Of a stretch of DNA of 64,000 nt, positions 1 to 64,000 are shown one piece after another (position 1 is the stretch's first letter; each line of letters opens with the position of its first letter). This DNA comes from Halosegnis marinus (lineage in GTDB: Archaea; Halobacteriota; Halobacteria; Halobacteriales; Haloarculaceae). The notes under the pieces were generated by a model that saw nothing but the letters and a program-made list of their open reading frames with translations, was not told the origin of the DNA and searched no databases. The DNA lies in the NCBI RefSeq assembly GCF_029338355.1, contig NZ_CP119802.1:2294001-2358000 (forward strand), given 5' to 3'. The translations under genes and the position numbers were made by a program.

Positions 1-575
1 GGGAGAACCACGACATGACCTACATCGTGTTCAACAACGAGATATTCGGGCTGACGAAGGGACAGACCTCCCCGACGAGCCCGAAGGGTCACAAGTCGAA
101 GACCCAGCCGCAGGGCTCCGCGAAGGACCCCCTCCGGCCGCTCTCGATGAGCCTCTCCGCGGGCGCCTCGTACGTCGCCCGCACGGCCGCCGTGAACCCG
201 AACCAGGCGAAGGAGATACTCGTCGAGGCCATCCAGCACGACGGCTTCTCGCACGTGGACTTCCTCACGCAGTGTCCCACGTGGAACAAGGACGCCCGGC
301 AGTACGTCCCCTACATCGACATCCAGCAGAACGAGGAGTACGACTTCGATATCACGGACCGGCGCGAGGCCGCGGACGCGATGTACGAGACGGAGTCGGC
401 GCTGTGGGACGGGAAGGTGCTCACCGGGCGCTACTTCAAGCAGGAGGACCGCCGGAGCTACCACGAGGAGAAAATCGCGACCGGCGCGATGCCGGAGGAC
501 CCCATCGCGGAGCAGTACTTCGACGACGACCACGAGTGGAAGCGGTCGTACGACCTGCTCGACGCGCACCGGTAG
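1..575 (+). CDS. korB: 2-oxoacid:ferredoxin oxidoreductase, beta subunit (C-terminal part)
   Basis: The reading frame is already open at the left edge (Glu-Asn-His-Asp before the first Met), so only about the last 190 residues are present. The segment FNNEIFGLTKGQTSPTS matches the thiamine-diphosphate-binding beta subunit of archaeal 2-oxoacid:ferredoxin oxidoreductases, and THVDFLTQCPTWN-like text (here SHVDFLTQCPTWN) is typical of the later part. The family decarboxylates pyruvate or 2-oxoglutarate to the acyl-CoA and reduces ferredoxin; which substrate this one uses cannot be read here. The alpha subunit is normally immediately upstream, outside the window. Family assignment is firm; the symbol is by analogy. 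Confidence 0.85.
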   Translation, partial: ENHDMTYIVFNNEIFGLTKGQTSPTSPKGHKSKTQPQGSAKDPLRPLSMSLSAGASYVARTAAVNPNQAKEILVEAIQHDGFSHVDFLTQCPTWNKDARQYVPYIDIQQNEEYDFDITDRREAADAMYETESALWDGKVLTGRYFKQEDRRSYHEEKIATGAMPEDPIAEQYFDDDHEWKRSYDLLDAHR

Positions 576-993
576 GAGTCCCCGTTCTCGCGGTTCTTTT
601 TCGAGTAGTTCCGAGCGTTGGGTTCGCCGTTATCGTATCGGAGTCAGTCACGGCGAGCGCCCTGCTCGCGCCCGTCGTCTTCAGCCACTGCCTCAGGAAC
701 GTCCTTCTCACGCGGTTCTATGAGTACCGTCCCGCGACCGCCCCGCCCACATACCTCCCCAGCCGACTCGCTCCTTTCAGTCGCTCGCCCCTCGCACGTC
801 GCTGACCGCGCACACCGCGCGGTCAGCGCGCGCCGTAGTGAGGATTCAAGTGCGATGCCGGCACCAGCCGGCGGGTGACGTGAGCGGTGCCGCGGCGGGC
901 CGACGCGGGAGTCCGGCCCACCCGTCGCGGCGCGGTCGGGCCGGCTGTTCGCCAACCACAGCCGCTTAGTCGCGGCCACGCCAACGCCGCGTA
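576..993. other. 418-bp non-coding stretch upstream of menA
   Basis: No convincing gene. Short open frames exist on both strands but their translations are Arg/Pro/Ser-rich and unlike the acidic proteins around them. The stretch holds a perfect 12-bp inverted repeat (800-828), a second small palindromic pair (GCCGGC-ACCA-GCCGGC, about 858-873), and a TATA-like CTTAG around 964-968, about 26 nt before the menA ATG, which fits leaderless transcription of menA. Confidence 0.6.
800..828. repeat. Perfect 12-bp inverted repeat with 5-nt loop
   Basis: CGCTGACCGCGC (800-811), loop ACACC (812-816), then GCGCGGTCAGCG (817-828); every base of the arms pairs. It lies in the middle of the non-coding stretch between korB and menA, more than 220 bp past the korB stop, so it is not an obvious terminator. 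It may be part of a dispersed haloarchaeal intergenic element, which is inference. Confidence 0.75.
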
Positions 994-1932
994 ATGACCG
1001 AGACAGCCGACGTGTCGCGGACGCGAGCGTGGGTGATGGCCGCGCGCCCGCAGACCCTGCCGGCGGGGGCCGCGCCCGTCGTCGTCGGGACGGGGCTGGC
1101 CTACGGCGCGGGCGAGTTCGCGGCGCTGCCGGCGCTGGCCGCGCTCGTCGGCGCGCTGCTGCTCCAAGTGGGCACGAACTTCGCCAACGACTACTACGAC
1201 GCCGTCCGCGGCGCGGACACCGAGGAGCGCGAGGGGTTCACCCGGGTCACCGCGGGCGGACTCATCGCGCCCCCGAGCGTCAAGCGCGCGATGTACGCCA
1301 CCTTCGCCGCGGCGATACTGCTCGGTACCTATCTCGTGTGGGTCGGCGGCCCGGCAATCGTCGTCGTCGGCCTCGCCTCCGTCGCCGCCGGTATCGCCTA
1401 CACCGGGGGGCCGGCCCCGTACGGCTACCGGGGCCTCGGCGACGTGTTCGTCTTCGTCTTCTTCGGCCTCGTCGCCGTGACGGGCACCTACTACGTGCAG
1501 GCCGCCGCTGACCTCGCCGGTATCCCCGCGCTCACGGCGCCGCTCGACCTCGTCCCGCTCGCGGCCGTCGTCGCCGCGCTCCCGGCCGCGGGGCTCTCGA
1601 CGTGCATCCTCGTCGTGAACAACATCCGCGACCGCGAGACGGACGCGAAGGCCGGCAAGCGCACGCTCGCGGTCCTGCTCGGCTACCGCTGGTCGCGCGT
1701 CGAGTTCCTGCTGCTGCTCGGGATGGCCTACGTCGTCCCGGTGGTGTTCACGCTCACCGGCTCCGGGCCCGCGACGCTGCTCCCGCTCGCCACCGCGCCG
1801 CTCGCCGTTCGGCTCCTGCGAACGGTCGCGACGGAGACGGGCGGCGCGGCGCTCAACCCCGCGCTGGAGACGACCGGAAAGCTCCTCTTCGCCCACAGCG
1901 CCCTCTTCGCCGTCGGGCTGGCGGTCGCATGA
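994..1932 (+). CDS. menA: 1,4-dihydroxy-2-naphthoate polyprenyltransferase
   Basis: UbiA-superfamily membrane prenyltransferase of 312 aa, the usual MenA length. It attaches the polyprenyl chain to 1,4-dihydroxy-2-naphthoate to give demethylmenaquinone. Both Asp-rich motifs are present: NDYYDAVRGADT (about residues 65-76) and NNIRDRETDAKAGKRT (about 209-224), which bind Mg2+-diphosphate. The rest is hydrophobic with about eight or nine predicted helices. The stop overlaps the menC start by ATGA, and menC overlaps menE, so the three form one translationally coupled menaquinone unit. A TATA-like element about 26 nt upstream suggests a leaderless transcript. Confidence 0.93.
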   Translation: MTETADVSRTRAWVMAARPQTLPAGAAPVVVGTGLAYGAGEFAALPALAALVGALLLQVGTNFANDYYDAVRGADTEEREGFTRVTAGGLIAPPSVKRAMYATFAAAILLGTYLVWVGGPAIVVVGLASVAAGIAYTGGPAPYGYRGLGDVFVFVFFGLVAVTGTYYVQAAADLAGIPALTAPLDLVPLAAVVAALPAAGLSTCILVVNNIRDRETDAKAGKRTLAVLLGYRWSRVEFLLLLGMAYVVPVVFTLTGSGPATLLPLATAPLAVRLLRTVATETGGAALNPALETTGKLLFAHSALFAVGLAVA

Positions 1933-2930
1933 ACGCCGACTACTTCTCGCTCCCGCTCGCGGAGCCGCTCGCCACCGCCGCGGGCGACATCACCGAGCGC
2001 GAGGGCTTCCTCGTCGGTATCGACGCGCCGGCGCCCGGCCTCGGCGAAGCCTGCCCGCTCCCCGGCTGGACGGAGTCGCTCGACGAGTGTCGGGCGGCGC
2101 TCGAATCCGCCGACGGGGGCGAACTCGATACCCTGCCGCCGGCCGCGCGCCACGGCGTCTCGCTGGCGCTCCTGGACGGGGCGGCCCGCGACGCCGGCCT
2201 CCCGCTCTATCGCCACTTCGGGAGGGACGAACGCGTCGAGTCCGTGCCCGTCAACGCGACCGTCGGGGACGCCGCGACCGAGACAGCGGTCGAACGCGTC
2301 CGCGATTCGGTCGACGCCGGCTTCCCGGCGGTGAAACTGAAGGTCGGCGCACGGCCGCTCGGTACGGACCTCGACCGAGTGCGTGCCGTCCGCGACGCCT
2401 GTCCCGACGTTGAACTCCGTCTCGACGCGAACGGCGCGTGGACCCGGGCCGAGGCCGCGGAGGCGTTCGCCGCGCTCGACGCGCTCGACGTTGCGTACGT
2501 CGAGCAGCCGCTTCCGGCGGGTGACCTCGCCGGTCACGCCGACCTCCGACGCCACGAGACCGGGGTCGCGCTCGACGAGGGACTCTACGAGCACGGGGTC
2601 GACGCCGCCCTCGACGCGGGCGCGGCGGACACCTGGATTCTCAAGCCGATGGCGATGGGCGGCCCCGACGTAGCCCTCGAAGCGGCCGTCCTCGCCCGCG
2701 GCGCGGGCATCGACCCGGTGGTCACCACGACCATCGACGGGGCCGTCGCGCGCGCCGCCGCGGTCCATGTCGCGGCCGCGCTCCCCGGGGTGCGCGCCTG
2801 CGGGCTCGCCACCGGCGACCTGCTCGCCGCGGACTTCGACCCGGACCCGGCGCCGGTGGAGAGCGGCCGCGCCCGCGTCCCACAGAAAGAGGGAAATACC
2901 GGGGCGACCTCACCGGCGGACTATGCGTGA
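1929..2930 (+). CDS. menC: o-succinylbenzoate synthase
   Basis: Enolase-superfamily enzyme of 333 aa that dehydrates SHCHC to o-succinylbenzoate in menaquinone synthesis. The full catalytic set is visible: KLK (K136 and K138), metal ligands D166 (DANGAW), E192 (VEQPL) and D216 (LDEGL), and the second-face K239 (LKPMAMGG). The start at ATG 1929 overlaps the menA stop; an in-frame opening further upstream lies inside menA and is not used. The 3' end overlaps menE by 8 bp. Its position between menA and menE separates it from other enolase-superfamily members such as muconate cycloisomerase or dipeptide epimerase. Confidence 0.93.
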   Translation: MNADYFSLPLAEPLATAAGDITEREGFLVGIDAPAPGLGEACPLPGWTESLDECRAALESADGGELDTLPPAARHGVSLALLDGAARDAGLPLYRHFGRDERVESVPVNATVGDAATETAVERVRDSVDAGFPAVKLKVGARPLGTDLDRVRAVRDACPDVELRLDANGAWTRAEAAEAFAALDALDVAYVEQPLPAGDLAGHADLRRHETGVALDEGLYEHGVDAALDAGAADTWILKPMAMGGPDVALEAAVLARGAGIDPVVTTTIDGAVARAAAVHVAAALPGVRACGLATGDLLAADFDPDPAPVESGRARVPQKEGNTGATSPADYA

Positions 2931-4395
2931 CTGGCTGGCCCTGCGGGCCGGGGCGACCCCGACGCGGACCGCGCTCGTGGACGCGCGGACCGGGCGGGCG
3001 ACGACTTACGGCGCGCTCGACGCCCGCGTCGAGGAGCTCGCCGGCCGGCTCTCCGCGCTCGGGGTGGGCGTGGACGACCACCTCGGCGTCGTCGCCGGGA
3101 CGCGCCCGGCCTTCCTCGAACTCGTCCACGCGGCCGCACGGGTCGGCGCCGTCCTCGTCCCGCTGAACGCGCGCTACACCGCGGCCGAACTGCGCGAGAC
3201 GGCCGGCCGCGCGGACGTGGACGCGCTGGTCTGCGAGGCCGACACCGAGGCCGCCGCCGTCGAGTCGTTCGACGGACCCGTGGCGACGCTCGACGACCCC
3301 GCACACGGCGCGACCGACCTCGCGGCCGTCGAGCCGGCGACGTTCGACGTGCCCGCGTGGGACCGCGACTGCGCGCAGGCGCTCGTCGCCACCTCGGGGA
3401 CGACGGGCGGTCCGAAGCTCGTGGAACTCACCTCCGGGAACCTGCTCGCCTCCGCGGCCGCGTCGTCGTGGCGGCTCGGCGTCCTCCCCGCCGACCGCTG
3501 GTACTGCACGCTCCCGATGTACCACATGGGCGGGCTCGCCCCCGTCTATCGGTCGGTGCTGTACGGGACGGCCGTGGTCGTCGGGACGCCCGGAAGCTTC
3601 GACCCGGAGCGCGCGCTCGCCGAGATGTCCGAGCACGACGCCACGGGCGTCTCCGTCGTCCCGACGATGGCTCGGGACCTGCTCGATGTGGATGACGGCG
3701 CGCTCGCGGACCTCCGGTTCGTCCTCGTCGGCGGCGCGGCGACGCCCGACGCGCTGGTCGAGCGCGCGAACGAGGCCGGCGTCCCCCTCCACCCGAGCTA
3801 CGGGATGACCGAGGCGGCCTCCCAGATAGCGACCGCTCGCCCCGCCGACACGGCCGCGGCGCTCGGTACCGTGGGTCACCCGCTCGTCTTCACCGAGGTG
3901 ACGGTGACGGACGGGGAGGGGACCGTGCTCCCGCCGGGGGAACCGGGCGAGATCGTCGTCTCGGGGAGCACCGTCTCGCCGGGCTACTACGGCGACGAGG
4001 ACGCGACCGACGAGGCGTTCGGTCCCCACGGCTTCCACACCGGCGACGCGGGCTACCGCGACACCGAGGGTCGGCTGTGGGTGCTCAACCGCCTCGACGA
4101 CCGCATCGTCACGGGCGGCGAGAACGTCGACCCGGGCGAGGTGGCGGGCGTCCTCCGCGACCACCCCGACGTCGAGGAGGCGTTCGTCCTCGGCCTGCCG
4201 GACGACCGCTACGGCCAGCGCGTGGCGGCGCTCGTCGTCGGCGCGGACGACACCGCCGCCCTCGAATCGTTCGCCCGCGAGCGGCTCGCGGGGTTCAAGC
4301 TCCCGCGGACGTGGCGCGTCGTCGACGCCCTGCCCCGCACCGCCTCGGGGACCGTGGACCGCGCCGCGGCCCGGGACCTGTTCGGCGACACGTAG
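2923..4395 (+). CDS. menE: o-succinylbenzoate-CoA ligase
   Basis: AMP-forming acyl-CoA synthetase (ANL superfamily), 490 aa, which activates o-succinylbenzoate to its CoA thioester. The P-loop-like ATP motif TSGTTGGPK begins at residue 157, the YGMTEAAS motif lies at 293-300, and HTGDAGYRD and the C-terminal lysine context (PRTASGTVDR) are in place, although that last motif has Thr-Val where Lys is usual. The start ATG 2923 overlaps the menC stop. Specificity is inferred from the menA-menC-menE arrangement, because ANL sequences alone do not settle the substrate. Confidence 0.9.
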   Translation: MRDWLALRAGATPTRTALVDARTGRATTYGALDARVEELAGRLSALGVGVDDHLGVVAGTRPAFLELVHAAARVGAVLVPLNARYTAAELRETAGRADVDALVCEADTEAAAVESFDGPVATLDDPAHGATDLAAVEPATFDVPAWDRDCAQALVATSGTTGGPKLVELTSGNLLASAAASSWRLGVLPADRWYCTLPMYHMGGLAPVYRSVLYGTAVVVGTPGSFDPERALAEMSEHDATGVSVVPTMARDLLDVDDGALADLRFVLVGGAATPDALVERANEAGVPLHPSYGMTEAASQIATARPADTAAALGTVGHPLVFTEVTVTDGEGTVLPPGEPGEIVVSGSTVSPGYYGDEDATDEAFGPHGFHTGDAGYRDTEGRLWVLNRLDDRIVTGGENVDPGEVAGVLRDHPDVEEAFVLGLPDDRYGQRVAALVVGADDTAALESFARERLAGFKLPRTWRVVDALPRTASGTVDRAAARDLFGDT

Positions 4396-4426
4396 GGTTT
4401 TGTCCGCGCCCCGGCTACCGGGGACC

Positions 4427-5206
4427 GTGTGTACGCTCACCTTCGCGTGGCGCCGCTTCGACGACCACCTCGCGGTGGCCGCGAACCGCGACGAGGCGCT
4501 GGCGCGACCCTCGTCGCCCCCCGCGATACGCGACGGCGACCCGCGCGTCTTCGCCCCCCGCGACGAGGAGGCCGGCGGGACGTGGCTCGGCTACAACGAG
4601 GCCGGCGTCTTCGTCGCGCTGACGAACCGCTGGACCCGCGCCGTGACCGACGGCGACCGCTCGCGCGGGCTACTCGTCCGCGAGGCGCTCGACCGGCCCG
4701 ACGCCTCGGCCGCCGCGGGGTTCGTCCGCGACGAACTGGACGCGCGGACGTACGAGCCGTTCCACCTACTCGTCGCGGACGCCGAGCGCGCGCTGCTGTT
4801 CGAACACGACCGCGACACCTCCGTCGCTCACCTCGCGCCGGGCGTCTACGTCGTCGGCAACACCGGCTGGTGTGGGGTTCGCTCGGGGCCGGCGGGCGCG
4901 ACGGAGCCACAGCGCACCGAGTCCTTCTTCGTGCCCGACCGACGGCCCGAGGTGGGCCGCGAGCAGGCGGCGAACGACCGTCGGGTGCTCGACACGCTCG
5001 CCGCGGCCGCCGAGGGGGCCGACGCGGACGCGTGGCTGGCACGGGGCGGCGAGGTGCTCTCGGACCACGAGTACGGCGTCTGTATCCACGGCGACGGCTT
5101 CGGCACGAAGTCGTCCTCCCTCGTCCGACTGGGGGCGGAGCGCGCGTGGCGACACGCCGAGGGCCCACCGTGCGAGACGCCCTACGAGCCGCTGGACGCG
5201 CTGTGA
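4427..5206 (+). CDS. NRDE family (TANGO2-like) protein
   Basis: 259 aa. The GTG start at 4427 gives MCTLTF, with the Cys at position 2 that is invariant in the NRDE family and becomes the N-terminal residue in this Ntn-hydrolase-like fold; a TTG at 4400 would bury it, so GTG is preferred. The family signature NRDE occurs at about residues 19-22 (AANRDEALARPS). Other conserved stretches are GTWLGYNEAGVFVALTNR and SRGLLVREAL. The human homologue TANGO2 is linked to acyl-CoA and haem metabolism; the biochemical role in archaea is not established. It follows menE by 31 bp in the same direction and may share its transcript. Confidence 0.85.
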   Translation: MCTLTFAWRRFDDHLAVAANRDEALARPSSPPAIRDGDPRVFAPRDEEAGGTWLGYNEAGVFVALTNRWTRAVTDGDRSRGLLVREALDRPDASAAAGFVRDELDARTYEPFHLLVADAERALLFEHDRDTSVAHLAPGVYVVGNTGWCGVRSGPAGATEPQRTESFFVPDRRPEVGREQAANDRRVLDTLAAAAEGADADAWLARGGEVLSDHEYGVCIHGDGFGTKSSSLVRLGAERAWRHAEGPPCETPYEPLDAL

Positions 5207-5248
5207 CGGACGGCAGGATTTAAACGCGCCACTCCCGCAGATGGGGGT

Positions 5249-5587
5249 ATGCCGGAGGAGCTCACCGACGACGAGGAGCGGGCGATGGAACTCATCGCGC
5301 GCGAGGGCGGTATCCACCAGAGCGACTTCTGGAAGGAGCTGGACGTGGACTCCCGGAAGGGGAGCCGCATCGCCGAGTCGCTGGCGGAGAAAGGGTACGT
5401 CGAGCGCGAGGAGACGCTGTACGAGGGCCACAACACCTACTTCATCGAGCCGGTCGTCCACGCCGAGGAGCTCGACTTCTCGCTGCTGATGGCCGGGGAC
5501 ATGCTCTCGCCGTTCGTCGGCGACGAGGAGGCCGACCCCAACGCCGACCGCTTCAGCCAGTGGGTCATGACCCTCGCGTACCGCTAG
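5249..5587 (+). CDS. Winged-helix transcriptional regulator
   Basis: 112 aa. Residues about 5-55 form a predicted winged helix-turn-helix (ERAMELIAREGGIHQSDFW, then SRIAESLAEKGYVERE), followed by a short wing (GHNTYFIEPV) and a C-terminal helical piece that may dimerise. It resembles MarR/TrmB-type haloarchaeal regulators, but I cannot assign a target. The start follows GGGGGT directly. Its stop overlaps the stop of the convergent antiporter gene through a shared CTAG. Confidence 0.75.
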   Translation: MPEELTDDEERAMELIAREGGIHQSDFWKELDVDSRKGSRIAESLAEKGYVEREETLYEGHNTYFIEPVVHAEELDFSLLMAGDMLSPFVGDEEADPNADRFSQWVMTLAYR

Positions 5588-6525
5588 AGCAGGTCGAGCC
5601 CCCATCGAACGAGGTTAGCCGCGGCCGCGACGCCGCCCTCCGCCCGCGTCAGTTTTCGCCCGGTGAACAGGAGAACGGTCACCAGTGCCGTCAGTCCCAC
5701 CAGCCACCACACCGTCGCCGTCGCGGCGGGCGTGACCGACGACGGCGCGAGGACCGCGACGAGTCCCACGACCGCGAGCGCGTTGAACACGCAGGAGCCG
5801 ACGACGTTCCCGACCGCCAGCTCCGGGTAACCGGCACGCGCGGCGGCGACCGCGGCCGCCAGTTCGGGACTGGAGGTGCCGAGCGCGACCACCGTCTCGC
5901 CGACGACCCACTCGGAGACGCCCGCGGCCAGCGCGAGGCCGACGGCCCCGCGGACGAGCACGTCCGCGCCGAGCACGACGAGGACGAGCCCCCCGGCGGT
6001 CAGGAACACGGCGCGCGTGCGACCGAGGCCGTCCCGTTCGGGCGCGGTGTCGGTACGCGCGCGCCGCGTTCGACCGCGGTCCCCCGAGAGCAGCGCGACG
6101 AGGTACCCGACCAGGCCGGCGAGCAGTAGCAGGCCCTCCCACCGCCCGAGCCGGAGGTCCCACAGCGCGAGGGCGACCGCGACGGTCGCCGCGAGCATCA
6201 CGGGCGCGTCACGGCGCCGGAGCGGGCGGCGGGCGCGGACGGGCGTGACGAGCGCCGTCGCGCCGAGCACGACGCCGAGGTTCACGAGGTTCGACCCGAC
6301 GGCATTGCCGACCGCGAGGTCGGCCCGCGCCGCGAGCGCGGCATCGACCGAAGCGGCCACCTCCGGCAGCGAGGTACCGATACCGACCACGACCACACCG
6401 ACGACGAGGTCCGAGAGGCCGACCCGGCGGGCGAGCGTCACCGCCCCGGCGACGAACTGCTCGGCGCCGTACCACAGCGCCGCCGCTCCGACGACGACCA
6501 ACAGGAGGTCCCACGCCGAGAGCAC
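5584..6525 (-). CDS. Calcium/sodium antiporter (CaCA family, YrbG-like)
   Basis: 313 aa integral membrane protein with two inverted repeats of about five helices, the Ca2+:cation antiporter architecture. Each half carries the ion-binding alpha repeat: GIGTSLPEVAASV in the N-terminal half and ALGTSSPELAAAV in the C-terminal half, both with the acidic residue that binds the cation. It is expected to exchange cytoplasmic Ca2+ for Na+ (or H+), which suits a high-salt cell. It is monocistronic and convergent with the HTH gene. Confidence 0.9.
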   Translation of the reverse strand: MLSAWDLLLVVVGAAALWYGAEQFVAGAVTLARRVGLSDLVVGVVVVGIGTSLPEVAASVDAALAARADLAVGNAVGSNLVNLGVVLGATALVTPVRARRPLRRRDAPVMLAATVAVALALWDLRLGRWEGLLLLAGLVGYLVALLSGDRGRTRRARTDTAPERDGLGRTRAVFLTAGGLVLVVLGADVLVRGAVGLALAAGVSEWVVGETVVALGTSSPELAAAVAAARAGYPELAVGNVVGSCVFNALAVVGLVAVLAPSSVTPAATATVWWLVGLTALVTVLLFTGRKLTRAEGGVAAAANLVRWGLDLL

Positions 6526-6565
6526 ATCGGTAGTGCGTCCCCCCGCGGAAAAAGCGTGCCGCCGG

Positions 6566-7027
6566 CTACTCCAGCAGCGACACCGTCTCGCAGGAGACGG
6601 CGACGGTGTCCTCGTTCTTCACGACCTCCAGCGCGTAGCGGACCGTCCCCGTGCCGGGGCCGTCCGGCTTGCGCTCCGTCCCTATCACTTCCGTTTCGAC
6701 GTGGATGCGCTCGCCGAGGAACACCGGCGCGCGGAAGCGCAGCCGGTCGATGCCGTAGAAGGCGACGACGGCCTCCCGCTCCTCCTGTGTGCGGTTCTGC
6801 CACAGCAGCCCGGTGGCCGCCGAGAGGACGAGCATCCCGTGGGCGATGCGCTGGCCGAACGACGACTCGGCCATCCGCACGTCGTCGAGGTGGAGGTGGT
6901 TGAAGTCGCCCGACACGCCGGCGAAGTTCACCACGTCGGCCTCGGTGATGGTGCGACCGCTCGTCGTTGAGGTGTCGCCCTCCTCGACCGTCTCGAAGTA
7001 GCTGTCCGGGGCCGTATCGTCGCTCAC
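6566..7027 (-). CDS. MaoC family dehydratase
   Basis: 153 aa single hot-dog domain. The R-hydratase motif is visible as DFNHLHLDDVRMAESSFGQR followed by IAHGML, with the catalytic Asp and His of (R)-specific enoyl-CoA hydratases. It probably hydrates 2-enoyl-CoA to (R)-3-hydroxyacyl-CoA, linking beta-oxidation with other acyl-CoA pools. The GTG start at 7027 overlaps the stop of the thioesterase gene by GTGA; the in-frame opening upstream lies within that gene and is not used. It is the last gene of the three-gene acyl-CoA operon at 6566-9460. Confidence 0.87.
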   Translation of the reverse strand: MSDDTAPDSYFETVEEGDTSTTSGRTITEADVVNFAGVSGDFNHLHLDDVRMAESSFGQRIAHGMLVLSAATGLLWQNRTQEEREAVVAFYGIDRLRFRAPVFLGERIHVETEVIGTERKPDGPGTGTVRYALEVVKNEDTVAVSCETVSLLE

Positions 7028-7503
7028 TCGGCTCCCCCTCCGTTCACGCCCGCCGGGTGGTCGTCGCCGTCCGCCTGCCTGAACAGCCGGTAGGTCGTCC
7101 CGCCGGTGGCGACGACCTTCCGTTCCCCCTCGTGGACGCTCGTCACCTCGCACTCGGTGACGCCCATCGTCCGGCCGGCGCGGACCACCTCGGCCTCGAC
7201 GCGCAGGTCGTCGGTCGCGGGGCGCACGTAGCGCGTGTTGAGGTCCGTCGTCGTGAGCGCGGCCTCGCGGGGCGAGTCGAACGTCGTCCGGAGCGCGAAC
7301 CCCGACGCCGTGTCGATGACCGTCGCGGTGATGCCGCCGTGGACGGTGCCCGACGCGATGTTGGCGAACTTCTCGTCGAAGGGGAGCGCGAACACGACGC
7401 GGCCCCGCTCCATCTCGACGACGGAGAGGTCGAGCCACGACAGCAGGTCGTGGCTCTCCAGTTCGCTCGCCAGCCGTTCGTGGCGCTCCGCGCCGGCGCT
7501 CAT
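7024..7503 (-). CDS. PaaI family acyl-CoA thioesterase
   Basis: 159 aa hot-dog-fold protein. The motif GTVHGGITATVIDTASGFA is the PaaI-type active site (HGG with the catalytic Asp in the following helix), and DLNTRYVRPA is the usual beta strand. It hydrolyses acyl-CoA or aryl-CoA esters to the free acid and CoA. The ATG at 7503 lies one base after the stop of the upstream dehydrogenase fusion; an alternative ATG at 7554 would run back into that gene. Its stop overlaps the MaoC start. Confidence 0.87.
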   Translation of the reverse strand: MSAGAERHERLASELESHDLLSWLDLSVVEMERGRVVFALPFDEKFANIASGTVHGGITATVIDTASGFALRTTFDSPREAALTTTDLNTRYVRPATDDLRVEAEVVRAGRTMGVTECEVTSVHEGERKVVATGGTTYRLFRQADGDDHPAGVNGGGAE

Positions 7504-7504
7504 C

Positions 7505-9460
7505 TCACTTCCCCTCGAACTCGGCCTCGCGGTCCTCCATGAACGCGGCCGCACCCTCCTGCATGTCCTCGGTACCGAGCAGCAGGCCGAACGCCTGGGC
7601 CTCCAGTTCGAGGCCGGCGTCGATGTCCTGGTCGCGCCCGGCGTTCATCACCTGCTTCGCCTTCCGGAGCGCGATGGGCGCGCCGCCGACGAGGTCGTCG
7701 AGGAACGCCTCGACCGTCTCGTCGAACTCCTCGTCGGAGACGGCGCGGTTGATGAGCCCCCACTCCTCGGCGCGCTCCGCGGAGATGCGCTCGCCGCGGA
7801 AGACGAGTTCCTTCGCCCGGGCGTCCGAGAGCATCCGGATGGCGCGCTGGGTGCCGCCGCCGCCGGGGATGAGCCCGAGGTTGATCTCCGGGAAGCCGAA
7901 CTCCGAGCCCTCGGTTGCGATGCGGAGGTCGCACGCGAGCGCGAGTTCGTGCCCGCCGCCGAGACAGAAGCCGTCTATCTTGGCGAGCGTCGGCCGCGGG
8001 TACTCCGCGACCGTCCGGAAGAACTCGGTGACGTCCTTCTCGTGGGGCGCGATGCCGGCGAAGCCGGTGATGTCCGCGCCCGCGGAGAACGCCCGGTCGC
8101 CCGTCCCCTCGAAGGTGACGGCGCGCACGTCGTCGACGTCCGTCGTCTCCAGGAGGTGGACGACCTCGTCCATCAGGTCCTGATTGAGCGCGTTCAGCCG
8201 CTCGGGACGGTCGAGCGTTATCTCCAGGAGGCCGTCCTCCGAGAGCGAGTGCTCGATGGTGGCGTAGTGGCGCTCGCCGTCGCTCCCGCCGTAGTCGTAG
8301 AAGCCCTTCCCGGCGTCCTCGCCGGTGTGGCCCGCCTCCACCAGTTCGCGGAGGTGCTCGGACGGCTCGTAGCGCTCGTGGCCGTACTCGTCGTACAGCT
8401 CCTCAAGCTTCGCGAGCACCGTGTCGAGCCCGAGCTTGTCCGCGCGGCGGCACGGCCCCTCGGGGAAGCCGGCGCCGAGGCGCATCCCGGTGTCGATGGC
8501 CTCCGCGGTGGCGACGTCGTTACCGATGAGCTTCGCCGCCTCGTTGACGATGCGCGCCTCGATACGGAGCGTGTCCACGTCCTCGCCCTGGCCCGCCTCG
8601 TAGGTGGTGCCCTCGCCGTCCTCGTAGTCGTAGTACCCCTTGCCGGTCTTCTGGCCGAGGTCGCCCGCGTCCACCTTCTCCTGGACGACGGGCGGCACGT
8701 CCTTGCCCGCCTCCTTGCGGACGTGGTAGCCGATGTCGATGCCGGTGAGATCGCCGAGCTCGAACGGGCCCATCGGGTAGCCGCGCCGGTGGACCATCGC
8801 GGCGTCGACCTCCTCGATGGTCGCCGCGCCCTCGGAGACCATCCAGCCGGCCTCGTCCCCGAACGGGCCGAGCACGCTGTTGACGACGAAACCGTTCACG
8901 TCCTTCCGGACGTAGATGGGCGTCTTGCCGATGGACTCGACGAACTCGTAGGTCGCCTCGGCCGTCTCGTCGCTCGTCTCCGCGCCGTAGATGACCTCGA
9001 CGAGGTCCATCTTCACGGGCGGGTTGAAGAAGTGCATCCCGACGACCTGCTCGGGGCGCTCCGTCGCGGTCGCGATCTCCGTGATGGAGAGCGAGGAGGT
9101 GTTCGACGCGAGGATGGCCCCCTCGGGCGTGAACTCGTCGAGGTCGCCGAATATCTCCTTCTTCAGTTCCATCTGCTCGGGGGCGGCCTCGATGACGAGG
9201 TCCGCGTCCGAGACGGCGGTTTCGAGGTCGACCTCGGTGTCGATGCGGTCCATCACCGCGTCGGGGTCCTCCTCGACCAGGCCCTTCTCCGAGAGCTTCT
9301 GGAGCGACCACTCGATGGACTCGTAGCCGTCGTCCACGAGTTCCTGCTCGATGTCGCGCATCGTGACGTGATAGCCCGCGATGGCGGCGACCTCGGTGAT
9401 ACCGTGTCCCATGTTCCCCGCGCCGAGCACCGTGACACGGGAGATGTCGTCCACGTTCAT
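7505..9460 (-). CDS. 3-hydroxyacyl-CoA dehydrogenase / enoyl-CoA hydratase fusion
   Basis: 651 aa, two enzymes in one chain in the order dehydrogenase then hydratase, as in archaeal fusions and opposite to bacterial FadB. Residues about 8-390 are the dehydrogenase: NAD motif GAGNMGHGI, SNTSS, and the catalytic His in GMHFFNPP, then two copies of the C-terminal helical domain. Residues about 400-651 are a crotonase domain with both catalytic glutamates (GGGHELALACD and GFPEINLGLIPGGGG) and the oxyanion-hole segment AFSAGADI. Together they hydrate enoyl-CoA and oxidise the 3-hydroxy product. It is the first gene of the operon with the thioesterase and MaoC genes. Confidence 0.93.
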   Translation of the reverse strand: MNVDDISRVTVLGAGNMGHGITEVAAIAGYHVTMRDIEQELVDDGYESIEWSLQKLSEKGLVEEDPDAVMDRIDTEVDLETAVSDADLVIEAAPEQMELKKEIFGDLDEFTPEGAILASNTSSLSITEIATATERPEQVVGMHFFNPPVKMDLVEVIYGAETSDETAEATYEFVESIGKTPIYVRKDVNGFVVNSVLGPFGDEAGWMVSEGAATIEEVDAAMVHRRGYPMGPFELGDLTGIDIGYHVRKEAGKDVPPVVQEKVDAGDLGQKTGKGYYDYEDGEGTTYEAGQGEDVDTLRIEARIVNEAAKLIGNDVATAEAIDTGMRLGAGFPEGPCRRADKLGLDTVLAKLEELYDEYGHERYEPSEHLRELVEAGHTGEDAGKGFYDYGGSDGERHYATIEHSLSEDGLLEITLDRPERLNALNQDLMDEVVHLLETTDVDDVRAVTFEGTGDRAFSAGADITGFAGIAPHEKDVTEFFRTVAEYPRPTLAKIDGFCLGGGHELALACDLRIATEGSEFGFPEINLGLIPGGGGTQRAIRMLSDARAKELVFRGERISAERAEEWGLINRAVSDEEFDETVEAFLDDLVGGAPIALRKAKQVMNAGRDQDIDAGLELEAQAFGLLLGTEDMQEGAAAFMEDREAEFEGK

Positions 9461-9630
9461 ACGGACGGGTGTGACGCCGCGCGCGTCTTAACTCCAGCGA
9501 CGTCGTTTAGCGATGTTAGTCTCTCCGGGCGTTTCCGCTACCGGCGTAAACGTGCGACGGCGATTCGCCGGGCGGTGGTAGTCGCCGTCGGATGGCCGGG
9601 CTTTTGACGCCGTTGTCCGTTGACCGACCG

Positions 9631-10821
9631 ATGGGTGTCCGGCGCGCGACCGCGGTCCTCGGACGGTACGAGCCGGTCGCTATCGTCGGCGGCCTGTGGC
9701 TGGTCGCGAAGCTGCTGCGCTACACCTTCCCCGCGCTCTTCCCGACCCTCCGGGAGGCGCCGGCGTTCTCCGCGACCCTGCTCGGCGCGGCGTACACCGT
9801 CATGATGCTGTTGTACGCGCTCATGCAGTTCCCGAGCGGCGCGCTCGCCGACACCGTCGAGGACGTCCGCGTGGTCGCCGCCGGCGCGCTCGTCGCGGCG
9901 CTCGGGGGCGGCCTCTTCCTGTTGCCCGCCTCCGTGCCCGTCCTCGTCGCCGGGATGCTCCTCGTCGGGGTCGGCACGGGCGTCCACAAGACCGTCTCCG
10001 TGTCGCTGCTCTCGCGGCTCTATCCCGAGCGAACGGGCCGGGCGCTCGGCACGTTCGACACGCTGGGGACGGCCGGCGGGGTCGTCGCGCCGCTGCTCGT
10101 GGTGGCCGCGCTCTCCTCGGTCGGCTGGCCGTGGCTCCTCGTCGCGACCGGCCTCGCGGGGGCGCTGTTGACTGTCGCGCTCGCGCTCCGGGTGCCGCGC
10201 GGCGACGCGCCGACCGTCGGCCTCGCGAGCGCCGTCCGCGCCACGGACGTGCGGTCGTACCTCCCGCCGTTCCGGCGTCCGCGCTTCCTGCTGTTCGTCG
10301 CCGTGACGCTGTGTTTCGCGTTCGCCTACAACGGCGTCGTCGCCTTCCTTCCCCTGTACCTCGTGGAGAGCGGGCTCGCCGCCGCGACGGCCTCGGGGCT
10401 CTACTCGCTGCTGTTCGCCGTCAGCGTCGTGCAGGTCGTCTCGGGCGACCTCGCCGACCGGCTCGGCACGCTCCGCACCTCGACGCTCTCCCTCGCGGTC
10501 GCGACGGTCGGGCTCGCGGGCCTCGTCGTCGGTGCCGGCGACGGACGGCTCGTGCTCGGCGGCGCCGTCGTCCTGCTCGGCGTCGGGAGCCACGGCTTCC
10601 GCCCCGTCCGCGGCGCCTACCTCGCCGCGTCGTTCCCCGACGAGGTCAGGGGCGGCGGCGTCGGCATCGCCCGGACGCTGCTGATGGGCGTCGGCGCCGT
10701 CTCGCCCACGGTCGTCGGCGCCGTCGCCGACGCGGTCGGTTACCGGGAGGCGTTCCTCGCGCTCGCCGCCGCGATGGCCGGCGGGGTCGTCTGTGCGGCC
10801 GCGATGGTCGCGACCGAGTGA
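9631..10821 (+). CDS. MFS transporter
   Basis: 396 aa with about twelve hydrophobic helices, the major facilitator layout. The loop between helices 2 and 3 reads QFPSGALADTVEDVR, a variant of the MFS motif A, and a second copy, DLADRLGTLRTS, follows in the C-terminal half. I chose ATG 9631 rather than 9592 because the TATA-like GGCTTTTGAC about 30 nt before 9631 would leave the earlier codon untranscribed, and the extra residues are not membrane-like. The substrate cannot be told. The gene is divergent from the acyl-CoA operon. Confidence 0.82.
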   Translation: MGVRRATAVLGRYEPVAIVGGLWLVAKLLRYTFPALFPTLREAPAFSATLLGAAYTVMMLLYALMQFPSGALADTVEDVRVVAAGALVAALGGGLFLLPASVPVLVAGMLLVGVGTGVHKTVSVSLLSRLYPERTGRALGTFDTLGTAGGVVAPLLVVAALSSVGWPWLLVATGLAGALLTVALALRVPRGDAPTVGLASAVRATDVRSYLPPFRRPRFLLFVAVTLCFAFAYNGVVAFLPLYLVESGLAAATASGLYSLLFAVSVVQVVSGDLADRLGTLRTSTLSLAVATVGLAGLVVGAGDGRLVLGGAVVLLGVGSHGFRPVRGAYLAASFPDEVRGGGVGIARTLLMGVGAVSPTVVGAVADAVGYREAFLALAAAMAGGVVCAAAMVATE

Positions 10822-10892
10822 CCCCTCGCGCCCCTCGGCGGCGGTCTCGCGGTTCGTAACCTTCATCCCCGCCGTTCCTGTACGTGACGGTA

Positions 10893-11177
10893 ATGGACCT
10901 ACGCGTCATCGAGAACGAGGAAACGGAGCTCTCCATCGAGATCGCCGGGGAGGACCACACGTTCATGAACGTCCTCAAGGGGGCGCTGCTGGAGACCGAG
11001 GGGGTCGCCGCGGCGACCTACGACATGAACCCCGAGCAGTCGGGCGGCCAGACGGACCCCATCCTCTCCATCAAGACGGAGTCGGGGACCGCGCCGCTGG
11101 ACGCGCTGGAGGCCGCCGCGGCCAACGTGAAGGACAAGGCGACCGCGTTCCGCGACGCGTTCGAGGCCGCCGCGTAA
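10893..11177 (+). CDS. rpoL: DNA-directed RNA polymerase subunit L
   Basis: 94 aa, the archaeal Rpo11 subunit (eukaryotic RPB11 homologue), which pairs with Rpo3 to nucleate polymerase assembly. The signature [14 protein letters not shown] and the following DMNPEQSGG segment are family-typical, and the C-terminal helix ([19 protein letters not shown]) matches the dimerisation helix. ATG 10893 is preferred to GTG 10884, since MDLRVIE is the normal N terminus. Confidence 0.93.
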
Positions 11178-11215
11178 CTCCCTCTCCTATCGTTTTTCGC
11201 CCCGCACAGCGTCGG

Positions 11216-11374
11216 CTACGCCCCCACGACGCCGTGGGTCGGACACCACCGGCCGGTCGCGACCTCAACGGTGTCGTCGCCGCAGTCGGGACACGCCGGG
11301 GCCTCGTGGTCCGTCGAGACGCCCATCGCGGCGTACACCGAGCGCCAGCCGCCGCTCGGTGAGCCGTCAGTCAC
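11216..11374 (-). CDS. Small zinc-finger protein
   Basis: 52 aa if started at GTG 11374, 36 aa if at ATG 11326. The protein carries CPDC and, 13 residues on, CPTH, so four potential zinc ligands (three Cys, one His). Haloarchaea encode many such mini zinc-finger proteins, mostly of unknown role. GTG 11374 overlaps the stop of the upstream mini-protein gene, which argues for translational coupling and for the longer form. No function can be given. Confidence 0.6.
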   Translation of the reverse strand: MTDGSPSGGWRSVYAAMGVSTDHEAPACPDCGDDTVEVATGRWCPTHGVVGA

Positions 11375-11531
11375 AGGCCGGACACCTCCGGTCGCGGTCG
11401 GTCGCACGGCCCGGCGCGGGCCGCGTCGTTTCGAGGCCGCACTCGGAACACCGCCAGTAGTAGTGGTCGAGACGGCCGTAGCGGTCGAGGGCCGGATGCG
11501 GCCCGCTCATCGGGAGAGCGTGTCGTTTCAT
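11367..11531 (-). CDS. Small zinc-finger protein
   Basis: 54 aa, ATG 11531 (MKRHALP). Two CxxC knuckles, CSEC and CPAC, are separated by about 20 residues and preceded by an aromatic stretch (GRLDHYYW), as in rubredoxin-like zinc ribbons. The gene overlaps the start of the next mini zinc-finger gene by 8 bp. Upstream, around 11625-11640, the minus strand has TTTTACTTT, a possible TATA region. The function is unknown. Small size makes the call tentative, but the cysteine spacing is unlikely by chance. Confidence 0.62.
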   Translation of the reverse strand: MKRHALPMSGPHPALDRYGRLDHYYWRCSECGLETTRPAPGRATDRDRRCPACD

Positions 11532-11693
11532 GGGTGCTCTCGGCCCGCGCGCGGTCGCCGAACGCGACCGTGCGGGCACGTCGGTACTCGGGACGCTACC
11601 GGCAAAAGGGGGCGGCTAGCGCGGAGTGAAAGTAAAACGACTCGGCCGCGAGCACCCCGATAGGGGCCGCCAGGGGGGCTGAAGAACCACTTC

Positions 11694-11728
11694 CGTTCAC
11701 TTTCGCCCGGGCGCGGCGGAAGTGAACG
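11694..11728 (-). terminator. 9-bp hairpin just downstream of hisF
   Basis: CGTTCACTT (11694-11702) pairs perfectly with AAGTGAACG (11720-11728) across a 17-nt G+C-rich loop. On the minus strand it begins 8 nt after the hisF stop, so it may stop or process the hisF transcript. No strong T-run follows immediately (GGTTCTTC comes next), so termination is only inferred; it could instead be a protein-binding site. Confidence 0.35.
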
Positions 11729-11736
11729 CGAGGGAG

Positions 11737-12552
11737 CTACAGCCGGACGGGGACGCCCCGCTCGTCGAGGTAGCGCTTCACCTCGTCGATGCCGTACTCG
11801 TCGAAGTGGAAGATGGAGGCCGCGAGGCCGGCGTCCGCGCCCGCCTCGGTGAACACCTCGTACATGTCCTCCGGGCCGCCACAGCCCGACGACGCGATGA
11901 CGGGCGTCGAGACGGCGTCACAGACCGCCCTCGTGAGCGGGATGTCGTAGCCGTCCTTCGTGCCGTCGGCGTCGATGCTGTTGACGAACAGCTCCCCCGC
12001 GCCCCGCGACTCCGCCTCCTCGGCCCACGTCACCACGTCGAGCCCCGTTCCCTCGCGCCCGCCCTTCACGGTGCACTCGAACCAGCAGGACTCGCCGTCC
12101 ACCTCGACGTAGTGGTCGCCCTTCTCGTCGAACCGGCGGCGCGCGTCCACGGAGATGACGATACACTGATTGCCGAAGGCCCGCGCGCCCTCGCTGATGA
12201 GTTCGGGACGGGCGATGGCCCCGGAGTTGATGGAGACCTTGTCCGCGCCGGCCCGCAGCGTCTCCTTGACGTCCTCCTCGGTCCGGATACCGCCCCCGAC
12301 GGTGAGCGGGATGAACACCTCGTCGGCGACCGCCGAGACGGTGTCGAGCATCGTCTCGCGGCCCTCCGCGCTCGCCGTGATGTCGAGGAAGACGAACTCG
12401 TCGGCGCCGGCCTCGTTGTACTTCTTGGCCATCTCGACGGGGTCGCCGGTGTACTCGAGGTCCTCGAAGTTGACGCCCGTGTAGACGGCGGCCTCGCCCT
12501 CGTCGTTCAGGTCCACGTCGATACAGGGGATGATACGCTTCGTGAGCGTCAT
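11737..12552 (-). CDS. hisF: Imidazole glycerol phosphate synthase, cyclase subunit
   Basis: 271 aa (beta/alpha)8 barrel. With HisH it turns PRFAR and glutamine-derived ammonia into imidazole glycerol phosphate and AICAR in histidine synthesis. Both catalytic aspartates are visible: D12 in RIIPCIDVD and the Asp of VISVDARR. The two phosphate-binding segments [11 protein letters not shown] and [12 protein letters not shown] are also present. No other his gene is in the window, so hisF stands alone, as is usual in haloarchaea. Confidence 0.95.
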
Positions 12553-12642
12553 TCGTTGTCGGACGCTACTCCCGGGCCGGCTTTGACGGTTTCGACGCCC
12601 GCGTTCCGATACTGCAAAGTGCGCCGCCGCGAAGGCGGAGGT

Positions 12643-12810
12643 ATGAGCGACGACGCCCACGACGACGGCGGCGGCCACGAGAGCGAGTACGCCACGGAGC
12701 GGACGACCGCCCCGCAGTCCGACTACACGAACCGCGAGGTCGCCATCGGCTTCGCGGTCGCGCTGCTCGGCATGGCCGTCGTCTTCGCCGTGCCGGTCCT
12801 GCTGGCGTAG
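12643..12810 (+). CDS. Small single-span membrane protein
   Basis: 55 aa. The N-terminal 30 residues are acidic and polar with several His ([16 protein letters not shown]), followed by one strongly hydrophobic helix to the C terminus ([22 protein letters not shown]). It resembles a haloarchaeal family that I recall as DUF7550; this is from memory. The ATG directly follows GGAGGT, which is too close to act as a normal ribosome-binding site. It is divergent from hisF. The function is unknown. Confidence 0.7.
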
Positions 12811-12840
12811 ATTCAAACGCCCCCGTCTCCTCTCGCCGCC

Positions 12841-13800
12841 ATGCTCGTCTGTTCGGACAGCGACGTGGCCGCGGTGCTCGACCTCGCCGACCTCCTCCCC
12901 GTCGTCGCGGACGCCTTCGAGCGCGACGGCAGCGGCGCCGTCGAACGGCCCGACCGCCCGCATTTCCCGATAGGGACCGGCATCACGGGCGACGAACCGC
13001 TCGGAACCGGACTGACGATGCCCGCGTACCTCCACGGCGACGACACCTACGCCACCAAACTCGTCTCGGTGCATCTCGACAACCCCCCGGAGCGCCCCAC
13101 GATACACGCCCAGATACTCCTCACCGACGCCGCGACGGGCGACCCCGCCGCGCTGCTCGCCGGCGAGCGCATCACGAACGCCCGGACCGGCTGTATCGGC
13201 GGGCTGGCGGCCGCACGCCTCGCGGACGCGCCGGTCACCCTCGGCGTCGTCGGCGCCGGCGCACAGGCGCGCTGGCAGACACGCGCGATAGCCGCGGCGA
13301 CGGACCTGGCCGACGTCCGGATATACTCCCCGAGCGACTCCCGCGAGGCGTGTGCCGCCGACCTCCGCGACGAGGGCATCGACGCAAGGGCGGTCGGTTC
13401 GGCTCGGACGGCCGTCGAGAGAGCGGACGTGCTCGTCACGGCGACGACCGCGACCGCGCCGACGTTCCCGGCGGACGCGCTCGCGGACGGCACGCTCGTC
13501 GTCGCCGTCGGCGCGTACACCGCGGAGACACAGGAGCTCCCCCCGGCGGTCGTGGAGCGCGCGGCGCGCCTCTATGCGGACGTGCCGGAGGAGGCGGTCG
13601 AGACGGGCGACCTACTCGCCGCCGACCACGGCGAGCCGACCCCCTTCTCGGCGGTCGTCGCGGGCGGCGAGGAGCGGGTGGGGGACGACGAGGTGGTCCT
13701 CGTGAAGAGCGTCGGAACGGCGGTCCTCGACGCGGCCGCGGGCGGCTACGTGTACGACGCGGCCCGCGAGGCGGGGCTCGGCGAGTCGGTCACGCTTTGA
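12841..13800 (+). CDS. Ornithine cyclodeaminase / mu-crystallin family protein
   Basis: 319 aa. The Rossmann motif [12 protein letters not shown] (about residues 137-148) and the substrate-side segments PERPTIHAQ and [13 protein letters not shown] are typical of the family. Members act as ornithine cyclodeaminase, alanine dehydrogenase or imine (pyrroline-2-carboxylate) reductase, and sequence alone rarely decides. A second, divergent member is at 38373-39365 in this window. Its 3' end overlaps the convergent lipoprotein gene by 11 bp. Confidence 0.82.
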
Positions 13801-15061
13801 CGCCCACTTCCCCGTTCGTGACCGCGACGGAGGCGTTCGCCACGAAGTCGTCGTCGCCCGCCAGCCAGACGACCGTCCGGTCGTCGGCCCGCGCCAGCCG
13901 GTACTCGCCGTCCTCCCCGACCCACGTTCCCGTCGCGTCGTCGTACTCCGCCCGCTCCGACAGCCACGCCTCCGCGACGGCCCGGAACTCGGTGGCGTTG
14001 GCCGCGTCGTCGAACCGGAGCACCCACGCGTAGCCCCGCTCGCGGGCCGGGTTGACGAAGTCGATCCGCGCGTCGGAGCCCCAGCCGGCCGCGGCGCGGG
14101 CCGCGGCGGAGCGGTTCACGCCGGCCCGGAGCGCGACCCGGACGAACACCTCGCCGTAGCGCTGGCGGGAGACGGACGCGTACCACTCGTCCTCGGCGGC
14201 CCGCACCGACAACCGCGCCGGCCCCTCCGTGACGTTCGGGTGGAGGAGCTGTTCGCTCGTCGTCGGCGGGTCGCGGTAGAGGGCGGAGAGGTTCGCGGGG
14301 TCGTCAACGCGGGCGGCGGCGTGCAGGTAGCCGAAGCGGTACGGCGCGGCGGAGAGCCGCCCCGCGCCCGTCGTCCCCTCGTAGAGCGCCAGCGAGTCGG
14401 CCGCGGGGCTGGTCCCGTTGCCGAGGTAGGTGTCCCAGTAGGTGTCCGCGCCGAAGACGGCCGCGCCCTCGATGGTCGCCCGCGAGGCAAGCCGTCCGTC
14501 GAAGGTCCGGTCGACCGCGTCCCGGACCGACCGCACCGCGCCGGTGCGGAACTGGACGACGTGGACGTACTCGTGGGCGAGGACGCGCTCCAGCCGGGGG
14601 TCCGCCGTCAGCCGACCGTTCACGTACACCGTGGTCGGCTCCGCGACGTAGGCCGCGACGCCGGGCTCCCCGCCGTCGGTCTCGGGCGCCTCCAGTCCGA
14701 ACAGCCGGAAGAAGGGCGGCTCGCTCGCGCCGGCCAGTCCGCCGTCGCGGCTCTCGTCGTCGTCCAACACGACGATGCGCCGCGGCGGGGCGGCGTCGCT
14801 GTCGAGGACCCGCGCCGTCCGGTCGAACACCGCGCCCGCGTCGAGCGGGAGACTGCCCCCCTCGACCCGGATGCCGCCCGACTCGTACGCCTCGGCGCCG
14901 TCGGGTGTGGGGGTCGCGGTCGGTTCGGCCGTGGCCGTCGCGGTCGGCGTCGGTGTCGCCGTCGGCTCGGGCGCGGGCGTCGTCGGTGCGCCCGCGTAGC
15001 CGTAGCTACAGCCGGCGAGGACACAGAGCAGGGCGAGCACGGCGACGCCGCGGGGTCGCAT
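13790..15061 (-). CDS. Secreted lipoprotein with HExxH motif (Hvo_1808-like surface protein)
   Basis: 423 aa. A short hydrophobic signal ends in the lipobox LAGC (Cys about 18), so the mature protein is probably lipid-anchored outside the cell. A Thr/Pro-rich linker (about 25-52) is typical of haloarchaeal surface proteins. The core holds LAHEYVHVVQF, an HExxH zinc-protease motif, and about 30 residues later IEGAAVFGADTYW, whose Glu could be the third zinc ligand of a gluzincin-type site. It resembles what is annotated as the Hvo_1808 surface protein family. Proteolytic activity is inference; the two motifs in the right order make it reasonable. Confidence 0.78.
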   Translation of the reverse strand: MRPRGVAVLALLCVLAGCSYGYAGAPTTPAPEPTATPTPTATATAEPTATPTPDGAEAYESGGIRVEGGSLPLDAGAVFDRTARVLDSDAAPPRRIVVLDDDESRDGGLAGASEPPFFRLFGLEAPETDGGEPGVAAYVAEPTTVYVNGRLTADPRLERVLAHEYVHVVQFRTGAVRSVRDAVDRTFDGRLASRATIEGAAVFGADTYWDTYLGNGTSPAADSLALYEGTTGAGRLSAAPYRFGYLHAAARVDDPANLSALYRDPPTTSEQLLHPNVTEGPARLSVRAAEDEWYASVSRQRYGEVFVRVALRAGVNRSAAARAAAGWGSDARIDFVNPARERGYAWVLRFDDAANATEFRAVAEAWLSERAEYDDATGTWVGEDGEYRLARADDRTVVWLAGDDDFVANASVAVTNGEVGVKA

Positions 15062-15101
15062 ACGCCATCCACGGACCGAACCGTCAAAACAGTACGCCGG
15101 C

Positions 15102-17222
15102 TCAGGCGAGTTCGCGGTCGATGACGCTCCGAAGGTCGGCCACCTCGGCCGCCGTGTACGACAGCGCCTCTCCGCCGACCGCGACCGAGAGTTCGCCCGA
15201 GGCGTCCGTCGTCCCGAGTTCCGTCACGGACGCGGCGTCGCCCACGACCTCGCGCACGGCCTCGGGGTCGGTCGTCTCCACGACCGCGCGCCCGGGCAGT
15301 TCCGAGAACAGCAGTTCGGCCGGGAGTCCTTCTCCCTCGAGCGTCACGTCCGCGCCCGCGTCGGCGGTCACCATCTCGGCGAGCGTCGCCGCGAGGCCGC
15401 CGTGGCTCACGTCGTGGAGCGCGGTCGTCGCGCCGTGGTCGGCGACGGCGGCGACGGCCTCGACGACCGCGAGCGGGTCGTCGGGGAGCGCCGGGAACGC
15501 GTCCGTGCCGCCCAGCGAGGCGAGGTACTGGCTCCCGCCGAGCGCGGCCGCGGGCCTGCCGACGAGGAGCAGCGTCGCGTCGCCGGCGAGCGCCGTGCCC
15601 GGCGCGTCGTATCCGTCCTTGGTGCCGACGGCCGCGAGCGTCGGCGTCGGGGGGACCGGCCCCGCGGCCGAGTCGTTGTACAGCGAGACGTTGCCGCCCA
15701 CGACCGGGAGGTCGAGCGCGCGGCACATGTCGGCGAGTCCGTCCACGACGGCGCGGAAGCCGCCATACACGTCGGGCTTCTCCGGGTTGCCGCCGTTGAG
15801 ACAGTCCACGGCCGCGAGCGGCGTCGCGCCGACCGCGGCGAGGTTCGTGGCGTTCTCCAGCGCGACGGCGCGCGCCCCGTCGTAGGGCGCGGCGTCCGTC
15901 CAGTTGGGGTCCGCGCCCGACGAGAGCGCGACGCCCTGTCCCGTCTCGCGCACCGCGAGCAGGGCCGCGTCGTCGCCGGGCCGCTTGGCGGTCCGGTTGC
16001 CGACCTCGTGGTCGTACTGCCGGTACACCCAGCGCTTCGACGCGGTGTTCGGGTGCGCGACGACGGTCTCGAACGCCGCCGCGAGGTCCGCGTCGGGCAG
16101 GTCGCGCGCCTGCGGCTCGGGCTCGACGCTGTCGAGGTCGTTCATCGGCGCGCCGTCGGCGAGGTACTCGGCCGGGGCGTCTACGACCGTCTCCCCCTCG
16201 AAGGTGCAGACGTAGTTCCCCTCGGTCACCTCCCCGATGACGGAACAGCCGAGGTCGAACCGCTCGGCCACCGCGCGGACGCGCTCGACGTCCTCGGGAC
16301 GGACCTCGTAACACATCCGCTCCTGCGACTCCGCGAGGAGTATCTCGAGCGCGTTCATGTTCGGCTCGCGCTGGTGGACGCGGTCGAGGGCGATATCGGC
16401 ACCCAGCCCGCCCTTGGCGACGAGTTCGGAGGAGGCGCCCCCGAGGCCCGCTGCGCCGAGGTCGCGGGCCGCGCGCAGGAGGTCCTCGTCCACGAGCGCC
16501 TCGTTCGCCTCGATGAGCAGCTTCTCGGCGTAGGGGTCGCCCACCTGCACGGCCGGGCGGTCCTCCGTCTCGGCGTCCTCCGCGAGGTCCTCGCTGGCGA
16601 AGGAGGCGCCGCCGAGGCCGTCGCGCCCCGTCGCGTTGCCGACGAGGACGAGCTTGTTTCCGGGGGTCTGCGCCTCCGCGGTGACGAGGCGGTCCTCGGT
16701 GACGACGCCGAGACAGGCCACGTTCACGAGGGGATTCCCCTCGTAGCCGTCGTGGAAGGCGACGCTCCCGGTCACCGTCGGGACGCCGATGCAGTTGCCG
16801 TAGTGACTGATTCCCTCGACGACGCCCTCGAAGAGGTACCGGGAGTGTTCGCGGTCGAAGTCGCCGAAGTACAGCGAGTCGGCGAGCGCGATGGGGTACG
16901 CCCCCATCGAGAGCGTGTCGCGGACGATGCCGCCGACGCCGGTGGCCGCGCCGTCGAACGGGTCCACGTACGACGGGTGGTTGTGGCTCTCGACGCCCAT
17001 CGTCAGGTAGGTGTCGCCGTCGAGGCGCACGACTGCGGCGTCGTCGCCCGGGCCGACGACCACGTCCTCGCCCTCGCTCGTGAACGCCGAGAGCAGCGGG
17101 CGGGAGGAGCGGTACGCGCAGTGTTCGCTCCAGAGGTTCTCGAACAGTGCCTCCTCCGCGGGCGTGGGGTCGCGACCGAGTTCCTCCTCGACGAGGTCAC
17201 GGTCCGACGGCGCGAGTGTCAT
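15102..17222 (-). CDS. purL: Phosphoribosylformylglycinamidine synthase subunit PurL
   Basis: 706 aa, the small form of PurL that works with separate PurS and PurQ (neither is in the window). It converts FGAR to FGAM with ATP and glutamine-derived ammonia. Family landmarks are [12 protein letters not shown] with the catalytic His, [25 protein letters not shown], and the glycine-rich segment [11 protein letters not shown]. The start ATG 17222 ([10 protein letters not shown]) is chosen over 17285, whose extra residues are not conserved in character. It shares a 107-bp divergent promoter region with the PHP gene. Confidence 0.95.
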
Positions 17223-17329
17223 CCACTCGTGTGCAGTCTCGGCGGGGTAAAATCCCTTTTCATATGCACGGTCGTGGATTATCACGCCGGACCGGGGCGC
17301 TTTTCCCCCGTCCGGTTCTCCGTCGAGGT

Positions 17330-18013
17330 GTGCTACGGGCCGAGCTCCACTGTCACTCGTCGCTCTCCTACGACGGGCGCGACCCCGTCGATATGTTGCT
17401 CGGGCAGGCGGAGGCGGTCGGGCTGGACGCGCTCGCGGTCACCGACCACGACGAGATCGACGCGAGCCTTGCGGCCGCCGAGCGCGCGGCCGACTACGGG
17501 CTCGTCGGGATTCCGGGGATGGAGGTCACCACCGAGGCCGGCCACGTCCTCGCGCTCGGCATCGAGGAGCTGATTCCGCCCGGCCTCCCCTTCACGGAGA
17601 CGCTCGACCGCATCCGCGCGCAGGGGGGTATCGCCGTCGTTCCCCACCCGTTCCAGCGGTCGCGCCACGGCGTCGCTCCCCACATCTCGGAGGCGGAACT
17701 CGCCGGCGCGGACGCCATCGAGGTGTACAACTCCCGGTTGTTCACCGGCCGGTCGAACCGCACCGCCGAGCGGTTCGCCGCGGCGCGGAACCTCCCGATG
17801 ACGGCCGGGTCGGATGCCCACATCGCGGAGATGATCGGCCAGGCCGTCACCGAGATAGACGCCGAGGAACGCTCCGTCACGGCGATACTCGACGCGGTCC
17901 GCGAGGGGCGCACGTCCGTCGTCGGCAAGCGCACGCCGTGGCGCATCTCCCTCCGGCAGTTCGGCGGCGGCATCAGGCGCCGGCTGGTCCGCGCGCTGAC
18001 CTACCCGTTCTGA
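17330..18013 (+). CDS. PHP-domain phosphoesterase
   Basis: 227 aa, starting at GTG 17330; a TATA-like GCTTTTCC at 17299-17306 fits a leaderless transcript. PHP metal-site motifs are all present: [10 protein letters not shown] (H7, H9), TDHDEID, VVPHPF and GSDAH. Related proteins are RNA or nucleoside 3',5'-bisphosphate phosphatases (YciV/TrpH type) or histidinol phosphatases. The short sequence with [15 protein letters not shown] favours the TrpH-like group. Its 3' end overlaps the convergent Nudix gene by 13 bp. Confidence 0.85.
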
Positions 18014-18483
18014 CCCTCGACCGCCGCGATGGCGGCCAGCCCGACTTCCACCACGTCGTCGGGCAGGTCGTCGGCGCGCTCGCGGAGGTCCTCGCGTGTA
18101 AACCACTCCCACAGCGACGGGTCGGCCTCGTCGTCGCCCGCCGGGACAACCGTCCGGGTGTCCGCCGCGCCGTAGAACACGAAGTCGACGTGCTGGTGGC
18201 CGACCTCGCCGTCGTGGACGTTGATGTCCTCCAGCAGGAAGTGTGCGGGCTCGGGGAGCGAGCGGGCGGTGTCGCTTTCGAGCGCTCCGGAGTCCGCGAC
18301 CAGGTCGGCCTCGATGCCCGTCTCCTCGTGGCACTCCCGGAGCGCGGCCTCGTGGGGGAGTTCGTCGCGGTCGATGTGGCCGCCCGGCGGGAGCCACATG
18401 TCCAGCCGCTCGTGTTCGTGCAGGAGGGTCGCGCCGTCGTTCACCACGTAGACGGTCGCGACGAAGTGACGGGTCGTTTCCAT
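18001..18483 (-). CDS. Nudix hydrolase (copy 1 of tandem pair)
   Basis: 160 aa. The Nudix box runs from GGHIDRDELPHEAALR through ECHEETG, with the REx2EE core that binds Mg2+-diphosphate. Such enzymes cleave a nucleoside diphosphate linked to another moiety; the substrate is unknown. It is closely similar over the first 60 residues to the next upstream gene (ETTRHF, TVYVVNDGAT, LPPGGH, DRDELPHEAALRE shared), so the pair arose by duplication. The ATG 18483 is preceded by CCGGT. Confidence 0.85.
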   Translation of the reverse strand: METTRHFVATVYVVNDGATLLHEHERLDMWLPPGGHIDRDELPHEAALRECHEETGIEADLVADSGALESDTARSLPEPAHFLLEDINVHDGEVGHQHVDFVFYGAADTRTVVPAGDDEADPSLWEWFTREDLRERADDLPDDVVEVGLAAIAAVEGQNG

Positions 18484-18505
18484 ACCGGGGGCAGGAGCGA
18501 CCGCG

Positions 18506-18979
18506 TTACGGCGCTTTCGATGCCGCTTCGATAGCGGCCGTCCCGAACTCGACCACGTCGGCCGGCAGGTCGCTCGCGGCGAGGGCGTCGCGGTCGTACC
18601 AGGCCCACGCGCTCGCGTCCGGTTCGCCCGGCGCCGGGTCGATGTCGCGGCTCGGGACGGTCGCGTAGTAGATGTCGTCGATGTGCTGGTGGGCCACCTC
18701 GCCGTCGTACGTGTCGATGTCGTACAGCATCCGGCTTCGCGGCCGGGGGACGGGCGCCCCCTCCGGGGCGTCCGGTCCCGACCCGTGGTCCGACAGCAGG
18801 GTCGGCTCCAGCCCCGTCTCCTCGCGGGCCTCGCGCAGGGCGGCCTCGTGGGGGAGTTCGTCGCGGTCCACATGGCCGCCCGGCGGCAGGGTGAGGCCGA
18901 GTTTCGCGTGCTCGTGGAGGGCGGTCGCGCCGTCGTTCACCACGTAGACGGTGCCCGTGAAGTGGCGTGTCGTTTCCAC
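18506..18979 (-). CDS. Nudix hydrolase (copy 2 of tandem pair)
   Basis: 157 aa from GTG 18979, chosen because the paralogue starts at the same METTRHF position; GTG 19003 would add eight Arg-rich residues. The Nudix box is complete (GGHVDRDELPHEAALREARE then ETG). Differences from copy 1 gather in the C-terminal half (YDIDTYDGEVAHQHIDDIYY against INVHDGEVGHQHVDFVFY), where substrate specificity is usually set. It lies 22 bp upstream of copy 1, probably in one transcript. Confidence 0.84.
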   Translation of the reverse strand: METTRHFTGTVYVVNDGATALHEHAKLGLTLPPGGHVDRDELPHEAALREAREETGLEPTLLSDHGSGPDAPEGAPVPRPRSRMLYDIDTYDGEVAHQHIDDIYYATVPSRDIDPAPGEPDASAWAWYDRDALAASDLPADVVEFGTAAIEAASKAP

Positions 18980-19044
18980 GGCCGGCCGTCGTCGCCGGGA
19001 CACATGAACGTCCCCCGACCGCGGCGGAACTGGAAGCCGACGGG

Positions 19045-19296
19045 CTACTGCAGGTCCGGTATCGTGATGACGCCCTCCCGGAGCGCGACGTACACCCGCC
19101 GCTCGTTGTCCAGCTCCTCCCAGTCGTCCGGACGGTCCTCCTCGGGGACGGACTCGACCTTCTCCAGCAGGTCCGCGCGGATGTAGTGGTCGAAGCCGCA
19201 GTCGTTCTCGCAGGTGCGGACGACCGAGGGGACGCGGAACTCCCGTGTCACGCGGTTCTCGCAGACGGGACAGACGTACTCGTAGCTCCGGGGCAC
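19045..19296 (-). CDS. Small zinc-ribbon protein
   Basis: 83 aa with a GTG start at 19296. CPVC near the N terminus (YEYVCPVCENRV) and CENDC some 17 residues later make a zinc ribbon; the remainder (ADLLEKVESVPEEDRPDDW) is acidic and helical. A conserved haloarchaeal type of unknown role; it lies next to tfb but that need not mean a function in transcription. The gene ends 40 bp upstream of tfb on the same strand sense. Confidence 0.68.
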   Translation of the reverse strand: MPRSYEYVCPVCENRVTREFRVPSVVRTCENDCGFDHYIRADLLEKVESVPEEDRPDDWEELDNERRVYVALREGVITIPDLQ

Positions 19297-19336
19297 GGCG
19301 GGAGTAGGAACGCGGCGAGCAAAAGCGGGTCGGCCG

Positions 19337-20308
19337 TTACGTCGTGATGCCGTCCTCGGCCTCCAGCAGCTCGTGGTAGCGGTTGCGGATGGTGACCTCG
19401 GAGATGTTGGCGACCTCGCTCACGTCCGACTGGGTCACCTTCTCGTTCGTCAGGAGCGAGGCCGCGTAGACGGCCGCGGCCGCGAGCCCGACCGGGGACT
19501 TCCCGGAGTGTATGCCGGCCTCCTTCGCGCTCTTGAGCAGCTGGCGCGCGCGCCGTTCGGACTCGTCGGAGAGGTCGAGGTCGGAGGCGAACCGGGGAAC
19601 GTAGCTCTCGGGGTCGGCGGGCGCGACCTCCAGGTTGAGCTCGCGGACGACGTAGCGGTAGGTACGGGCGATCTCGTCCTTCTCGACGCGGGAGACCTGC
19701 GTGATCTCGTCCAGCGAGCGCGGCGTCCCGGCCTGCCGCGCGGCGGCGTAGAGGCTCGCCGTGGCGACGCCCTCGATGGAACGCCCGGGCAGGAGGTTCT
19801 CGTTGAGCGCGCGGCGGTAGATGACCGAGGAGGTCTCGCGCACGCTGTCGGGCAGGCCGAGCGCGGAGGCCATGCGGTCGATTTCCCCGAGCGCCTGCTT
19901 GAGGTTGCGCTCCTTGGAGTCACGGGTGCGGAAGCGCTCGTTCCAGGTGCGGAGCCGCTGCATCTTCTGGCGCTGGCGGTTCGAGAGCTGATTGCCGTAG
20001 GCGTCCTTGTCCTGCCAGCCGATGTTCGTCGAGAGCCCCTTGTCGTGCATCATGTTGGTCGTCGGGGCGCCGACGCGGCTCTTCTCGTCCTTCTCCGCGG
20101 CGTCGAACGCGCGCCACTCCGGCCCGCGGTCGATGCTGTCCTCCTCGATGACGAGGCCGCAGTCCTCACACACCGTCTCGCCGTGTTCGGCGTCGGCCGC
20201 GACCTTCCCGCCGCACTCCGGGCAGGTCACCTCGTCCGTTCGTTCGCGTTCCTCCTCCTGTTCCTCCTCTCCGGCGCGCTGGAAGCGTCTGACGTTGGTA
20301 TCGGGCAT
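19337..20308 (-). CDS. tfb: Transcription initiation factor IIB
   Basis: 323 aa. It bridges TBP-promoter DNA and RNA polymerase. The N-terminal zinc ribbon has C29, C32, C47 and C50; the B-reader/B-linker region follows (GAPTTNMMHDKGLST), then two cyclin-like repeats (about 125-215 and 220-315), the second ending in the BRE-recognising helix-turn-helix (SEVANISEVTIRNRYHEL). Haloarchaea usually encode several TFB paralogues; which one this is cannot be told. It is divergent from gatC across 149 bp that contains the A/T-rich CTTAAGTTTAG near 20377-20387. Confidence 0.95.
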   Translation of the reverse strand: MPDTNVRRFQRAGEEEQEEERERTDEVTCPECGGKVAADAEHGETVCEDCGLVIEEDSIDRGPEWRAFDAAEKDEKSRVGAPTTNMMHDKGLSTNIGWQDKDAYGNQLSNRQRQKMQRLRTWNERFRTRDSKERNLKQALGEIDRMASALGLPDSVRETSSVIYRRALNENLLPGRSIEGVATASLYAAARQAGTPRSLDEITQVSRVEKDEIARTYRYVVRELNLEVAPADPESYVPRFASDLDLSDESERRARQLLKSAKEAGIHSGKSPVGLAAAAVYAASLLTNEKVTQSDVSEVANISEVTIRNRYHELLEAEDGITT

Positions 20309-20457
20309 TAGTGATTGTGGGGGATACGGGGCAGTAGAACGCGTCTGTTCGCTCTTAATGTTGGTCTTCGAGCGACTTAAGTTTAGGGCAACCCCGCCTC
20401 TTCGGCCGGAACAGGCCCCATCGAAACCCTCAATGCCGGCGCGCGGGCACGCCCGGT

Positions 20458-20724
20458 ATGGTAGACCACGAGGAGGTCGAGCACGTCGCCTCGTTGGCGC
20501 GCGTCGACCTCGACGACGAGGAGGTCGAGCGCTTCGCCGCGCAGTTCGACGACATCCTCGCGTACTTCGAGGCGCTCGACGAGGTGCCCGAGGTCGAGCC
20601 CGAGGCGGAGCTCGACAACGTGTTCCGCCCCGACGAGGTCCGCGAGGGGCTCACGCAGGAGGAGGCGCTCGCGAACGCCCCGGAGACGGAGGACGGCTAC
20701 TTCAAGGGGCCGAAGGTGTCATGA
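20458..20724 (+). CDS. gatC: Glu-tRNA(Gln)/Asp-tRNA(Asn) amidotransferase subunit C
   Basis: 88 aa, the small subunit that clamps GatA to GatB. The N-terminal helices (EEVEHVASLARVDLDDEEVE) and the ending LRPD-like text (NVFRPDEVREGLTQEEAL) are family-typical. In archaea GatCAB usually makes Asn-tRNA(Asn), while GatDE makes Gln-tRNA(Gln). It overlaps gatA by ATGA. The ATG is preceded by CCCGGT. Confidence 0.92.
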   Translation: MVDHEEVEHVASLARVDLDDEEVERFAAQFDDILAYFEALDEVPEVEPEAELDNVFRPDEVREGLTQEEALANAPETEDGYFKGPKVS

Positions 20725-21998
20725 GCGCGGACGACGACCTGAACGCCTTCCTCACGCGCGAGGAGATACCCCCGACCGGCGAGGGGCCGCTGTCCGGCAA
20801 GTCCGTCGCCGTCAAGGACAACATCTCCACCGAGGGCGTTCCCACCACGTGCGGCTCCGCGATGCTGGACGGCTACGTCCCGCCGTACGACGCGACCGTC
20901 GTGACCCGGCTGAAGGAGGCGGGGGCGACTGTCGCCGGCAAGACGAACATGGACGAGTTCGGGATGGGGACGACGACCGAGACCTCGGCGTTCGGCCCGA
21001 CCGAGAACCCCGCCGCGCCCGGCCGTGTTCCGGGCGGCTCCTCGGGCGGGTCGGCCGCGGCCGTGGCCGCGGGCGAGGCGGACCTCGCGCTCGGCTCCGA
21101 CACGGGCGGCTCCGTCCGGTGTCCCGCCGCCTTCTGTGGCGTCGTCGGCATCAAGCCCACCTACGGGCTGGTGTCGCGGTACGGCCTCGTCGCGTACGCG
21201 AACTCGCTCGAACAGATCGGCCCCATCGGCCCGACCGTCGAGGCGACGGCCGAACTCCTCGAAGTCATCGCCGGCCCGGACCCGCACGACGCGACGACGC
21301 GGGAGCCGGAAACGACGGCGTACGCCGACGCGGCCGACGGCGACGTCGAGGGACTCACGGTCGGCGTCCCGACCGAACTCGTCGAGGGCGCCGACGAGGG
21401 CGTCGTCGAACGGTTCGAGGCGGCGCTCGACGACCTGCGCGCGCAGGGCGCCGAGACGGTCGAGGTGTCGCTCCCCTCCGTGGAGACCGCGGTCCAGGCG
21501 TACTACGTCATCGCGATGTCGGAGGCCTCGTCGAACCTCGCGCGGTTCGACGGCGTCCGCTACGGCGTCTCCGGCGGCTACGAGGGCAACTGGAACGAGT
21601 CGTTCGCCGCCGCCCGCGAGGCGGGCTTCGGCGAGGAGGTCAAGCGCCGCGTCCTGCTCGGGACGTACGCGCTCTCCGCGGGCTACCACGACAAGTACTA
21701 CAAGAAGGCGCAGGACGCCCGCGCGTGGGTTCGGCGGGACTTCGCGGAGGCGTTCGAGGAGGCGGACGTGCTCGCCTCCCCGACGATGCCCGTGCCGCCC
21801 TTCGAGATGGGCGAGAGCCTCGACGACCCGCTGCAGATGTACCTCGCGGACGCCAACACCGTCCCGGTGAACCTCGCGAACCTCCCGGCCATCTCGGTTC
21901 CGGCCGGCGAGACCGAGGAGGGACCGGTCGGGCTCCAGCTCGTCGGCGAGGCGTTCGACGAGCGCACCCTCGTCCGCGCGGCCTCGGCCGTCGAGTAG
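20721..21998 (+). CDS. gatA: Glu-tRNA(Gln)/Asp-tRNA(Asn) amidotransferase subunit A
   Basis: 425 aa amidase-signature enzyme that releases ammonia from glutamine or asparagine for tRNA amidation. The Ser-cisSer-Lys triad is visible: Lys in VAVKDNIS, cis-Ser in GGSSGGSAAA and the nucleophile Ser in SDTGGSVRCPA. ATG 20721 overlaps gatC. It is shorter than typical bacterial GatA (about 485 aa), as expected for haloarchaea. gatB is not in the window. Confidence 0.93.
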   Translation: MSADDDLNAFLTREEIPPTGEGPLSGKSVAVKDNISTEGVPTTCGSAMLDGYVPPYDATVVTRLKEAGATVAGKTNMDEFGMGTTTETSAFGPTENPAAPGRVPGGSSGGSAAAVAAGEADLALGSDTGGSVRCPAAFCGVVGIKPTYGLVSRYGLVAYANSLEQIGPIGPTVEATAELLEVIAGPDPHDATTREPETTAYADAADGDVEGLTVGVPTELVEGADEGVVERFEAALDDLRAQGAETVEVSLPSVETAVQAYYVIAMSEASSNLARFDGVRYGVSGGYEGNWNESFAAAREAGFGEEVKRRVLLGTYALSAGYHDKYYKKAQDARAWVRRDFAEAFEEADVLASPTMPVPPFEMGESLDDPLQMYLADANTVPVNLANLPAISVPAGETEEGPVGLQLVGEAFDERTLVRAASAVE

Positions 21999-22065
21999 CG
22001 CGACCAGTTTTAGTTCCGCCGCGCGGACGGCCGGCCTCTTTGTCCCCCGCGTTCGAAGGGCGAGC

Positions 22066-23544
22066 GTGACTTCGGTCCTCGTCTGGCACCGCTCGGACCT
22101 GCGGCCGGCGGACAACGCCGCGCTCGCCGCCGCGGTCCGCGACGGCGACCCCGCGCCCGTCTTCTGTTTCGACCCGCAGTTCTACGGCGCCGACGGGCTG
22201 GCCTGCGACGCCCGACTCCGCTTCCTCCACGAGTCGCTCGCGGACCTCCGTGAGCGCTACCGCGCGCTCGGGTCGGACCTCGCGCTGCTGTGCGGCGACC
22301 CCCGCGAGCGCCTGCGCGACCTCCTCGCGGACCACGACGCGCTGTACGTGAACCGCGACGTGACGGCCCGCTACGGCCGTGACCGCGACGACGATATCCT
22401 CGCGTGGGACGGCGTGACCGCCTTCGGCGACGACGGTATCGACCGGTCGGGCGGGGGACGCGACGGCTGGCGCGAGCAGGCGACCGAGTGGATGGAGACG
22501 GAGCCGCGTCCCGCGCCCGACGCCCTGCCCGCGAACCCGGTGGCCTCGGAGACCAGCGTGGACGGAATCGAGTCGGAGTACGGCGTGAGCCCGGAGAAAC
22601 GGCGGGTTCCGAAGGGCGGTCGCGGCCCGGCGCTGAAGCGGCTGGACCGGTTCGTCGACGACCTGCCCGGCTACCCCGGCAACGTCTCGCCGCCCGCCGC
22701 CGCCGAGGACCACTGCTCGCGACTCTCCGCGTACCTGAAGTTCGGCTGTCTCTCCGTCCGGGAGGTCTACAGCCGAGTAGCGGACGCGCCCGAGTCGCGC
22801 GGCCGGGAGATGTACGAGTCGCGGCTGTTCTGGAACCGCCACTACCGCCAGAAGCTCGCGGACTGGTCGGGGTGGACGGACGAGGCCGTCAACCCCGTGT
22901 TCCGGGGCCTCTACCGCGCGGAGCACGACCCGGACCTGCTCGCGGCGTGGAAGGAGGGGCGGACGGGGTTCCCGATGGTGGACGCCTCGATGCGCGCGCT
23001 CGTCGAGACGGGGTTCATCAACTTCCGGATGCGCGCGATGTGTGCGAGTTTCCTCACCTACGTCCTGCGCGAGCCGTGGCAGTACGGCGCCGACTTCTTC
23101 TACTACCACCTCGTCGACGCCGACCCCGGCATCAACCACACGCAGTGGCAGTCGCAGGCCGGCACCGTCGGCGTCCATCCCGTGCGCGTCTACGACCCGG
23201 CGAAGCAGGCCCGCGAGTACGACCCCGACGGCACGTTCGTCCGCGAGTACGTCCCCGAACTCGCGGCGCTGCCCGACGACCACCTGCCGCGCCCGGAGAA
23301 GGCCCCGCTCGTCGTGCTGGACGAGGCGGGGCTCGAACTCGGGGCGGACTACCCGCGGCCCGTGGTGGACTACGAGCGGCGGGCCGGCGAGGCGCGCGAG
23401 CGGTTCGCGGCGCTCTCCGAGCGGGCGCGGGAGGCAATCGGGGTGCCGGAGATACGCCGCCGGGCGTCGCTGTCGCGGCGGCGGCGCGAGGAGCGCGAGG
23501 CGCCGTCCGACGACGGACAGGCCAGCCTCGACAGCTTCGGCTAG
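22066..23544 (+). CDS. Photolyase/cryptochrome family protein, divergent type
   Basis: 492 aa, GTG start. The N-terminal antenna-binding Rossmann domain begins VLVWHRSDLRPADN. The FAD-binding domain is present but differs from class I photolyase: where those read MHNR and NNGGWQWAASTGTD, this one reads INFRMRAMCASF and INHTQWQSQAGTVG followed by HPVRVYDPAKQ. This variant occurs in a bacterial/archaeal subgroup of the superfamily whose repair activity is not well defined. A canonical photolyase lies at 32063. The stop shares CTAG with the convergent regulator gene. Confidence 0.85.
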   Translation: MTSVLVWHRSDLRPADNAALAAAVRDGDPAPVFCFDPQFYGADGLACDARLRFLHESLADLRERYRALGSDLALLCGDPRERLRDLLADHDALYVNRDVTARYGRDRDDDILAWDGVTAFGDDGIDRSGGGRDGWREQATEWMETEPRPAPDALPANPVASETSVDGIESEYGVSPEKRRVPKGGRGPALKRLDRFVDDLPGYPGNVSPPAAAEDHCSRLSAYLKFGCLSVREVYSRVADAPESRGREMYESRLFWNRHYRQKLADWSGWTDEAVNPVFRGLYRAEHDPDLLAAWKEGRTGFPMVDASMRALVETGFINFRMRAMCASFLTYVLREPWQYGADFFYYHLVDADPGINHTQWQSQAGTVGVHPVRVYDPAKQAREYDPDGTFVREYVPELAALPDDHLPRPEKAPLVVLDEAGLELGADYPRPVVDYERRAGEARERFAALSERAREAIGVPEIRRRASLSRRRREEREAPSDDGQASLDSFG

Positions 23545-24053
23545 TCGTCGTGGAGCGCGGCGAGTATCTCGGGGTCGGTCCGGAACTTCAGAACGTTGTG
23601 GACGACGCTGTTGCGGATGTTGTCGATGACGTCGCCGTGGGCCTTGTAGCAGTCGTGTATCCACCGCGACTCCGCCGAGCGGGTCGGGAACATCATCACC
23701 GCCTTCCACTGGTACTCGCCGTCCGAGAGGAAGTAGAACAGCGTGTTCGGCGAGTCGCGGATGTACTCCATCGCGTCGCGCCACCCGTCGGCGAAGTTCT
23801 CGGTGTTGAACTTGAACTCGAAGAGGCCGAACACGAAGTACTCCTCGTTCGGGATGACCGCCTCGCGGAAGACGCCCTGCTCGCGCATCCCGCGGATGGA
23901 CTCGCTCACCGTGACGTGGCTCACCTCGATGCCGTGCTTCTCGGCGAGGATGCGCGCGAGGTCGCGCGAGGACAGCTGCGGGTCGCGCGACAGCTCCCGG
24001 AGGACGAGCACGTCGCGCTCCTTGAACTCCCAGTCCGGCGCTTCGTCTGTCAT
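23541..24053 (-). CDS. Winged-helix transcriptional regulator (Lrp-like N-terminus)
   Basis: 170 aa from ATG 24053 (an ATG at 24062 would add three residues). The first 65 residues are a winged helix-turn-helix (LRELSRDPQLSSRDLARILA, then VSHVTVSESIRGMREQG). The rest (about 75-170) is a mixed sensor-like domain with many aromatic residues (YFVFGLFEFKF, TLFYFLSDGEYQWKA). It is the last gene of the minus-strand catabolic block 23541-31986 and could regulate it; that is inference from position. Confidence 0.75.
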   Translation of the reverse strand: MTDEAPDWEFKERDVLVLRELSRDPQLSSRDLARILAEKHGIEVSHVTVSESIRGMREQGVFREAVIPNEEYFVFGLFEFKFNTENFADGWRDAMEYIRDSPNTLFYFLSDGEYQWKAVMMFPTRSAESRWIHDCYKAHGDVIDNIRNSVVHNVLKFRTDPEILAALHDD

Positions 24054-24074
24054 GTCACCCATCTCAGGTCGGGG

Positions 24075-24926
24075 TTACGTGTCCCTTTCGGTCGTTCCGA
24101 GGAACGACCGTAGCTCCGAGCGGTACGTCTCGGCGCGGTCCTCCGGCACCCAGTGGAACGCCTCGTCCAGCCGGACCACGTCGCCGCCGACCTCGTCGGC
24201 GAGCCGTTCGCCGTACGATACCGGCTGCATGGCGTCCTCCTCGGCCCACAGACACAGCAGGTCGGCCGTGATGTCGCCGTACGGTATCTCCGTCGTGTGG
24301 TTGGTGTTCGTCGAGACGGCGGCGCGAGCGAGCGCCCGCTTGCCGCCCTCGCGGTCCAGCCACGGGTACTTCATCCCGGCGACGAAGTCGGGGTCGGCCT
24401 CGCCGTACGCGCCGTCCGCGAACGCGAAGTCGAGTTGCCCCGCGAGTTCGTCGTCGTCCATCGACGCGGTCCGGGGCAGCCCCAGCGTCGAGACGAACTC
24501 GACGGGCCACGAGTCGTAGCAGACGACGTTCGAGCAGACCAGCTTCCCGACCCGCTCGGGCCGGTGGGCGGCGAAGCGGAGCGCGACGCCGCCGCCGATG
24601 TCGTGGGCGACGAGGTGGAACCGGTCCACGTCGAGCGCGTCGAGCAGGCTCGCGAGCGCACCCTCCTGGGCGCGAATCGAGCGGTCGAAGCCCTCGCCGT
24701 TCTCGCTGTTGCCGTAGCCGACGAGGTCCGGGACGACGACCCGGTACTCGTCGGCGAGGGCGGGAGCGACGCCGCGCCACAGGAACCCCCAGGTCGGAAT
24801 CCCGTGGAGGAACACCACGGGCTCGGCGTCCGCGGGGCCGGCCTCGTAGTAGGCCATCTCGACCGCGTGGCCGTCCACGTCCACGGTGGCGGACTCCTGC
24901 GCCTCGGTCCACGCCGCGTGGTCCAT
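24075..24926 (-). CDS. Alpha/beta hydrolase (dehalogenase/epoxide hydrolase-like)
   Basis: 283 aa alpha/beta-hydrolase fold. The oxyanion segment is HGIPTWGFLW, the nucleophile elbow is VAHDIGGG (an Asp nucleophile, as in haloalkane/haloacetate dehalogenases and epoxide hydrolases rather than Ser esterases), and the catalytic His is in EAFHWVPED. Dehalogenases usually have Trp right after the Asp (HDWG); here it is Ile, so halide binding is uncertain. The ATG overlaps the acyl-CoA dehydrogenase stop by one base (TAATG), so the two are co-translated. Substrate unknown. Confidence 0.8.
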   Translation of the reverse strand: MDHAAWTEAQESATVDVDGHAVEMAYYEAGPADAEPVVFLHGIPTWGFLWRGVAPALADEYRVVVPDLVGYGNSENGEGFDRSIRAQEGALASLLDALDVDRFHLVAHDIGGGVALRFAAHRPERVGKLVCSNVVCYDSWPVEFVSTLGLPRTASMDDDELAGQLDFAFADGAYGEADPDFVAGMKYPWLDREGGKRALARAAVSTNTNHTTEIPYGDITADLLCLWAEEDAMQPVSYGERLADEVGGDVVRLDEAFHWVPEDRAETYRSELRSFLGTTERDT

Positions 24927-26062
24927 TACAGGCGGTCGGAGATGATGTTCTTCTGTATCTCCGAGGTCCCCTCGTAGATCTTCGTGATGCGGGCGTCGCG
25001 GTAGAACCGCTCGACGGGGTGGTCCGTCACGTAGCCCGCGCCGCCGTGGACCTGGATGGCGTCGTCCGCGACGTCGACGGACATCTCGGAGGCGAAGTAC
25101 TTCGCCATGGATGCCAGCCGGACGGCCTCGTCGTCCTTGCTCTCGTCGACGTGGCTCGCCGCGCGGTAGGTGAGCGAGCGGGCCGCCTCTACCTGCGTCG
25201 CCATGTCGGCGAGCTTGTGGCTCACGGCCTGGAACTGGTCGATCTTCTGGCCGAACTGCTCTCGCTCCTTCGCGTAGTCGATGGCGGCGTCGAGCGCGCC
25301 CGAGGCCGCGCCGACGGCCTGTGCCGCGACGGAGGTGCGGCCCGCGGCGAAGAACTCCATCAACTGGTAGAACCCCTTGTTCACCTCGCCGATGACGTTC
25401 TCCTCCGGAATGCGCACGTCGTTGAGCTGGATCTCCGCGAGGTCGGAGGCGCGGATACCGAGCTTGTTGTCGATCTTCGTCGGGACGAAGCCGTCCGAGT
25501 CGGCGGGCACGAGGAACGCCGTGATGCCGCGGTGGCCCTCGCCGGGCTCGGTCTTCGCCATCAGGACGCCCACGTCGGCGACCGTGCCGTTCGTGATCCA
25601 CGTCTTGTTGCCGTTGATGACCCACTCGTCGCCGTCCTTCTCGGCGCGCGTCTCGATGCCCGCGACGTTCGAGCCGTGCGCCGGCTCCGAGATGGCGGAG
25701 AAGGAGGCGGCCTCGCCGGCCGTGATCTGCGGGAGCCACTCCTCCTTCATCCACTCGTCGCCGTACTCCAGAATCATCGAGGTGCCGAAGCCGGCCGAGC
25801 CGACGGCGCTCCCGATGCCGGGGTCCGCGCGCCACAGCTCCTCGGTGACGATGGACCGCGAGATGGGGTCCATCCCCGCGCCGCCGTACTCCTCCGGGAT
25901 GGAGGGGGCGACGAAGTCGAGGTCCGCGGCCTTCTTGCGGATCTCCAGCGGATACTCCTTGTTCTCGTCGTGCTCCTGTGCGACGGGTCGGATCTCCTCC
26001 TCGCCGAACTCGCGCACCGCGCGCCGGACGGCGTCGTGTGCGCCGTCGGTCTTGAACACCAT
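24926..26062 (-). CDS. Acyl-CoA dehydrogenase
   Basis: 378 aa FAD enzyme that makes 2-enoyl-CoA, donating electrons to ETF. Landmarks are AISEPAHGSN and WITNG in the middle domain, REQFGQKIDQFQAV, VHGGAGYV, and the catalytic Glu in IYEGTSEIQ at the position of medium/short-chain and butyryl-type enzymes. Length is standard. It lies between an enoyl-CoA isomerase-like gene and the alpha/beta hydrolase in one minus-strand run, which supports a role in a CoA-dependent degradation route. Confidence 0.93.
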   Translation of the reverse strand: MVFKTDGAHDAVRRAVREFGEEEIRPVAQEHDENKEYPLEIRKKAADLDFVAPSIPEEYGGAGMDPISRSIVTEELWRADPGIGSAVGSAGFGTSMILEYGDEWMKEEWLPQITAGEAASFSAISEPAHGSNVAGIETRAEKDGDEWVINGNKTWITNGTVADVGVLMAKTEPGEGHRGITAFLVPADSDGFVPTKIDNKLGIRASDLAEIQLNDVRIPEENVIGEVNKGFYQLMEFFAAGRTSVAAQAVGAASGALDAAIDYAKEREQFGQKIDQFQAVSHKLADMATQVEAARSLTYRAASHVDESKDDEAVRLASMAKYFASEMSVDVADDAIQVHGGAGYVTDHPVERFYRDARITKIYEGTSEIQKNIISDRL

Positions 26063-26126
26063 ACCCCGTCCTCGGGATTACGATGTAAAATAAGTGTCGC
26101 CGTTCGCCGAACGACGTTAGACAGCG

Positions 26127-26918
26127 CTACTCCCCCTCGAACTCCGGCGACCGCGACTCCATGAACGCCGTCGCGCCCTCCTCGTGGTCGTGGGTGGCGA
26201 AGACGGCGGCCTGTGCCGCGGCCTCGTCGTCCTGCGCCTGCTTGAGGTCCGAGGAGAGCCCCTGCTCGATGAGCCGCTTCGAGGTCTCCAGCGCGACCGA
26301 CGGCCCCTCCGCGATGGACGCGACGAACTCCTCGGCCTCGGCGTCGAAGTCCTCGTACACGTGGTTGAAGATGCCGAGCTCGCTCGCGCGCTCGGCGTCG
26401 AGCAGTTCGCCCGTGAAGACGAGCTCCTTCGCGACGTTCTCCCCGACGATGCGCGGCAGGAGGTAGGAGGTGCCCGAGTCCACGGCGAGGCCGACCTGCC
26501 GGAAGCCGAAGCCGATGCGCGCCCGCTCGGAGGCGACCAGGCAGTCGCAGGCGATGGCGAGGTTGCCGCCCGCGCCGAACGCCGCGCCGTCCACCTTCGC
26601 CACCGTGGGTCGGTGGAACTCGTACACGCGGCGGACCGCGCGCGAGGTGACCTGCTGGATGTTGCGCACGGCGTCGTGCAGCGGCATGTCGCCCGACATC
26701 CGCTCCACCATGGAGTTGATGTCGCCGCCCGCACAGAAGGTGCCCTCCTGGCCCGTCACGACGAGACAGCGCACGTCGTCGCGCGTCTCCAGGTCGTCTA
26801 TCGTGTCGATGATGGCGTGTGACAGCTCCGCCGTCAGGGCGTTGCGCACCTCGGGCTTGTTGAGGGTCATCGTCGCGACACCGTTCTCCACGTCGAGTAA
26901 CACCGCGTCGTCGCTCAT
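26127..26918 (-). CDS. Crotonase-family protein, PaaG-like enoyl-CoA isomerase
   Basis: 263 aa crotonase fold with the oxyanion-hole segments FCAGGDIN and GAAFGAGGN. Neither catalytic Glu of the hydratases is present: the first is Asn (GAGGNLAIACD) and the second region reads FRQVGLAVDSGTSYLLPR, with an Asp in the position used by PaaG-type Delta3,Delta2-enoyl-CoA isomerases (there GLVPDxGG). I therefore favour isomerase over hydratase. Automatic annotation would probably call it enoyl-CoA hydratase. It belongs to the catabolic block and is separated from the livG end by about 90 bp. Confidence 0.8.
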   Translation of the reverse strand: MSDDAVLLDVENGVATMTLNKPEVRNALTAELSHAIIDTIDDLETRDDVRCLVVTGQEGTFCAGGDINSMVERMSGDMPLHDAVRNIQQVTSRAVRRVYEFHRPTVAKVDGAAFGAGGNLAIACDCLVASERARIGFGFRQVGLAVDSGTSYLLPRIVGENVAKELVFTGELLDAERASELGIFNHVYEDFDAEAEEFVASIAEGPSVALETSKRLIEQGLSSDLKQAQDDEAAAQAAVFATHDHEEGATAFMESRSPEFEGE

Positions 26919-27008
26919 ACACCCGCCTGTCGGGCGACCAACGTAAAGCTACCGCGACCTGTCGTTAACGTTGTTCGACGAGACGCGGAAAGAGAGCGTT
27001 CGGGTGGG

Positions 27009-27110
27009 TTACTCGCCGCCGAGGGACGGCGTCGGAGGTGGCCTACTCGCCGCCGAGGTATGCCATCCGAGGCGGCTTATTCGCCGCCGAGGTACGCTTC
27101 CTGCACCTCG
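27009..27110. repeat. Three 34-bp tandem repeats at the 3' end of livG
   Basis: Three units with exact 34-bp period begin at 27009, 27043 and 27077, each starting with a stop triplet (minus-strand TAA, TAG, TAA) followed by the shared core TCGCCGCCGAGG. The third unit is the real livG C terminus (AYLGGE, stop); the other two are untranslated echoes of it. Units 1 and 2 match at about 26 of 34 positions. The period is not a multiple of three. Confidence 0.8.
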
Positions 27111-27832
27111 GGGTCGGCCCGTATCTCCTCGGGCGTCCCCTCCGCGATCTTCGCGCCGAAGTTGATGACCACGGCGCGGTCGATGAGCGAGAGCAGCCCC
27201 CGCATGTTGTGGTCCACGACGACGAGCGTGGTGCCCGCCCCGCGGAGTTCCTCCAGCAGCGCCGAGAGCTGTTTCACCTCTGCCTCGGCGAGCCCCGCGA
27301 AGGGCTCGTCGACGAGGATGAGGTCCGGGTCGGTCGCCATGGCGCGACCGAGTTCGAGCCGGAGCATCCCCGCGTGGGGTAGCTCGCTCGGCGTCCGGTA
27401 GAGGTCGTCGCCCAGCCCGACGCGCTCGCACAGCTCGATGGCCTGCTGGCGGGTCTCCCCGCGCAGGCCCGAGGTGGAGAACAGCTCGTCGGGGACGAGC
27501 GCGGTCTGGATGTTCCGGAGGACCGTCCGGTCGGAGAACGGCCGGAACTCCTGGAAGGTGCGCGCGAGGCCGGCCTTCACCATGTCGTACGACTCCGCGC
27601 CGGTGACCTCCTCGCCGCGGTAGTACACGCGGCCCTCGGTGGGCGGGTACCGGCCGGTGATGCAGTTGAACGTGGTGGACTTGCCGGCCCCGTTGGGGCC
27701 GATGAATCCGAGTATCTCGCCCTCCTCCACGGCGAAGGAGAGGTCGTCCACGGCGGTCAGCCCGCCGAACCGCTTCGTGAGGCCGTCGGCGACGAGCACG
27801 CCGTCGTCCGGGCCGAGCCCGTCGGCGCTCAT
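27077..27832 (-). CDS. livG: Branched-chain amino-acid-type ABC transporter, ATP-binding protein LivG
   Basis: 251 aa ABC ATPase of the LivG type. Walker A GPNGAGKST, Q-loop RTFQEF, Walker B LILVDEPFAGL and switch His VVVDHNM are all intact. The ABC signature is unusual: SELPHAGMLRLELGRAM instead of LSGGQ or the LivG-typical LPYGQQRRLE. The start overlaps the livM stop by ATGA. The 3' end is followed by two degenerate copies of its own last codons. No livF, the partner ATPase, lies next to it, so the transporter may use a LivG homodimer or a distant LivF. Confidence 0.9.
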   Translation of the reverse strand: MSADGLGPDDGVLVADGLTKRFGGLTAVDDLSFAVEEGEILGFIGPNGAGKSTTFNCITGRYPPTEGRVYYRGEEVTGAESYDMVKAGLARTFQEFRPFSDRTVLRNIQTALVPDELFSTSGLRGETRQQAIELCERVGLGDDLYRTPSELPHAGMLRLELGRAMATDPDLILVDEPFAGLAEAEVKQLSALLEELRGAGTTLVVVDHNMRGLLSLIDRAVVINFGAKIAEGTPEEIRADPEVQEAYLGGE

Positions 27833-28941
27833 CGCTTCTCACCCCCGAGGCGGTCCATCCAGTCGCGCAACACGGCCATCGCGTCCGTCGAGCCCCCGTC
27901 CGTCACTGGCTCCCCGGGACTGCCGCCGGCGAAGAGCCGGTTGACCGCCGCGGGCACGATGCCCTGCGGCAGGAAGAACAGGAACAACAGCGTCACGACG
28001 GCGAACACGAGGAAGTACAGCTCCCCGATGAACTCGATGTTGCGCATCACCGTCCGCAGGATGTAGAAGAACGCCCCGCCGAACGCCGCGCCCGTGATGG
28101 TCCCCATGCCGCCGAGGATGGCGGCGACGATGACCTCGATGGAGATGACGAGCGCCAGCAGTTCGGAGACGGTGAAGCTACCGACGGCGCTGAAGCCGTA
28201 CGTCGCGCCCGCCAGCCCCCCGATGAGGCCCGAGAGCACGAACGCGAACAGCTTGAACTTCGCCGGGTTCTTGCCCGTCGCGGCGACGGCCGTCTCGTCC
28301 TCGCGGATGCCCGTCAGCACCATCCCCGCGTCCGAGCGGGTGACGGCGACGAACACCACGAGCGCGAACAGGAACACGCCGAGCGCGAGGTACGCGGCCC
28401 CGATGGGCGAGAAGCCGGGCGACGGGAGGAACAGCAGGTCGCCGAACTTGTCCACGGTGCCGACGCCGACCAGCCCGAGCTCCCCGCCCGTGAGGTCCGG
28501 GAAGAACCGGAACACGGAGATGAGGATGATGGGCGTGACGAGCGTCACCAGCGAGAAGTACGGCCCCTGGAGCCGGAGCGACGGGAAGCCGATGAGCAGC
28601 CCCGCGGCGCCGGCGGCGGCGACGCCGACGAACACCGCGAGCCACGGGTCGACGTCGAGGTGGAGGTTCGCCATGCCGGCGGCGTACCCTCCCACGCCGA
28701 AGAACAGCCCGTGGCCGAAGGATATCTCGCCCGTGTAGCCGGAGACGAAGTCCCAGCTCATCACGAACGTCGCGAAGAAGAGCGCGCCGGCGACCCGGAA
28801 CGCCCAGATGGCGGGCAGCACGAGCGGCAGGACGAACAGCGCGAGGATGGCGACGAGCCCGAGCTGCTGGTGGGTCGCCATCGAGCGGGGGTCGAGCAGT
28901 TCGCCCCACGTCCGCACGCCGGTGTCGGTGTTCCCTGCCAT
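27829..28941 (-). CDS. livM: Branched-chain-type ABC transporter permease LivM
   Basis: 370 aa membrane protein, about nine to ten helices. The family signatures GEISFGHGLFFGVGGYAA and the EAA-like loop AVAATGKNPAKFKLFAFVLSG are clear, as is GMGTITGAAFGG. ATG 28941 is chosen, one base after livH ends; earlier ATG 28962 lies inside livH. The last 40 residues are a polar cytoplasmic tail. Co-translated with livG. Confidence 0.92.
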   Translation of the reverse strand: MAGNTDTGVRTWGELLDPRSMATHQQLGLVAILALFVLPLVLPAIWAFRVAGALFFATFVMSWDFVSGYTGEISFGHGLFFGVGGYAAGMANLHLDVDPWLAVFVGVAAAGAAGLLIGFPSLRLQGPYFSLVTLVTPIILISVFRFFPDLTGGELGLVGVGTVDKFGDLLFLPSPGFSPIGAAYLALGVFLFALVVFVAVTRSDAGMVLTGIREDETAVAATGKNPAKFKLFAFVLSGLIGGLAGATYGFSAVGSFTVSELLALVISIEVIVAAILGGMGTITGAAFGGAFFYILRTVMRNIEFIGELYFLVFAVVTLLFLFFLPQGIVPAAVNRLFAGGSPGEPVTDGGSTDAMAVLRDWMDRLGGEKR

Positions 28942-28942
28942 C

Positions 28943-29812
28943 TCAGTGCTCCGCGAGCTCACGGCCGAACAGGCCTTCGGGTTTGATTAGCAACACGAGT
29001 ACGAGGACGACGAGCGCGGAGACGCCGGCCAGCCGGGTGCTGACGAGCGTCACCGTCACCTGGTCGAGGAAGCTGATGAGGTACGCGCCGATGACCGAGC
29101 CGCGGATGGAGCCGAGGCCGCCGATGACGACGATGCTGAACGACAGCAGCAGCGGCGTCCGGCCCATGAGCGGCGTGGCCGTCTGGAACGACGCGAGGAA
29201 CAGCCCCGCGAGGCCCGCGAGCACACCCGCGAGTATCCACGTGTAGGTGTAGACGCGGTCGGCCTCGATGCCGACGAGCGCCGCGCCCTTCTCCGACATG
29301 GAGGTGGCGAGGATGGCCTGCCCCGTCTTCGTCCGGTTGACGAAGTAGAACAGGCCCCCGATGAGGAGCCACGAGAGCGCGAACACGAACACGCGGTTGT
29401 TCGAGAGCCGCTGGCCCGCCACTTCCGTCTGGCCGGCCAGCAGGCTCGGCACCGCGAGCGCCTGGCCGCCGAACGCGACCAGGACGACCTGTTCGATGAC
29501 GAGTCCCATCACCAACGTGAGGATGAGGACGAGCACCGGGCTCTCCCGGGCGTAGCGTATCATCCCCTTGTAGAAGGCGAGGCTGAACAGCCCGGCCCCT
29601 GCGGCGGCCGCGACGGCCGCGAGCGGGACGCTTCCGGTCGCCCGGACGACGGCGACGGCGCTGTACGCGCCGATGCTCAACACGGCGCCGTGTGCGAGGT
29701 TCAACACCCCGCCGACGCCGAAGATGAGCGTGAAGCCGATGGCGACGAGCGAGTAGAGCGCCCCGAGCAGGAGCACGTTCGTCGCGAGGTTGACGGCGTT
29801 GACGTCTACCAT
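28943..29812 (-). CDS. livH: Branched-chain-type ABC transporter permease LivH
   Basis: 289 aa, about eight helices, with the family motifs GVLNLAHGAVLSIGAY and ILATSMSEKGAALVGIEADRV, and GGLGSIRGSVIGA. It pairs with LivM to form the translocation pore. The ATG abuts the stop of the substrate-binding protein gene, and the stop lies one base from livM, so the order livJ-livH-livM-livG is one operon. Confidence 0.92.
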   Translation of the reverse strand: MVDVNAVNLATNVLLLGALYSLVAIGFTLIFGVGGVLNLAHGAVLSIGAYSAVAVVRATGSVPLAAVAAAAGAGLFSLAFYKGMIRYARESPVLVLILTLVMGLVIEQVVLVAFGGQALAVPSLLAGQTEVAGQRLSNNRVFVFALSWLLIGGLFYFVNRTKTGQAILATSMSEKGAALVGIEADRVYTYTWILAGVLAGLAGLFLASFQTATPLMGRTPLLLSFSIVVIGGLGSIRGSVIGAYLISFLDQVTVTLVSTRLAGVSALVVLVLVLLIKPEGLFGRELAEH

Positions 29813-31153
29813 CTACTGCCAGGGCGGTGCCTGGTACTCGGACTGCTGGTGCTCGTCGGGCCAGACGACGCTCTGGGTGCCCGATTCGCCCTCGGGCTGC
29901 CACTGGAAGTAGACGCCGCGGGTGTACTCCTCGCCGTACTTGATGTCGTGGGGGTAGTCCCCGTCCTCCCCGAAGAACTCCAGCGTTCCCGAGGTGCCGG
30001 TGAACGTCATCGACTCGAGCTCGGAGACGATGGTGTCGCTGTCCACGGACTCGCCGGACTCGATAGCGTCCTTCAGCATGTAGACGGCGTCGTACGCAGA
30101 GTAGCCGGTGTAGACCGGGAGCGCGCCGTCGTACTTCTCAGCGTAGGCGTCCGCGTACGGGACGGTCTTCTCGGTGATCTCGGAGTCCGCCGTCGCGGTC
30201 GTCTGCGAGAACGTCGAGATGCAGGCGCCGCTCGTGGCGTCCCAGAACGAGGGGAGCTGCGTCGGCACGTGGATGCCGCCGTAGCCGAACGGGCGCTGCT
30301 GTTGGGCCCACTGGACCAGCGAGGTCGTCCCGATGTGGGCGAGCGCGGTGAACGCGCCGTCCACGCCGGCCGATTCGAGCTGGTCGTAGATGGGCGTGAA
30401 GTCCTCGGTCCCCTCCGCGATACGCTGGACCGACGTGACCTCGACGCCGACCTCCTCCTCCAGCCGCTGTTCGATGGAGTCCGTGATGGGCTCCGTCCAC
30501 ACGTAGTCCTCGGCGATGACGGCGACGGTGTCCCAGCCCATCGTGTCGAAGCGGGCCGAGGCGTAGTCGATCATCGACTGCTGGAGGTAGTCGGCGTTCA
30601 CGGGGCCGACGCGGAACCAGTACTTGTTGGCCTCGAAGTCGTCGGCCACGCGCGCCGGGGCCTCCGGCGTCGCCGCGCCCGCGGTCATGTGGACCGTCTG
30701 GGCGTTCGAGATGTTCCCCATGATGGAGAGGAGGTTCTCCGAGCCGAAGATGCCGACCGTGGCGTGGACGTTCTCGCCGGTGGTCAGCTCCTGATAGCCC
30801 GAGCGGGTCGTGCCGGGGTCGTCCTTCGTGTCCTTCGTGGAGAGGGTGACGTCGGCGCCCGCGATGCCGCCGTCGTCGTTGATCTCCTCGACGGCGAGTT
30901 CGGCGCTCTTGAGGATGGAGTCGCCCATCGGGGAGTCGGCCGGCCCGAGCGCGCCCAGACGGATGGTGTCCGGGATGCCGCCGTCGCCGCCGCCGCCGAT
31001 GGTGTCCGTACAGCCGGCGAGCGCCGCAGCCCCGGCGCTCACGCCCGTCGCCTTCAGGAAGGTCCGGCGACCGACGTTTCCATCGTTTCTGTTCTTCGGG
31101 GACAGCTTACCAGCATCTGTCTCGCTCACGGAATGTTTACCATCGTTAACCAT
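29813..31153 (-). CDS. livJ: Branched-chain-type ABC transporter substrate-binding lipoprotein (Tat)
   Basis: 446 aa. The N-terminal region carries a twin-arginine signal (NVGRRTFLKATG) and a lipobox (ALAGC), so the folded protein is exported by Tat and lipid-anchored outside the membrane, as usual in haloarchaea. The mature part is a type I periplasmic-binding fold of the LivJ/HAAT group (TIRLGALGPADSPMGDSILK, GIFGSENLLSIMG, YTGYSAYDAVYMLKDAI). ATG 31153 is preferred over an in-frame opening at 31240, as the TATA box at 31183-31190 lies between them. The ligand may be a carboxylic or aromatic acid rather than an amino acid, given the CoA-catabolism neighbours. Confidence 0.9.
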   Translation of the reverse strand: MVNDGKHSVSETDAGKLSPKNRNDGNVGRRTFLKATGVSAGAAALAGCTDTIGGGGDGGIPDTIRLGALGPADSPMGDSILKSAELAVEEINDDGGIAGADVTLSTKDTKDDPGTTRSGYQELTTGENVHATVGIFGSENLLSIMGNISNAQTVHMTAGAATPEAPARVADDFEANKYWFRVGPVNADYLQQSMIDYASARFDTMGWDTVAVIAEDYVWTEPITDSIEQRLEEEVGVEVTSVQRIAEGTEDFTPIYDQLESAGVDGAFTALAHIGTTSLVQWAQQQRPFGYGGIHVPTQLPSFWDATSGACISTFSQTTATADSEITEKTVPYADAYAEKYDGALPVYTGYSAYDAVYMLKDAIESGESVDSDTIVSELESMTFTGTSGTLEFFGEDGDYPHDIKYGEEYTRGVYFQWQPEGESGTQSVVWPDEHQQSEYQAPPWQ

Positions 31154-31182
31154 GGTACTCCTCGACACGAGGCAAAGCCCGT

Positions 31183-31190
31183 TATTTAAA
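31183..31190 (-). promoter_or_regulatory. TATA box of the liv operon
   Basis: The minus strand reads TTTAAATA here, 30 to 37 nt before the livJ ATG, in an otherwise G+C-rich stretch. An archaeal TATA box sits about 26 nt before the transcription start, so the transcript would begin near 31160 with a leader of only a few nucleotides. Confidence 0.6.
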
Positions 31191-31224
31191 CCTGCGGATA
31201 GCGGCTCGGCCGTCGAGGGCGTCG

Positions 31225-31986
31225 CTACCGGGCGGTCCACCCCCCGTCGGCGACGAGCGTCGTCCCGGTGACGTAGCTGGCCGCGTCGCTCGCGAGGAAG
31301 ACGACGGGACCGGCAATCTCCTCGGGCTCGGCGAAGCGGTCGAGCGGCGTGCGCTCGCGGATGGACGCCGCGAGCGTCTCGTTCTCCGCGAGGTCCTCCG
31401 TGAGGTCGGTGACGACGTAGCCCGGCGCGACGCAGTTGACCCGCACGTCGGGCGCCCAGTCGAGCGCCATCGACTTCGTCAGCCCGACGAGCCCGTGTTT
31501 CGAGGCGACGTACGGGTGCTGGCGCGGCAGGCCGACCAGCCCGCCGACGGAGGCGACGTTGACGACACTGCCGCCGCGCTCGTGGAGGTCCTCGGCCGCC
31601 ACGCGCGCACAGGTGAACGCCCCGCCGAGGTTCACGTCCTCGACGAACCCGAAGTCGTCGTCGCTCACGTCCTCGGGCCGGCCGAGCGCGCCGTCCGGGT
31701 TGACGCCCGCGTTGTTCACGACGACGTCTATCGGTCCCAGCGCGTCGCGCACGGCGTCGAACGCCTCGCGTACGTCGTCGGCCTCGGTCACGTCGCAGGT
31801 CGCGACCGTGCTGTCGCGGCCGCGCTCCTCCACCTCCGCGGCCACGGTCGCCACGTCCTCTCGCGAGCGGGAGAGCGGGGCCACGTCCGCGCCGGCCTCC
31901 GCGAGGCCGTGGGCGATGGCGCGCCCGATGCCGCGCGAGCCGCCGGTCACGACCGCCGTGCGTCCCGTCAGGTCGAACTCGTCCAT
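31225..31986 (-). CDS. SDR family oxidoreductase
   Basis: 253 aa short-chain dehydrogenase/reductase. The cofactor motif TGGSRGIGRA, structural motif VNNAGV, catalytic Ser (VNVASVGG) and YVASK are in order, and the C terminus YVTGTTLVADGGW is the FabG-type end. The Arg in the glycine motif favours NADP(H). It is likely a 3-oxoacyl-CoA or ACP reductase. It lies upstream of livJ on the same strand with its own start at 31986; whether it joins the catabolic block is uncertain because livJ has its own TATA box. Confidence 0.88.
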   Translation of the reverse strand: MDEFDLTGRTAVVTGGSRGIGRAIAHGLAEAGADVAPLSRSREDVATVAAEVEERGRDSTVATCDVTEADDVREAFDAVRDALGPIDVVVNNAGVNPDGALGRPEDVSDDDFGFVEDVNLGGAFTCARVAAEDLHERGGSVVNVASVGGLVGLPRQHPYVASKHGLVGLTKSMALDWAPDVRVNCVAPGYVVTDLTEDLAENETLAASIRERTPLDRFAEPEEIAGPVVFLASDAASYVTGTTLVADGGWTAR

Positions 31987-32062
31987 GGGCGGCCGTCGTC
32001 CGGGGTCGGTTTGAGCGTGTCGGAGGGCGTAGTTATACCTCGCCGCCGGTCCTCGCCCCGGT

Positions 32063-33463
32063 ATGGACGTACACTGGCACCGGAGCGACCTCCGGGCCAC
32101 GGACAACACGGGGCTGGCCGCGGCCGCCGAGGACGAGGTGTTACCCGTCTTCGTCTTCGACGACGCGGTCCTGCGCCACGGCTCCCCGCCCCGCGTCGCC
32201 TTCATGCTCGACGCGCTCGCGGAACTGCGCGAGTGGTACCGCGAGCGCGGCGGCGACCTCCACGTCGCGCGCGGCGACCCGACCGAGGTGCTCCCCGCGC
32301 TCGCGACGGAGCACGGGGCGGGGACGGTCCACTACGACGGCGACTACTCCGGGCTGGCGCGCGAGCGCGACACCGCCGTGTCCGACGCGCTGGAGGCCGA
32401 GGGCGTCGCGGCCGAGCGTCACGAGGACGCACTCCACCAGGAACCGGGCTCCATCCTCACCAATCAGGGGGAGCCGTACTCCGTGTACACCTACTTCTGG
32501 AAGAAGTGGCGCGACCGGCCGAAGGACGACCCGTACGACCCGCCGGAGGAGATAGCCGACGTGCCGGGCGCGGCTCTGCCGACGCTCGCCGACCTCGGCT
32601 TCGAGGAACCGGACGCCGACGTGGAGGCCGGGGGGATGGCGGCGGCCCGCGACCGACTCGACGCCTTCCTCGACGGGCCGATATACGAGTACGCCGACGC
32701 GCGCGACGACCCGGCGGCCGACAACACCTCCCGGCTCTCCGCACACCTGCGGTGGGGCACCATCGGCCCGCGGGACGTGTACGCCGGCACGGAGCGCGCG
32801 ATGGCCGAGGCACCCGATGACGACGCGGGGGAGGCCGTCGAGGAGTTCCGCGGCGAACTCGCGTGGCGGGAGTTCTACCACCACGTCCTCCACTTCCACC
32901 CGCGGGTCGTGACCGAGAACTACAACGAGTACGAGGAGGGCATCGCGTGGCGCGACGACCCCGAGGAGATAGCGGCGTGGAAGCGCGGGGAGACGGGCTA
33001 TCCGATCGTCGACGCGGGGATGCGCCAACTCCTCGACGAAGCCTACATGCACAACCGCGTGCGGATGATCGTCGCCTCCTTCCTCACGAAGGACCTCATG
33101 GCCGACTGGCGCCACGGCTACGCGCACTTCCGCGAGCACCTCGTGGACCACAACACGGCCAACGACAACGGCGGCTGGCAGTGGGCCGCCTCGACGGGGA
33201 CCGACGCCCAGCCGTACTTCCGCATCTTCAACCCCATGTCGCAGGGCGAGCGCCACGACCCCGACGCCGAGTACGTCGCGGAGTACGTCCCCGAACTCGC
33301 GGACGTGCCGGCCGACAAGGTCCACTCGTGGCACGAACTCGACCACGCCGAACGGAACCGCCTCGCGCCCGAGTACCCCCATCCGATCGTCGACCACGGT
33401 GAGCGGCGCGACGAGGCGCTGGCGATGTTCAAGCGGGCCCGCGGCGAGGACCCCGACGAGTAA
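32063..33463 (+). CDS. phr: Deoxyribodipyrimidine photolyase (class I CPD type)
   Basis: 466 aa. It uses blue light and FADH- to split cyclobutane pyrimidine dimers. The N-terminal antenna domain starts VHWHRSDLRATDN. The FAD domain has the class I landmarks: NTSRLSAHLRWGTI, EFYHHVLHFHP, MHNRVRMIVASFLTKDL, and NDNGGWQWAASTGTDAQP followed by YFRIFNP. This is the canonical repair enzyme in the window, while the gene at 22066 is divergent. It is divergent from the SDR gene, with starts 77 bp apart. Confidence 0.94.
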   Translation: MDVHWHRSDLRATDNTGLAAAAEDEVLPVFVFDDAVLRHGSPPRVAFMLDALAELREWYRERGGDLHVARGDPTEVLPALATEHGAGTVHYDGDYSGLARERDTAVSDALEAEGVAAERHEDALHQEPGSILTNQGEPYSVYTYFWKKWRDRPKDDPYDPPEEIADVPGAALPTLADLGFEEPDADVEAGGMAAARDRLDAFLDGPIYEYADARDDPAADNTSRLSAHLRWGTIGPRDVYAGTERAMAEAPDDDAGEAVEEFRGELAWREFYHHVLHFHPRVVTENYNEYEEGIAWRDDPEEIAAWKRGETGYPIVDAGMRQLLDEAYMHNRVRMIVASFLTKDLMADWRHGYAHFREHLVDHNTANDNGGWQWAASTGTDAQPYFRIFNPMSQGERHDPDAEYVAEYVPELADVPADKVHSWHELDHAERNRLAPEYPHPIVDHGERRDEALAMFKRARGEDPDE

Positions 33464-33520
33464 CACCTCGGAAATCCTACTAAAACGAACTACCGGGAAT
33501 TCGCCCCCCGGTCCTCAACC

Positions 33521-33556
33521 CTTTTAGCCGGCGGGGACGTGTCCACGAACGGAGGT
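33521..33556 (+). promoter_or_regulatory. Promoter and Shine-Dalgarno site of sod
   Basis: A TATA-like CTTTTAG (33521-33527) lies about 40 nt before the sod ATG, and GGAGGT (33551-33556) lies eight bases before it. Start near 33550 would give a very short leader that just includes the GGAGGT. A hairpin-capable ACCGGG...CCCGGT precedes the TATA element (about 33492-33511) and may end the phr transcript. Confidence 0.45.
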
Positions 33557-33564
33557 AACAACCA

Positions 33565-34176
33565 ATGAGTGAACGTTCAAACCCCGAGCTGGCACCGCTG
33601 CCGTACGACTACGACGCGCTCGAACCGTCCATCTCCGAGCAGGTGCTGACGTGGCATCACGACACCCACCATCAGGGGTACGTGAACGGCCTCGACAGCG
33701 CCGAGGAGACCCTCGCGGAGAACCGCGAGGCCGGCGAGTTCGGCTCGTCCGGCTCCGCCATCCGTAACGTGACCCACAACGGGTCGGGCCACTATCTCCA
33801 CACGCTGTTCTGGGAGAACATGGACCCCAACGGCGGCGGCGAGCCGTCGGGCGAACTCGCCGACCGCATCGCGGAGGACTTCGGCTCCTACGAGGGCTGG
33901 AAGGGCGAGTTCGAGGCCGCGGCCGGCGCGGCCGGCGGCTGGGCCCTGCTCGTCTACGACCCCGTCGCGAAGCAGCTCCGGAACGTCGTCGTCGACAAGC
34001 ACGACCAGGGCGCGCTGTGGGGCAGTCACCCCATCCTCGCGCTGGACGTGTGGGAACACTCCTACTACTACGACTACGGTCCCGCCCGCGGCGACTTCAT
34101 CGAGGGCTTCTTCGACGTCGTCAACTGGGAGAAGGCCGAGGAGGAGTTCGCGACCGTCACGGAGCTGTTCGAGTAA
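33565..34176 (+). CDS. sod: Superoxide dismutase (Mn/Fe)
   Basis: 203 aa. It disproportionates superoxide to oxygen and hydrogen peroxide. The four metal ligands are recognisable: H31 in LTWHHDTHHQGYV, the second His of NGSGHYLHTLFW, and Asp and His of LDVWEHSYYYDY. GGWALLVYD and the Gln in WGSHPILALDVWE context suit haloarchaeal Mn-type enzymes, but metal choice is not certain from sequence. It lies directly after the photolyase gene with its own promoter, both being light/oxygen-stress functions. Confidence 0.94.
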   Translation: MSERSNPELAPLPYDYDALEPSISEQVLTWHHDTHHQGYVNGLDSAEETLAENREAGEFGSSGSAIRNVTHNGSGHYLHTLFWENMDPNGGGEPSGELADRIAEDFGSYEGWKGEFEAAAGAAGGWALLVYDPVAKQLRNVVVDKHDQGALWGSHPILALDVWEHSYYYDYGPARGDFIEGFFDVVNWEKAEEEFATVTELFE

Positions 34177-34193
34177 CAGCCTCGTTCCCTTCT

Positions 34194-34595
34194 TTATGAC
34201 GCCTCGCCGTCCAGCGACAGCGCCGCCGCGAGGTCGACGTCCGCGTCCGAGAGCGACGCGTGGAGCGCCCCGGCGTCGAAGTCGGTCCCGGCGTCCACGC
34301 TGACGAGGACGCCGACCCCGCCCACGAAGGTGCGGAAGGTGACGAACGCGTCGAACCCGCGGACGGTGTACTCGTAGCTCGCGTAGGTGAGGTCCTCGTA
34401 CGTCGCGCGAGTGATGTAGCCGTACCGCTCGTTGTCGATGTACGGGTCGGTGTCCACGCCCTCGAGCGCCTCGGCCACGTCGTCGCGGACGTACACCGCG
34501 CGCTCGCCGTCCTCGCCGAACAGCCACAGGTCACGTAACGCGTCGCCGGTCGCCTCCCGCACGACGGCGAGCAGCCGGTCGTCGGCACCGTCCAT
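34194..34595 (-). CDS. Conserved haloarchaeal hypothetical protein
   Basis: 133 aa from ATG 34595; a codon at 34622 would add nine residues. The sequence is acidic and mixed alpha/beta with aromatic stretches (ITRATYEDLTYASYEYTVRGF, read in two parts), and no catalytic motif, signal or membrane helix. FVTFRTFVGGVGVLVSVDAG could be a hydrophobic core strand pair. I recall similar haloarchaeal proteins of unknown function but cannot name a family with confidence. It is convergent with sod, 17 bp apart. Confidence 0.65.
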   Translation of the reverse strand: MDGADDRLLAVVREATGDALRDLWLFGEDGERAVYVRDDVAEALEGVDTDPYIDNERYGYITRATYEDLTYASYEYTVRGFDAFVTFRTFVGGVGVLVSVDAGTDFDAGALHASLSDADVDLAAALSLDGEAS

Positions 34596-34680
34596 GGCGT
34601 GGCGGTTCCCCCCGCGGAGCAAAAGCCTGTGGGTCGTCCCGTGGCGACGGGACTATGGCGCGCTCGGTGCAAGCGCGCCC

Positions 34681-34950
34681 ATGCCGCGACCCAAGGAGAC
34701 CTTCGAGGACCTGCGCGCCTTCGAGTTCCGCGACCCCGACGAGGTGCTCGACGCCGACGCGATGTACACCGTCTACGAGATCGCCCGCCTGCTCCAGGGG
34801 CTGGAGCCCGACCGCGAGCTCGACGCCGAGACGGAGAACATCCTGCTGGACTGGGCCATCCCGTGGATGCTCGACCACGAGGACGCGCTGTGTTTCGCCG
34901 AGCCGGACGGCGAGGACGCGCCGGGGTTCTACGGGCTGCGCGAGGAATGA
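34681..34950 (+). CDS. Small acidic protein (DUF5827-like)
   Basis: 89 aa, very acidic and mostly helical (AMYTVYEIARLLQGLEPDRE, ILLDWAIPWMLDHEDAL). It resembles a haloarchaeal family I recall as DUF5827. There is no known function. The stop overlaps the ATG of the P-loop ATPase gene (ATGA), so the two are translationally coupled, which suggests a shared role. Confidence 0.72.
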   Translation: MPRPKETFEDLRAFEFRDPDEVLDADAMYTVYEIARLLQGLEPDRELDAETENILLDWAIPWMLDHEDALCFAEPDGEDAPGFYGLREE

Positions 34951-35792
34951 GGCTGCTCGTCGCCGGCGGCGACCGCGTCGACGCGGGCAAGACCACCTTC
35001 TCGGTGGGGCTGTGTCACGAGACGGGCGCCCGGGGGTACAAACCCCGTGCCGGCAACGACTTCTGGTTCGACCACGACGACTACGAGCGCGCCGTCGCGG
35101 ACGGCCGCCTCTACGGGAAGGACGCGAAGCGACTGGCCGATGCCTCCCCGGGCGACGTCGCCCCCGAGGACATCAACCCCGTCCACCGGCTCTGGACCCC
35201 GATGCCGGGCCGCGGGACGGGCGTGCTCGGACAGGACGGCCGACAGTTCGTCTGCGACCGGGTCCGGGTCGGCGACGGCGCACCGGAGGGCGTGGCGACC
35301 ACGGACGCCGGCGACGCCTACGTCGTGAACGCCACCGTCGAGACGCCCGACTCCGCGGCCGGGGCGCTCCCGCTCGACGCGGCGGAGCGCGTGGACTCGC
35401 TCCCCGCGTTCAACGACCTGATGGCGCGGCTCCACGGCCCGGCGACGGACCGGGTCGCCGCCGAGATAGCCGCGGCCGACCGCGCCGTCGTGGAGTCGTA
35501 CGCGGACATCGCGCGCCCGCTCCCCGACATGGAGGCGGACGCCGTCGCCGTCGTGGAGCCGCGGCGCTGTCGCGTCTTCGACGGCGAGCGGTACCTGAAG
35601 GCCTGCGACGTGGCCTCCGGCAGCGCCCGCGAGGGACGGCTGGAGGAGCGGGTCGGGAACGTCGTCGAACTCATCGAGCCGGCGGCGACGGCCGAACTCC
35701 CTGCGCTGTCGGGTGGGGAGCGTGCGGACCCCGCGTCGGTCGCGGACGCCTACGGGCCCGCCTACGAGGCGCTGTTCTCCGTCGCGTTCTAA
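34947..35792 (+). CDS. BioD/CobQ-like P-loop ATPase, uncharacterised
   Basis: 281 aa. The N terminus MRLLVAGGDRVDAGKTTFS carries a Walker A with five residues between the first Gly and GKT (G8...G14-K15-T16), the spacing of dethiobiotin synthetase and related SIMIBI ATPases. Residues 30-40 hold KPRAGNDFWFDHDDY, where BioD has its substrate Lys. No biotin genes are nearby and the rest does not match BioD well, so the reaction is unknown. It overlaps the small acidic protein gene upstream and, at its 3' end, the MBL gene. Confidence 0.72.
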   Translation: MRLLVAGGDRVDAGKTTFSVGLCHETGARGYKPRAGNDFWFDHDDYERAVADGRLYGKDAKRLADASPGDVAPEDINPVHRLWTPMPGRGTGVLGQDGRQFVCDRVRVGDGAPEGVATTDAGDAYVVNATVETPDSAAGALPLDAAERVDSLPAFNDLMARLHGPATDRVAAEIAAADRAVVESYADIARPLPDMEADAVAVVEPRRCRVFDGERYLKACDVASGSAREGRLEERVGNVVELIEPAATAELPALSGGERADPASVADAYGPAYEALFSVAF

Positions 35793-36367
35793 CGCGACCG
35801 CGCGGCCCGGAGCGCGTACTCGATGTGCTGTCGGGCGTTCGCCTCGACGCTCGGGCCGTGGCCGGCGTGCATCGCCGCGAGCGAGTCGTCCGTCTCCGCC
35901 AGCAGGTACTCGATGCTCTCTACGAGGCGCGGGCGGTCGCCCTCCTCCAAGTCGGTGCGCCCGAAGCCGCCGCCCGAGAAGACGAGGTCGCCGACCACGG
36001 CTACCTCGCCGTCGGCGCGCACGAAGCAGAGGTGGTCGTCCTTGTGGCCGGGCGTGTGGAGCGCCGTGTAGTCGTGGTCCCCGAGCACGACCGTGTCGCC
36101 GTCCGCTATCGCGTGGTCCACGAGGTCGTTGTCGGGGTCGAAGCCCCGGACCTCCACGTCGAACGCCTCGGTCACGGCATCGACGTTGCCGACGTGGTCC
36201 GAGTGGGTGTGCGTGAGGACGACGGCGTCCAGCCCGCCGGTCGCGTCGCGCACCCGCGAGACCACGTCGAACTCGTTCCCGGGGTCCACGAGCACCGTCC
36301 GCTCGCCCGCGACCAGGAACGCGTTGCTCGTGAACGCCCGGACGTCGGCGGCGAGGTTGCGTATCAT
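35789..36367 (-). CDS. MBL-fold metallo-hydrolase
   Basis: 192 aa metallo-beta-lactamase fold. The metal motif THTHSDHVGN is complete, with later ligands in HTPGHKDDHLCF, VVGDLVF and MHAGHGPS. It looks like the glyoxalase II-like/YcbL group, hydrolysing a thioester or similar small substrate. The start ATG 36367 is preceded by CGGGT. The 3' end overlaps the P-loop gene by four bases. Confidence 0.88.
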   Translation of the reverse strand: MIRNLAADVRAFTSNAFLVAGERTVLVDPGNEFDVVSRVRDATGGLDAVVLTHTHSDHVGNVDAVTEAFDVEVRGFDPDNDLVDHAIADGDTVVLGDHDYTALHTPGHKDDHLCFVRADGEVAVVGDLVFSGGGFGRTDLEEGDRPRLVESIEYLLAETDDSLAAMHAGHGPSVEANARQHIEYALRAARSR

Positions 36368-36387
36368 ACCCGTCCTCGCGCCCCGAC

Positions 36388-37302
36388 TCACTTCGCCGTG
36401 TCGGGTCGCGCGCCGACCGCGGCGAGCAGCCGCCCGCGCTTCACGACGGCGAACCCGACGAGCACCAGCGCGAAGCCGAGGACAGCCGTCGCGCCGAGCC
36501 GCTCGTCCAGGTAGTACCACCCCGTGAGCGCGGCGAACGGCGGGATGACGTACTCCAGCAGCCCCATGGAGAACGGGCCGAGCCGACGCAGGAGGACGAA
36601 GTAGAGGGTAAAGCCCCCGACACCCGCGACGAGGGCCATGTAGGCGATGGCCCCGAGCGCCGAGGGGGTGAACGCGGCGGCCGCGAGCGTCTCGCCCGGC
36701 ACGACGAGCGTCGCGGCGTGGAGCGCGACGGCCCCGACCGCGTACATCGCCGGCTGTGCGCCGAGCGCGTCGAGGCCGGGGTCGGTGCGGTCCGTCAGCA
36801 CGGCGCCGGCGGCGAAGGCGAGCGCCGACCCGAACACCAGCGCCGCGCCCCGGGCGCTCTCGACGACGCGCGCCGGGTCGGGGTTCGCGATGACGACGAC
36901 GCCCGCGAAGCCGACGAGCACGCCCGCCACGTCGAGCGCGCCGACGGCCTCGTCCGTGCCGGCGAGCCGTTCGAGCGCCGGTGTGACGACGGGAATCAGC
37001 CCGAGGAGGACGGCGGCGACGGCGCTGGCGACGTACAGCTGCCCGGCGAACAGCAGGGCGTGATGGAGGCCGACGGTGAGCAGTCCCCCGAGCAGGACGT
37101 ACGCCCAGTCCGCGCTGCTTCGCGGGCGGACCCGCCGCCCGAGCGCCAGCGCGAGCGGGAGCATGACGAGGGCGGCGAGGTCGAAGCGGAGCGCGGCGAA
37201 CAGCGTCGGCGGGAGGTCGTCCAGGCCGACGCGCGTCACCGCGAACGCCGAGCCCCACGTCGCGGCGAGGAGGAGGAACAGGGCGGCGTCCCGGCGGGTC
37301 AT
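36388..37302 (-). CDS. EamA/DMT family transporter
   Basis: 304 aa, ten predicted helices in two five-helix EamA repeats. The first begins LAATWGSAFAVTRVGLDDLPP and the second ALAFAAGAVLTDR; the second ends with the typical EYVIPPFAALTGWYYLDERL. Members export metabolites such as amino acids or drugs. The substrate is unknown. It lies 20 bp upstream of the MBL gene on the same strand and could be co-transcribed with it. Confidence 0.87.
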   Translation of the reverse strand: MTRRDAALFLLLAATWGSAFAVTRVGLDDLPPTLFAALRFDLAALVMLPLALALGRRVRPRSSADWAYVLLGGLLTVGLHHALLFAGQLYVASAVAAVLLGLIPVVTPALERLAGTDEAVGALDVAGVLVGFAGVVVIANPDPARVVESARGAALVFGSALAFAAGAVLTDRTDPGLDALGAQPAMYAVGAVALHAATLVVPGETLAAAAFTPSALGAIAYMALVAGVGGFTLYFVLLRRLGPFSMGLLEYVIPPFAALTGWYYLDERLGATAVLGFALVLVGFAVVKRGRLLAAVGARPDTAK

Positions 37303-37385
37303 ACCCGTCGTTCGCGCGACCGGGGTTGTCGGTTGCGATAGCGGTCGAGCGCAACCGCCTTACCGCGGGCGACCCAGGCCCGGAT

Positions 37386-38372
37386 ATGAACCGCGCCGCG
37401 GCCGCGATAGCCGCCATCGTCGGCCTGTTCGTCCTCGTCCAGCTGGCGGCGCTCGCCCTCGTCGCGCCGTTCGACGCCGCCGGCTACCAGGCCGTCCCCG
37501 ACTCCCAGACGAGCAACCCCGTCAACAGCCTCGTCTACGTCGCGGGCATCCTCGTCGCCACGGGCGTCATGCTCGCCGCGTTCAAGTTCGGCGTGGACGG
37601 GCTGGTGCGCCTGTTCGTCGTCGCCAGCGCGACGTTCATCAGCTACTACGTGTTCTCCGTCGTCCTCCCCGTCGTCGTCGTGGCGGGGGTGTCCGCGCCC
37701 GCCGCGGTCGCTTCGCTCGTCGTCGCCGGGGCGCTCCTCCTCTACCCGGAGTGGTACGTCATCGACGCCGCCGGCGTGGTGATGGGCGGCGGCGCGGCCG
37801 GCCTGTTCGGCATCTCGTTCGGCGTCCTCCCGACGATCGTCCTGCTCTCCGTCCTCGCGGTGTACGACGCGATATCCGTCTACGGCACCGAACACATGCT
37901 CGACCTCGCGTCGGGCGTGATGGACCTCAAGATACCCGTCCTGCTCGTCGTCCCGCTGTCGCTGTCGTACTCCTTCCTCGACGCGGCGGAGAGCGACCGC
38001 GAGGCGATGTCCGGCGACGGCGGGGAGCCGAACGAGGGAGAGGACGCGGCGACCGAGGACGACTCGGAGGGGCTCGACCGGGACGCCTTCTTCATCGGGC
38101 TGGGCGACGCCGTGATGCCGACGGTGCTCGTGGCGAGCGCGGCCCACTTCGTCGAGGCGCCGGCCGTCCTCTTGGGTGCGAACCTCCCCGCGCTCGCCGC
38201 GGCGGTCGGCACGCTCGTCGGGCTCGTGGTGCTGATGCGGTTCGTCGTCCGCGGGCGCGCCCACGCCGGGCTCCCGCTGCTCAACGGGGGCGCCATCGCC
38301 GGCTACCTGCTCGGCGCGCTCGCCGTCGGTATCCCGCTCGTCGAGGCGCTCGGGCTCGCGCCGTACCTCTGA
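37386..38372 (+). CDS. Presenilin/SPP-family intramembrane aspartyl protease (PSH)
   Basis: 328 aa, nine predicted helices. Both catalytic aspartates of the GxGD protease family are present: D161 in VYDAISVYGTEHM (helix 6) and D241 in GLGDAVMP (helix 7), and a late PAL-like region reads PLLNGGAIAG rather than PAL. An acidic loop of about 45 residues (AESDREAMSGDGGEPNE onward) separates the two catalytic helices, as in presenilin homologues of archaea. It should cut membrane-embedded helices of other proteins, perhaps leftover signal peptides. Start ATG 37386 follows GGAT. Confidence 0.88.
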   Translation: MNRAAAAIAAIVGLFVLVQLAALALVAPFDAAGYQAVPDSQTSNPVNSLVYVAGILVATGVMLAAFKFGVDGLVRLFVVASATFISYYVFSVVLPVVVVAGVSAPAAVASLVVAGALLLYPEWYVIDAAGVVMGGGAAGLFGISFGVLPTIVLLSVLAVYDAISVYGTEHMLDLASGVMDLKIPVLLVVPLSLSYSFLDAAESDREAMSGDGGEPNEGEDAATEDDSEGLDRDAFFIGLGDAVMPTVLVASAAHFVEAPAVLLGANLPALAAAVGTLVGLVVLMRFVVRGRAHAGLPLLNGGAIAGYLLGALAVGIPLVEALGLAPYL

Positions 38373-39365
38373 TTACCGGAGCGCCTCGCTCGCGGGCGCG
38401 AGGTCGATACCCGTGCCCAGCCCCTCCTCGCGGGCCGTCTCGAAGAGCATGTAGCCGGCGGCGACCGTCTCGACGCCCGTGCCGCCGGAGTCGAAGACGG
38501 TTATCTCATCGCGGTTCTCCCGGCCGGGAGCCTCGCCGGCGACGACCTCCCCGAGGTCGGCGTGGACGTGGTCGTCGTCTATCGCCCCCTCCTCGCGGGC
38601 CTGCAGGAACTCGCCCGAGTCCGAGAACGCCCGCTCGCGCAGGTCGGGGACGTACTTCGCGTTCGCCACCGTCCCGGTGTCGAGTTCACGCTTCGAGGGG
38701 TCGTACTGCCCCATCGCGGTGACGTGGGTGCCGGGTTCGAGCACGTCGCCGTCGAACACCGGCTCCGCGGCGTTGGTCGCCGTCACGACCACGTCCGCGC
38801 CCTCGACGGCGGCGTCGGAGGAGGAAACCGCGCCGACCGCGGCGTCGAGCTCCTCGTTCATCGACGCGGCGAACGACTCGCGGCTCTCCTTCGTCGGCGA
38901 GTACACGTTCACGGTCGCGAGGTCGCGCACCGCGGCGAGCGCGCGGACCTGCCCCTTCGCCTGTGCGCCGGAGCCGATGACGGCGACGACCGACGCGTCC
39001 GGCCGGGCGAGCGCGTCCGCGGCGACGCCGCCCGCGGCCCCGGTCTTGTAGGGGTTCATCGCCGCCCCGTCGAGGAGCGCGAGCGGCTCGCCGCTGTGGG
39101 CGTCGAACAGCGGCAGGAAGAAGTGGGCGTCAGCCGCGCCGAACCCCGCCGCGTAGGTGTAGCCGCCCATCGCCCCCGTCTCCGGGAGGACGGCGAGGTA
39201 GCTCGTCAGGAAGCCCGGCGGGTCGCTGTTCGGGAGCTTCTGTCGCGGCTTCGCGGCCGCGCCGGTGCCGACCTCCCGGTACCCCTCGCGGACGGCGTCC
39301 ACGTACTCGCGCATCGTCGCCAGTCCGCGGGTCTCCTCGCTTGTCAGGAACAGCGCCTCGGTCAT
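38373..39365 (-). CDS. Ornithine cyclodeaminase family protein (second copy)
   Basis: 330 aa. The Rossmann motif VIGSGAQAKGQ and segments MNPYKTGAAGGVAADAL and PRQKLP match the ornithine cyclodeaminase/alanine dehydrogenase/mu-crystallin family. It differs enough from the gene at 12841 (for example Lys/Thr in PYKTGA against ARTGC) to suggest a different substrate. Its stop abuts the stop of the presenilin gene without a gap (TGATTA). Confidence 0.84.
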   Translation of the reverse strand: MTEALFLTSEETRGLATMREYVDAVREGYREVGTGAAAKPRQKLPNSDPPGFLTSYLAVLPETGAMGGYTYAAGFGAADAHFFLPLFDAHSGEPLALLDGAAMNPYKTGAAGGVAADALARPDASVVAVIGSGAQAKGQVRALAAVRDLATVNVYSPTKESRESFAASMNEELDAAVGAVSSSDAAVEGADVVVTATNAAEPVFDGDVLEPGTHVTAMGQYDPSKRELDTGTVANAKYVPDLRERAFSDSGEFLQAREEGAIDDDHVHADLGEVVAGEAPGRENRDEITVFDSGGTGVETVAAGYMLFETAREEGLGTGIDLAPASEALR

Positions 39366-39414
39366 ACCGGAGCTACCGCGCCGCGCCTATTGGCTCTGGC
39401 GGGCGGGGCAAAGC

Positions 39415-39435
39415 GAGGAGAGAGGAGAGAGGAGA
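39415..39435. repeat. Three perfect GAGGAGA copies
   Basis: Three head-to-tail copies of the heptamer GAGGAGA lie just past the 3' end of the small membrane protein gene. On the minus strand this is a pyrimidine-rich TCTCCTC tract, which could help to end that transcript; it could equally be a slippage-prone simple repeat. Confidence 0.7.
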
Positions 39436-39444
39436 AGGGCCGCG

Positions 39445-39687
39445 TCAGTTCGCGCCGGTCTCGGGGCCGGGGGTCGATGCCGGCGCGGCGGCGACGGGTT
39501 CGGGCGCCGAATCGACGGGGGCGCGGACGAACATCGCGTGGACGACGAGCACGACGGCGACGAGCGCGCCCGCGACGACCGACTGGGTGGTCGCGAAGCC
39601 GGCGAGCGAGAGGGCGCCGGCGAGGCTGCCGAACGCGAGCGGAATGAGGCCGAGAACGAGGTCGTAATATCCTGCCATGTCTATCAT
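39445..39687 (-). CDS. Small two-helix membrane protein
   Basis: 80 aa from ATG 39687 (77 aa if ATG 39678). Two hydrophobic helices (LVLGLIPLAFGSLAGALSLA and SVVAGALVAVVLVVHAMFV) are followed by an Ala/Pro-rich tail with a few acidic residues. A TATA-like TTATGT about 25 nt before 39687 supports that start with little leader. No family recognised; haloarchaea have many such small membrane proteins. An inverted repeat at 39728-39755 may be an operator. Confidence 0.65.
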   Translation of the reverse strand: MIDMAGYYDLVLGLIPLAFGSLAGALSLAGFATTQSVVAGALVAVVLVVHAMFVRAPVDSAPEPVAAAPASTPGPETGAN

Positions 39688-39727
39688 TATCTATAGGCGT
39701 GTATGACATAAGTGTTTCCCAGAGATG

Positions 39728-39755
39728 ACCGGTAGGTAACCAGCCAAATACCGGT
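39728..39755. promoter_or_regulatory. Inverted repeat upstream of the small membrane protein gene
   Basis: ACCGGTA (39728-39734) and TACCGGT (39749-39755) are perfect inverted arms 14 bp apart, two helical turns centre to centre. They lie 41 to 68 nt upstream of the minus-strand gene and just above its TATA-like element, where an activator would bind. The surrounding 39688-39800 is unusually A/T-rich. The rest of the 257-bp gap up to 39944 has no gene that I can see. Confidence 0.4.
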
Positions 39756-39944
39756 TGGAGCGGTGTTAGTTCCCAATACTATTCTCATAAGTTACGGAGC
39801 GCGGTTTCCGACCGAACGTCCAGGGGTCGGCCGGGCGGTCGGCGGCGCGAAGTCCTCGGTACTCGTCCACAATCGCCACACACGGGCGGTGCCGCGGACT
39901 GTCGGAACCGACGGACCCAAACCGGCACGGCGAGGAGGGCGGGT

Positions 39945-41198
39945 GTGAACGACAACGACCGTGCGATAACCGCGCTGGTGATGCTGGCCCACGGGCTGGT
40001 CCACACCTACGAGCTGACGCTCCCCATCCTCGCCGTGCAGACGGTGTGGGCGGCCGAGTTCCCGGCGACCACTCTGCCGGTGCTGGGGACGGTGCCGACC
40101 ACGCTCGCCGTGTTGGGTATCGTCGTGAGCGCCGGCTACGCGCTGTTCGGGCTGGGCGCGCTCCCCGGCGGCGTCCTCGCGGACGCATACGGGTCGCGCC
40201 CGCTCATCGTCGCCTGCTTGCTCGGCATGGGCGGCTCGTTCGTCCTGCTCGCCTTCGCCCCGAACCTCGTCGTCGTCGCGCTGTGTCTCGTGATCTGGGG
40301 CGCGGCGGCCTCGGTGTACCACCCCGCCGGCCTCGCGCTCATCTCGAAGGGCGTCGAGGAGCGCGGCACCGCCTTCGCGTACCACGGCATCGCGGGCAAC
40401 CTCGGTATCGCGCTCGGTCCGCTCGCGGCGGCCGTGATGTTACTCTTCACGAACGACTGGCGGCTCACCGTCGGCGTCCTCGGCGTCCCGGCGATACTCG
40501 CGGCCGGCTTCGCGCTCCGCATCGACGTGGACGAGGCCGCGGCCGCGGACGACGAGGACGGCGACGCCCGCGCGTCCGGCTCCGTCGCGTCGCTCGACGA
40601 GTTCCTCTCGCAGTCGCGGACGCTCCTCGTCGGCCCGTTCCTGCTCGTCTTCGCCGTCGTGATGCTCTCCGGGCTCTACTACCGCGGCTTCCTCACCTTC
40701 CTCCCCGAACTGCTGTCCGGGTTCGACTCGCTGACGCCCGTCGAGGTGGCCGGCCGGTCGCTGTCGCCGTACCGCTACGTCTACGTCGGCCTGCTGATGG
40801 CCGGCGTCGTCGGCCAGTACGTCGGCGGTCGGCTCACCGACCGCATCGAGGTGGAGCGCGGCCTCGCGCTCGGCTACGGGAGCCTCGGCGTCCTCGCGCT
40901 GGTCTTCCTGCCGCTGGCCACCGCGGGGCTGCTCCCGCTGCTCGCCGTCTGTGCGGTGATGGGGGTCGCGCTGTTCGTCGTCCAGCCGTTCTACCAGGCG
41001 ACCGTCGCCGAGTACACGCCGGCCGGCGCGCGCGGCCTCTCGTACGGCTACACCTACCTGGGCGTGTTCGGCATCGGCGCGCTCGGCGGCGCGGTCGCAG
41101 GGGGCATCCTGACCGCCGCGAACGCCGCGGCGCTGTTCGCGGTGCTGGCCGCGTTCGGCTTCGTCGCGGGTGCCATCGGCCTCTACCTCTCCCGCTAG
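39945..41198 (+). CDS. MFS transporter
   Basis: 417 aa, twelve helices with a charged central loop (AAAADDEDGDARASG). The motif A loop is GALPGGVLADAYGSRPLI, and YHPAGLALISKG with YHGIAGNLGIALGP resemble fosmidomycin-resistance-type and related exporters. GTG at 39945 gives MNDNDRAITALVML, placing the first helix near the start; the adjacent GTG at 39943 is out of frame. The substrate cannot be given. Its stop shares CTAG with the convergent DUF3054 gene. Confidence 0.84.
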   Translation: MNDNDRAITALVMLAHGLVHTYELTLPILAVQTVWAAEFPATTLPVLGTVPTTLAVLGIVVSAGYALFGLGALPGGVLADAYGSRPLIVACLLGMGGSFVLLAFAPNLVVVALCLVIWGAAASVYHPAGLALISKGVEERGTAFAYHGIAGNLGIALGPLAAAVMLLFTNDWRLTVGVLGVPAILAAGFALRIDVDEAAAADDEDGDARASGSVASLDEFLSQSRTLLVGPFLLVFAVVMLSGLYYRGFLTFLPELLSGFDSLTPVEVAGRSLSPYRYVYVGLLMAGVVGQYVGGRLTDRIEVERGLALGYGSLGVLALVFLPLATAGLLPLLAVCAVMGVALFVVQPFYQATVAEYTPAGARGLSYGYTYLGVFGIGALGGAVAGGILTAANAAALFAVLAAFGFVAGAIGLYLSR

Positions 41199-41593
41199 AG
41201 GGTCCGGGCCACGAGCGCCCGCCACCCGACGAGGAGCGCCCCGCCGACGAGGAGCGAGACGACGAAGAAGGCGGGGTCCGCGCCACCGGGGACGAACGCC
41301 GTCGCCCGGAGCGCCTGTCCTACGATGTCGGCCCCGAGCCACGCGACCGCGGCCCGGCCGGCAGCGGTCCGAGCGCTCCCGAACCACGACCCGTCGAACG
41401 TCCCGACGAGGGCGCCGACGAGGAGCCAGCCGAGCACGAACGGGGCGGCGATTTCCGGCACGCGGGCGTACAGCGGCGCGTTCCCGGGGTGTTGGAGCGC
41501 GCCGGCCGCCGAGAAGAGCGCGATACACAGCGCGTCCCCGAGGAGGACGAGCGCCGTCGTCCGGTCCGCGCGGAACTGCGGGCGGAGGTCCAT
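41195..41593 (-). CDS. DUF3054 family membrane protein
   Basis: 132 aa, four predicted helices. The first helix region (LVLLGDALCIALFSAAG) and the loop before helix 3 (DGSWFGSARTAAGRAAVAW) match the DUF3054 family, found in actinobacteria and haloarchaea without known function. The start follows CCGGGGT. It is followed at 25 bp by... upstream on this strand lies the methyltransferase gene, so the two may be co-transcribed, with the methyltransferase first. Confidence 0.78.
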   Translation of the reverse strand: MDLRPQFRADRTTALVLLGDALCIALFSAAGALQHPGNAPLYARVPEIAAPFVLGWLLVGALVGTFDGSWFGSARTAAGRAAVAWLGADIVGQALRATAFVPGGADPAFFVVSLLVGGALLVGWRALVARTL

Positions 41594-41617
41594 ACCCCGG
41601 GTCGGGTCGCGCGCGGC

Positions 41618-42223
41618 TTAGTCGCCCCGCTTCGGCCCGCCGGGCTTCACGCCGACGACGGTGTACGCGAACCCCGTCTCCGGCCGGAAGCCGGCGAGGC
41701 CGGCCTCGCGCATCGTGTCCACCAACGTCGCGCTGTCGAGGAAGCGCGAGTCGAACCCGACGAGGCGTTCGGCGGCGACCAGCCCCTTGCCCCGGAGCGT
41801 CCGCGGGTCGAAGTCGCGCACGACGAGGACGCCGCCCGGCCGGAGGACGCGCGCGGCCTCCGCGACCGCGCCCTCGGGGTCGGCGAAGTGGTGGAGCGCG
41901 TCCACGACCGTGACCGCGTCCACGCTCCCGTCGCGAAGGGGGAGCCGCTCGGCGGACCCCTGCACGCACTCGTTGCCGTCCGCGCGCGCCTCGACGAGCA
42001 TCCCGCGGGCCGCGTCCACGACGGTCGCGCCCCCGAGCGCGTTCGCCGCGCGCCCCGTCCCGCCGCCCACGTCGGCGACGCGCACGACGTCGCGCTCAGC
42101 GAAGGCGAGGCCCCGTCGGAGCGTCTGGGGGTCCGCGTCGGGCATCGCCAGCTCGTACAGCCGGGCGAACCGGTCGAAGCGCGTCACGTCCGGCCCGGAG
42201 AGGTGGCCGCGGTGGTCGTTCAT
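41618..42223 (-). CDS. Class I SAM-dependent methyltransferase (UbiE-like)
   Basis: 201 aa. SAM-binding motif I is VADVGGGTGRAA; further motifs are SAERLPLRDGSVDAV and ALHHFADPEGAVAEAARVLRPGG, which resemble the UbiE/MenG group. It could methylate demethylmenaquinone, completing the menA-menC-menE route, but similar enzymes act on many small molecules. The protein is shorter than bacterial UbiE (about 250 aa). The ATG is 57 bp from the divergent GNAT gene. Confidence 0.8.
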   Translation of the reverse strand: MNDHRGHLSGPDVTRFDRFARLYELAMPDADPQTLRRGLAFAERDVVRVADVGGGTGRAANALGGATVVDAARGMLVEARADGNECVQGSAERLPLRDGSVDAVTVVDALHHFADPEGAVAEAARVLRPGGVLVVRDFDPRTLRGKGLVAAERLVGFDSRFLDSATLVDTMREAGLAGFRPETGFAYTVVGVKPGGPKRGD

Positions 42224-42280
42224 ACTCCCCCCACGCGCCGGGGGAGTAACGGGTTTCCGGCTCCGCCGACTCGGGGAGGT

Positions 42281-42832
42281 ATGGACGACGTCGCGGTCGT
42301 GGGCTGGCACCCGGCGACGACCGGGGGGGACGGGCCGCGCGTGCGCCTCGACTGGCGACGGTTCGCCTACGCGGGGAAGTTCGTGATGACGAACACGGGG
42401 AAGGCGGTCATCCGCGGGGGCGAGTCCGACCCGGACTCCGAGTTCGACGAGTCGGTCCTCGCGGCGGTCGCGTTCAACGAGGACCGCACCGACGACCGGA
42501 CGCTGTGGCTCCGGTACGTCACCGTCCGCGCGGACCGCCGCGGCGAGGGTCTCGGCCCGCGGCTCTGTGACGCCGTCGCCGAGCGCGCGCTCGCCCGCGG
42601 CTACGACCGCGTCCGCATCGCGGTGAACAACCCCTTCGCCTACGAGGCGCTGTACAAGGCCGGGTTCGGGTTCACCGGCCGGGAGACGGGCATCGCGGAA
42701 CTCGTCCTCGAACGCCCCGCCGAGACGTCCCGGTCGCGGTACCGCGACGGTCTCGACCGCTTCCGCGAGCGCGACCTCGGCGACGACGAGCGCGCGTTCC
42801 TCGACGGGCGGCGAAACCTCCCGGGCGAGTGA
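42281..42832 (+). CDS. GNAT family N-acetyltransferase
   Basis: 183 aa. The acetyl-CoA motif A is VRADRRGEGLGPRL, preceded by the strand LWLRYVTV; motif B follows as NNPFAYEALYKAGFGFTGRE. The last 45 residues are charged and follow the domain. GNAT enzymes acetylate amines on proteins, antibiotics or metabolites; no substrate is suggested here. The ATG is preceded by GGAGGT with no spacer. Confidence 0.85.
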   Translation: MDDVAVVGWHPATTGGDGPRVRLDWRRFAYAGKFVMTNTGKAVIRGGESDPDSEFDESVLAAVAFNEDRTDDRTLWLRYVTVRADRRGEGLGPRLCDAVAERALARGYDRVRIAVNNPFAYEALYKAGFGFTGRETGIAELVLERPAETSRSRYRDGLDRFRERDLGDDERAFLDGRRNLPGE

Positions 42833-42889
42833 CACATCGTGCGCCCGACGCGGAACTATTTGTAGGATGACTCCGTGCCACCTAGTATC

Positions 42890-43765
42890 ATGACTCTCGT
42901 GCTGACGGTGATGGGCGTCTCGGAGCAGTCGGGGTCGGGGGCCTTCCAGACCCCCTTGGGCGCCGTGACGACCGCGATGCTCGTGCAGGCCGCCGTCGTG
43001 GGGACGCTGTTCGCGCTCGGCTCAGTCGCGGCCTTCTCGTACATCGCGGCCGCGCGCTCCGCCTGCGACGAGGAGCGCGACCGGGTCGCCGCCGAACTCG
43101 CGGCCTTCGAGCGGTTCGGCGAGCGGGTACGCGCGCTCTCGCCGCGCTCGGCGGCGTCGGCGGAGGCGTTCGCGGACGGCTCGGTCGTGGCGCGCGGCGG
43201 CGCCCGCCCGCCCGACGACGCGCTCGAACCGGTTCGGCGGGCCTACCGCGAGACGGCGATGGCCGTCGACCACTTCGAGGAGGACTACGACGAGACGCTG
43301 GCAGAACACGCCCGCGCGGAACTCGGCCCCGACGCGGGCGGCGCGCTCGCCGAGGGGCGCGACCTCACGCCGGGCCTACAGGCCGTCCTCGCCGACCGCG
43401 CGGCCGCGGCCGCCGCCCAGCGCCGGAAACTGCTCGACAGGCTCGCGGAGGAGGACCGCGCGCTCGCGGACGCCGAACACGAACTGACCGCCCGCGTCGC
43501 GGAGTCGGGAGGACTCGCCGCGACCGACGGCGACTTCGGGGCGCTCGAAGCCCGCTGGCGCCGCCTCGAAACCCTCGAACGCCACGTCCGCGACCGCACC
43601 GTCGAGCGCTCGCGGCGGCTCCGCGAGGGCGGCGCGGAGATACCGACTTACCTCTACGAGCGGTTCCCCGTCCCCGACCCGGTGTTGGCCGACGCCGCGG
43701 CCGCCGTCGGCGTCATCCGCGACCGGCGCGACCGGGTGACCGACGCGCTGACCCGCGCGAACTGA
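42890..43765 (+). CDS. Membrane-anchored helical protein, haloarchaeal hypothetical
   Basis: 291 aa from ATG 42890 (a GTG at 42875 would add five residues). One N-terminal helix (about 25-55, MLVQAAVVGTLFALGSVAAF) anchors it in the membrane; the rest is long, charged and Ala-rich alpha-helix with probable coiled-coil segments (AQRRKLLDRLAEEDRALADA; WRRLETLERHVRDRTVERS). It resembles halobacterial proteins I recall as DUF7260. The function is unknown. An A/T-rich AACTATTTG about 30 nt upstream may be its TATA region. Confidence 0.7.
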   Translation: MTLVLTVMGVSEQSGSGAFQTPLGAVTTAMLVQAAVVGTLFALGSVAAFSYIAAARSACDEERDRVAAELAAFERFGERVRALSPRSAASAEAFADGSVVARGGARPPDDALEPVRRAYRETAMAVDHFEEDYDETLAEHARAELGPDAGGALAEGRDLTPGLQAVLADRAAAAAAQRRKLLDRLAEEDRALADAEHELTARVAESGGLAATDGDFGALEARWRRLETLERHVRDRTVERSRRLREGGAEIPTYLYERFPVPDPVLADAAAAVGVIRDRRDRVTDALTRAN

Positions 43766-43808
43766 CGGGCACAAGACCTATCCTCCGGCCGACGTTTTCC
43801 CCGAGCGC

Positions 43809-44021
43809 ATGCCCTCCGACGACGAACGCGGCTGTCCGAAGTGCGGCCACGACGGAACCGACGTGGGGAAGATATCGACCACCGGCGGCGGCCTCTCGAA
43901 GATGTTCGATATCCAGACGAACAGCTTCGAGGTCGTCTCCTGTACCAACTGCGGCTACTCGGAGCTGTACCGCGACACCACCTCCGGCGGCTCCGACATC
44001 GTCGACGTGTTCCTCGGCTGA
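43809..44021 (+). CDS. Zinc-ribbon protein (DUF2082-like)
   Basis: 70 aa. CPKC near residue 9 and CTNC near residue 45 form a zinc ribbon with the intervening KMFDIQTNSFEVVS, a layout of the nucleic-acid-binding zinc-ribbon family DUF2082. The C terminus (SELYRDTTSGGSDIVDVFLG) is conserved in that family. Its stop overlaps the ATG of the next small gene (TGATG), so the two are co-translated. Confidence 0.8.
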   Translation: MPSDDERGCPKCGHDGTDVGKISTTGGGLSKMFDIQTNSFEVVSCTNCGYSELYRDTTSGGSDIVDVFLG

Positions 44022-44230
44022 TGGCCGAGGGCGCCGTGTTCCTCCTGTTCGCCCTGTTCGCGCTCGGCGCGCCGCTCGCGCTGTACGCGCTGGTCCACGG
44101 CGAGGACCGCCCGACGGAGGAACTCACCCGCGCCGAGGCGGAGCGGCGCGCGCGGCGGGACACCGACGGGACGGACGACGGGAGCGAGGACGAAGCGTGG
44201 GGAAGCGCCGCGCGCCGCGACCGGAACTGA
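44021..44230 (+). CDS. Small single-span membrane protein
   Basis: 69 aa. One N-terminal helix (VFLLFALFALGAPLALYALV) is followed by a highly charged tail (TEELTRAEAERRARRDTDG). No family recognised. It overlaps the zinc-ribbon gene by one base, which makes it likely to be real despite its size, and it precedes fen1 by 33 bp. Confidence 0.62.
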   Translation: MAEGAVFLLFALFALGAPLALYALVHGEDRPTEELTRAEAERRARRDTDGTDDGSEDEAWGSAARRDRN

Positions 44231-44263
44231 GGGGTTGAAACGGTCCCCGCCCGTGTCACGGGT

Positions 44264-45247
44264 ATGGGAAACTCGGACCTCCGCTCGCTCGCCGTCCTCT
44301 CCGAGGTGTCGTTCGACGACCTCGCGGGGAGCGTGGTCGCGGTGGACGCGCACAACTGGCTTTACCGCTACCTCACGACGACGGTGAAGTTCACGCGCGA
44401 CGGCGCCTACACGACGACGGGCGGCGAGGAGGTGGCGAACCTCATCGGCGTCGTGCAGGGGCTCCCGAAGTTCTTCGAACACGACATCACGCCCGTCTTC
44501 GTCTTCGACGGCGGCGTCACGGACCTGAAGGACGACGAAATCGCCGAGCGGCGCGAACAGCGCGAGCGCTACGAGGCCGAACTCGAGGAAGCGAAGGAGT
44601 CGGGTGCGGACTCGGCGCGCGTCTCGACGCTCCAGTCGCGCACCCAGCGACTCACGGACACGATACAGGAGACCACCCGGGGCCTGCTGTCGCGGCTCGA
44701 CGTGCCGGTCGTCGAGGCCCCCGCGGAGGGCGAGGCGCAGGCGAGCCACATGGCCCGGCAGGGGCAGGTGGACTACGTCGGCAGCGAGGACTACGACACC
44801 CTGCTGTTGGGCGCGCCGTACACCCTCCGACAGCTGACCTCGAAGGGCGACCCCGAACTGATGGACTTCGAGGCGACGCTCGCGGAACACGACCTGACGT
44901 GGGAACAGCTCGTGGACGCGGGGGTTCTGATGGGGACGGACTTCAACCCCGGTATCGACGGCATCGGCCCGAAGACCGCAGTCAAGCTCGTCCGCGAGCA
45001 CGGCGACCTGTGGGGCGCGCTCGACGCGCGCGGCGAACACATCGAGGGGGCCGACCGCATCCGCGACCTCTTCCTCCACCCGAACGTCACCGACGACGCC
45101 GACTTCGACCCGGACATCGACCCGGACATGGACGCCGCACGCGCCTACGTCACGGAGGAGTGGGAGGTCGACCCCGAGGAGGTGGAGCGCGGCTTCGAGC
45201 GCATCGAGGAGTCGCTGGTCCAGACCGGCCTCGACCGCTGGACGTAG
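44264..45247 (+). CDS. fen: Flap endonuclease-1
   Basis: 327 aa. It removes 5' flaps in Okazaki-fragment maturation and base-excision repair. The N domain ([22 protein letters not shown]) and I domain ([26 protein letters not shown]) supply the acidic metal-binding residues, and [20 protein letters not shown] is the helix-two-turn-helix DNA clamp. The C terminus ends [11 protein letters not shown], in which Q320-L323-W326 make a PCNA-interacting PIP box. ATG 44264 leaves the Gly at position 2 required for the active site. Confidence 0.95.
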
Positions 45248-45289
45248 GGGAGCGTCGGGCTTTTCGCCTCCCGTCGCCTGTGACCGGGT

Positions 45290-45520
45290 ATGAACCCCGA
45301 GGACGTCGAGCGACTCATCGAGGAGGGCATCGAGGGTGCGGAGGCGACCGTCTCGCGCGCCCGCGGCCAACACGACGACGACCACCTCGCCGCGGAGGTC
45401 GTCGCCCCCGCCTTCGAGGGGGAGACGCTGGTCGCCCAACACCAGATGGTGTACGACGCGCTCGAGGGCCACATGACGACAGACATCCACGCGCTCGAAC
45501 TGACGACGCGCGCGCCGTAG
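45290..45520 (+). CDS. BolA family protein
   Basis: 76 aa, a complete small BolA domain (GAEATVSRARGQHDDDHLAAE, then FEGETLVAQHQMVYDAL and TTDIHALELTT). The conserved DHL and the His of QHQMVY are in place; members bind [2Fe-2S] clusters with monothiol glutaredoxins and act in iron-sulfur trafficking. No glutaredoxin is next to it. The start follows CCGGGT. Confidence 0.9.
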   Translation: MNPEDVERLIEEGIEGAEATVSRARGQHDDDHLAAEVVAPAFEGETLVAQHQMVYDALEGHMTTDIHALELTTRAP

Positions 45521-45561
45521 GCGCGGCCAACCGTTTTCTCCCGGGCCGCGGTAGCCGACCC

Positions 45562-47343
45562 ATGCCCGAACCCTCGCCGGTCACGGTCATCGCCACGCTC
45601 GGCCCGGCCTCCGACGACCGCGCGACCGTGGACGCGCTCGCCGACGCGGGCGCGTCCGTCGCCCGCCTGAACGCCAGCCACGGCTCCACCGCGGACCGCG
45701 CGGCTCTCATCGACACCGTCCGCGCCGCCGACGCCGACCGCGACGACACCCTCGCCGTGATGCTCGACCTCCCGGGGCCGGAGATACGCACCGCGCCGAC
45801 GGACGACGCCGTAACCCTCGCCGACGACAGCGAGGTCCGCCTCGTCGCCGGCGACACCGTCTCCACCGAGGAGGTGGGCCTCTCACAGCCGCTCGCTGGC
45901 GTCTCGCCGGGGGACCGCGTCCTGCTCGACGACGGGCGCATCGAGACGACCGTCGAGCGGGTCGAGGGGGACGCCGTCGTCGTTCGCGTCCGCTCCGGCG
46001 GCGACCTCGGGGGGCGAAAGGGCGTGAACGTCCCCGGCGTGGACCTCGGCCTCGACGCCGTGACGGCGCGCGACGAGGCGGAACTGGACCTCGCGGCCGA
46101 GCGCGACGTGGACTTCGTCGCGGCCTCGTTCGTCCGCGACGCCGCGGACGTGTACCGCGTCAGCGAGGCCATCGAGGCGCGGGGCGCGGACATCCCCGTC
46201 GTCGCCAAGATAGAGCGCGCGGACGCCGTCGCCGCGCTCGACGGCATCGTCGAGGCCGCGCAGGGCGTGATGGTCGCGCGCGGCGACCTCGGCGTCGAGT
46301 GCCCGCTCGAACGGGTGCCGCTCATCCAGAAGCGGGTGATACGCCGGTGCCGCGAGGCCGGCGTCCCGGTCATCACCGCGACGGAGATGCTCGACTCGAT
46401 GGTCCATGCCGGGCGGCCGACCCGCGCGGAGGCGACCGACGTGGCGAACGCCGTCCTCGACGGCACGGACGCCGTGATGCTGTCGGGCGAGACGGCGATA
46501 GGCGACCACCCCGTCCGCGTCGTGGAGACGATGGACCGCATCGTCCGGGACGTGGCCGCGAGCGAGGAGTACGTCGAACTCCGCGAGCAGCGCGTGCCCG
46601 CCGCGGGGGACTCGGGGACGGACGCGCTCGCCCGCTCGGCGCGCTACCTCGCCCGGGACGTGGGTGCCTCTGCCGTGGTCGTCGCCTCCGAGTCCGGCTA
46701 CACGGCGCGCAAGGCCGCGAAGTACCGGCCCGGTATCCCCGTCGTCGCGGCGACCCCGAGCCACGCCGTCCGGCGGCGACTCGTCCTCTCGGGCGGGGTC
46801 GTCCCCCGACACGTGGACCTCTCGGCGTCGGGCACGGAGGCGGTCATCCACGACGCCATCGGCGCGGCGCTCGACGCCGGCGTGGCGGCCTCGGGCGACA
46901 CCGTCGTCGCGCTCGCGGGGATGATGTCGGATATCGACGGCGCGGACACGACGAACACGCTGAAGCTCCACGTCGCGGCCAGCGTCCTCGCCTCCGGCCG
47001 CGGGGTCGTGGACGGCTACGCCGTCGGGCCGCTGTACCGGGTGACGGACGGCGACCTGACGGACGCCCCCGAGGGGGCGGTGCTCGCGCTCCCCGACGAG
47101 TTCGACGACGAGTTCGCGGGCGACACCGGGCGGGTCGCGGCGGTCGTGGACCCGCGCTCGGGCGTCACCTCCTACGCCGCCATCGTGGCGCGGGAACTCG
47201 GCGTCCCGATGGTCGGCGGGGCGACCCTGCCGGACGCGGTCGCGGACGGCGACGAGGTGACCGTCGACGCCCACCGCGGCGTCGTTTACGAGGGTGCCGT
47301 CCGCCGGGCCCACGCCGCCGTGTCGAGCGACGCCGACCGCTGA
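45562..47343 (+). CDS. pyk: Pyruvate kinase with C-terminal swivelling domain
   Basis: 593 aa. It makes ATP and pyruvate from phosphoenolpyruvate and ADP, the last step of glycolysis. Active-site landmarks are ATLGPASDD, ARLNASHGS, LDLPGPEIRT, VVAKIERADAV, VARGDLGVE and TATEMLDSM. After the usual C domain (to about residue 470) a PEP-utiliser swivelling domain is added. It ends in TSYAAIVARELGVPMVGGA (T536 on), where the phospho-His of PEP synthase (TSHAAI) is Tyr538, so it cannot carry phosphate. Similar extra domains occur in Bacillus-type pyruvate kinases. Confidence 0.94.
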   Translation: MPEPSPVTVIATLGPASDDRATVDALADAGASVARLNASHGSTADRAALIDTVRAADADRDDTLAVMLDLPGPEIRTAPTDDAVTLADDSEVRLVAGDTVSTEEVGLSQPLAGVSPGDRVLLDDGRIETTVERVEGDAVVVRVRSGGDLGGRKGVNVPGVDLGLDAVTARDEAELDLAAERDVDFVAASFVRDAADVYRVSEAIEARGADIPVVAKIERADAVAALDGIVEAAQGVMVARGDLGVECPLERVPLIQKRVIRRCREAGVPVITATEMLDSMVHAGRPTRAEATDVANAVLDGTDAVMLSGETAIGDHPVRVVETMDRIVRDVAASEEYVELREQRVPAAGDSGTDALARSARYLARDVGASAVVVASESGYTARKAAKYRPGIPVVAATPSHAVRRRLVLSGGVVPRHVDLSASGTEAVIHDAIGAALDAGVAASGDTVVALAGMMSDIDGADTTNTLKLHVAASVLASGRGVVDGYAVGPLYRVTDGDLTDAPEGAVLALPDEFDDEFAGDTGRVAAVVDPRSGVTSYAAIVARELGVPMVGGATLPDAVADGDEVTVDAHRGVVYEGAVRRAHAAVSSDADR

Positions 47344-47349
47344 CCCCCG

Positions 47350-48876
47350 TTACGCCTCGTCGCGGGCCCAGTCACGGGCGCGCTCGACGGCCTCGCCCCA
47401 GCGGTCGTAGCGGGCGTCGGCGCGGTCGCCGTCCATCGCCGGCGCGAACGAGCGGTCCACGCGCCACTGCTCGCGGAGCGCCGCGAGGCCCTCCCAGTAG
47501 CCGACCGCGAGGCCGGCCGCGTAGGCCGCCCCGAGCGCCGTCGTCTCGTCGAGGGCGGGTCGCACCACCTCGCGCCCGAGGATGCCGGCTTGCAGTTCAC
47601 AGAGGAAGTCGTTCCGCACGGCGCCGCCGTCCACCCGGAGCGACTCTATCTCCTCGCCCGAGTCCGCCTCCATCGCCTCGAGCACGTCCCGCGTCTGGTA
47701 AGCGACGGACTCGAGCGTCGCGCGGACGATGTGTTCGCGCCGGGTCCCCCGCGTGATGCCGAGTATCGTCCCGCGGGCGCGGCCGTCCCAGTGGGGCGCG
47801 CCCAGCCCCGTGAACGCCGGGACGACGTACACGCCGTCCGTGGAATCGACCGAGCGCGCGAGCGTCTCCGTCTCCGCGGGCGAGTCCACGAGCGACACGT
47901 CCTCCAGCCACTCCACCGCGGCGCCGGTGACGAATATCGACCCTTCGAGCGCGTACTTCGGCGGCTCCCCGGCCCGCTGGAACGCGACCGTCGTGACGAG
48001 GCCGTGGTCGCTCGCCACCGGCTCGGTCCCCGTGTTGGCGAGCAGGAACGACCCGGTGCCGTAGGTGTTCTTCGCCTCGCCCGCCTCGAAACAGGTCTGG
48101 CCGAACAGCGCGGCCTGCTGGTCGCCGAGCACGCCGGCGACGGGCACCTCGGCGCCGAGGAACCCGTCGCGGTCGGTCGTCCCGTAGGCCTCGGGGTCGC
48201 TGGAGGCGTGGACCTCGGGGAGCGCGGCCTCGGGAACCCCGAACTCCGCGAGCAAGTCGTCGTTCCACTCCAGCGCGCGGATATCGAACAGCATCGTCCG
48301 CGAGGCGTTCGTGGCGTCCGTCGCGTGCTCGCCGGTGAGTTTCCAGACGAGCCACGAGTCCACGGTACCGAGCAGCAGGTCGCCGTCGGCCGCCCGCTCG
48401 CGACGGTCGCGCGTCGCGCCCCGGTCGGTCCGGACGGGGTCGGCGTCGAGCAGCCACTCGGCCTTCGTCGCTGAGAAGTAGGCGTCCGGTTCGAGGCCCG
48501 TCCGCTCGCGTATCCACTCGGCCTTGCCCTCGCGTTCGAGCTCCTCCACGCGCTCCGTCGTCCGGCGGTCCTGCCAGACGAGCGCGTTGCCTACCGGCTC
48601 GCCCGTCTCCGCGTCCCACAGCACGGTCGTCTCGCGCTGGTTCGTGAGTCCGAGCGCCGCGAGGTCGGTCGCCGCGGCGTCGGCCGCCGCCAGCGCCTCC
48701 GCGACGACCGCCTTCGTGTTCGTCCACAGTTCGGCGGGGTCGTGTTCGACCCAGCCCGGCTTCGGGTAGTGCTGTTCGTGCGTCTCGTAGGCCTCGCCCG
48801 CGACCCGACCGGCCCGGTCGAACAACAGACACCGCGTCCCCGTCGTCCCCTGGTCGACCGCGGCGACGTACTCCAT
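47350..48876 (-). CDS. glpK: Glycerol kinase
   Basis: 508 aa FGGY-family kinase that phosphorylates glycerol to sn-glycerol-3-phosphate. Landmarks are AAVDQGTTGTRCLLFD, LTNQRETTV, TVDSWLVWKLTG, GVLGDQQAALFGQ, NTYGTGSFLL and FTGLGAPHWD; the FGGY signatures are complete. ATG 48876 (MEYVAAVDQGTTG) is the usual N terminus. It is divergent from glpA across 76 bp, so both may answer to one regulator. A TATA-like GTTATTCG (48905-48898) lies about 25 nt upstream. Confidence 0.95.
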   Translation of the reverse strand: MEYVAAVDQGTTGTRCLLFDRAGRVAGEAYETHEQHYPKPGWVEHDPAELWTNTKAVVAEALAAADAAATDLAALGLTNQRETTVLWDAETGEPVGNALVWQDRRTTERVEELEREGKAEWIRERTGLEPDAYFSATKAEWLLDADPVRTDRGATRDRRERAADGDLLLGTVDSWLVWKLTGEHATDATNASRTMLFDIRALEWNDDLLAEFGVPEAALPEVHASSDPEAYGTTDRDGFLGAEVPVAGVLGDQQAALFGQTCFEAGEAKNTYGTGSFLLANTGTEPVASDHGLVTTVAFQRAGEPPKYALEGSIFVTGAAVEWLEDVSLVDSPAETETLARSVDSTDGVYVVPAFTGLGAPHWDGRARGTILGITRGTRREHIVRATLESVAYQTRDVLEAMEADSGEEIESLRVDGGAVRNDFLCELQAGILGREVVRPALDETTALGAAYAAGLAVGYWEGLAALREQWRVDRSFAPAMDGDRADARYDRWGEAVERARDWARDEA

Positions 48877-48886
48877 GCCCCGACGG

Positions 48887-48920
48887 CTCCCGCCGGGCGA
48901 ATAACGGTTTCGAGCGGGAG
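48887..48920. promoter_or_regulatory. Divergent glpK-glpA promoter region with inverted repeat
   Basis: CTCCCGC (48887-48893) and GCGGGAG (48914-48920) are perfect inverted arms 20 bp apart, and the glpK TATA-like element (48898-48905) lies between them. A TATA-like CTCAAG follows near 48922-48927, about 27 nt before the glpA ATG. The symmetric placement would let one repressor control both genes. No regulator is bound to this site by any evidence here. Confidence 0.4.
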
Positions 48921-48952
48921 GCTCAAGTGCCGACCGCGCCCACCCCCGAGCG

Positions 48953-50152
48953 ATGACCGACACGGACGCCGCAGTCGTAGGCGGCGGGGCGACCGGGGTC
49001 GCCCTCGCCCGCGACCTCGCCGAGCGCGGGGTCGAGACGACGCTCGTCGAGCGCGACGACCTCGCCGCGGGCGCCAGCGGCGCGATGCACGGCCTGCTCC
49101 ACTCCGGGGCACGCTACGCCGTCGCGGACCCCGAGTCCGCGCGCGCCTGTATCGCCGAGAACCGCGTCGTGCGCGACGTCGCCCCGGACTGCGTCGCGGA
49201 CACGGGCGGCCTGTTCGTCTCGCTGCCCGCGGACCCCGACGACTACCTCGACCGGCTCGAAGCCGCCTGCGCCGATTGCGGCATCGAAACCGAACGGCTG
49301 ACCGGCGCCGAGGCCCGCGAGCGCGAACCGGGACTCTCCCCCGACACCGAGGCCGCGCTCGCCGTCCCCGACGCGACGGTTGACCCGGTTCGGCTGGTCG
49401 CGGCGACGGCGCTGGCGGCCGAGCGCGCCGGCGCCGAGATACGCACGGGGACGGCCGTGACGGACGTACTCGTCGAGGACGGCCGCGCGGTCGGCGTCGA
49501 ACTCGACGGCGGCGAGCGCATCGGGGCCGAGGTCGTCGTCAACGCCGCCGGCGCGTGGGGCGAGCAGGTCGCCGCGCTCGCCGGCGTCCCCCTCGACATG
49601 ACGCCCTCGCGGGGCGCGATGACCGTCGTCGGCGACGCGCTCGTCTCGGGCGTGGTGAACCGCTGTCGGCCGAAGTCCTCGGGCGACATCGTCGTCCCCT
49701 GCGGCGACGCCTGCATCCTCGGGACGACGGACGTCGAGGTCGACGACCCCGACGACTTCGCGGTCGACGACCGGGAGGTGGCGCTGTTGTTCGAGGAGCT
49801 GACGCCCGCGGTGCCGGCGCTCGCCGACGCCGCGGTCGACCACACCTACTGGGGCGTGCGGCCGTTGTACGAACCCGACGCCGACGGCGACTCGGTGGGG
49901 TTCTCGCGGACGTTCTCGCTGCTGGACCACGCCGAGCGCGACGACCGGCCCGGGTTCGTCTCCGTCGTCGGCGGGAAGCTCACCACGCACCGCGCGATGG
50001 CCGAGGCCGCGGCCGACCTCGTCTGCGACCGGCTCGGGGTCGCGGCCGACTGTGTGACCGCCGACGAGCCGCTGCCGGACGCCGACGAGGCGACCGCGCG
50101 CTACGGGCTCTCGGACCTGCTCACGGGTACTCGCCGCGCTTCACGAAGGTAA
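48953..50152 (+). CDS. glpA: FAD-dependent glycerol-3-phosphate dehydrogenase, short GlpA
   Basis: 399 aa. It should oxidise glycerol-3-phosphate to dihydroxyacetone phosphate. The FAD motif VVGGGATGVALARDLAERG is at about residues 8-26, GAMHGLLHSGARYA binds substrate, and WGVRPLYEP and VSVVGGKLTTHRAMAE close the DAO domain. GlpA of E. coli has 542 residues with a C-terminal [2Fe-2S] BFD-like domain; this one stops after the DAO domain, so that domain is missing. No glpB or glpC follows. The last 11 codons overlap the convergent UspA gene and look like antisense of it, so the gene may have been cut off by a deletion. Divergent from glpK. Confidence 0.85.
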   Translation: MTDTDAAVVGGGATGVALARDLAERGVETTLVERDDLAAGASGAMHGLLHSGARYAVADPESARACIAENRVVRDVAPDCVADTGGLFVSLPADPDDYLDRLEAACADCGIETERLTGAEAREREPGLSPDTEAALAVPDATVDPVRLVAATALAAERAGAEIRTGTAVTDVLVEDGRAVGVELDGGERIGAEVVVNAAGAWGEQVAALAGVPLDMTPSRGAMTVVGDALVSGVVNRCRPKSSGDIVVPCGDACILGTTDVEVDDPDDFAVDDREVALLFEELTPAVPALADAAVDHTYWGVRPLYEPDADGDSVGFSRTFSLLDHAERDDRPGFVSVVGGKLTTHRAMAEAAADLVCDRLGVAADCVTADEPLPDADEATARYGLSDLLTGTRRASRR

Positions 50153-50573
50153 CCGGACACGGCGCGTCGAGCAGTATCTCCTGGGCCGTCGAGCCGAAGA
50201 CCGCCTTCCCGGTCGGCGAGCGCCGCCGCCCGCCGACGACGAGCAGGTCGGCGTCCAGCGCCTCGGCCATCGACACGACCTCGGGCGCGCGCTCGCCGAC
50301 CGCGCCGCGGTGGTCGGACTCGATTCCCGCGGCGTCGAACCGCTTCTCCAGGTCGCGAACGGTGCGGTTCCGGCCGGCGACGGCGTCGGGCGACACCTCG
50401 GTGTCGTCGTCGAACTCCAGCCGCTCGACGGTGTCCTCGTAGTCGTCCTCGGCGAACACGTGTCCGAGGACGACGGTCGCGCCCGCCGGTCCCGCGATGT
50501 CCTCCGCCACCTGTGCCAGTCGGTCGCCCGGCGACGACCCGCCGACGGCCACGAGTACGGTTTCGAGCGTCAT
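50121..50573 (-). CDS. Universal stress protein (UspA family)
   Basis: 150 aa Usp fold. The ATP-binding signature is GGRRRSPTGKAVFGSTAQ (G-2x-G-9x-GS), and VLVAVGGSSPGDR replaces the usual VAVDGS at the start. Most members bind ATP or form dimers in stress survival; no role can be fixed. It overlaps the convergent glpA 3' end by 32 bp, which is longer than other overlaps in the window. Confidence 0.86.
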   Translation of the reverse strand: MTLETVLVAVGGSSPGDRLAQVAEDIAGPAGATVVLGHVFAEDDYEDTVERLEFDDDTEVSPDAVAGRNRTVRDLEKRFDAAGIESDHRGAVGERAPEVVSMAEALDADLLVVGGRRRSPTGKAVFGSTAQEILLDAPCPVTFVKRGEYP

Positions 50574-50597
50574 GGCGCCGGCTTCGCAAGCCAGGGG

Positions 50598-50841
50598 CTA
50601 AACTCCTCCCCCGCGGCTCCGCCCGTCGGTCACGGCCGGGAGCAACAGGAGCAGGGCCACGGCCCCGAGGAGGGAGCCGAAGCCGGCGACCCCGGCCCCC
50701 GCTCCAGGCCAGCCGGTGGTCGGGGTCGCGCCGCCCCGCGAGGAGCCACGCCGCGACAGCCGCGAGGACGCCGATGCCGACCGAGGAGACGAGGTCGAGC
50801 CACGGGTCGAAGCCGGAGGGGATGCCGAACTGGAGGAGCAC
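50598..50841 (-). pseudogene. Two-helix membrane protein gene with apparent frameshift
   Basis: From GTG 50841 the minus strand reads about 45 protein-like residues (FGIPSGFDPWLDLV, then helix SSVGIGVLAAVAAWLLAG and RRDPDHRLA) and then turns into Arg/Pro-rich nonsense. The next frame (one base skipped, near 50703-50709) reads AGFGSLLGAVALLLLLPAV, TDGRSRGGGV and a stop at 50598-50600. Together they give a plausible 80-aa protein with two membrane helices. Either a single-base indel has broken it, or there is a sequencing error, or the ribosome shifts frame. No other gene fits this gap. Family unknown. Confidence 0.55.
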
Positions 50842-50891
50842 GCCGGACGCCGGGCCGCCGCCGACGAAAGTCCGTCGGCCGCTTCCGGTGG

Positions 50892-50899
50892 CTTTTATT
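50892..50899 (+). promoter_or_regulatory. TATA box of fumC
   Basis: CTTTTATT lies 24 to 31 nt before the fumC ATG in a G+C-rich setting, which places the transcription start at or next to the ATG, so fumC is probably leaderless. Confidence 0.55.
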
Positions 50900-50922
50900 C
50901 TCGACCACGCGACCCACGGGGT

Positions 50923-52329
50923 ATGAGCGACGAGTTCCGAACCGAGGAGGACAGTCTCGGCGAGATGCAGGTGCCGGCGGACGCCTACTGGGGGGCACAG
51001 ACCCAGCGCGCGGTCGAGAACTTCCCCGTCTCGGGAGTCTCGTTCGGCCGGCGGTTCGTCCGCGCGCTCGGCGTCGTCAAGAAGTCGGCGGCGCGCGCCA
51101 ACAACGACCTCGGCCTGCTGGAGGACGAGCAGGCGGAGGCCATCGCCGCGGCGGCCGACGAGGTCATCGCCGGGGAGCACGACGACCAGTTCCCGGTCGA
51201 CGTGTTCCAGACCGGCTCCGGCACCTCCTCGAACATGAACGCGAACGAGGTCATCGCCAACCGCGCCGCCGAGATACTCGGGAAGGAGATCGGCGACCGC
51301 GTCGTCCACCCGAACGACCACGTCAACTACGGGCAGTCGTCGAACGACGTCATCCCGACCGCGATGCACGTCGCCGCGCTCGAAGCCGCCGTGAAGGACG
51401 TGCTTCCGGGGCTGGAGACGCTCGCCGAGGCGCTCGCGGACAAGGAGGCCGAGTTCGACGACGCCGTCAAGACGGGCCGCACGCACCTGCAGGACGCGAC
51501 GCCCGTGCGACTGGGCCAGGAGTTCGGGGGCTACCGCGTCCAGGTCGAGAAGGGCATCGAGCGCGTCGAGTCGACGCGCGACCGTCTCGGCGAACTCGCG
51601 CTCGGCGGGACCGCGGTCGGCACGGGTCTCAACACCCACCCCGAGTTTCCCGAGCGCGCGGCCGAGTATATCTCCGAGGAGACGGGCCTCGCGTTCCGCG
51701 AGGCCGACAACCACTTCGAGGCGCAGGCGGCCCACGACGCGATGAGCGAGGCCCACGGCGCGCTCCGCGTCGTCGCCGGGTCGCTCAACAAGATCGCCAA
51801 CGACCTGCGGCTGCTCGCCTCCGGCCCGCGCAACGGCCTCGGCGAGATAGAGCAGCCGGAGAACCAGCCCGGCTCTTCCATCATGCCGGGGAAGATCAAC
51901 CCGGTCGTCGCGGAGGCGGTCAACCAGGTCCACAAGCAGGTCGTCGGCAACGACGCCGCGGTCTCCGCGGGCGCGGCGGAGGGACAGATAGACCTGAACC
52001 TCTACAAGCCGGTCATCGCGCACAACTACCTCCAGTCGGCGGAGATGCTCGCCAACGTCGCCGAGGTGTTCGGCGAGCGGTTCGTCGCGAAGCTGGAGGC
52101 CGACCGCGCGCATATGGAGTCGCAGGTCGAGCAGTCCATGGCGCTCGCCACGGCGCTGAACCCGACCATCGGCTACGACAAGGCCTCGAAGGTGGCGAAG
52201 AAGGCGCTCGCGGAGGGGAAGACCGTCCGCGAGGTCGTCGTCGCCGAGGGCTACCTCACGGAGGAGGAGGCCGACGAGGTGCTCGACCCCGAGGCGATGA
52301 CCCACCGCGGCATCCTCGGCGACGACTAG
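50923..52329 (+). CDS. fumC: Class II fumarate hydratase
   Basis: 468 aa, fumarase C of the citric-acid cycle, which interconverts fumarate and malate. Signature segments are GSGTSSNMNANEV, HPNDHVNYGQSSNDV, KTGRTHLQDATPV and the active-site loop GSSIMPGKINPV. It is a homotetramer that needs no iron-sulfur cluster. The length is standard. The stop shares CTAG with the convergent lipoprotein gene. Confidence 0.95.
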   Translation: MSDEFRTEEDSLGEMQVPADAYWGAQTQRAVENFPVSGVSFGRRFVRALGVVKKSAARANNDLGLLEDEQAEAIAAAADEVIAGEHDDQFPVDVFQTGSGTSSNMNANEVIANRAAEILGKEIGDRVVHPNDHVNYGQSSNDVIPTAMHVAALEAAVKDVLPGLETLAEALADKEAEFDDAVKTGRTHLQDATPVRLGQEFGGYRVQVEKGIERVESTRDRLGELALGGTAVGTGLNTHPEFPERAAEYISEETGLAFREADNHFEAQAAHDAMSEAHGALRVVAGSLNKIANDLRLLASGPRNGLGEIEQPENQPGSSIMPGKINPVVAEAVNQVHKQVVGNDAAVSAGAAEGQIDLNLYKPVIAHNYLQSAEMLANVAEVFGERFVAKLEADRAHMESQVEQSMALATALNPTIGYDKASKVAKKALAEGKTVREVVVAEGYLTEEEADEVLDPEAMTHRGILGDD

Positions 52330-53096
52330 GCGGTCGCGTTCGTCCCGTTCGGCGCCCACCCCGGCGGCTCGAACGTCGCCCCCTCGATACGGACCGTCGC
52401 GAACTGCACGCGGTCGTTCTCGACGTACAGCGCGTCCAGCCGCAGCACCGTCCCGTCGGGCGCGACGACGGCAGTCACGGAGTAGTCCGAGGCGTTCGCC
52501 GGCCCGCCGCCCTCCCCCTGTACGAGCGCCGTCCCGTTCTCGAACACGGTGACCTCGGCCGTCTCCACGGCCAGATAGCGGGCGACGAGCGACCCCGCGA
52601 GCCGGCTCGGAACCCCCTCCGCGTCCGGCCCGGCCGCACTCGTCTCCGTCCCGTTGCGCGTGAGCGTCGTGGCGCGCGACCCGTTCACGTACGTGGCGTT
52701 GCGGAACGTCTCTATCGAGAGGCCGCCGCCGCGCTCCGTGACGAGCGAGCGGTTGACGACGTAGCGGTCCGGCGCGCCGGCCCGTACCTGCACGCGCGGC
52801 CCGACGTACACCGCCCCGAGCGACGGCTCCGGGCGGGCCTCGCGGCGGTCGTACTGGAGGGCGAACTCGGTGCCGGAGAGCGACGCCCGCGTGGCCGCCG
52901 CGAGCGCCGTGGCGTTCACCCCGTCATCCGCGAGCCCCGGCGGGTACACGACGGGGTCGGGCGTCGGGGCCGGCGTGGTCGTGGGGACGGGGGCGGCCGT
53001 CGCCGTCTCGCTCGGCGTCTGCTCCCCGCCGCCCGGCACCGCGGCGCCACAGCCGGCGAGGACGACGAGCACGGCGACGAGCAGCCGTCGGTACAT
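52326..53096 (-). CDS. Haloarchaeal lipoprotein (DUF7537-like)
   Basis: 256 aa. A short hydrophobic signal with lipobox VLAGC (Cys about 16) is followed by a Thr/Pro/Ala linker (about 25-48) and a beta-rich extracellular domain with many N-x-S/T sequons (NRS, NAT, NGS, NGT) that may be N-glycosylated. It resembles lipoproteins I recall as DUF7537. The function is unknown. Confidence 0.72.
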   Translation of the reverse strand: MYRRLLVAVLVVLAGCGAAVPGGGEQTPSETATAAPVPTTTPAPTPDPVVYPPGLADDGVNATALAAATRASLSGTEFALQYDRREARPEPSLGAVYVGPRVQVRAGAPDRYVVNRSLVTERGGGLSIETFRNATYVNGSRATTLTRNGTETSAAGPDAEGVPSRLAGSLVARYLAVETAEVTVFENGTALVQGEGGGPANASDYSVTAVVAPDGTVLRLDALYVENDRVQFATVRIEGATFEPPGWAPNGTNATA

Positions 53097-53161
53097 ACCC
53101 GTCCATGGGTCGGGGCCCCGATAGTCCCGGAAGTAGGGGCCGGCGTTGCCGGCACCGGCGC

Positions 53162-54289
53162 TCAGTCCGGCTCGGAGCCCAGCGCGGCGGCCGCCGCGGC
53201 GGGGGTCAGTTCCTCCCCGGCGAGCAGTTCGGGGAGCACGATGCGGGCCGTGTGGACGACGAGGACGAGCAGCAGCGGCCCGAGGAACAGGCCGTACCAG
53301 CCGAATACGGTCGTCCCGAGGACGTACGAGAGCATCGTCGCCCCGGTGTGGAGGCTCCGGCCCGAGAGGTACGGTCGGAGGACGGCCTGCGGGAGCAGGT
53401 CGAGGAAGACGAGCGCGACGGCGAACAGGGCGAGGGGGTAGACGACGAGGTCCGGCCGCGTCCGCGCCGCGACGAGCGCCAGCCCGCCCGTGAGGGGGAC
53501 GTACACGAGCTTGCCGACCACGACGGGGACGAAGCTCGCCAGCCCGGTGGCGAGCGCGAGCGCGGTCGGAATCGGGACGGCGACGGCCGGCGGGGCGAGG
53601 AGGTTGTAGGCGTTGTACACGACGGCCGCGCCGACCGCCACGAGGGCGACGGTGAAGACGTTCCCGAGGTAGACGGTTTCGAGGTCGCGGTCGGCCGCCG
53701 TCAGGAACGCGTCGAGCACCGACTCGTCCTCGAAGAGGTGGTCGCGACCCCACGCCCGCAGGCGGTCGCCGTCCTGCAGGAGGAAGTACGCGATGGCGCC
53801 GGCGACGAAGGTGACGAACAGCACGCGGCCGGCGGCGGCGAGAACGGCCATCGCCGCGTCTGCGGCCCGGCCCGCGGCGCCGGCGTTGGTCCGGAGGACG
53901 GCGACGGGGTCGTTCAGCGCGGCCGCGAGGGTCTCCCGGCGGGTCGCGGAGAGCGCCTCGTCGCCGAGGTACGGCGCGAGCAGGTCGCTTACGGCCGGCG
54001 AGGCGCCGCCGAGGAACCCGGACAGCTCGCTCGTCGCCACGACGACGATGTAGCCGACGACCACCACGAGCGGGACGATGACGCCGACGAAGGTCGCGGT
54101 CGCCGCGGCGCTCTCGGCGACGTGCTCGTCGAGCCGGCGGTGGAGCGGCCGCACGACGTAGTAGACGAACAGGCCGAGGACGGCGACCCCGACCACGCGT
54201 TCGAGGACGGCGGCGAGCACGACGGCGAGCCCGGCGACGACCAGCCACCAGCCGAGCCGCGCGTTCGAGGCGTCGGGGAGCGATACCAT
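53162..54289 (-). CDS. AI-2E family transporter
   Basis: 375 aa, about eight helices with the family core (VYNAYNLLAPPAVAVPIPTA onward, then FVPVVVGKLVYVPL, DLLPQAVLRPYLSGRSLH and GLFLGPLLLVLVVH). Family members include autoinducer-2 exporters and Na+(Li+)/H+ antiporters; in haloarchaea an autoinducer role is doubtful and an ion-export role is possible. It is 65 bp from the lipoprotein gene on the same strand. Confidence 0.88.
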   Translation of the reverse strand: MVSLPDASNARLGWWLVVAGLAVVLAAVLERVVGVAVLGLFVYYVVRPLHRRLDEHVAESAAATATFVGVIVPLVVVVGYIVVVATSELSGFLGGASPAVSDLLAPYLGDEALSATRRETLAAALNDPVAVLRTNAGAAGRAADAAMAVLAAAGRVLFVTFVAGAIAYFLLQDGDRLRAWGRDHLFEDESVLDAFLTAADRDLETVYLGNVFTVALVAVGAAVVYNAYNLLAPPAVAVPIPTALALATGLASFVPVVVGKLVYVPLTGGLALVAARTRPDLVVYPLALFAVALVFLDLLPQAVLRPYLSGRSLHTGATMLSYVLGTTVFGWYGLFLGPLLLVLVVHTARIVLPELLAGEELTPAAAAAALGSEPD

Positions 54290-54334
54290 AGGCCGGGTTC
54301 AGCCCCGAGCGCCGAAAGCCTGGGGGGAGGGGTA

Positions 54335-54634
54335 TCAGTCGGCGTACATCGAGTAGGCGATGAGCGCGAGGCCGGCGAACTGCGCGACCCGCACCGCGAG
54401 GCGCAGCCCGTCCTGGTACGCGAGCGGGACGAACCGGAACTGGAGGACGACGCTCGTGAGGAAGGCGAGCGCGTACGCCACCCCGAACAGCAGCACCATC
54501 CCGACCGAGAGGTAGAGCATCCGGCGGTCGCGGTTGCGGCGCAGCCCCCGGTACGCCTGGTACGCGATGAACAGCCCGAGCAGGACCGACCCGGCCGCGA
54601 ACGCGAGCACCAGCGCCCCGAGCGCCGTCGTCAC
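54335..54634 (-). CDS. Three-helix membrane protein (DUF7521-like)
   Basis: 99 aa from GTG 54634, which overlaps the HTH gene stop by GTGA; GTG 54649 would add five residues. Three helices (LGALVLAFAAGSVLLGLFIA, MLYLSVGMVLLFGVAYALAF and a last one around FAGLALIAYSM) with a basic loop (RGLRRNRDRRM). It resembles haloarchaeal proteins I recall as DUF7521, which often accompany an HTH gene. The function is unknown, but coupling suggests the regulator senses the membrane state through it. Confidence 0.72.
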   Translation of the reverse strand: MTTALGALVLAFAAGSVLLGLFIAYQAYRGLRRNRDRRMLYLSVGMVLLFGVAYALAFLTSVVLQFRFVPLAYQDGLRLAVRVAQFAGLALIAYSMYAD

Positions 54635-54978
54635 GGGAACCGCCTCCACAGGTCGGTGAGGGTGTCGGCGGCGTCGCGCTCCCCGTCCGTCTCCACCTCG
54701 ACCGCGAACTCCCCCTCGCGGAGTTCGACCGAGACGCGCTCGAGCGTCGCCGTGTACACCGTCTCGTGGTGGCCGTCCGAGCGGGGCCGGGTCGCCTCCG
54801 CGACGAGCCCCGCCTCGCGCAGCCGTTCCAGCCGCCGGTACACCGTCTGCTTCGAGGCGTCGAGGGTCGCCGCGAGCTCCGTCGCCGACCGTGCCCTGCC
54901 GTCGGTCGCGGCCAGCACCGCGCGGGCGTACTCGTCGTCGAGGAGGGCGACGACCGTCTCGAAGCCGGGGTCCGTCAC
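54631..54978 (-). CDS. Winged-helix regulator (ArsR-like)
   Basis: 115 aa from GTG 54978 (MTDPGFETVVALLDDEYAR). The winged helix occupies about residues 10-75: ARSATELAATLDASKQTVYR is the helix-turn-helix and LREAGLVAEATRPRSDGHHE the wing. The last 35 residues are acidic. It overlaps the membrane protein gene downstream, forming a regulator/membrane-protein pair. Confidence 0.8.
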   Translation of the reverse strand: MTDPGFETVVALLDDEYARAVLAATDGRARSATELAATLDASKQTVYRRLERLREAGLVAEATRPRSDGHHETVYTATLERVSVELREGEFAVEVETDGERDAADTLTDLWRRFP

Positions 54979-55064
54979 CGGCGGCCCTCCGCGGACGGCG
55001 GCCGGGCCGGCGTGCGGGCGCGGCGCGGGAGTGGGGTGGGTGACATCGGCGATGCGTGTGTGAA

Positions 55065-56258
55065 TCACGGGAGGGTGTAGGTGAACAGCCGGGCGGAGCG
55101 GTCCGCCGTCGGGCGGTAGGTGAGCCACACCCGTTCGGTCGCGTCGTCCACCGGCACCGTCAAGCTGTCGCCGGGCTCGACCGTCCCGCCCGGGAACGAG
55201 GCGTCGGCGACGCTCGACTCCCCGCCGGCCGAGCGCTCGACTTCCAGTTTGTCGGCATCGACCGACTCGCCGGCCTCGTGACGGACGGTCACGGTCGCGT
55301 CCCCGTGGCTCGCGCCCCACGTGACCTGCGGGAACGTCACGGGGTCGCGACCGGTCGTCGCGCTCGCCGGGAACCACTCCTCGACGACGGCGAAACGGTC
55401 CTCGGCGGTCACCTCGGCGCGGGCCGACTCGACGGCCCGACGGTCGCCGCGCAGGGCGCGCTCGATGCGACCGACCGGCACCGCGACGCCCTCGGGGTAG
55501 AGGGTGTGACTCACGACGTAGGTGCCGCGGTCGTCCGCGACGCTGGCCACGGCCCCGCCCAGTGCCTCGTCCGTGGGGTCGTAGCCCACGGGGCCGACCC
55601 AGTTCGCGGCCCGCTCGCCGGTCGCGGCGGTGAGCGCCGCGTAGTCGTCGTTCGCCTCGTGCTCGCGCTCGATGCGGCCCGCGCCCGCATCGGCTATCGC
55701 GCGAACGACGGCGCCGGTGTCGCCCTCGCCGACCGAACTCGCCCACACGACCGTCCCGTCGCGGACGGCGACGGTCCGGGGCATATCGTCGCGCGCGTAC
55801 AGCGCGTAGCCCTCGTACTCGCCGGCGGCCGTGTAGCCGGTGCCGTCGAGCGCGTCCGCGACGACGGCCGGGTCGACCTCGCCGGTCAGGACGACGCCGT
55901 CGTCCACCATCACGGCGCGGTCGTAGTGGTCGTAGCCGTAGCCGAACCAGTCGATGCGGCCCGTCATCACCTGCCGCGCGAACGCGGTGATGGCCCACCC
56001 GTTGTCGGTCCCCGGGGCGGTCCGGCGCGCGGCGATGACGTTGTCGGGGTTCACGCCGGCGGTCCCGGGGACGGCCGACGACGCGGGTATCCATCGGCGG
56101 TAGGTCGGCGGGTCGGCCGCGGGCACGTCCACGCGCCCGACGGTCACGCGGGAGCCGAGCGGCGGGAGCACCTCGACACAGCCGGCGGTCGCGGCGGTCG
56201 CGGCCGCGCCGATGCCGGCGAGCAGGCCGCGGCGGGTCGTGGAGCGGGCGGGGTCCAT
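55065..56258 (-). CDS. Tat-exported lipoprotein, haloarchaeal hypothetical
   Basis: 397 aa. The N terminus TTRRGLLAGIG is a twin-arginine signal and TAGC a lipobox (Cys about 27), so the mature protein is anchored outside the cell. The sequence is acidic, beta-rich, with repeated Asp/Val segments (VMVDDGVVLTGEVDPAVVAD) and a C-terminal beta-sandwich-like part (VTVRHEAGESVDADKLEVE). No enzyme motif recognised. It faces gatE across 127 bp. Confidence 0.72.
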   Translation of the reverse strand: MDPARSTTRRGLLAGIGAAATAATAGCVEVLPPLGSRVTVGRVDVPAADPPTYRRWIPASSAVPGTAGVNPDNVIAARRTAPGTDNGWAITAFARQVMTGRIDWFGYGYDHYDRAVMVDDGVVLTGEVDPAVVADALDGTGYTAAGEYEGYALYARDDMPRTVAVRDGTVVWASSVGEGDTGAVVRAIADAGAGRIEREHEANDDYAALTAATGERAANWVGPVGYDPTDEALGGAVASVADDRGTYVVSHTLYPEGVAVPVGRIERALRGDRRAVESARAEVTAEDRFAVVEEWFPASATTGRDPVTFPQVTWGASHGDATVTVRHEAGESVDADKLEVERSAGGESSVADASFPGGTVEPGDSLTVPVDDATERVWLTYRPTADRSARLFTYTLP

Positions 56259-56385
56259 ACCCGGTCGTGCCGGCGCCCCGGCGTATAACCCCCCGGCCGC
56301 TCTCCGGCGCGGGAACTCGGGGAAACGCTCTTGTACGGCGGGCGGACTGGATGGTTTTTTGCCGCCCGCCGTGTCAGCCCCGGTA

Positions 56386-58242
56386 ATGACCGACTACGAC
56401 TACGACGAGGTGGGGCTGGTCGCCGGGCTGGAGATACACCAACAGCTCGACACGGCGACGAAGCTCTTCTGTAACTGCCCGACCGTCCGCCGCGAGCCGG
56501 CCGAGTCCGAGCGGTCGTTCGTCCGCTACCTCCATCCGACGCGCTCGGAGCTCGGGGAGATAGACGAGGCCGCGCTGGAGGAGTCGCGCGTCGACCGGGA
56601 GTTCACCTACCTCGCGTACGACTCGACGTGTCTCGTCGAGGAGGACGACGAGCCGCCCCGGCGGCTGGACGACGAGGCGCTGGAGACGACCCTGGAGATA
56701 GCGACGCTGCTCGACGCGACGGTCGCGGACCAGGCGCACGTGATGCGGAAGATCGTCGTCGACGGCTCGAACACCTCGGGCTTTCAGCGCTCCACGCTCG
56801 TCGCCAACGACGGCGAGATAACGACCTCCGAGGGGCCGGTCGGCATCGAGGACCTCCTGCTCGAAGAGGAGTCCGCCGCCCGCGTCGAGGAGACGGACGA
56901 CGGCGTCACCTTCGGCCTCGACCGGCTCGGCATCCCGCTCGTCGAGATAGGGACGAAGCCGGACATCCGCTCGCCCGAGCAGGCGCGGGAGGCCGCCGAG
57001 CGCATCGGGATGCTGCTGCGCTCGACGGGGAAGGTCAAGCGCGGCCTCGGCACCATCCGGCAGGACGTGAACGTCTCCATCGCCGAGGGCGCCCGCGTCG
57101 AACTGAAGGGCGTCCAGTCGCTCGACGACCTGGAGGACCTCGTGCGCGGCGAGGTCGGCCGGCAGGTCGAACTGCTCGCCATCGGCGAGGAGCTCCGCGA
57201 GCGCGACGCCTCGGTGGGCGACCCGACGGACGTGACGGACACCTTCACGGACACCGATTCCGGCGTCATCGCCGGCGCGGAGCGCGTGACGGCCGTTCGG
57301 CTGGGCGGCTTCGACGGCCTCGTCGGCCGGGAGATACAGCCCGACCGCCGCCTCGGCACCGAACTGTCCGACCACGCCAAGCGGAGCGGCGCGGGCGGCA
57401 TCTTCCACACGGACGAGCTGCCGGCCTACGGCGTCACGGAGTCCGAGGTTGAGGCGCTCCGCAAGGCCGTCGGCGCGGACGCGGAGGACGCCGTCGCGCT
57501 CGTCGCCGCCGAGAGCGACGTGGCCGAGGCCGCCATCGCCGCCGCCGCGGAGCGCGCCGAAACGGCCATCGAGGGCGTGCCCGAGGAGACGCGCGACGCG
57601 CTCCCGGACGGCACCTCCCGCTACCTCCGGCCCCTGCCGGGCGCGGCGCGGATGTACCCCGAGACGGACGTGCCGCCCGTCGAACCGGACCCGAGCGCCG
57701 TCGAGGCCCCGGAACTGCTCACCGAGCGCGTCGAGCGGTACGCGGCCGACCACGGCCTCGACGCGGGCCTCGCCGAGCAGGTCGCCTACGGCCAGTACAT
57801 GCCCGTGTACGAGGACGCCGTGGACGCGGGCGTCGACCCGACGTTCGCCGCGACGACGCTCGAATCCACGCTCACGGAACTGCGTCGCGACGACGTGGCC
57901 GTCGAGAACCTCACGGACGACCGCCTGCTCGCCGTGATGGCGCTCGTGGAGGACGGCGACCTCGCGAAGGAGGGCGTCGGCGACGTGCTCGCGACGCTCG
58001 CCGAGGACCCCTCGCTGTCGGCCGAGGAGGCCGTCGAGGCGGCCGGGCTCTCGGGCGTGAGCGAGGCAGAGGTCCGCGAGGCCGTCGTCGAGGTCGTCGA
58101 GCGTAACGAGGAACAGGTCGCGGAGGAGGGAATGGGCGCCTTCTCCGGGCTGATGGGCGAGGCGATGGGCGCGCTCCGCGGGAAGGCGGACGGCGAGGTC
58201 GTCTCCGCCGTGCTGCGCGAGGAGATCGGGAAGCGCTCGTAG
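56386..58242 (+). CDS. gatE: Glu-tRNA(Gln) amidotransferase subunit E
   Basis: 618 aa. It is the tRNA-binding and kinase/transamidase half of the archaeal GatDE complex that turns Glu-tRNA(Gln) into Gln-tRNA(Gln). GLEIHQQLDTATKLFCNCP is the GatB/GatE signature; VDGSNTSGFQRS, RLGIPLVEIGTKPDI and IRQDVNVSI follow. An AspRS-like insertion (about 270-400) marks it as GatE, not GatB, and a YqeY-like tail ends the protein. ATG 56386 is chosen as an upstream opening lies in the other gene's promoter region; a T-rich TGGTTTTTTG about 30 nt before is its TATA-like element. gatD is elsewhere. Confidence 0.95.
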   Translation: MTDYDYDEVGLVAGLEIHQQLDTATKLFCNCPTVRREPAESERSFVRYLHPTRSELGEIDEAALEESRVDREFTYLAYDSTCLVEEDDEPPRRLDDEALETTLEIATLLDATVADQAHVMRKIVVDGSNTSGFQRSTLVANDGEITTSEGPVGIEDLLLEEESAARVEETDDGVTFGLDRLGIPLVEIGTKPDIRSPEQAREAAERIGMLLRSTGKVKRGLGTIRQDVNVSIAEGARVELKGVQSLDDLEDLVRGEVGRQVELLAIGEELRERDASVGDPTDVTDTFTDTDSGVIAGAERVTAVRLGGFDGLVGREIQPDRRLGTELSDHAKRSGAGGIFHTDELPAYGVTESEVEALRKAVGADAEDAVALVAAESDVAEAAIAAAAERAETAIEGVPEETRDALPDGTSRYLRPLPGAARMYPETDVPPVEPDPSAVEAPELLTERVERYAADHGLDAGLAEQVAYGQYMPVYEDAVDAGVDPTFAATTLESTLTELRRDDVAVENLTDDRLLAVMALVEDGDLAKEGVGDVLATLAEDPSLSAEEAVEAAGLSGVSEAEVREAVVEVVERNEEQVAEEGMGAFSGLMGEAMGALRGKADGEVVSAVLREEIGKRS

Positions 58243-58245
58243 GCG

Positions 58246-58968
58246 CTAGTCGTCGTCGGGCGGGTCGGCGAACATCGCCGCGCGGCGGAACACCCCGCGG
58301 AGGGTACGTGCCTCGCGAGGGGTCGGGTGGGCGCGACCCACGAGTCTGCGGAACAGGCGCGCCGTCTTGGCGCGCTTTCCCTCGGGGTGATTGATACGCT
58401 CCAGCAGCGCCGCGAACTGTTCGTGGAGGCCCTCTATCTCGGGTTCGTCCGCGCGCTCCACCGCGTCGGGGTGTTGGGTCTCCGCGACGGAGAGGTCGCG
58501 GAGCTCGTAGAGGACGACGGTCGCGGCCTGTCCGAGGTTGAGGACGGGGTACTCCGCGCTCGCCGGGATGGACACCACCTCGTCGAGGCGCGCGAGTTCC
58601 TCGTTCGTGAGGCCGACGCGCTCGCGGCCGAACACGACGCAGGTGTCCGTCTCCACGTCGCGCAGCGAGTCGGCGAGGTCCGCGGGCGTCCGATACGGGT
58701 AGCGGACGTGCTTGCGGGCGTCCTCGTTCGTGACGGCCGTGGTCCCGACGGTGTGGAACCGCTCGACGAGGTCGTCGAACGTCGTCTCCGTCGCGTTCGG
58801 GAGCACGTCCTCGCGGGCGTGGCCGGCGAAGCCGTACGCCTCGCCCTCGGGGTCGAGGGCCGGCGGGTCCACGAGGTAGAGGTCGGAGAGGCCGAAGTTC
58901 TTCATCGCGCGGGCGATGGTGCCGACGTTGCCCGGCGTCTCCGCGCCGACGACCGCGACCGATATCAT
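58246..58968 (-). CDS. trmJ: TrmJ-type tRNA 2'-O-methyltransferase
   Basis: 240 aa SPOUT-fold enzyme. The signature ETPGNVGTIARAMKNFG is at the N terminus, and VFGRERVGLTNEELA and IPASAEYPVLNLGQAATV form the knotted SAM site. Archaeal TrmJ methylates the ribose of C32 in tRNA. The C-terminal 70 residues are basic and helical, as in the family. The ATG overlaps the stop of the upstream acidic-tailed gene, and the 3' end lies 3 bp from gatE. Confidence 0.9.
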   Translation of the reverse strand: MISVAVVGAETPGNVGTIARAMKNFGLSDLYLVDPPALDPEGEAYGFAGHAREDVLPNATETTFDDLVERFHTVGTTAVTNEDARKHVRYPYRTPADLADSLRDVETDTCVVFGRERVGLTNEELARLDEVVSIPASAEYPVLNLGQAATVVLYELRDLSVAETQHPDAVERADEPEIEGLHEQFAALLERINHPEGKRAKTARLFRRLVGRAHPTPREARTLRGVFRRAAMFADPPDDD

Positions 58969-59555
58969 ACGTCGAGGTCGCCCAGCCGCGAGTCGTCCGG
59001 CACGTCGTCGTCCCCGTCGTCGGGGTCGTCGATGTCGAGGTCGTCGAGGTCCACGTCCAGCGCGTCGAGGTCCTCGTCGTCGAGCTTGGCGAGCTCCTCC
59101 TCCAGCGTGGGCATGTCCACGTCCGGCTGGGGCCGGGGCACGTCGTCGGGGTCGGTGTTGACGTACTCCATCCCGCCGTAGTCCTCCGGCGCGCGATTCC
59201 CGTCGTCGAACCACGCGTAGAAGTCGTCCTCGAACTCGCTGGGGCGGTTCGTCAGGTCGGCCCCGCCCCGCTCGCGGAACCAGTAGAGGAAGTCCGGTTC
59301 GTGGTCGGCACACAGCACGACCTCGTGGAGGGGTTCGCCGTAGACGATGCGCGCGACGTTACACTGCTCGATGTTGGCGTCGCCGTGGATCAGCCAGCAG
59401 GCGTCGCAGGGCTGGCCCGCGACCACGGAGAGGCGGACGATGCGCTCGCGCGTGTCCGTGTCCATCTCGTCGAGCGGGCGCAGTTCCCCCTCGTCGGTGA
59501 ACACGTCGTCCTCGTCGAAGCGCCACCCCCGCAGCGCGATGGAGACCTTTCCCAT
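58965..59555 (-). CDS. Conserved haloarchaeal protein with acidic tail
   Basis: 196 aa. An N-terminal domain of about 115 residues carries CDACWLIHGDANIEQC and CADHEPDF, a possible metal site (Cys, Cys, His, Cys, Cys, His). The last 60 residues are almost all Asp/Glu/Leu (LDALDVDLDDLDIDDPDD), probably disordered. It is co-translated with trmJ through an ATGA overlap, so a tRNA- or RNA-related role is plausible. The function is unknown. The start ATG follows GTGGT. Confidence 0.7.
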   Translation of the reverse strand: MGKVSIALRGWRFDEDDVFTDEGELRPLDEMDTDTRERIVRLSVVAGQPCDACWLIHGDANIEQCNVARIVYGEPLHEVVLCADHEPDFLYWFRERGGADLTNRPSEFEDDFYAWFDDGNRAPEDYGGMEYVNTDPDDVPRPQPDVDMPTLEEELAKLDDEDLDALDVDLDDLDIDDPDDGDDDVPDDSRLGDLDV

Positions 59556-59658
59556 ACCACGACACGGGGGTCGCGGGGTAAAAGCGGCGCGAAGCCGCGC
59601 ACTCCCACGGGCCGCCGGCTTCCCCGGACTTATCGGCCGTGCGCCCCTCGTCGCGGGT

Positions 59659-60783
59659 ATGCGAAACGTGGACGCCGCGGGGTTGGGAATCGGGGACGAC
59701 TACCCGACGCGAATCATGGGCGTGCTCAACGTCTCGAAGGAGTCGCCGTACGACCCCAGCGTCTTCGAGGACCCCGGGGAGGCGGCCGAGTACGTGGACC
59801 GCGAACTCATCGACGAGGGGGCCGACATCGTCGACGTCGGGCTGGAGTCGGCGAACAAGGACTTCGAGGTGCTGTCGGCCGAGGGGGAACTCGAACGGCT
59901 CGAAACCGCGGTCGAGACCATCGAGTCCGTCTCCGGCGACGCCGTCTTCTCCATCGAGACGCGCTACCACGAGGTGGCGGAGGCAGCGCTCGACGCCGGC
60001 TTCGACATGGTGAACGACATCTGCGGCTTCGCCGACCCGGAGATGCCCCGGGTCTGCGAAGAGTACGACGTGGCGGTCGGCAAGATGGCCTCGCCGCCGG
60101 ACCTCGAACGCCCCGGCGCGGTCGAGGACGTGGACGACATCTACGACGCCCTCGCGCTGAACGGGCTGACGGACAAGACCATCGTGGACCCCGCCTTCGG
60201 CGGCTGGTCGGAGGCGAAGACGCTGCAGGACGACCGCGAGACGTTCGAGCGCCTCCGGGAGTTCCGCGGCTACGGCCTGCCGATGCTCGTCTCCATCAAC
60301 CGGAAGAACTTCCTCCGCGACCTCGCCGGCCGCGACACCGACGAGGCCCTCCCGGTGTCGCTCGCCGCGACGGCGATGGCGATAGAGCGGGGCGCACACG
60401 TCGTCCGCACCCACGACGTGGCCGAGACGCTCGACGCCGCGAAGGTGGGCGACCGCTTCACGCCCGACCGGGTGCGCGATACGGGCGCGGGGGTGGAGGA
60501 ACTCGACGTGCGGACGCCCGGGGACGCCGGCCGCCACCTCGACCGCACCGGGGCGGAGGCCGACCCCGAGGCCGCGACGACGCGGGTGTTCGAACTGTCG
60601 GCGCTGTCCGAGGCCGAACACGCCGCGCTGGGCGACCTCGCCGCGGCCCACCCGGGCGTCGAAGTCGCGGCCGGGCCGGACGGGACGCTCCTGTTCGGCA
60701 CCGTCGCCGCCCTCCGTGCGGCCGCGCGCGCCGCCGACGGCCCGGTCGGACGCCGGCTCGACGCGGTCGCGGAGGGGCTGTGA
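59659..60783 (+). CDS. folP: Dihydropteroate synthase family protein
   Basis: 374 aa. The DHPS barrel motifs are recognisable but altered: MGVLNVSKESPYDP (usual MGILNVTPDSFSDG), GADIVDVGLESA (usual DIGGEST), SIETRYHEVAEAALDAGFD then MVNDICG (usual SVDTYK), IVDPAFGGW, LVSINRKNFL and GAHVVRTHDV. A C-terminal extension of about 80 residues ends the protein. It should join a pterin to p-aminobenzoate or a related substrate. It is followed by mptE, the archaeal 6-hydroxymethyl-dihydropterin kinase, which supports the pterin role. The unusual motifs leave the second substrate open. Confidence 0.84.
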   Translation: MRNVDAAGLGIGDDYPTRIMGVLNVSKESPYDPSVFEDPGEAAEYVDRELIDEGADIVDVGLESANKDFEVLSAEGELERLETAVETIESVSGDAVFSIETRYHEVAEAALDAGFDMVNDICGFADPEMPRVCEEYDVAVGKMASPPDLERPGAVEDVDDIYDALALNGLTDKTIVDPAFGGWSEAKTLQDDRETFERLREFRGYGLPMLVSINRKNFLRDLAGRDTDEALPVSLAATAMAIERGAHVVRTHDVAETLDAAKVGDRFTPDRVRDTGAGVEELDVRTPGDAGRHLDRTGAEADPEAATTRVFELSALSEAEHAALGDLAAAHPGVEVAAGPDGTLLFGTVAALRAAARAADGPVGRRLDAVAEGL

Positions 60784-60946
60784 TGTCGCACACGCGTCTG
60801 ACAAACCCTCACACGGAAGCCCCACAGCGCTCGCTCGCAAGAGAAAGCTTATACCGTATCCGGGGGAATCGCCGGGTGGTTGCCCACCGGTCACGACGGG
60901 TAGGGGTACTCCGTGGCCGACGGGCCCGCGGTACATTCTTCGGCTG

Positions 60947-61624
60947 ATGCGCTGGGAGACGTGGGAACCCGTGTACCGGCTGGTTCTCGACGATTTCGGC
61001 TTCCCCGCGGCCGACGACGAGCGCGCCCGTGACGTGTTGGCCGACCTCGCGGCGCCGTTCGACCACCGACGCCTCGCCGGGATCGAGGGGGCGGACGTGG
61101 CCGTCTGTGGCGGCGCGGCGACGCTCGCCGACGGCCTCGACCGCGTCCGCGCCGCCGACTACGTGGTCGCCGCGAGCGTCGCGGCCGACACCCTCCGCGA
61201 ACACCGTCTCGACGTGGACCTGATGGTGACGGACCTCGACAAGAACCCCGACACCGCGCGCCATCTCACCCGCGAGGGGGTCGTCGTCGCCGCCCACGCC
61301 CACGGGGACAACATCGACCTCGTGCGGCAGCGGGTGCCGGGGTTCGACGGCGAGTACGTTCTGCCGACGGTACAGTGCGAGCCGGCGGGCCCCACGGAGA
61401 ACTTCGGGGGGTTCACCGACGGGGACCGGGCCGCCTTCCTCGCCGACCACTTCGGGGCCGCGTCGTTGACCTTCCCCGGCTGGGACTTCGACGACCCGGG
61501 CGTGTCGCCGGCGAAGCGGCGGAAGCTCGACTGGGCGGCGCGGCTGCTCCGGTGGCTGGAAACGCGACGGGAAGAACGGTTCGACGTGCTGGACGGCAGG
61601 CGGGACGGCCTCGACCCGCTCTGA
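60947..61624 (+). CDS. mptE: 6-hydroxymethyl-7,8-dihydropterin pyrophosphokinase (MptE)
   Basis: 225 aa, DUF115 family. It activates 6-hydroxymethyl-dihydropterin with ATP, the reaction before DHPS in archaeal folate/methanopterin routes. Conserved parts are AGIEGADVAVCGGAAT, LDVDLMVTDLDKNPDTA, AAHAHGDNIDL and VLPTVQCEP. The 163-bp gap from folP holds an A/T-rich AGCTTATACC near 60846-60855, a possible promoter of its own. The stop abuts the convergent CoA ligase stop (TGATTA). Confidence 0.88.
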   Translation: MRWETWEPVYRLVLDDFGFPAADDERARDVLADLAAPFDHRRLAGIEGADVAVCGGAATLADGLDRVRAADYVVAASVAADTLREHRLDVDLMVTDLDKNPDTARHLTREGVVVAAHAHGDNIDLVRQRVPGFDGEYVLPTVQCEPAGPTENFGGFTDGDRAAFLADHFGAASLTFPGWDFDDPGVSPAKRRKLDWAARLLRWLETRREERFDVLDGRRDGLDPL

Positions 61625-63172
61625 TTACTCGCCGCGGAGCTCGAACTTCTGGACCTTGCCGGTCGTCGTGCGCGGCAGCTCCTCGACGAACTCCACCTCG
61701 CGGGGGTGTTTGTACTCCGCGAGGTTGGTCAGGCAGTACTGCTTGATGTCCTCGGGGGTGGCCTCGGCGTCGGGCGTCGGCACGACGAACGCCTTCACCG
61801 TCTCGCCGCGTCGATCGTCCGGGATGCCGACGACGGCCGCGTCCGCGATGTCCGGGTGCTCGAAGAGCAACTCCTCGACCTCGCGGGGGTAGACGTTGTA
61901 GCCGCCCGTCACGATCATGTGCTTCTCGCGGTCCACGACGTAGAAGAAGCCGTCCTCGTCGTGGTAGCCGAGGTCGCCGGTGTGGAACCACCGCTTGCCG
62001 TCCGCCTCGGTGAACGCTTCCTCGTTCGCCTCCGGCAGGCCGTAGTAGCCCTGCATCACGTTCGGGCCGTTGATGACGAGTTCGCCGACCACGTCGTCCA
62101 GCTCCGTCTCGTCGTCGACCGGCCCCTTCGGGACGGGGTCGAGCTTGCGGAACTCGTGGTCGACGATCATCGCCTCCATGCCGGGGAGCGTCTTCCCGAT
62201 GGAACCGGGGCGGCGGTCGCCCGGCCGGTTCGCGTGGGTCACCGGCGAGGTCTCCGTCAGCCCGTACCCCTCGAACAGCTCCACGTCGAACATCTCCTCG
62301 AACCGCTGCATCACCTCGATGGGGAGCGAGGAGCCGCCGGAGTTGGCGAACTCGACCGAGGAGAGGTGGTACTCCTCGGCGCCGGGCGTGTTCACCACGT
62401 CGTTGAACATCGCCGGCACGCCGTGGACGTGCGTGATGCCCTCGCTCTCGATGAGGCCGAGCGCCTCCTCGGCGTCCCACGCCGGGAGCGGCCAGTACGA
62501 GCCGCCCTCGAACAGCGTCGATATCATCGTGATGGTCATCCCGTAGATGTGGAACAGCGGGAGCACGCCGAGGAACTTGTCGTCGGGGTCGATGCCGTCG
62601 TGTATCTCCGCGGAGGCGCGCGCGTCGAACGCGAGGTTGTGGTGCGTCAGGAGGACGCCCTTCGGCTGGCCGGTCGTCCCCGAGGTGTACGGCTGGACGG
62701 CCACGTCGTCGTCCTCGCGGTCGACGGTCGCGAGCGTGTCGTCGGCGAGGAACGCGCCGAACTCGGTCGCGCCGTCGGCGTCGCCGCCAACGGAGACGAC
62801 GGTGTGGACGTCGGTGTCGTCCTGGACCTCCTTCACCTGCGGCACCAGGTCGGCGAGGCCGACGACGGCCTTCGCTCCCGAGTCGGAGAGCAGGTGGCTG
62901 ATCTCCCGGGACTTGTACTGCGGGTTCATCGGGACGACGATAGCGCCGGCCCGGAGCGTACCGACGAACGCCGTCACGTACTGCGGGAGGTTCGGCAGGT
63001 ACAGCCCCACACGGTCGCCGGGCTCGACGCCCGCGTCGGCGAGCGCCTGCGCGAACTGGCCGGCGCGCGCCCAGAACTGCTCGTAGGTGAACTCCTGCCC
63101 CTGGAAGCCGATGGCGGTCGCGTCCGGGTGCGCCGCCGCGGTCTCCTCGATATCAGCAACGAGGTTACTCAT
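61625..63172 (-). CDS. Long-chain fatty-acid-type CoA ligase
   Basis: 515 aa AMP-forming ligase. YTSGTTGQPKGVLLTH is the P-loop-like motif, EGYGLTETSPVTHAN the adenylate motif, WFHTGDLGYHDEDGFFYVVDR and the catalytic Lys in LPRTTTGKVQK are all present. It activates a carboxylic acid, probably a medium or long fatty acid, to the acyl-CoA, feeding the acyl-CoA dehydrogenase and hydratase genes elsewhere in the window. Its start is preceded by CGGT. Confidence 0.9.
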   Translation of the reverse strand: MSNLVADIEETAAAHPDATAIGFQGQEFTYEQFWARAGQFAQALADAGVEPGDRVGLYLPNLPQYVTAFVGTLRAGAIVVPMNPQYKSREISHLLSDSGAKAVVGLADLVPQVKEVQDDTDVHTVVSVGGDADGATEFGAFLADDTLATVDREDDDVAVQPYTSGTTGQPKGVLLTHHNLAFDARASAEIHDGIDPDDKFLGVLPLFHIYGMTITMISTLFEGGSYWPLPAWDAEEALGLIESEGITHVHGVPAMFNDVVNTPGAEEYHLSSVEFANSGGSSLPIEVMQRFEEMFDVELFEGYGLTETSPVTHANRPGDRRPGSIGKTLPGMEAMIVDHEFRKLDPVPKGPVDDETELDDVVGELVINGPNVMQGYYGLPEANEEAFTEADGKRWFHTGDLGYHDEDGFFYVVDREKHMIVTGGYNVYPREVEELLFEHPDIADAAVVGIPDDRRGETVKAFVVPTPDAEATPEDIKQYCLTNLAEYKHPREVEFVEELPRTTTGKVQKFELRGE

Positions 63173-63286
63173 ACCGACGAGTCCCGGCGCGGCCTACGAA
63201 AAGTTTGCCATCGGGGTGAACGATGGTAACGAAAGCGCCGCGACGGACGACAACCGTTAGCGCGCTCGCCCCGCTCGGTTACCGCT

Positions 63287-64000
63287 CTACGGGACGAGGA
63301 CGACCTTCCCGCTCGACTTGCGCGCCTCGATGAACTCGTGGGCCTCCGCGGCCTCCTCCAGGTCGAAGGTGTGGCCGACCTGCACCTCCAGCGTGCCGTC
63401 GGCGAGCATCTCCGTCAGCGGCGGGACGGCGCTCATCACCTTCATCGGCTTGCGGTTCGTCGCGCGGCCGAGGTGGTAGCCGATGACGGACTTGTTGCCG
63501 AACAGCAGTTCGTTCGTCGGCGGGCGACCCGGCCGGCCCGAGGCCGCGCCGTAGCTGACCATCCGGCCGAACTCCGTGAGCGCGTGGAGCGACCGCTCCG
63601 AGGTCTCGCCGCCGACGCCGTCGAGCACGAGGTCGACCCCGTAGTCCGTCTCCTCTGCGACCCGCTCGACGAAGTCCTCCTCCTCGTAGTTGATGCCGAC
63701 GTCGCAGCCGAGCGCCGCGGCCTTGTCGAGTTTCTCCTGCGTCGAGGCCGTGCCGATGACGCGCGCGCCGGCCTCGCTCGCTATCTGGACCGCCGCCGTG
63801 CCGACGCCGCCCGCCGCGGCGTGAATCAGCACCGTCTCGCCCTCCTCCAGGTCGCCCCACTCGTGGAGGCAGTTGTGCGCCGTGAGGAACTGGACGGGGA
63901 AGCCGGCGGCCTCCTCCATGCTCATCCCCGCGGGCACGTCGAGCAGGCCGCGCGCGTCGCCGATGGCGTACTCCGCGTAGCCGCCGATGCCGACCATCGA
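63287..64000 (-). CDS. NAD(P)H:quinone reductase / MDR family (partial)
   Basis: The frame is still open at the right edge (63998-64000 encodes Ser), so the N-terminal domain is cut off; about 237 residues are present. The cofactor motif IHAAAGGVGTAAVQIASEAGA is zinc-independent quinone oxidoreductase (QOR) style, and DLVLDGVGGETSERSLHAL and VSYGAASGRPG follow. It is a zeta-crystallin-like NADPH oxidoreductase of unknown substrate. Only one member gene and no partners can be judged at the window edge. Confidence 0.86.
   Translation of the reverse strand, partial: SMVGIGGYAEYAIGDARGLLDVPAGMSMEEAAGFPVQFLTAHNCLHEWGDLEEGETVLIHAAAGGVGTAAVQIASEAGARVIGTASTQEKLDKAAALGCDVGINYEEEDFVERVAEETDYGVDLVLDGVGGETSERSLHALTEFGRMVSYGAASGRPGRPPTNELLFGNKSVIGYHLGRATNRKPMKVMSAVPPLTEMLADGTLEVQVGHTFDLEEAAEAHEFIEARKSSGKVVLVP

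Follow-up and report, generated by a model that had tools for sequence, protein, structure and literature searches.

A small two-helix membrane-protein gene beside fumC in Halosegnis marinus and its apparent frame change, probably a fault of the assembly

Next to a fumC-like gene of Halosegnis marinus, the minus strand reads as a small membrane-protein gene divided between two frames, which raises the question of whether this is a gene at all and, if so, whether the change of frame exists in the organism or in the assembly only. We analyzed a window of 64,000 nucleotides (G000:C1:2294001-2358000) from a genome of 2.8 Mb in two contigs (96.8% complete). The first-pass annotation of this window had described a split two-helix gene and had named a pseudogene, a sequencing error and programmed frameshifting as possible causes without choosing among them.

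The gene extends from a GTG at 50841 to a TAG at 50598 on the minus strand, as judged by translation and codon log-odds, and the span of 50598-50841 given for it earlier is exact. The first frame, read from GTG 50841, encodes VLLQFGIPSGFDPWLDLVSSVGIGVLAAVAAWLLAGRRDPDHRLAW (46 residues) with one membrane helix at 50737-50793 (minus strand; Kyte-Doolittle 19-residue mean 2.22). Past the switch this frame remains open without a stop to 50101 and translates into Arg-rich nonsense. The +1 frame encodes AGAGVAGFGSLLGAVALLLLLPAVTDGRSRGGGV (34 residues), contains the second membrane helix at 50640-50696 (minus strand; Kyte-Doolittle 19-residue mean 2.24) and ends at TAG 50598. The arrangement of one helix per frame, with the second frame ending in a stop, is confirmed by translation, codon score and hydropathy. 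A second lesion, e.g. an internal stop, was not seen in the translation.

Codon log-odds were trained on long ORFs from 504 kb of the same genome. The best reading with one switch scored 32.9 with the switch at 50703, and placements from 50706 to 50691 scored no more than 1.7 log units from this optimum. Together with the list of runs this defines a one-base frame-change interval at 50691-50706 (minus), within which the minus strand carries five consecutive G; the earlier placement of the switch, at 50703-50709, is right within a few bases. The unswitched frames scored -11.0, -22.8 and -66.8. The G+C content at the three codon positions is 0.78/0.50/0.98 in the first part and 0.85/0.62/0.91 in the second, similar to fumC (0.72/0.41/0.96), glpA and uspA. 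By both measures the codon signal goes on in the new frame, as a fault of the assembly would have it. If the locus were not a gene, we would be looking at a chance hydrophobic pair in G+C-rich intergenic sequence. Against this stand the gene-like G+C of both parts and the codon score, which was reached by 0 of 1000 mononucleotide shuffles (mean -23.3).

Downstream of the small gene lies a uspA-like universal stress protein gene (50121-50573, minus; Pfam Usp, E 6.9e-24). The divergent fumC-like gene (50923-52329, plus; FumaraseC_C 90.6 bits) encodes a protein of the class II fumarase/aspartase family, for which the best NCBIfam model, fumC_II, gives 613.7 bits, under its cut-off of 664.75, and which passes the aspartase-named subfamily NF008909 (593.9 vs a cut-off of 510). 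The fumC start common to relatives is ATG 50923. The fumC frame is open further upstream to GTG 50716 (50716-50922, plus), antisense to the small gene, and automatic annotation could extend fumC wrongly to this codon. A putative fumC promoter core is located at 50888-50903 (plus), approximately 20-35 bases before the ATG; GGCTTTT with its flanks occurs at about the same distance at five other loci (L040, L042, L041, L038 and L039), and a shorter CTTTT at L043. A putative uspA promoter element, GTTTAG (50598-50603, minus), overlaps the stop codon of the small gene, and a CTTAACA in L040 and L042 has a similar distance to uspA. Both putative promoter elements, that of fumC and that of uspA, are retained on either side of the extra DNA. 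An inverted repeat noted by eye, GCCGACG-GACTTT-CGTCGGC (50858-50877, minus), lies in the interval that separates the small gene from the fumC promoter.

In three genomes of the same genus (G083, G084 and G085) a uspA relative adjoins fumC and the small gene is absent between the two. G083 and G084 retain the order glpA, uspA, fumC with a uspA-fumC gap of 104 bp vs 349 bp here; in G085 the distance is approximately 138 bp, counting up to the ATG of fumC as it appears in the sequence. G086 has no uspA next to fumC, and fumC was not found in G087 (67% complete). Across the family, fumC was matched in 140 of 146 genomes; 30 of these loci were compared, one of them the window's own, and 110 were left out. 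None of the 29 other loci carried the small gene beside fumC at E < 1 (flank of up to 1500 bases), a result that favors a chance origin of the hydrophobic pair. Judged from these gene orders, the small gene would be either a gain in the window's lineage or a loss in the other genomes. On the far side of uspA, a GlpA-like protein (48953-50152, plus, 399 aa) matches only positions 2-384 of the 530 of TIGR03377, and its gene shares 32 bp with the 3' end of uspA. G083 has a GlpA of comparable shortness that also ends next to uspA, and in G084 the alignment stops there too, so that the short GlpA form seems to be older than the window's genome.

The joined product of both frames matched at least 97 of the 146 family genomes at E ≤ 1; the foreign matches were weak (best listed E 1.1e-4) and no close orthologue was found among them. 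At the level of the order, where 392 genomes out of a larger group were searched, six matched at E ≤ 0.003 including the own genome. The best foreign match of this set (E 1.1e-4) contains an internal stop, so that single-sequence E-values of about 1e-4 prove nothing alone. A contig scan with uspA found no relative; the same scan with the joined product gave, among the matches listed, one bacterial locus, from Rahnella (35% identity). The DNA of the small gene had no match on plasmids. An unbroken close orthologue of approximately 80 aa, the check suggested by the first-pass annotation, thus did not turn up in the 146 family genomes, the 392 order genomes or the contig-scan matches listed. Pfam returned only MHYT for the window protein, below threshold (19.5 bits vs 21), and such weak database scores are also what a chance pair of helices would give.

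More distant relatives were found. From the hits of the joined product in the family 18 loci were read, and 8 were judged by eye to be true homologues: small proteins with a PLQFG(I/V)PGGPEL-like start and two helices in one frame. A profile of these eight matches 128 of the 146 family genomes at E ≤ 0.01, with many of the listed matches spanning only about the first 27 positions; the latter are probably TatA-like proteins, as we presume to call the haloarchaeal proteins that share the PLQFGIPGGPE start. An iterated search of the collected loci yielded 51 distinct one-frame homologue sequences. On the profile of these 51 sequences the joined product scored 20.0 bits, compared with 12.3 for the first frame and 2.2 for the second when each was scored alone. 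A subset of 9 sequences, selected once the similarity had been noticed, gave 27.6 bits (14.3 and 8.1 for the single frames). The joined product thus displays the profile similarity across both helices that marks the PLQFGIPGGPEL two-helix family, whose members are single ORFs, whereas the small gene spans two frames in the sequence as given.

None of 2000 full and none of 2000 hydrophobicity-class shuffles reached these profile scores, and a result above all 4000 shuffles again speaks against chance. In a control with real sequences (29,546 ORF pieces) the joined product ranked 126 on the 51-sequence profile and 106 on the subset. By eye, the 12 rows directly above it were family members or TatA-like pieces for the former and family members for the latter. 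On the 51-sequence profile TatA-like pieces reached up to 26.2 bits, more than the joined product, and an unrelated piece of the window came close with 18.9 bits. The rows listed under the joined product on the subset were, by eye, family pieces, a TatA-like piece (19.9 bits) and an unrelated one (19.1 bits). Profile A2, built without the window, recovered the first half in its own genome at E 0.0047, where it ranked seventh among eight matches; the list for that genome did not contain the second half at E ≤ 1. Of the 13 residues invariant among the eight intact members, the alignment of the window copy retains seven columns (L, Q, G, P, A, W and G); among the residues that it lacks are the invariant E, Y and D from the first helix and its loop. 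As far as such alignments can tell, the window protein is likely a distant relative of the small two-helix haloarchaeal proteins. One-frame homologues, albeit distant ones, cover both halves, and the case that no homologue spans the two frames, which would have counted against a split gene, did not arise. The small gene is more than chance and is probably real; we regard a random origin of the helix pair as very unlikely. An intact paralogue of the family (75 aa; L115, L197) is located in the same genome at G000:C1:1419875-1420084.

Is the frame change then real? We placed 591 coding segments of G083 and G066 on 504 kb of the window's genome, where 218 matched and covered 132 kb. Within these 132 kb two genes were split (three split rows, two of which are one gene). 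The control set 622 segments, from the window's genome and G066, against 520 kb of G083; matches were obtained for 200, and no split gene was found in the 121 kb that they cover. This protein comparison is blind to the small gene itself, which has no close homologue.

The first of the two split genes encodes isochorismate synthase, as its G083 counterpart reaches 358.3 bits with TIGR00543 (cut-off 224.75). Its parts adjoin at 2284354-2284363, and the break is located at C runs of 5 and 6 (G000:C1:2284340-2284400). A whole copy was not found in the genome, given that the two remaining matches are partial and only 31-35% identical; these would fit related chorismate enzymes. The sequence lying between the two C runs translates to FVLP, as it does in G083, and for this reason we read the break as two +1 changes separated by approximately 20 bp. 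BLAST yields a net shift of two only, so that the equal sign of all frame changes is not proven and one change of opposite sign is possible. The second gene, which we take to be methyltransferase-like from its GTGML and NPPF motifs, has no NCBIfam match and breaks at a run of seven C (G000:C1:2379390-2379450). All three broken genes hence break at G/C runs of at least 5 (5 + 6 C, 7 C and 5 G), although only 6.7% of the bases in 504 kb lie within 12 of such a run; the same 504 kb contain 1188 runs of at least 5 and 20 of at least 7. Breaks at homopolymers similar to that of the small gene therefore occur in other, conserved genes of the assembly.

Over all ORFs, a raw frame-split search produced 18 rows. 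Codon-position G+C was examined for 13 pairs, of which the isochorismate synthase pair alone looked coding in both halves; the remaining five rows fall at these same places. A filtered version reported no split in 43 kb and missed isochorismate synthase, its filter being too strict. An intrinsic scan produced 8 candidates in the window's genome and 10 in G083. Candidate 2379437 was kept and candidate 2083345 was rejected, as its first frame simply runs on as a Thr/Pro repeat; the remaining 6, like all 10 from G083, were dismissed on the basis of their printed ends alone. The intrinsic scan missed both the small gene and isochorismate synthase and is therefore a poor control.

Mainly on account of the homopolymer breaks in conserved genes, we consider it probable that the locus is a two-helix gene of approximately 80 residues with distant haloarchaeal kin, in which the frame change is a fault of this one assembly, namely a miscounted G run. 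Of the three causes proposed before, sequencing or assembly error is thus favored, and the others are less likely; the frame split is probably not real biology. Miscounted homopolymers would explain all three breaks at G/C runs by one cause. Three genes are few for such an argument, however, and real slippage mutations also favor homopolymers. A miscount would create the apparent change at about 50706-50691, and in the cell the gene would presumably be read in one frame. Its product would then fold as a hairpin of two helices joined by a short charged loop, putatively an accessory membrane protein, which we take to be dispensable since the relatives examined are without the gene at this place.

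Such a gene could also be a true and recent pseudogene, broken by slippage in the G run before its codon bias had time to decay. G runs commonly mutate by slippage, the loss would cost little given that the gene lacks conservation at this locus (cf. the short gap in G083 and G084), and the genome holds the family paralogue elsewhere. We nevertheless find this reading unlikely, because the small gene carries no second lesion and because a similar break affects the only isochorismate synthase found, an enzyme expected to be necessary for menaquinone.

In programmed +1 frameshifting, ribosomes would change frame at the G run and make the two-helix protein from the sequence as it stands. No stop interrupts the overlap of the two frames, which makes a switch possible. 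Yet there is no stop or very rare first-frame codon at the switch (TGG 10.6, AGC 9.8, GGG 25.8 and GGC 61.1 per 1000) and the RNA fold is ordinary (z = -1.33; 20 of 200 shuffles as stable), i.e. the combination of stall signal and stimulatory structure that marks such sites is missing here. Furthermore, the homologues found, distant relatives rather than orthologues, are in one frame, and with so many runs of at least 5, breaks were seen in only two genes of the 132 kb covered. Some support comes from excerpts of one review, which report an apparent +1 frameshift in the haloarchaeal virus HSTV-2 and some disrupted archaeal genes that proved functional (PMC8211752). The same excerpts mention -1 cases in one archaeal gene, fucA1, and in four haloarchaeal viruses, magnesium chelatase as a suggested archaeal case, and predicted archaeal frameshift pseudogenes of one study at A/T-rich tracts, unlike here (PMC8211752). 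All in all, we consider programmed frameshifting at this locus highly improbable. We give equally little credence to the broader idea that forward frame changes at certain G/C runs are tolerated or exploited by this organism, with all three genes expressed via ribosomal frameshifting. Should it be true, such forward recoding, affecting several cellular genes of an archaeon, would be notable, as the +1 case named in those excerpts is a haloarchaeal virus (PMC8211752).

A miscounted G run is an ordinary finding, and its use is as a warning about the assembly: for split genes in it a base-calling fault should be suspected first. Counts of pseudogenes or of recoding in this genome would mislead, given that the only isochorismate synthase found is similarly broken.

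Among known proteins, PLDc_N (PF13396) is touched only by one homologue, the L008 protein, with a sub-threshold match (18.1 vs 23.3 bits), and the window protein itself has no match to it at E ≤ 1. The TatA-like haloarchaeal proteins, e.g. the piece at G000:C1:608031-608117, have the PLQFGIPGGPE start in common but continue with one helix and a long charged tail, whereas a tail of this kind is absent from the window protein, which has two helices. The closest known set consists of unnamed small haloarchaeal membrane proteins of about 75-92 aa (L014, L036, L022, L019, L008, L009 and L010). The window copy differs from these in its two frames and in lacking GGPEL, the YxDA that follows the first helix and, at the end, Y..(V)RD or GRD. 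It shares with them the LQFGIP start, the first helix, a charged loop ending in A-W or LW and a second helix with Gly, and both halves align.
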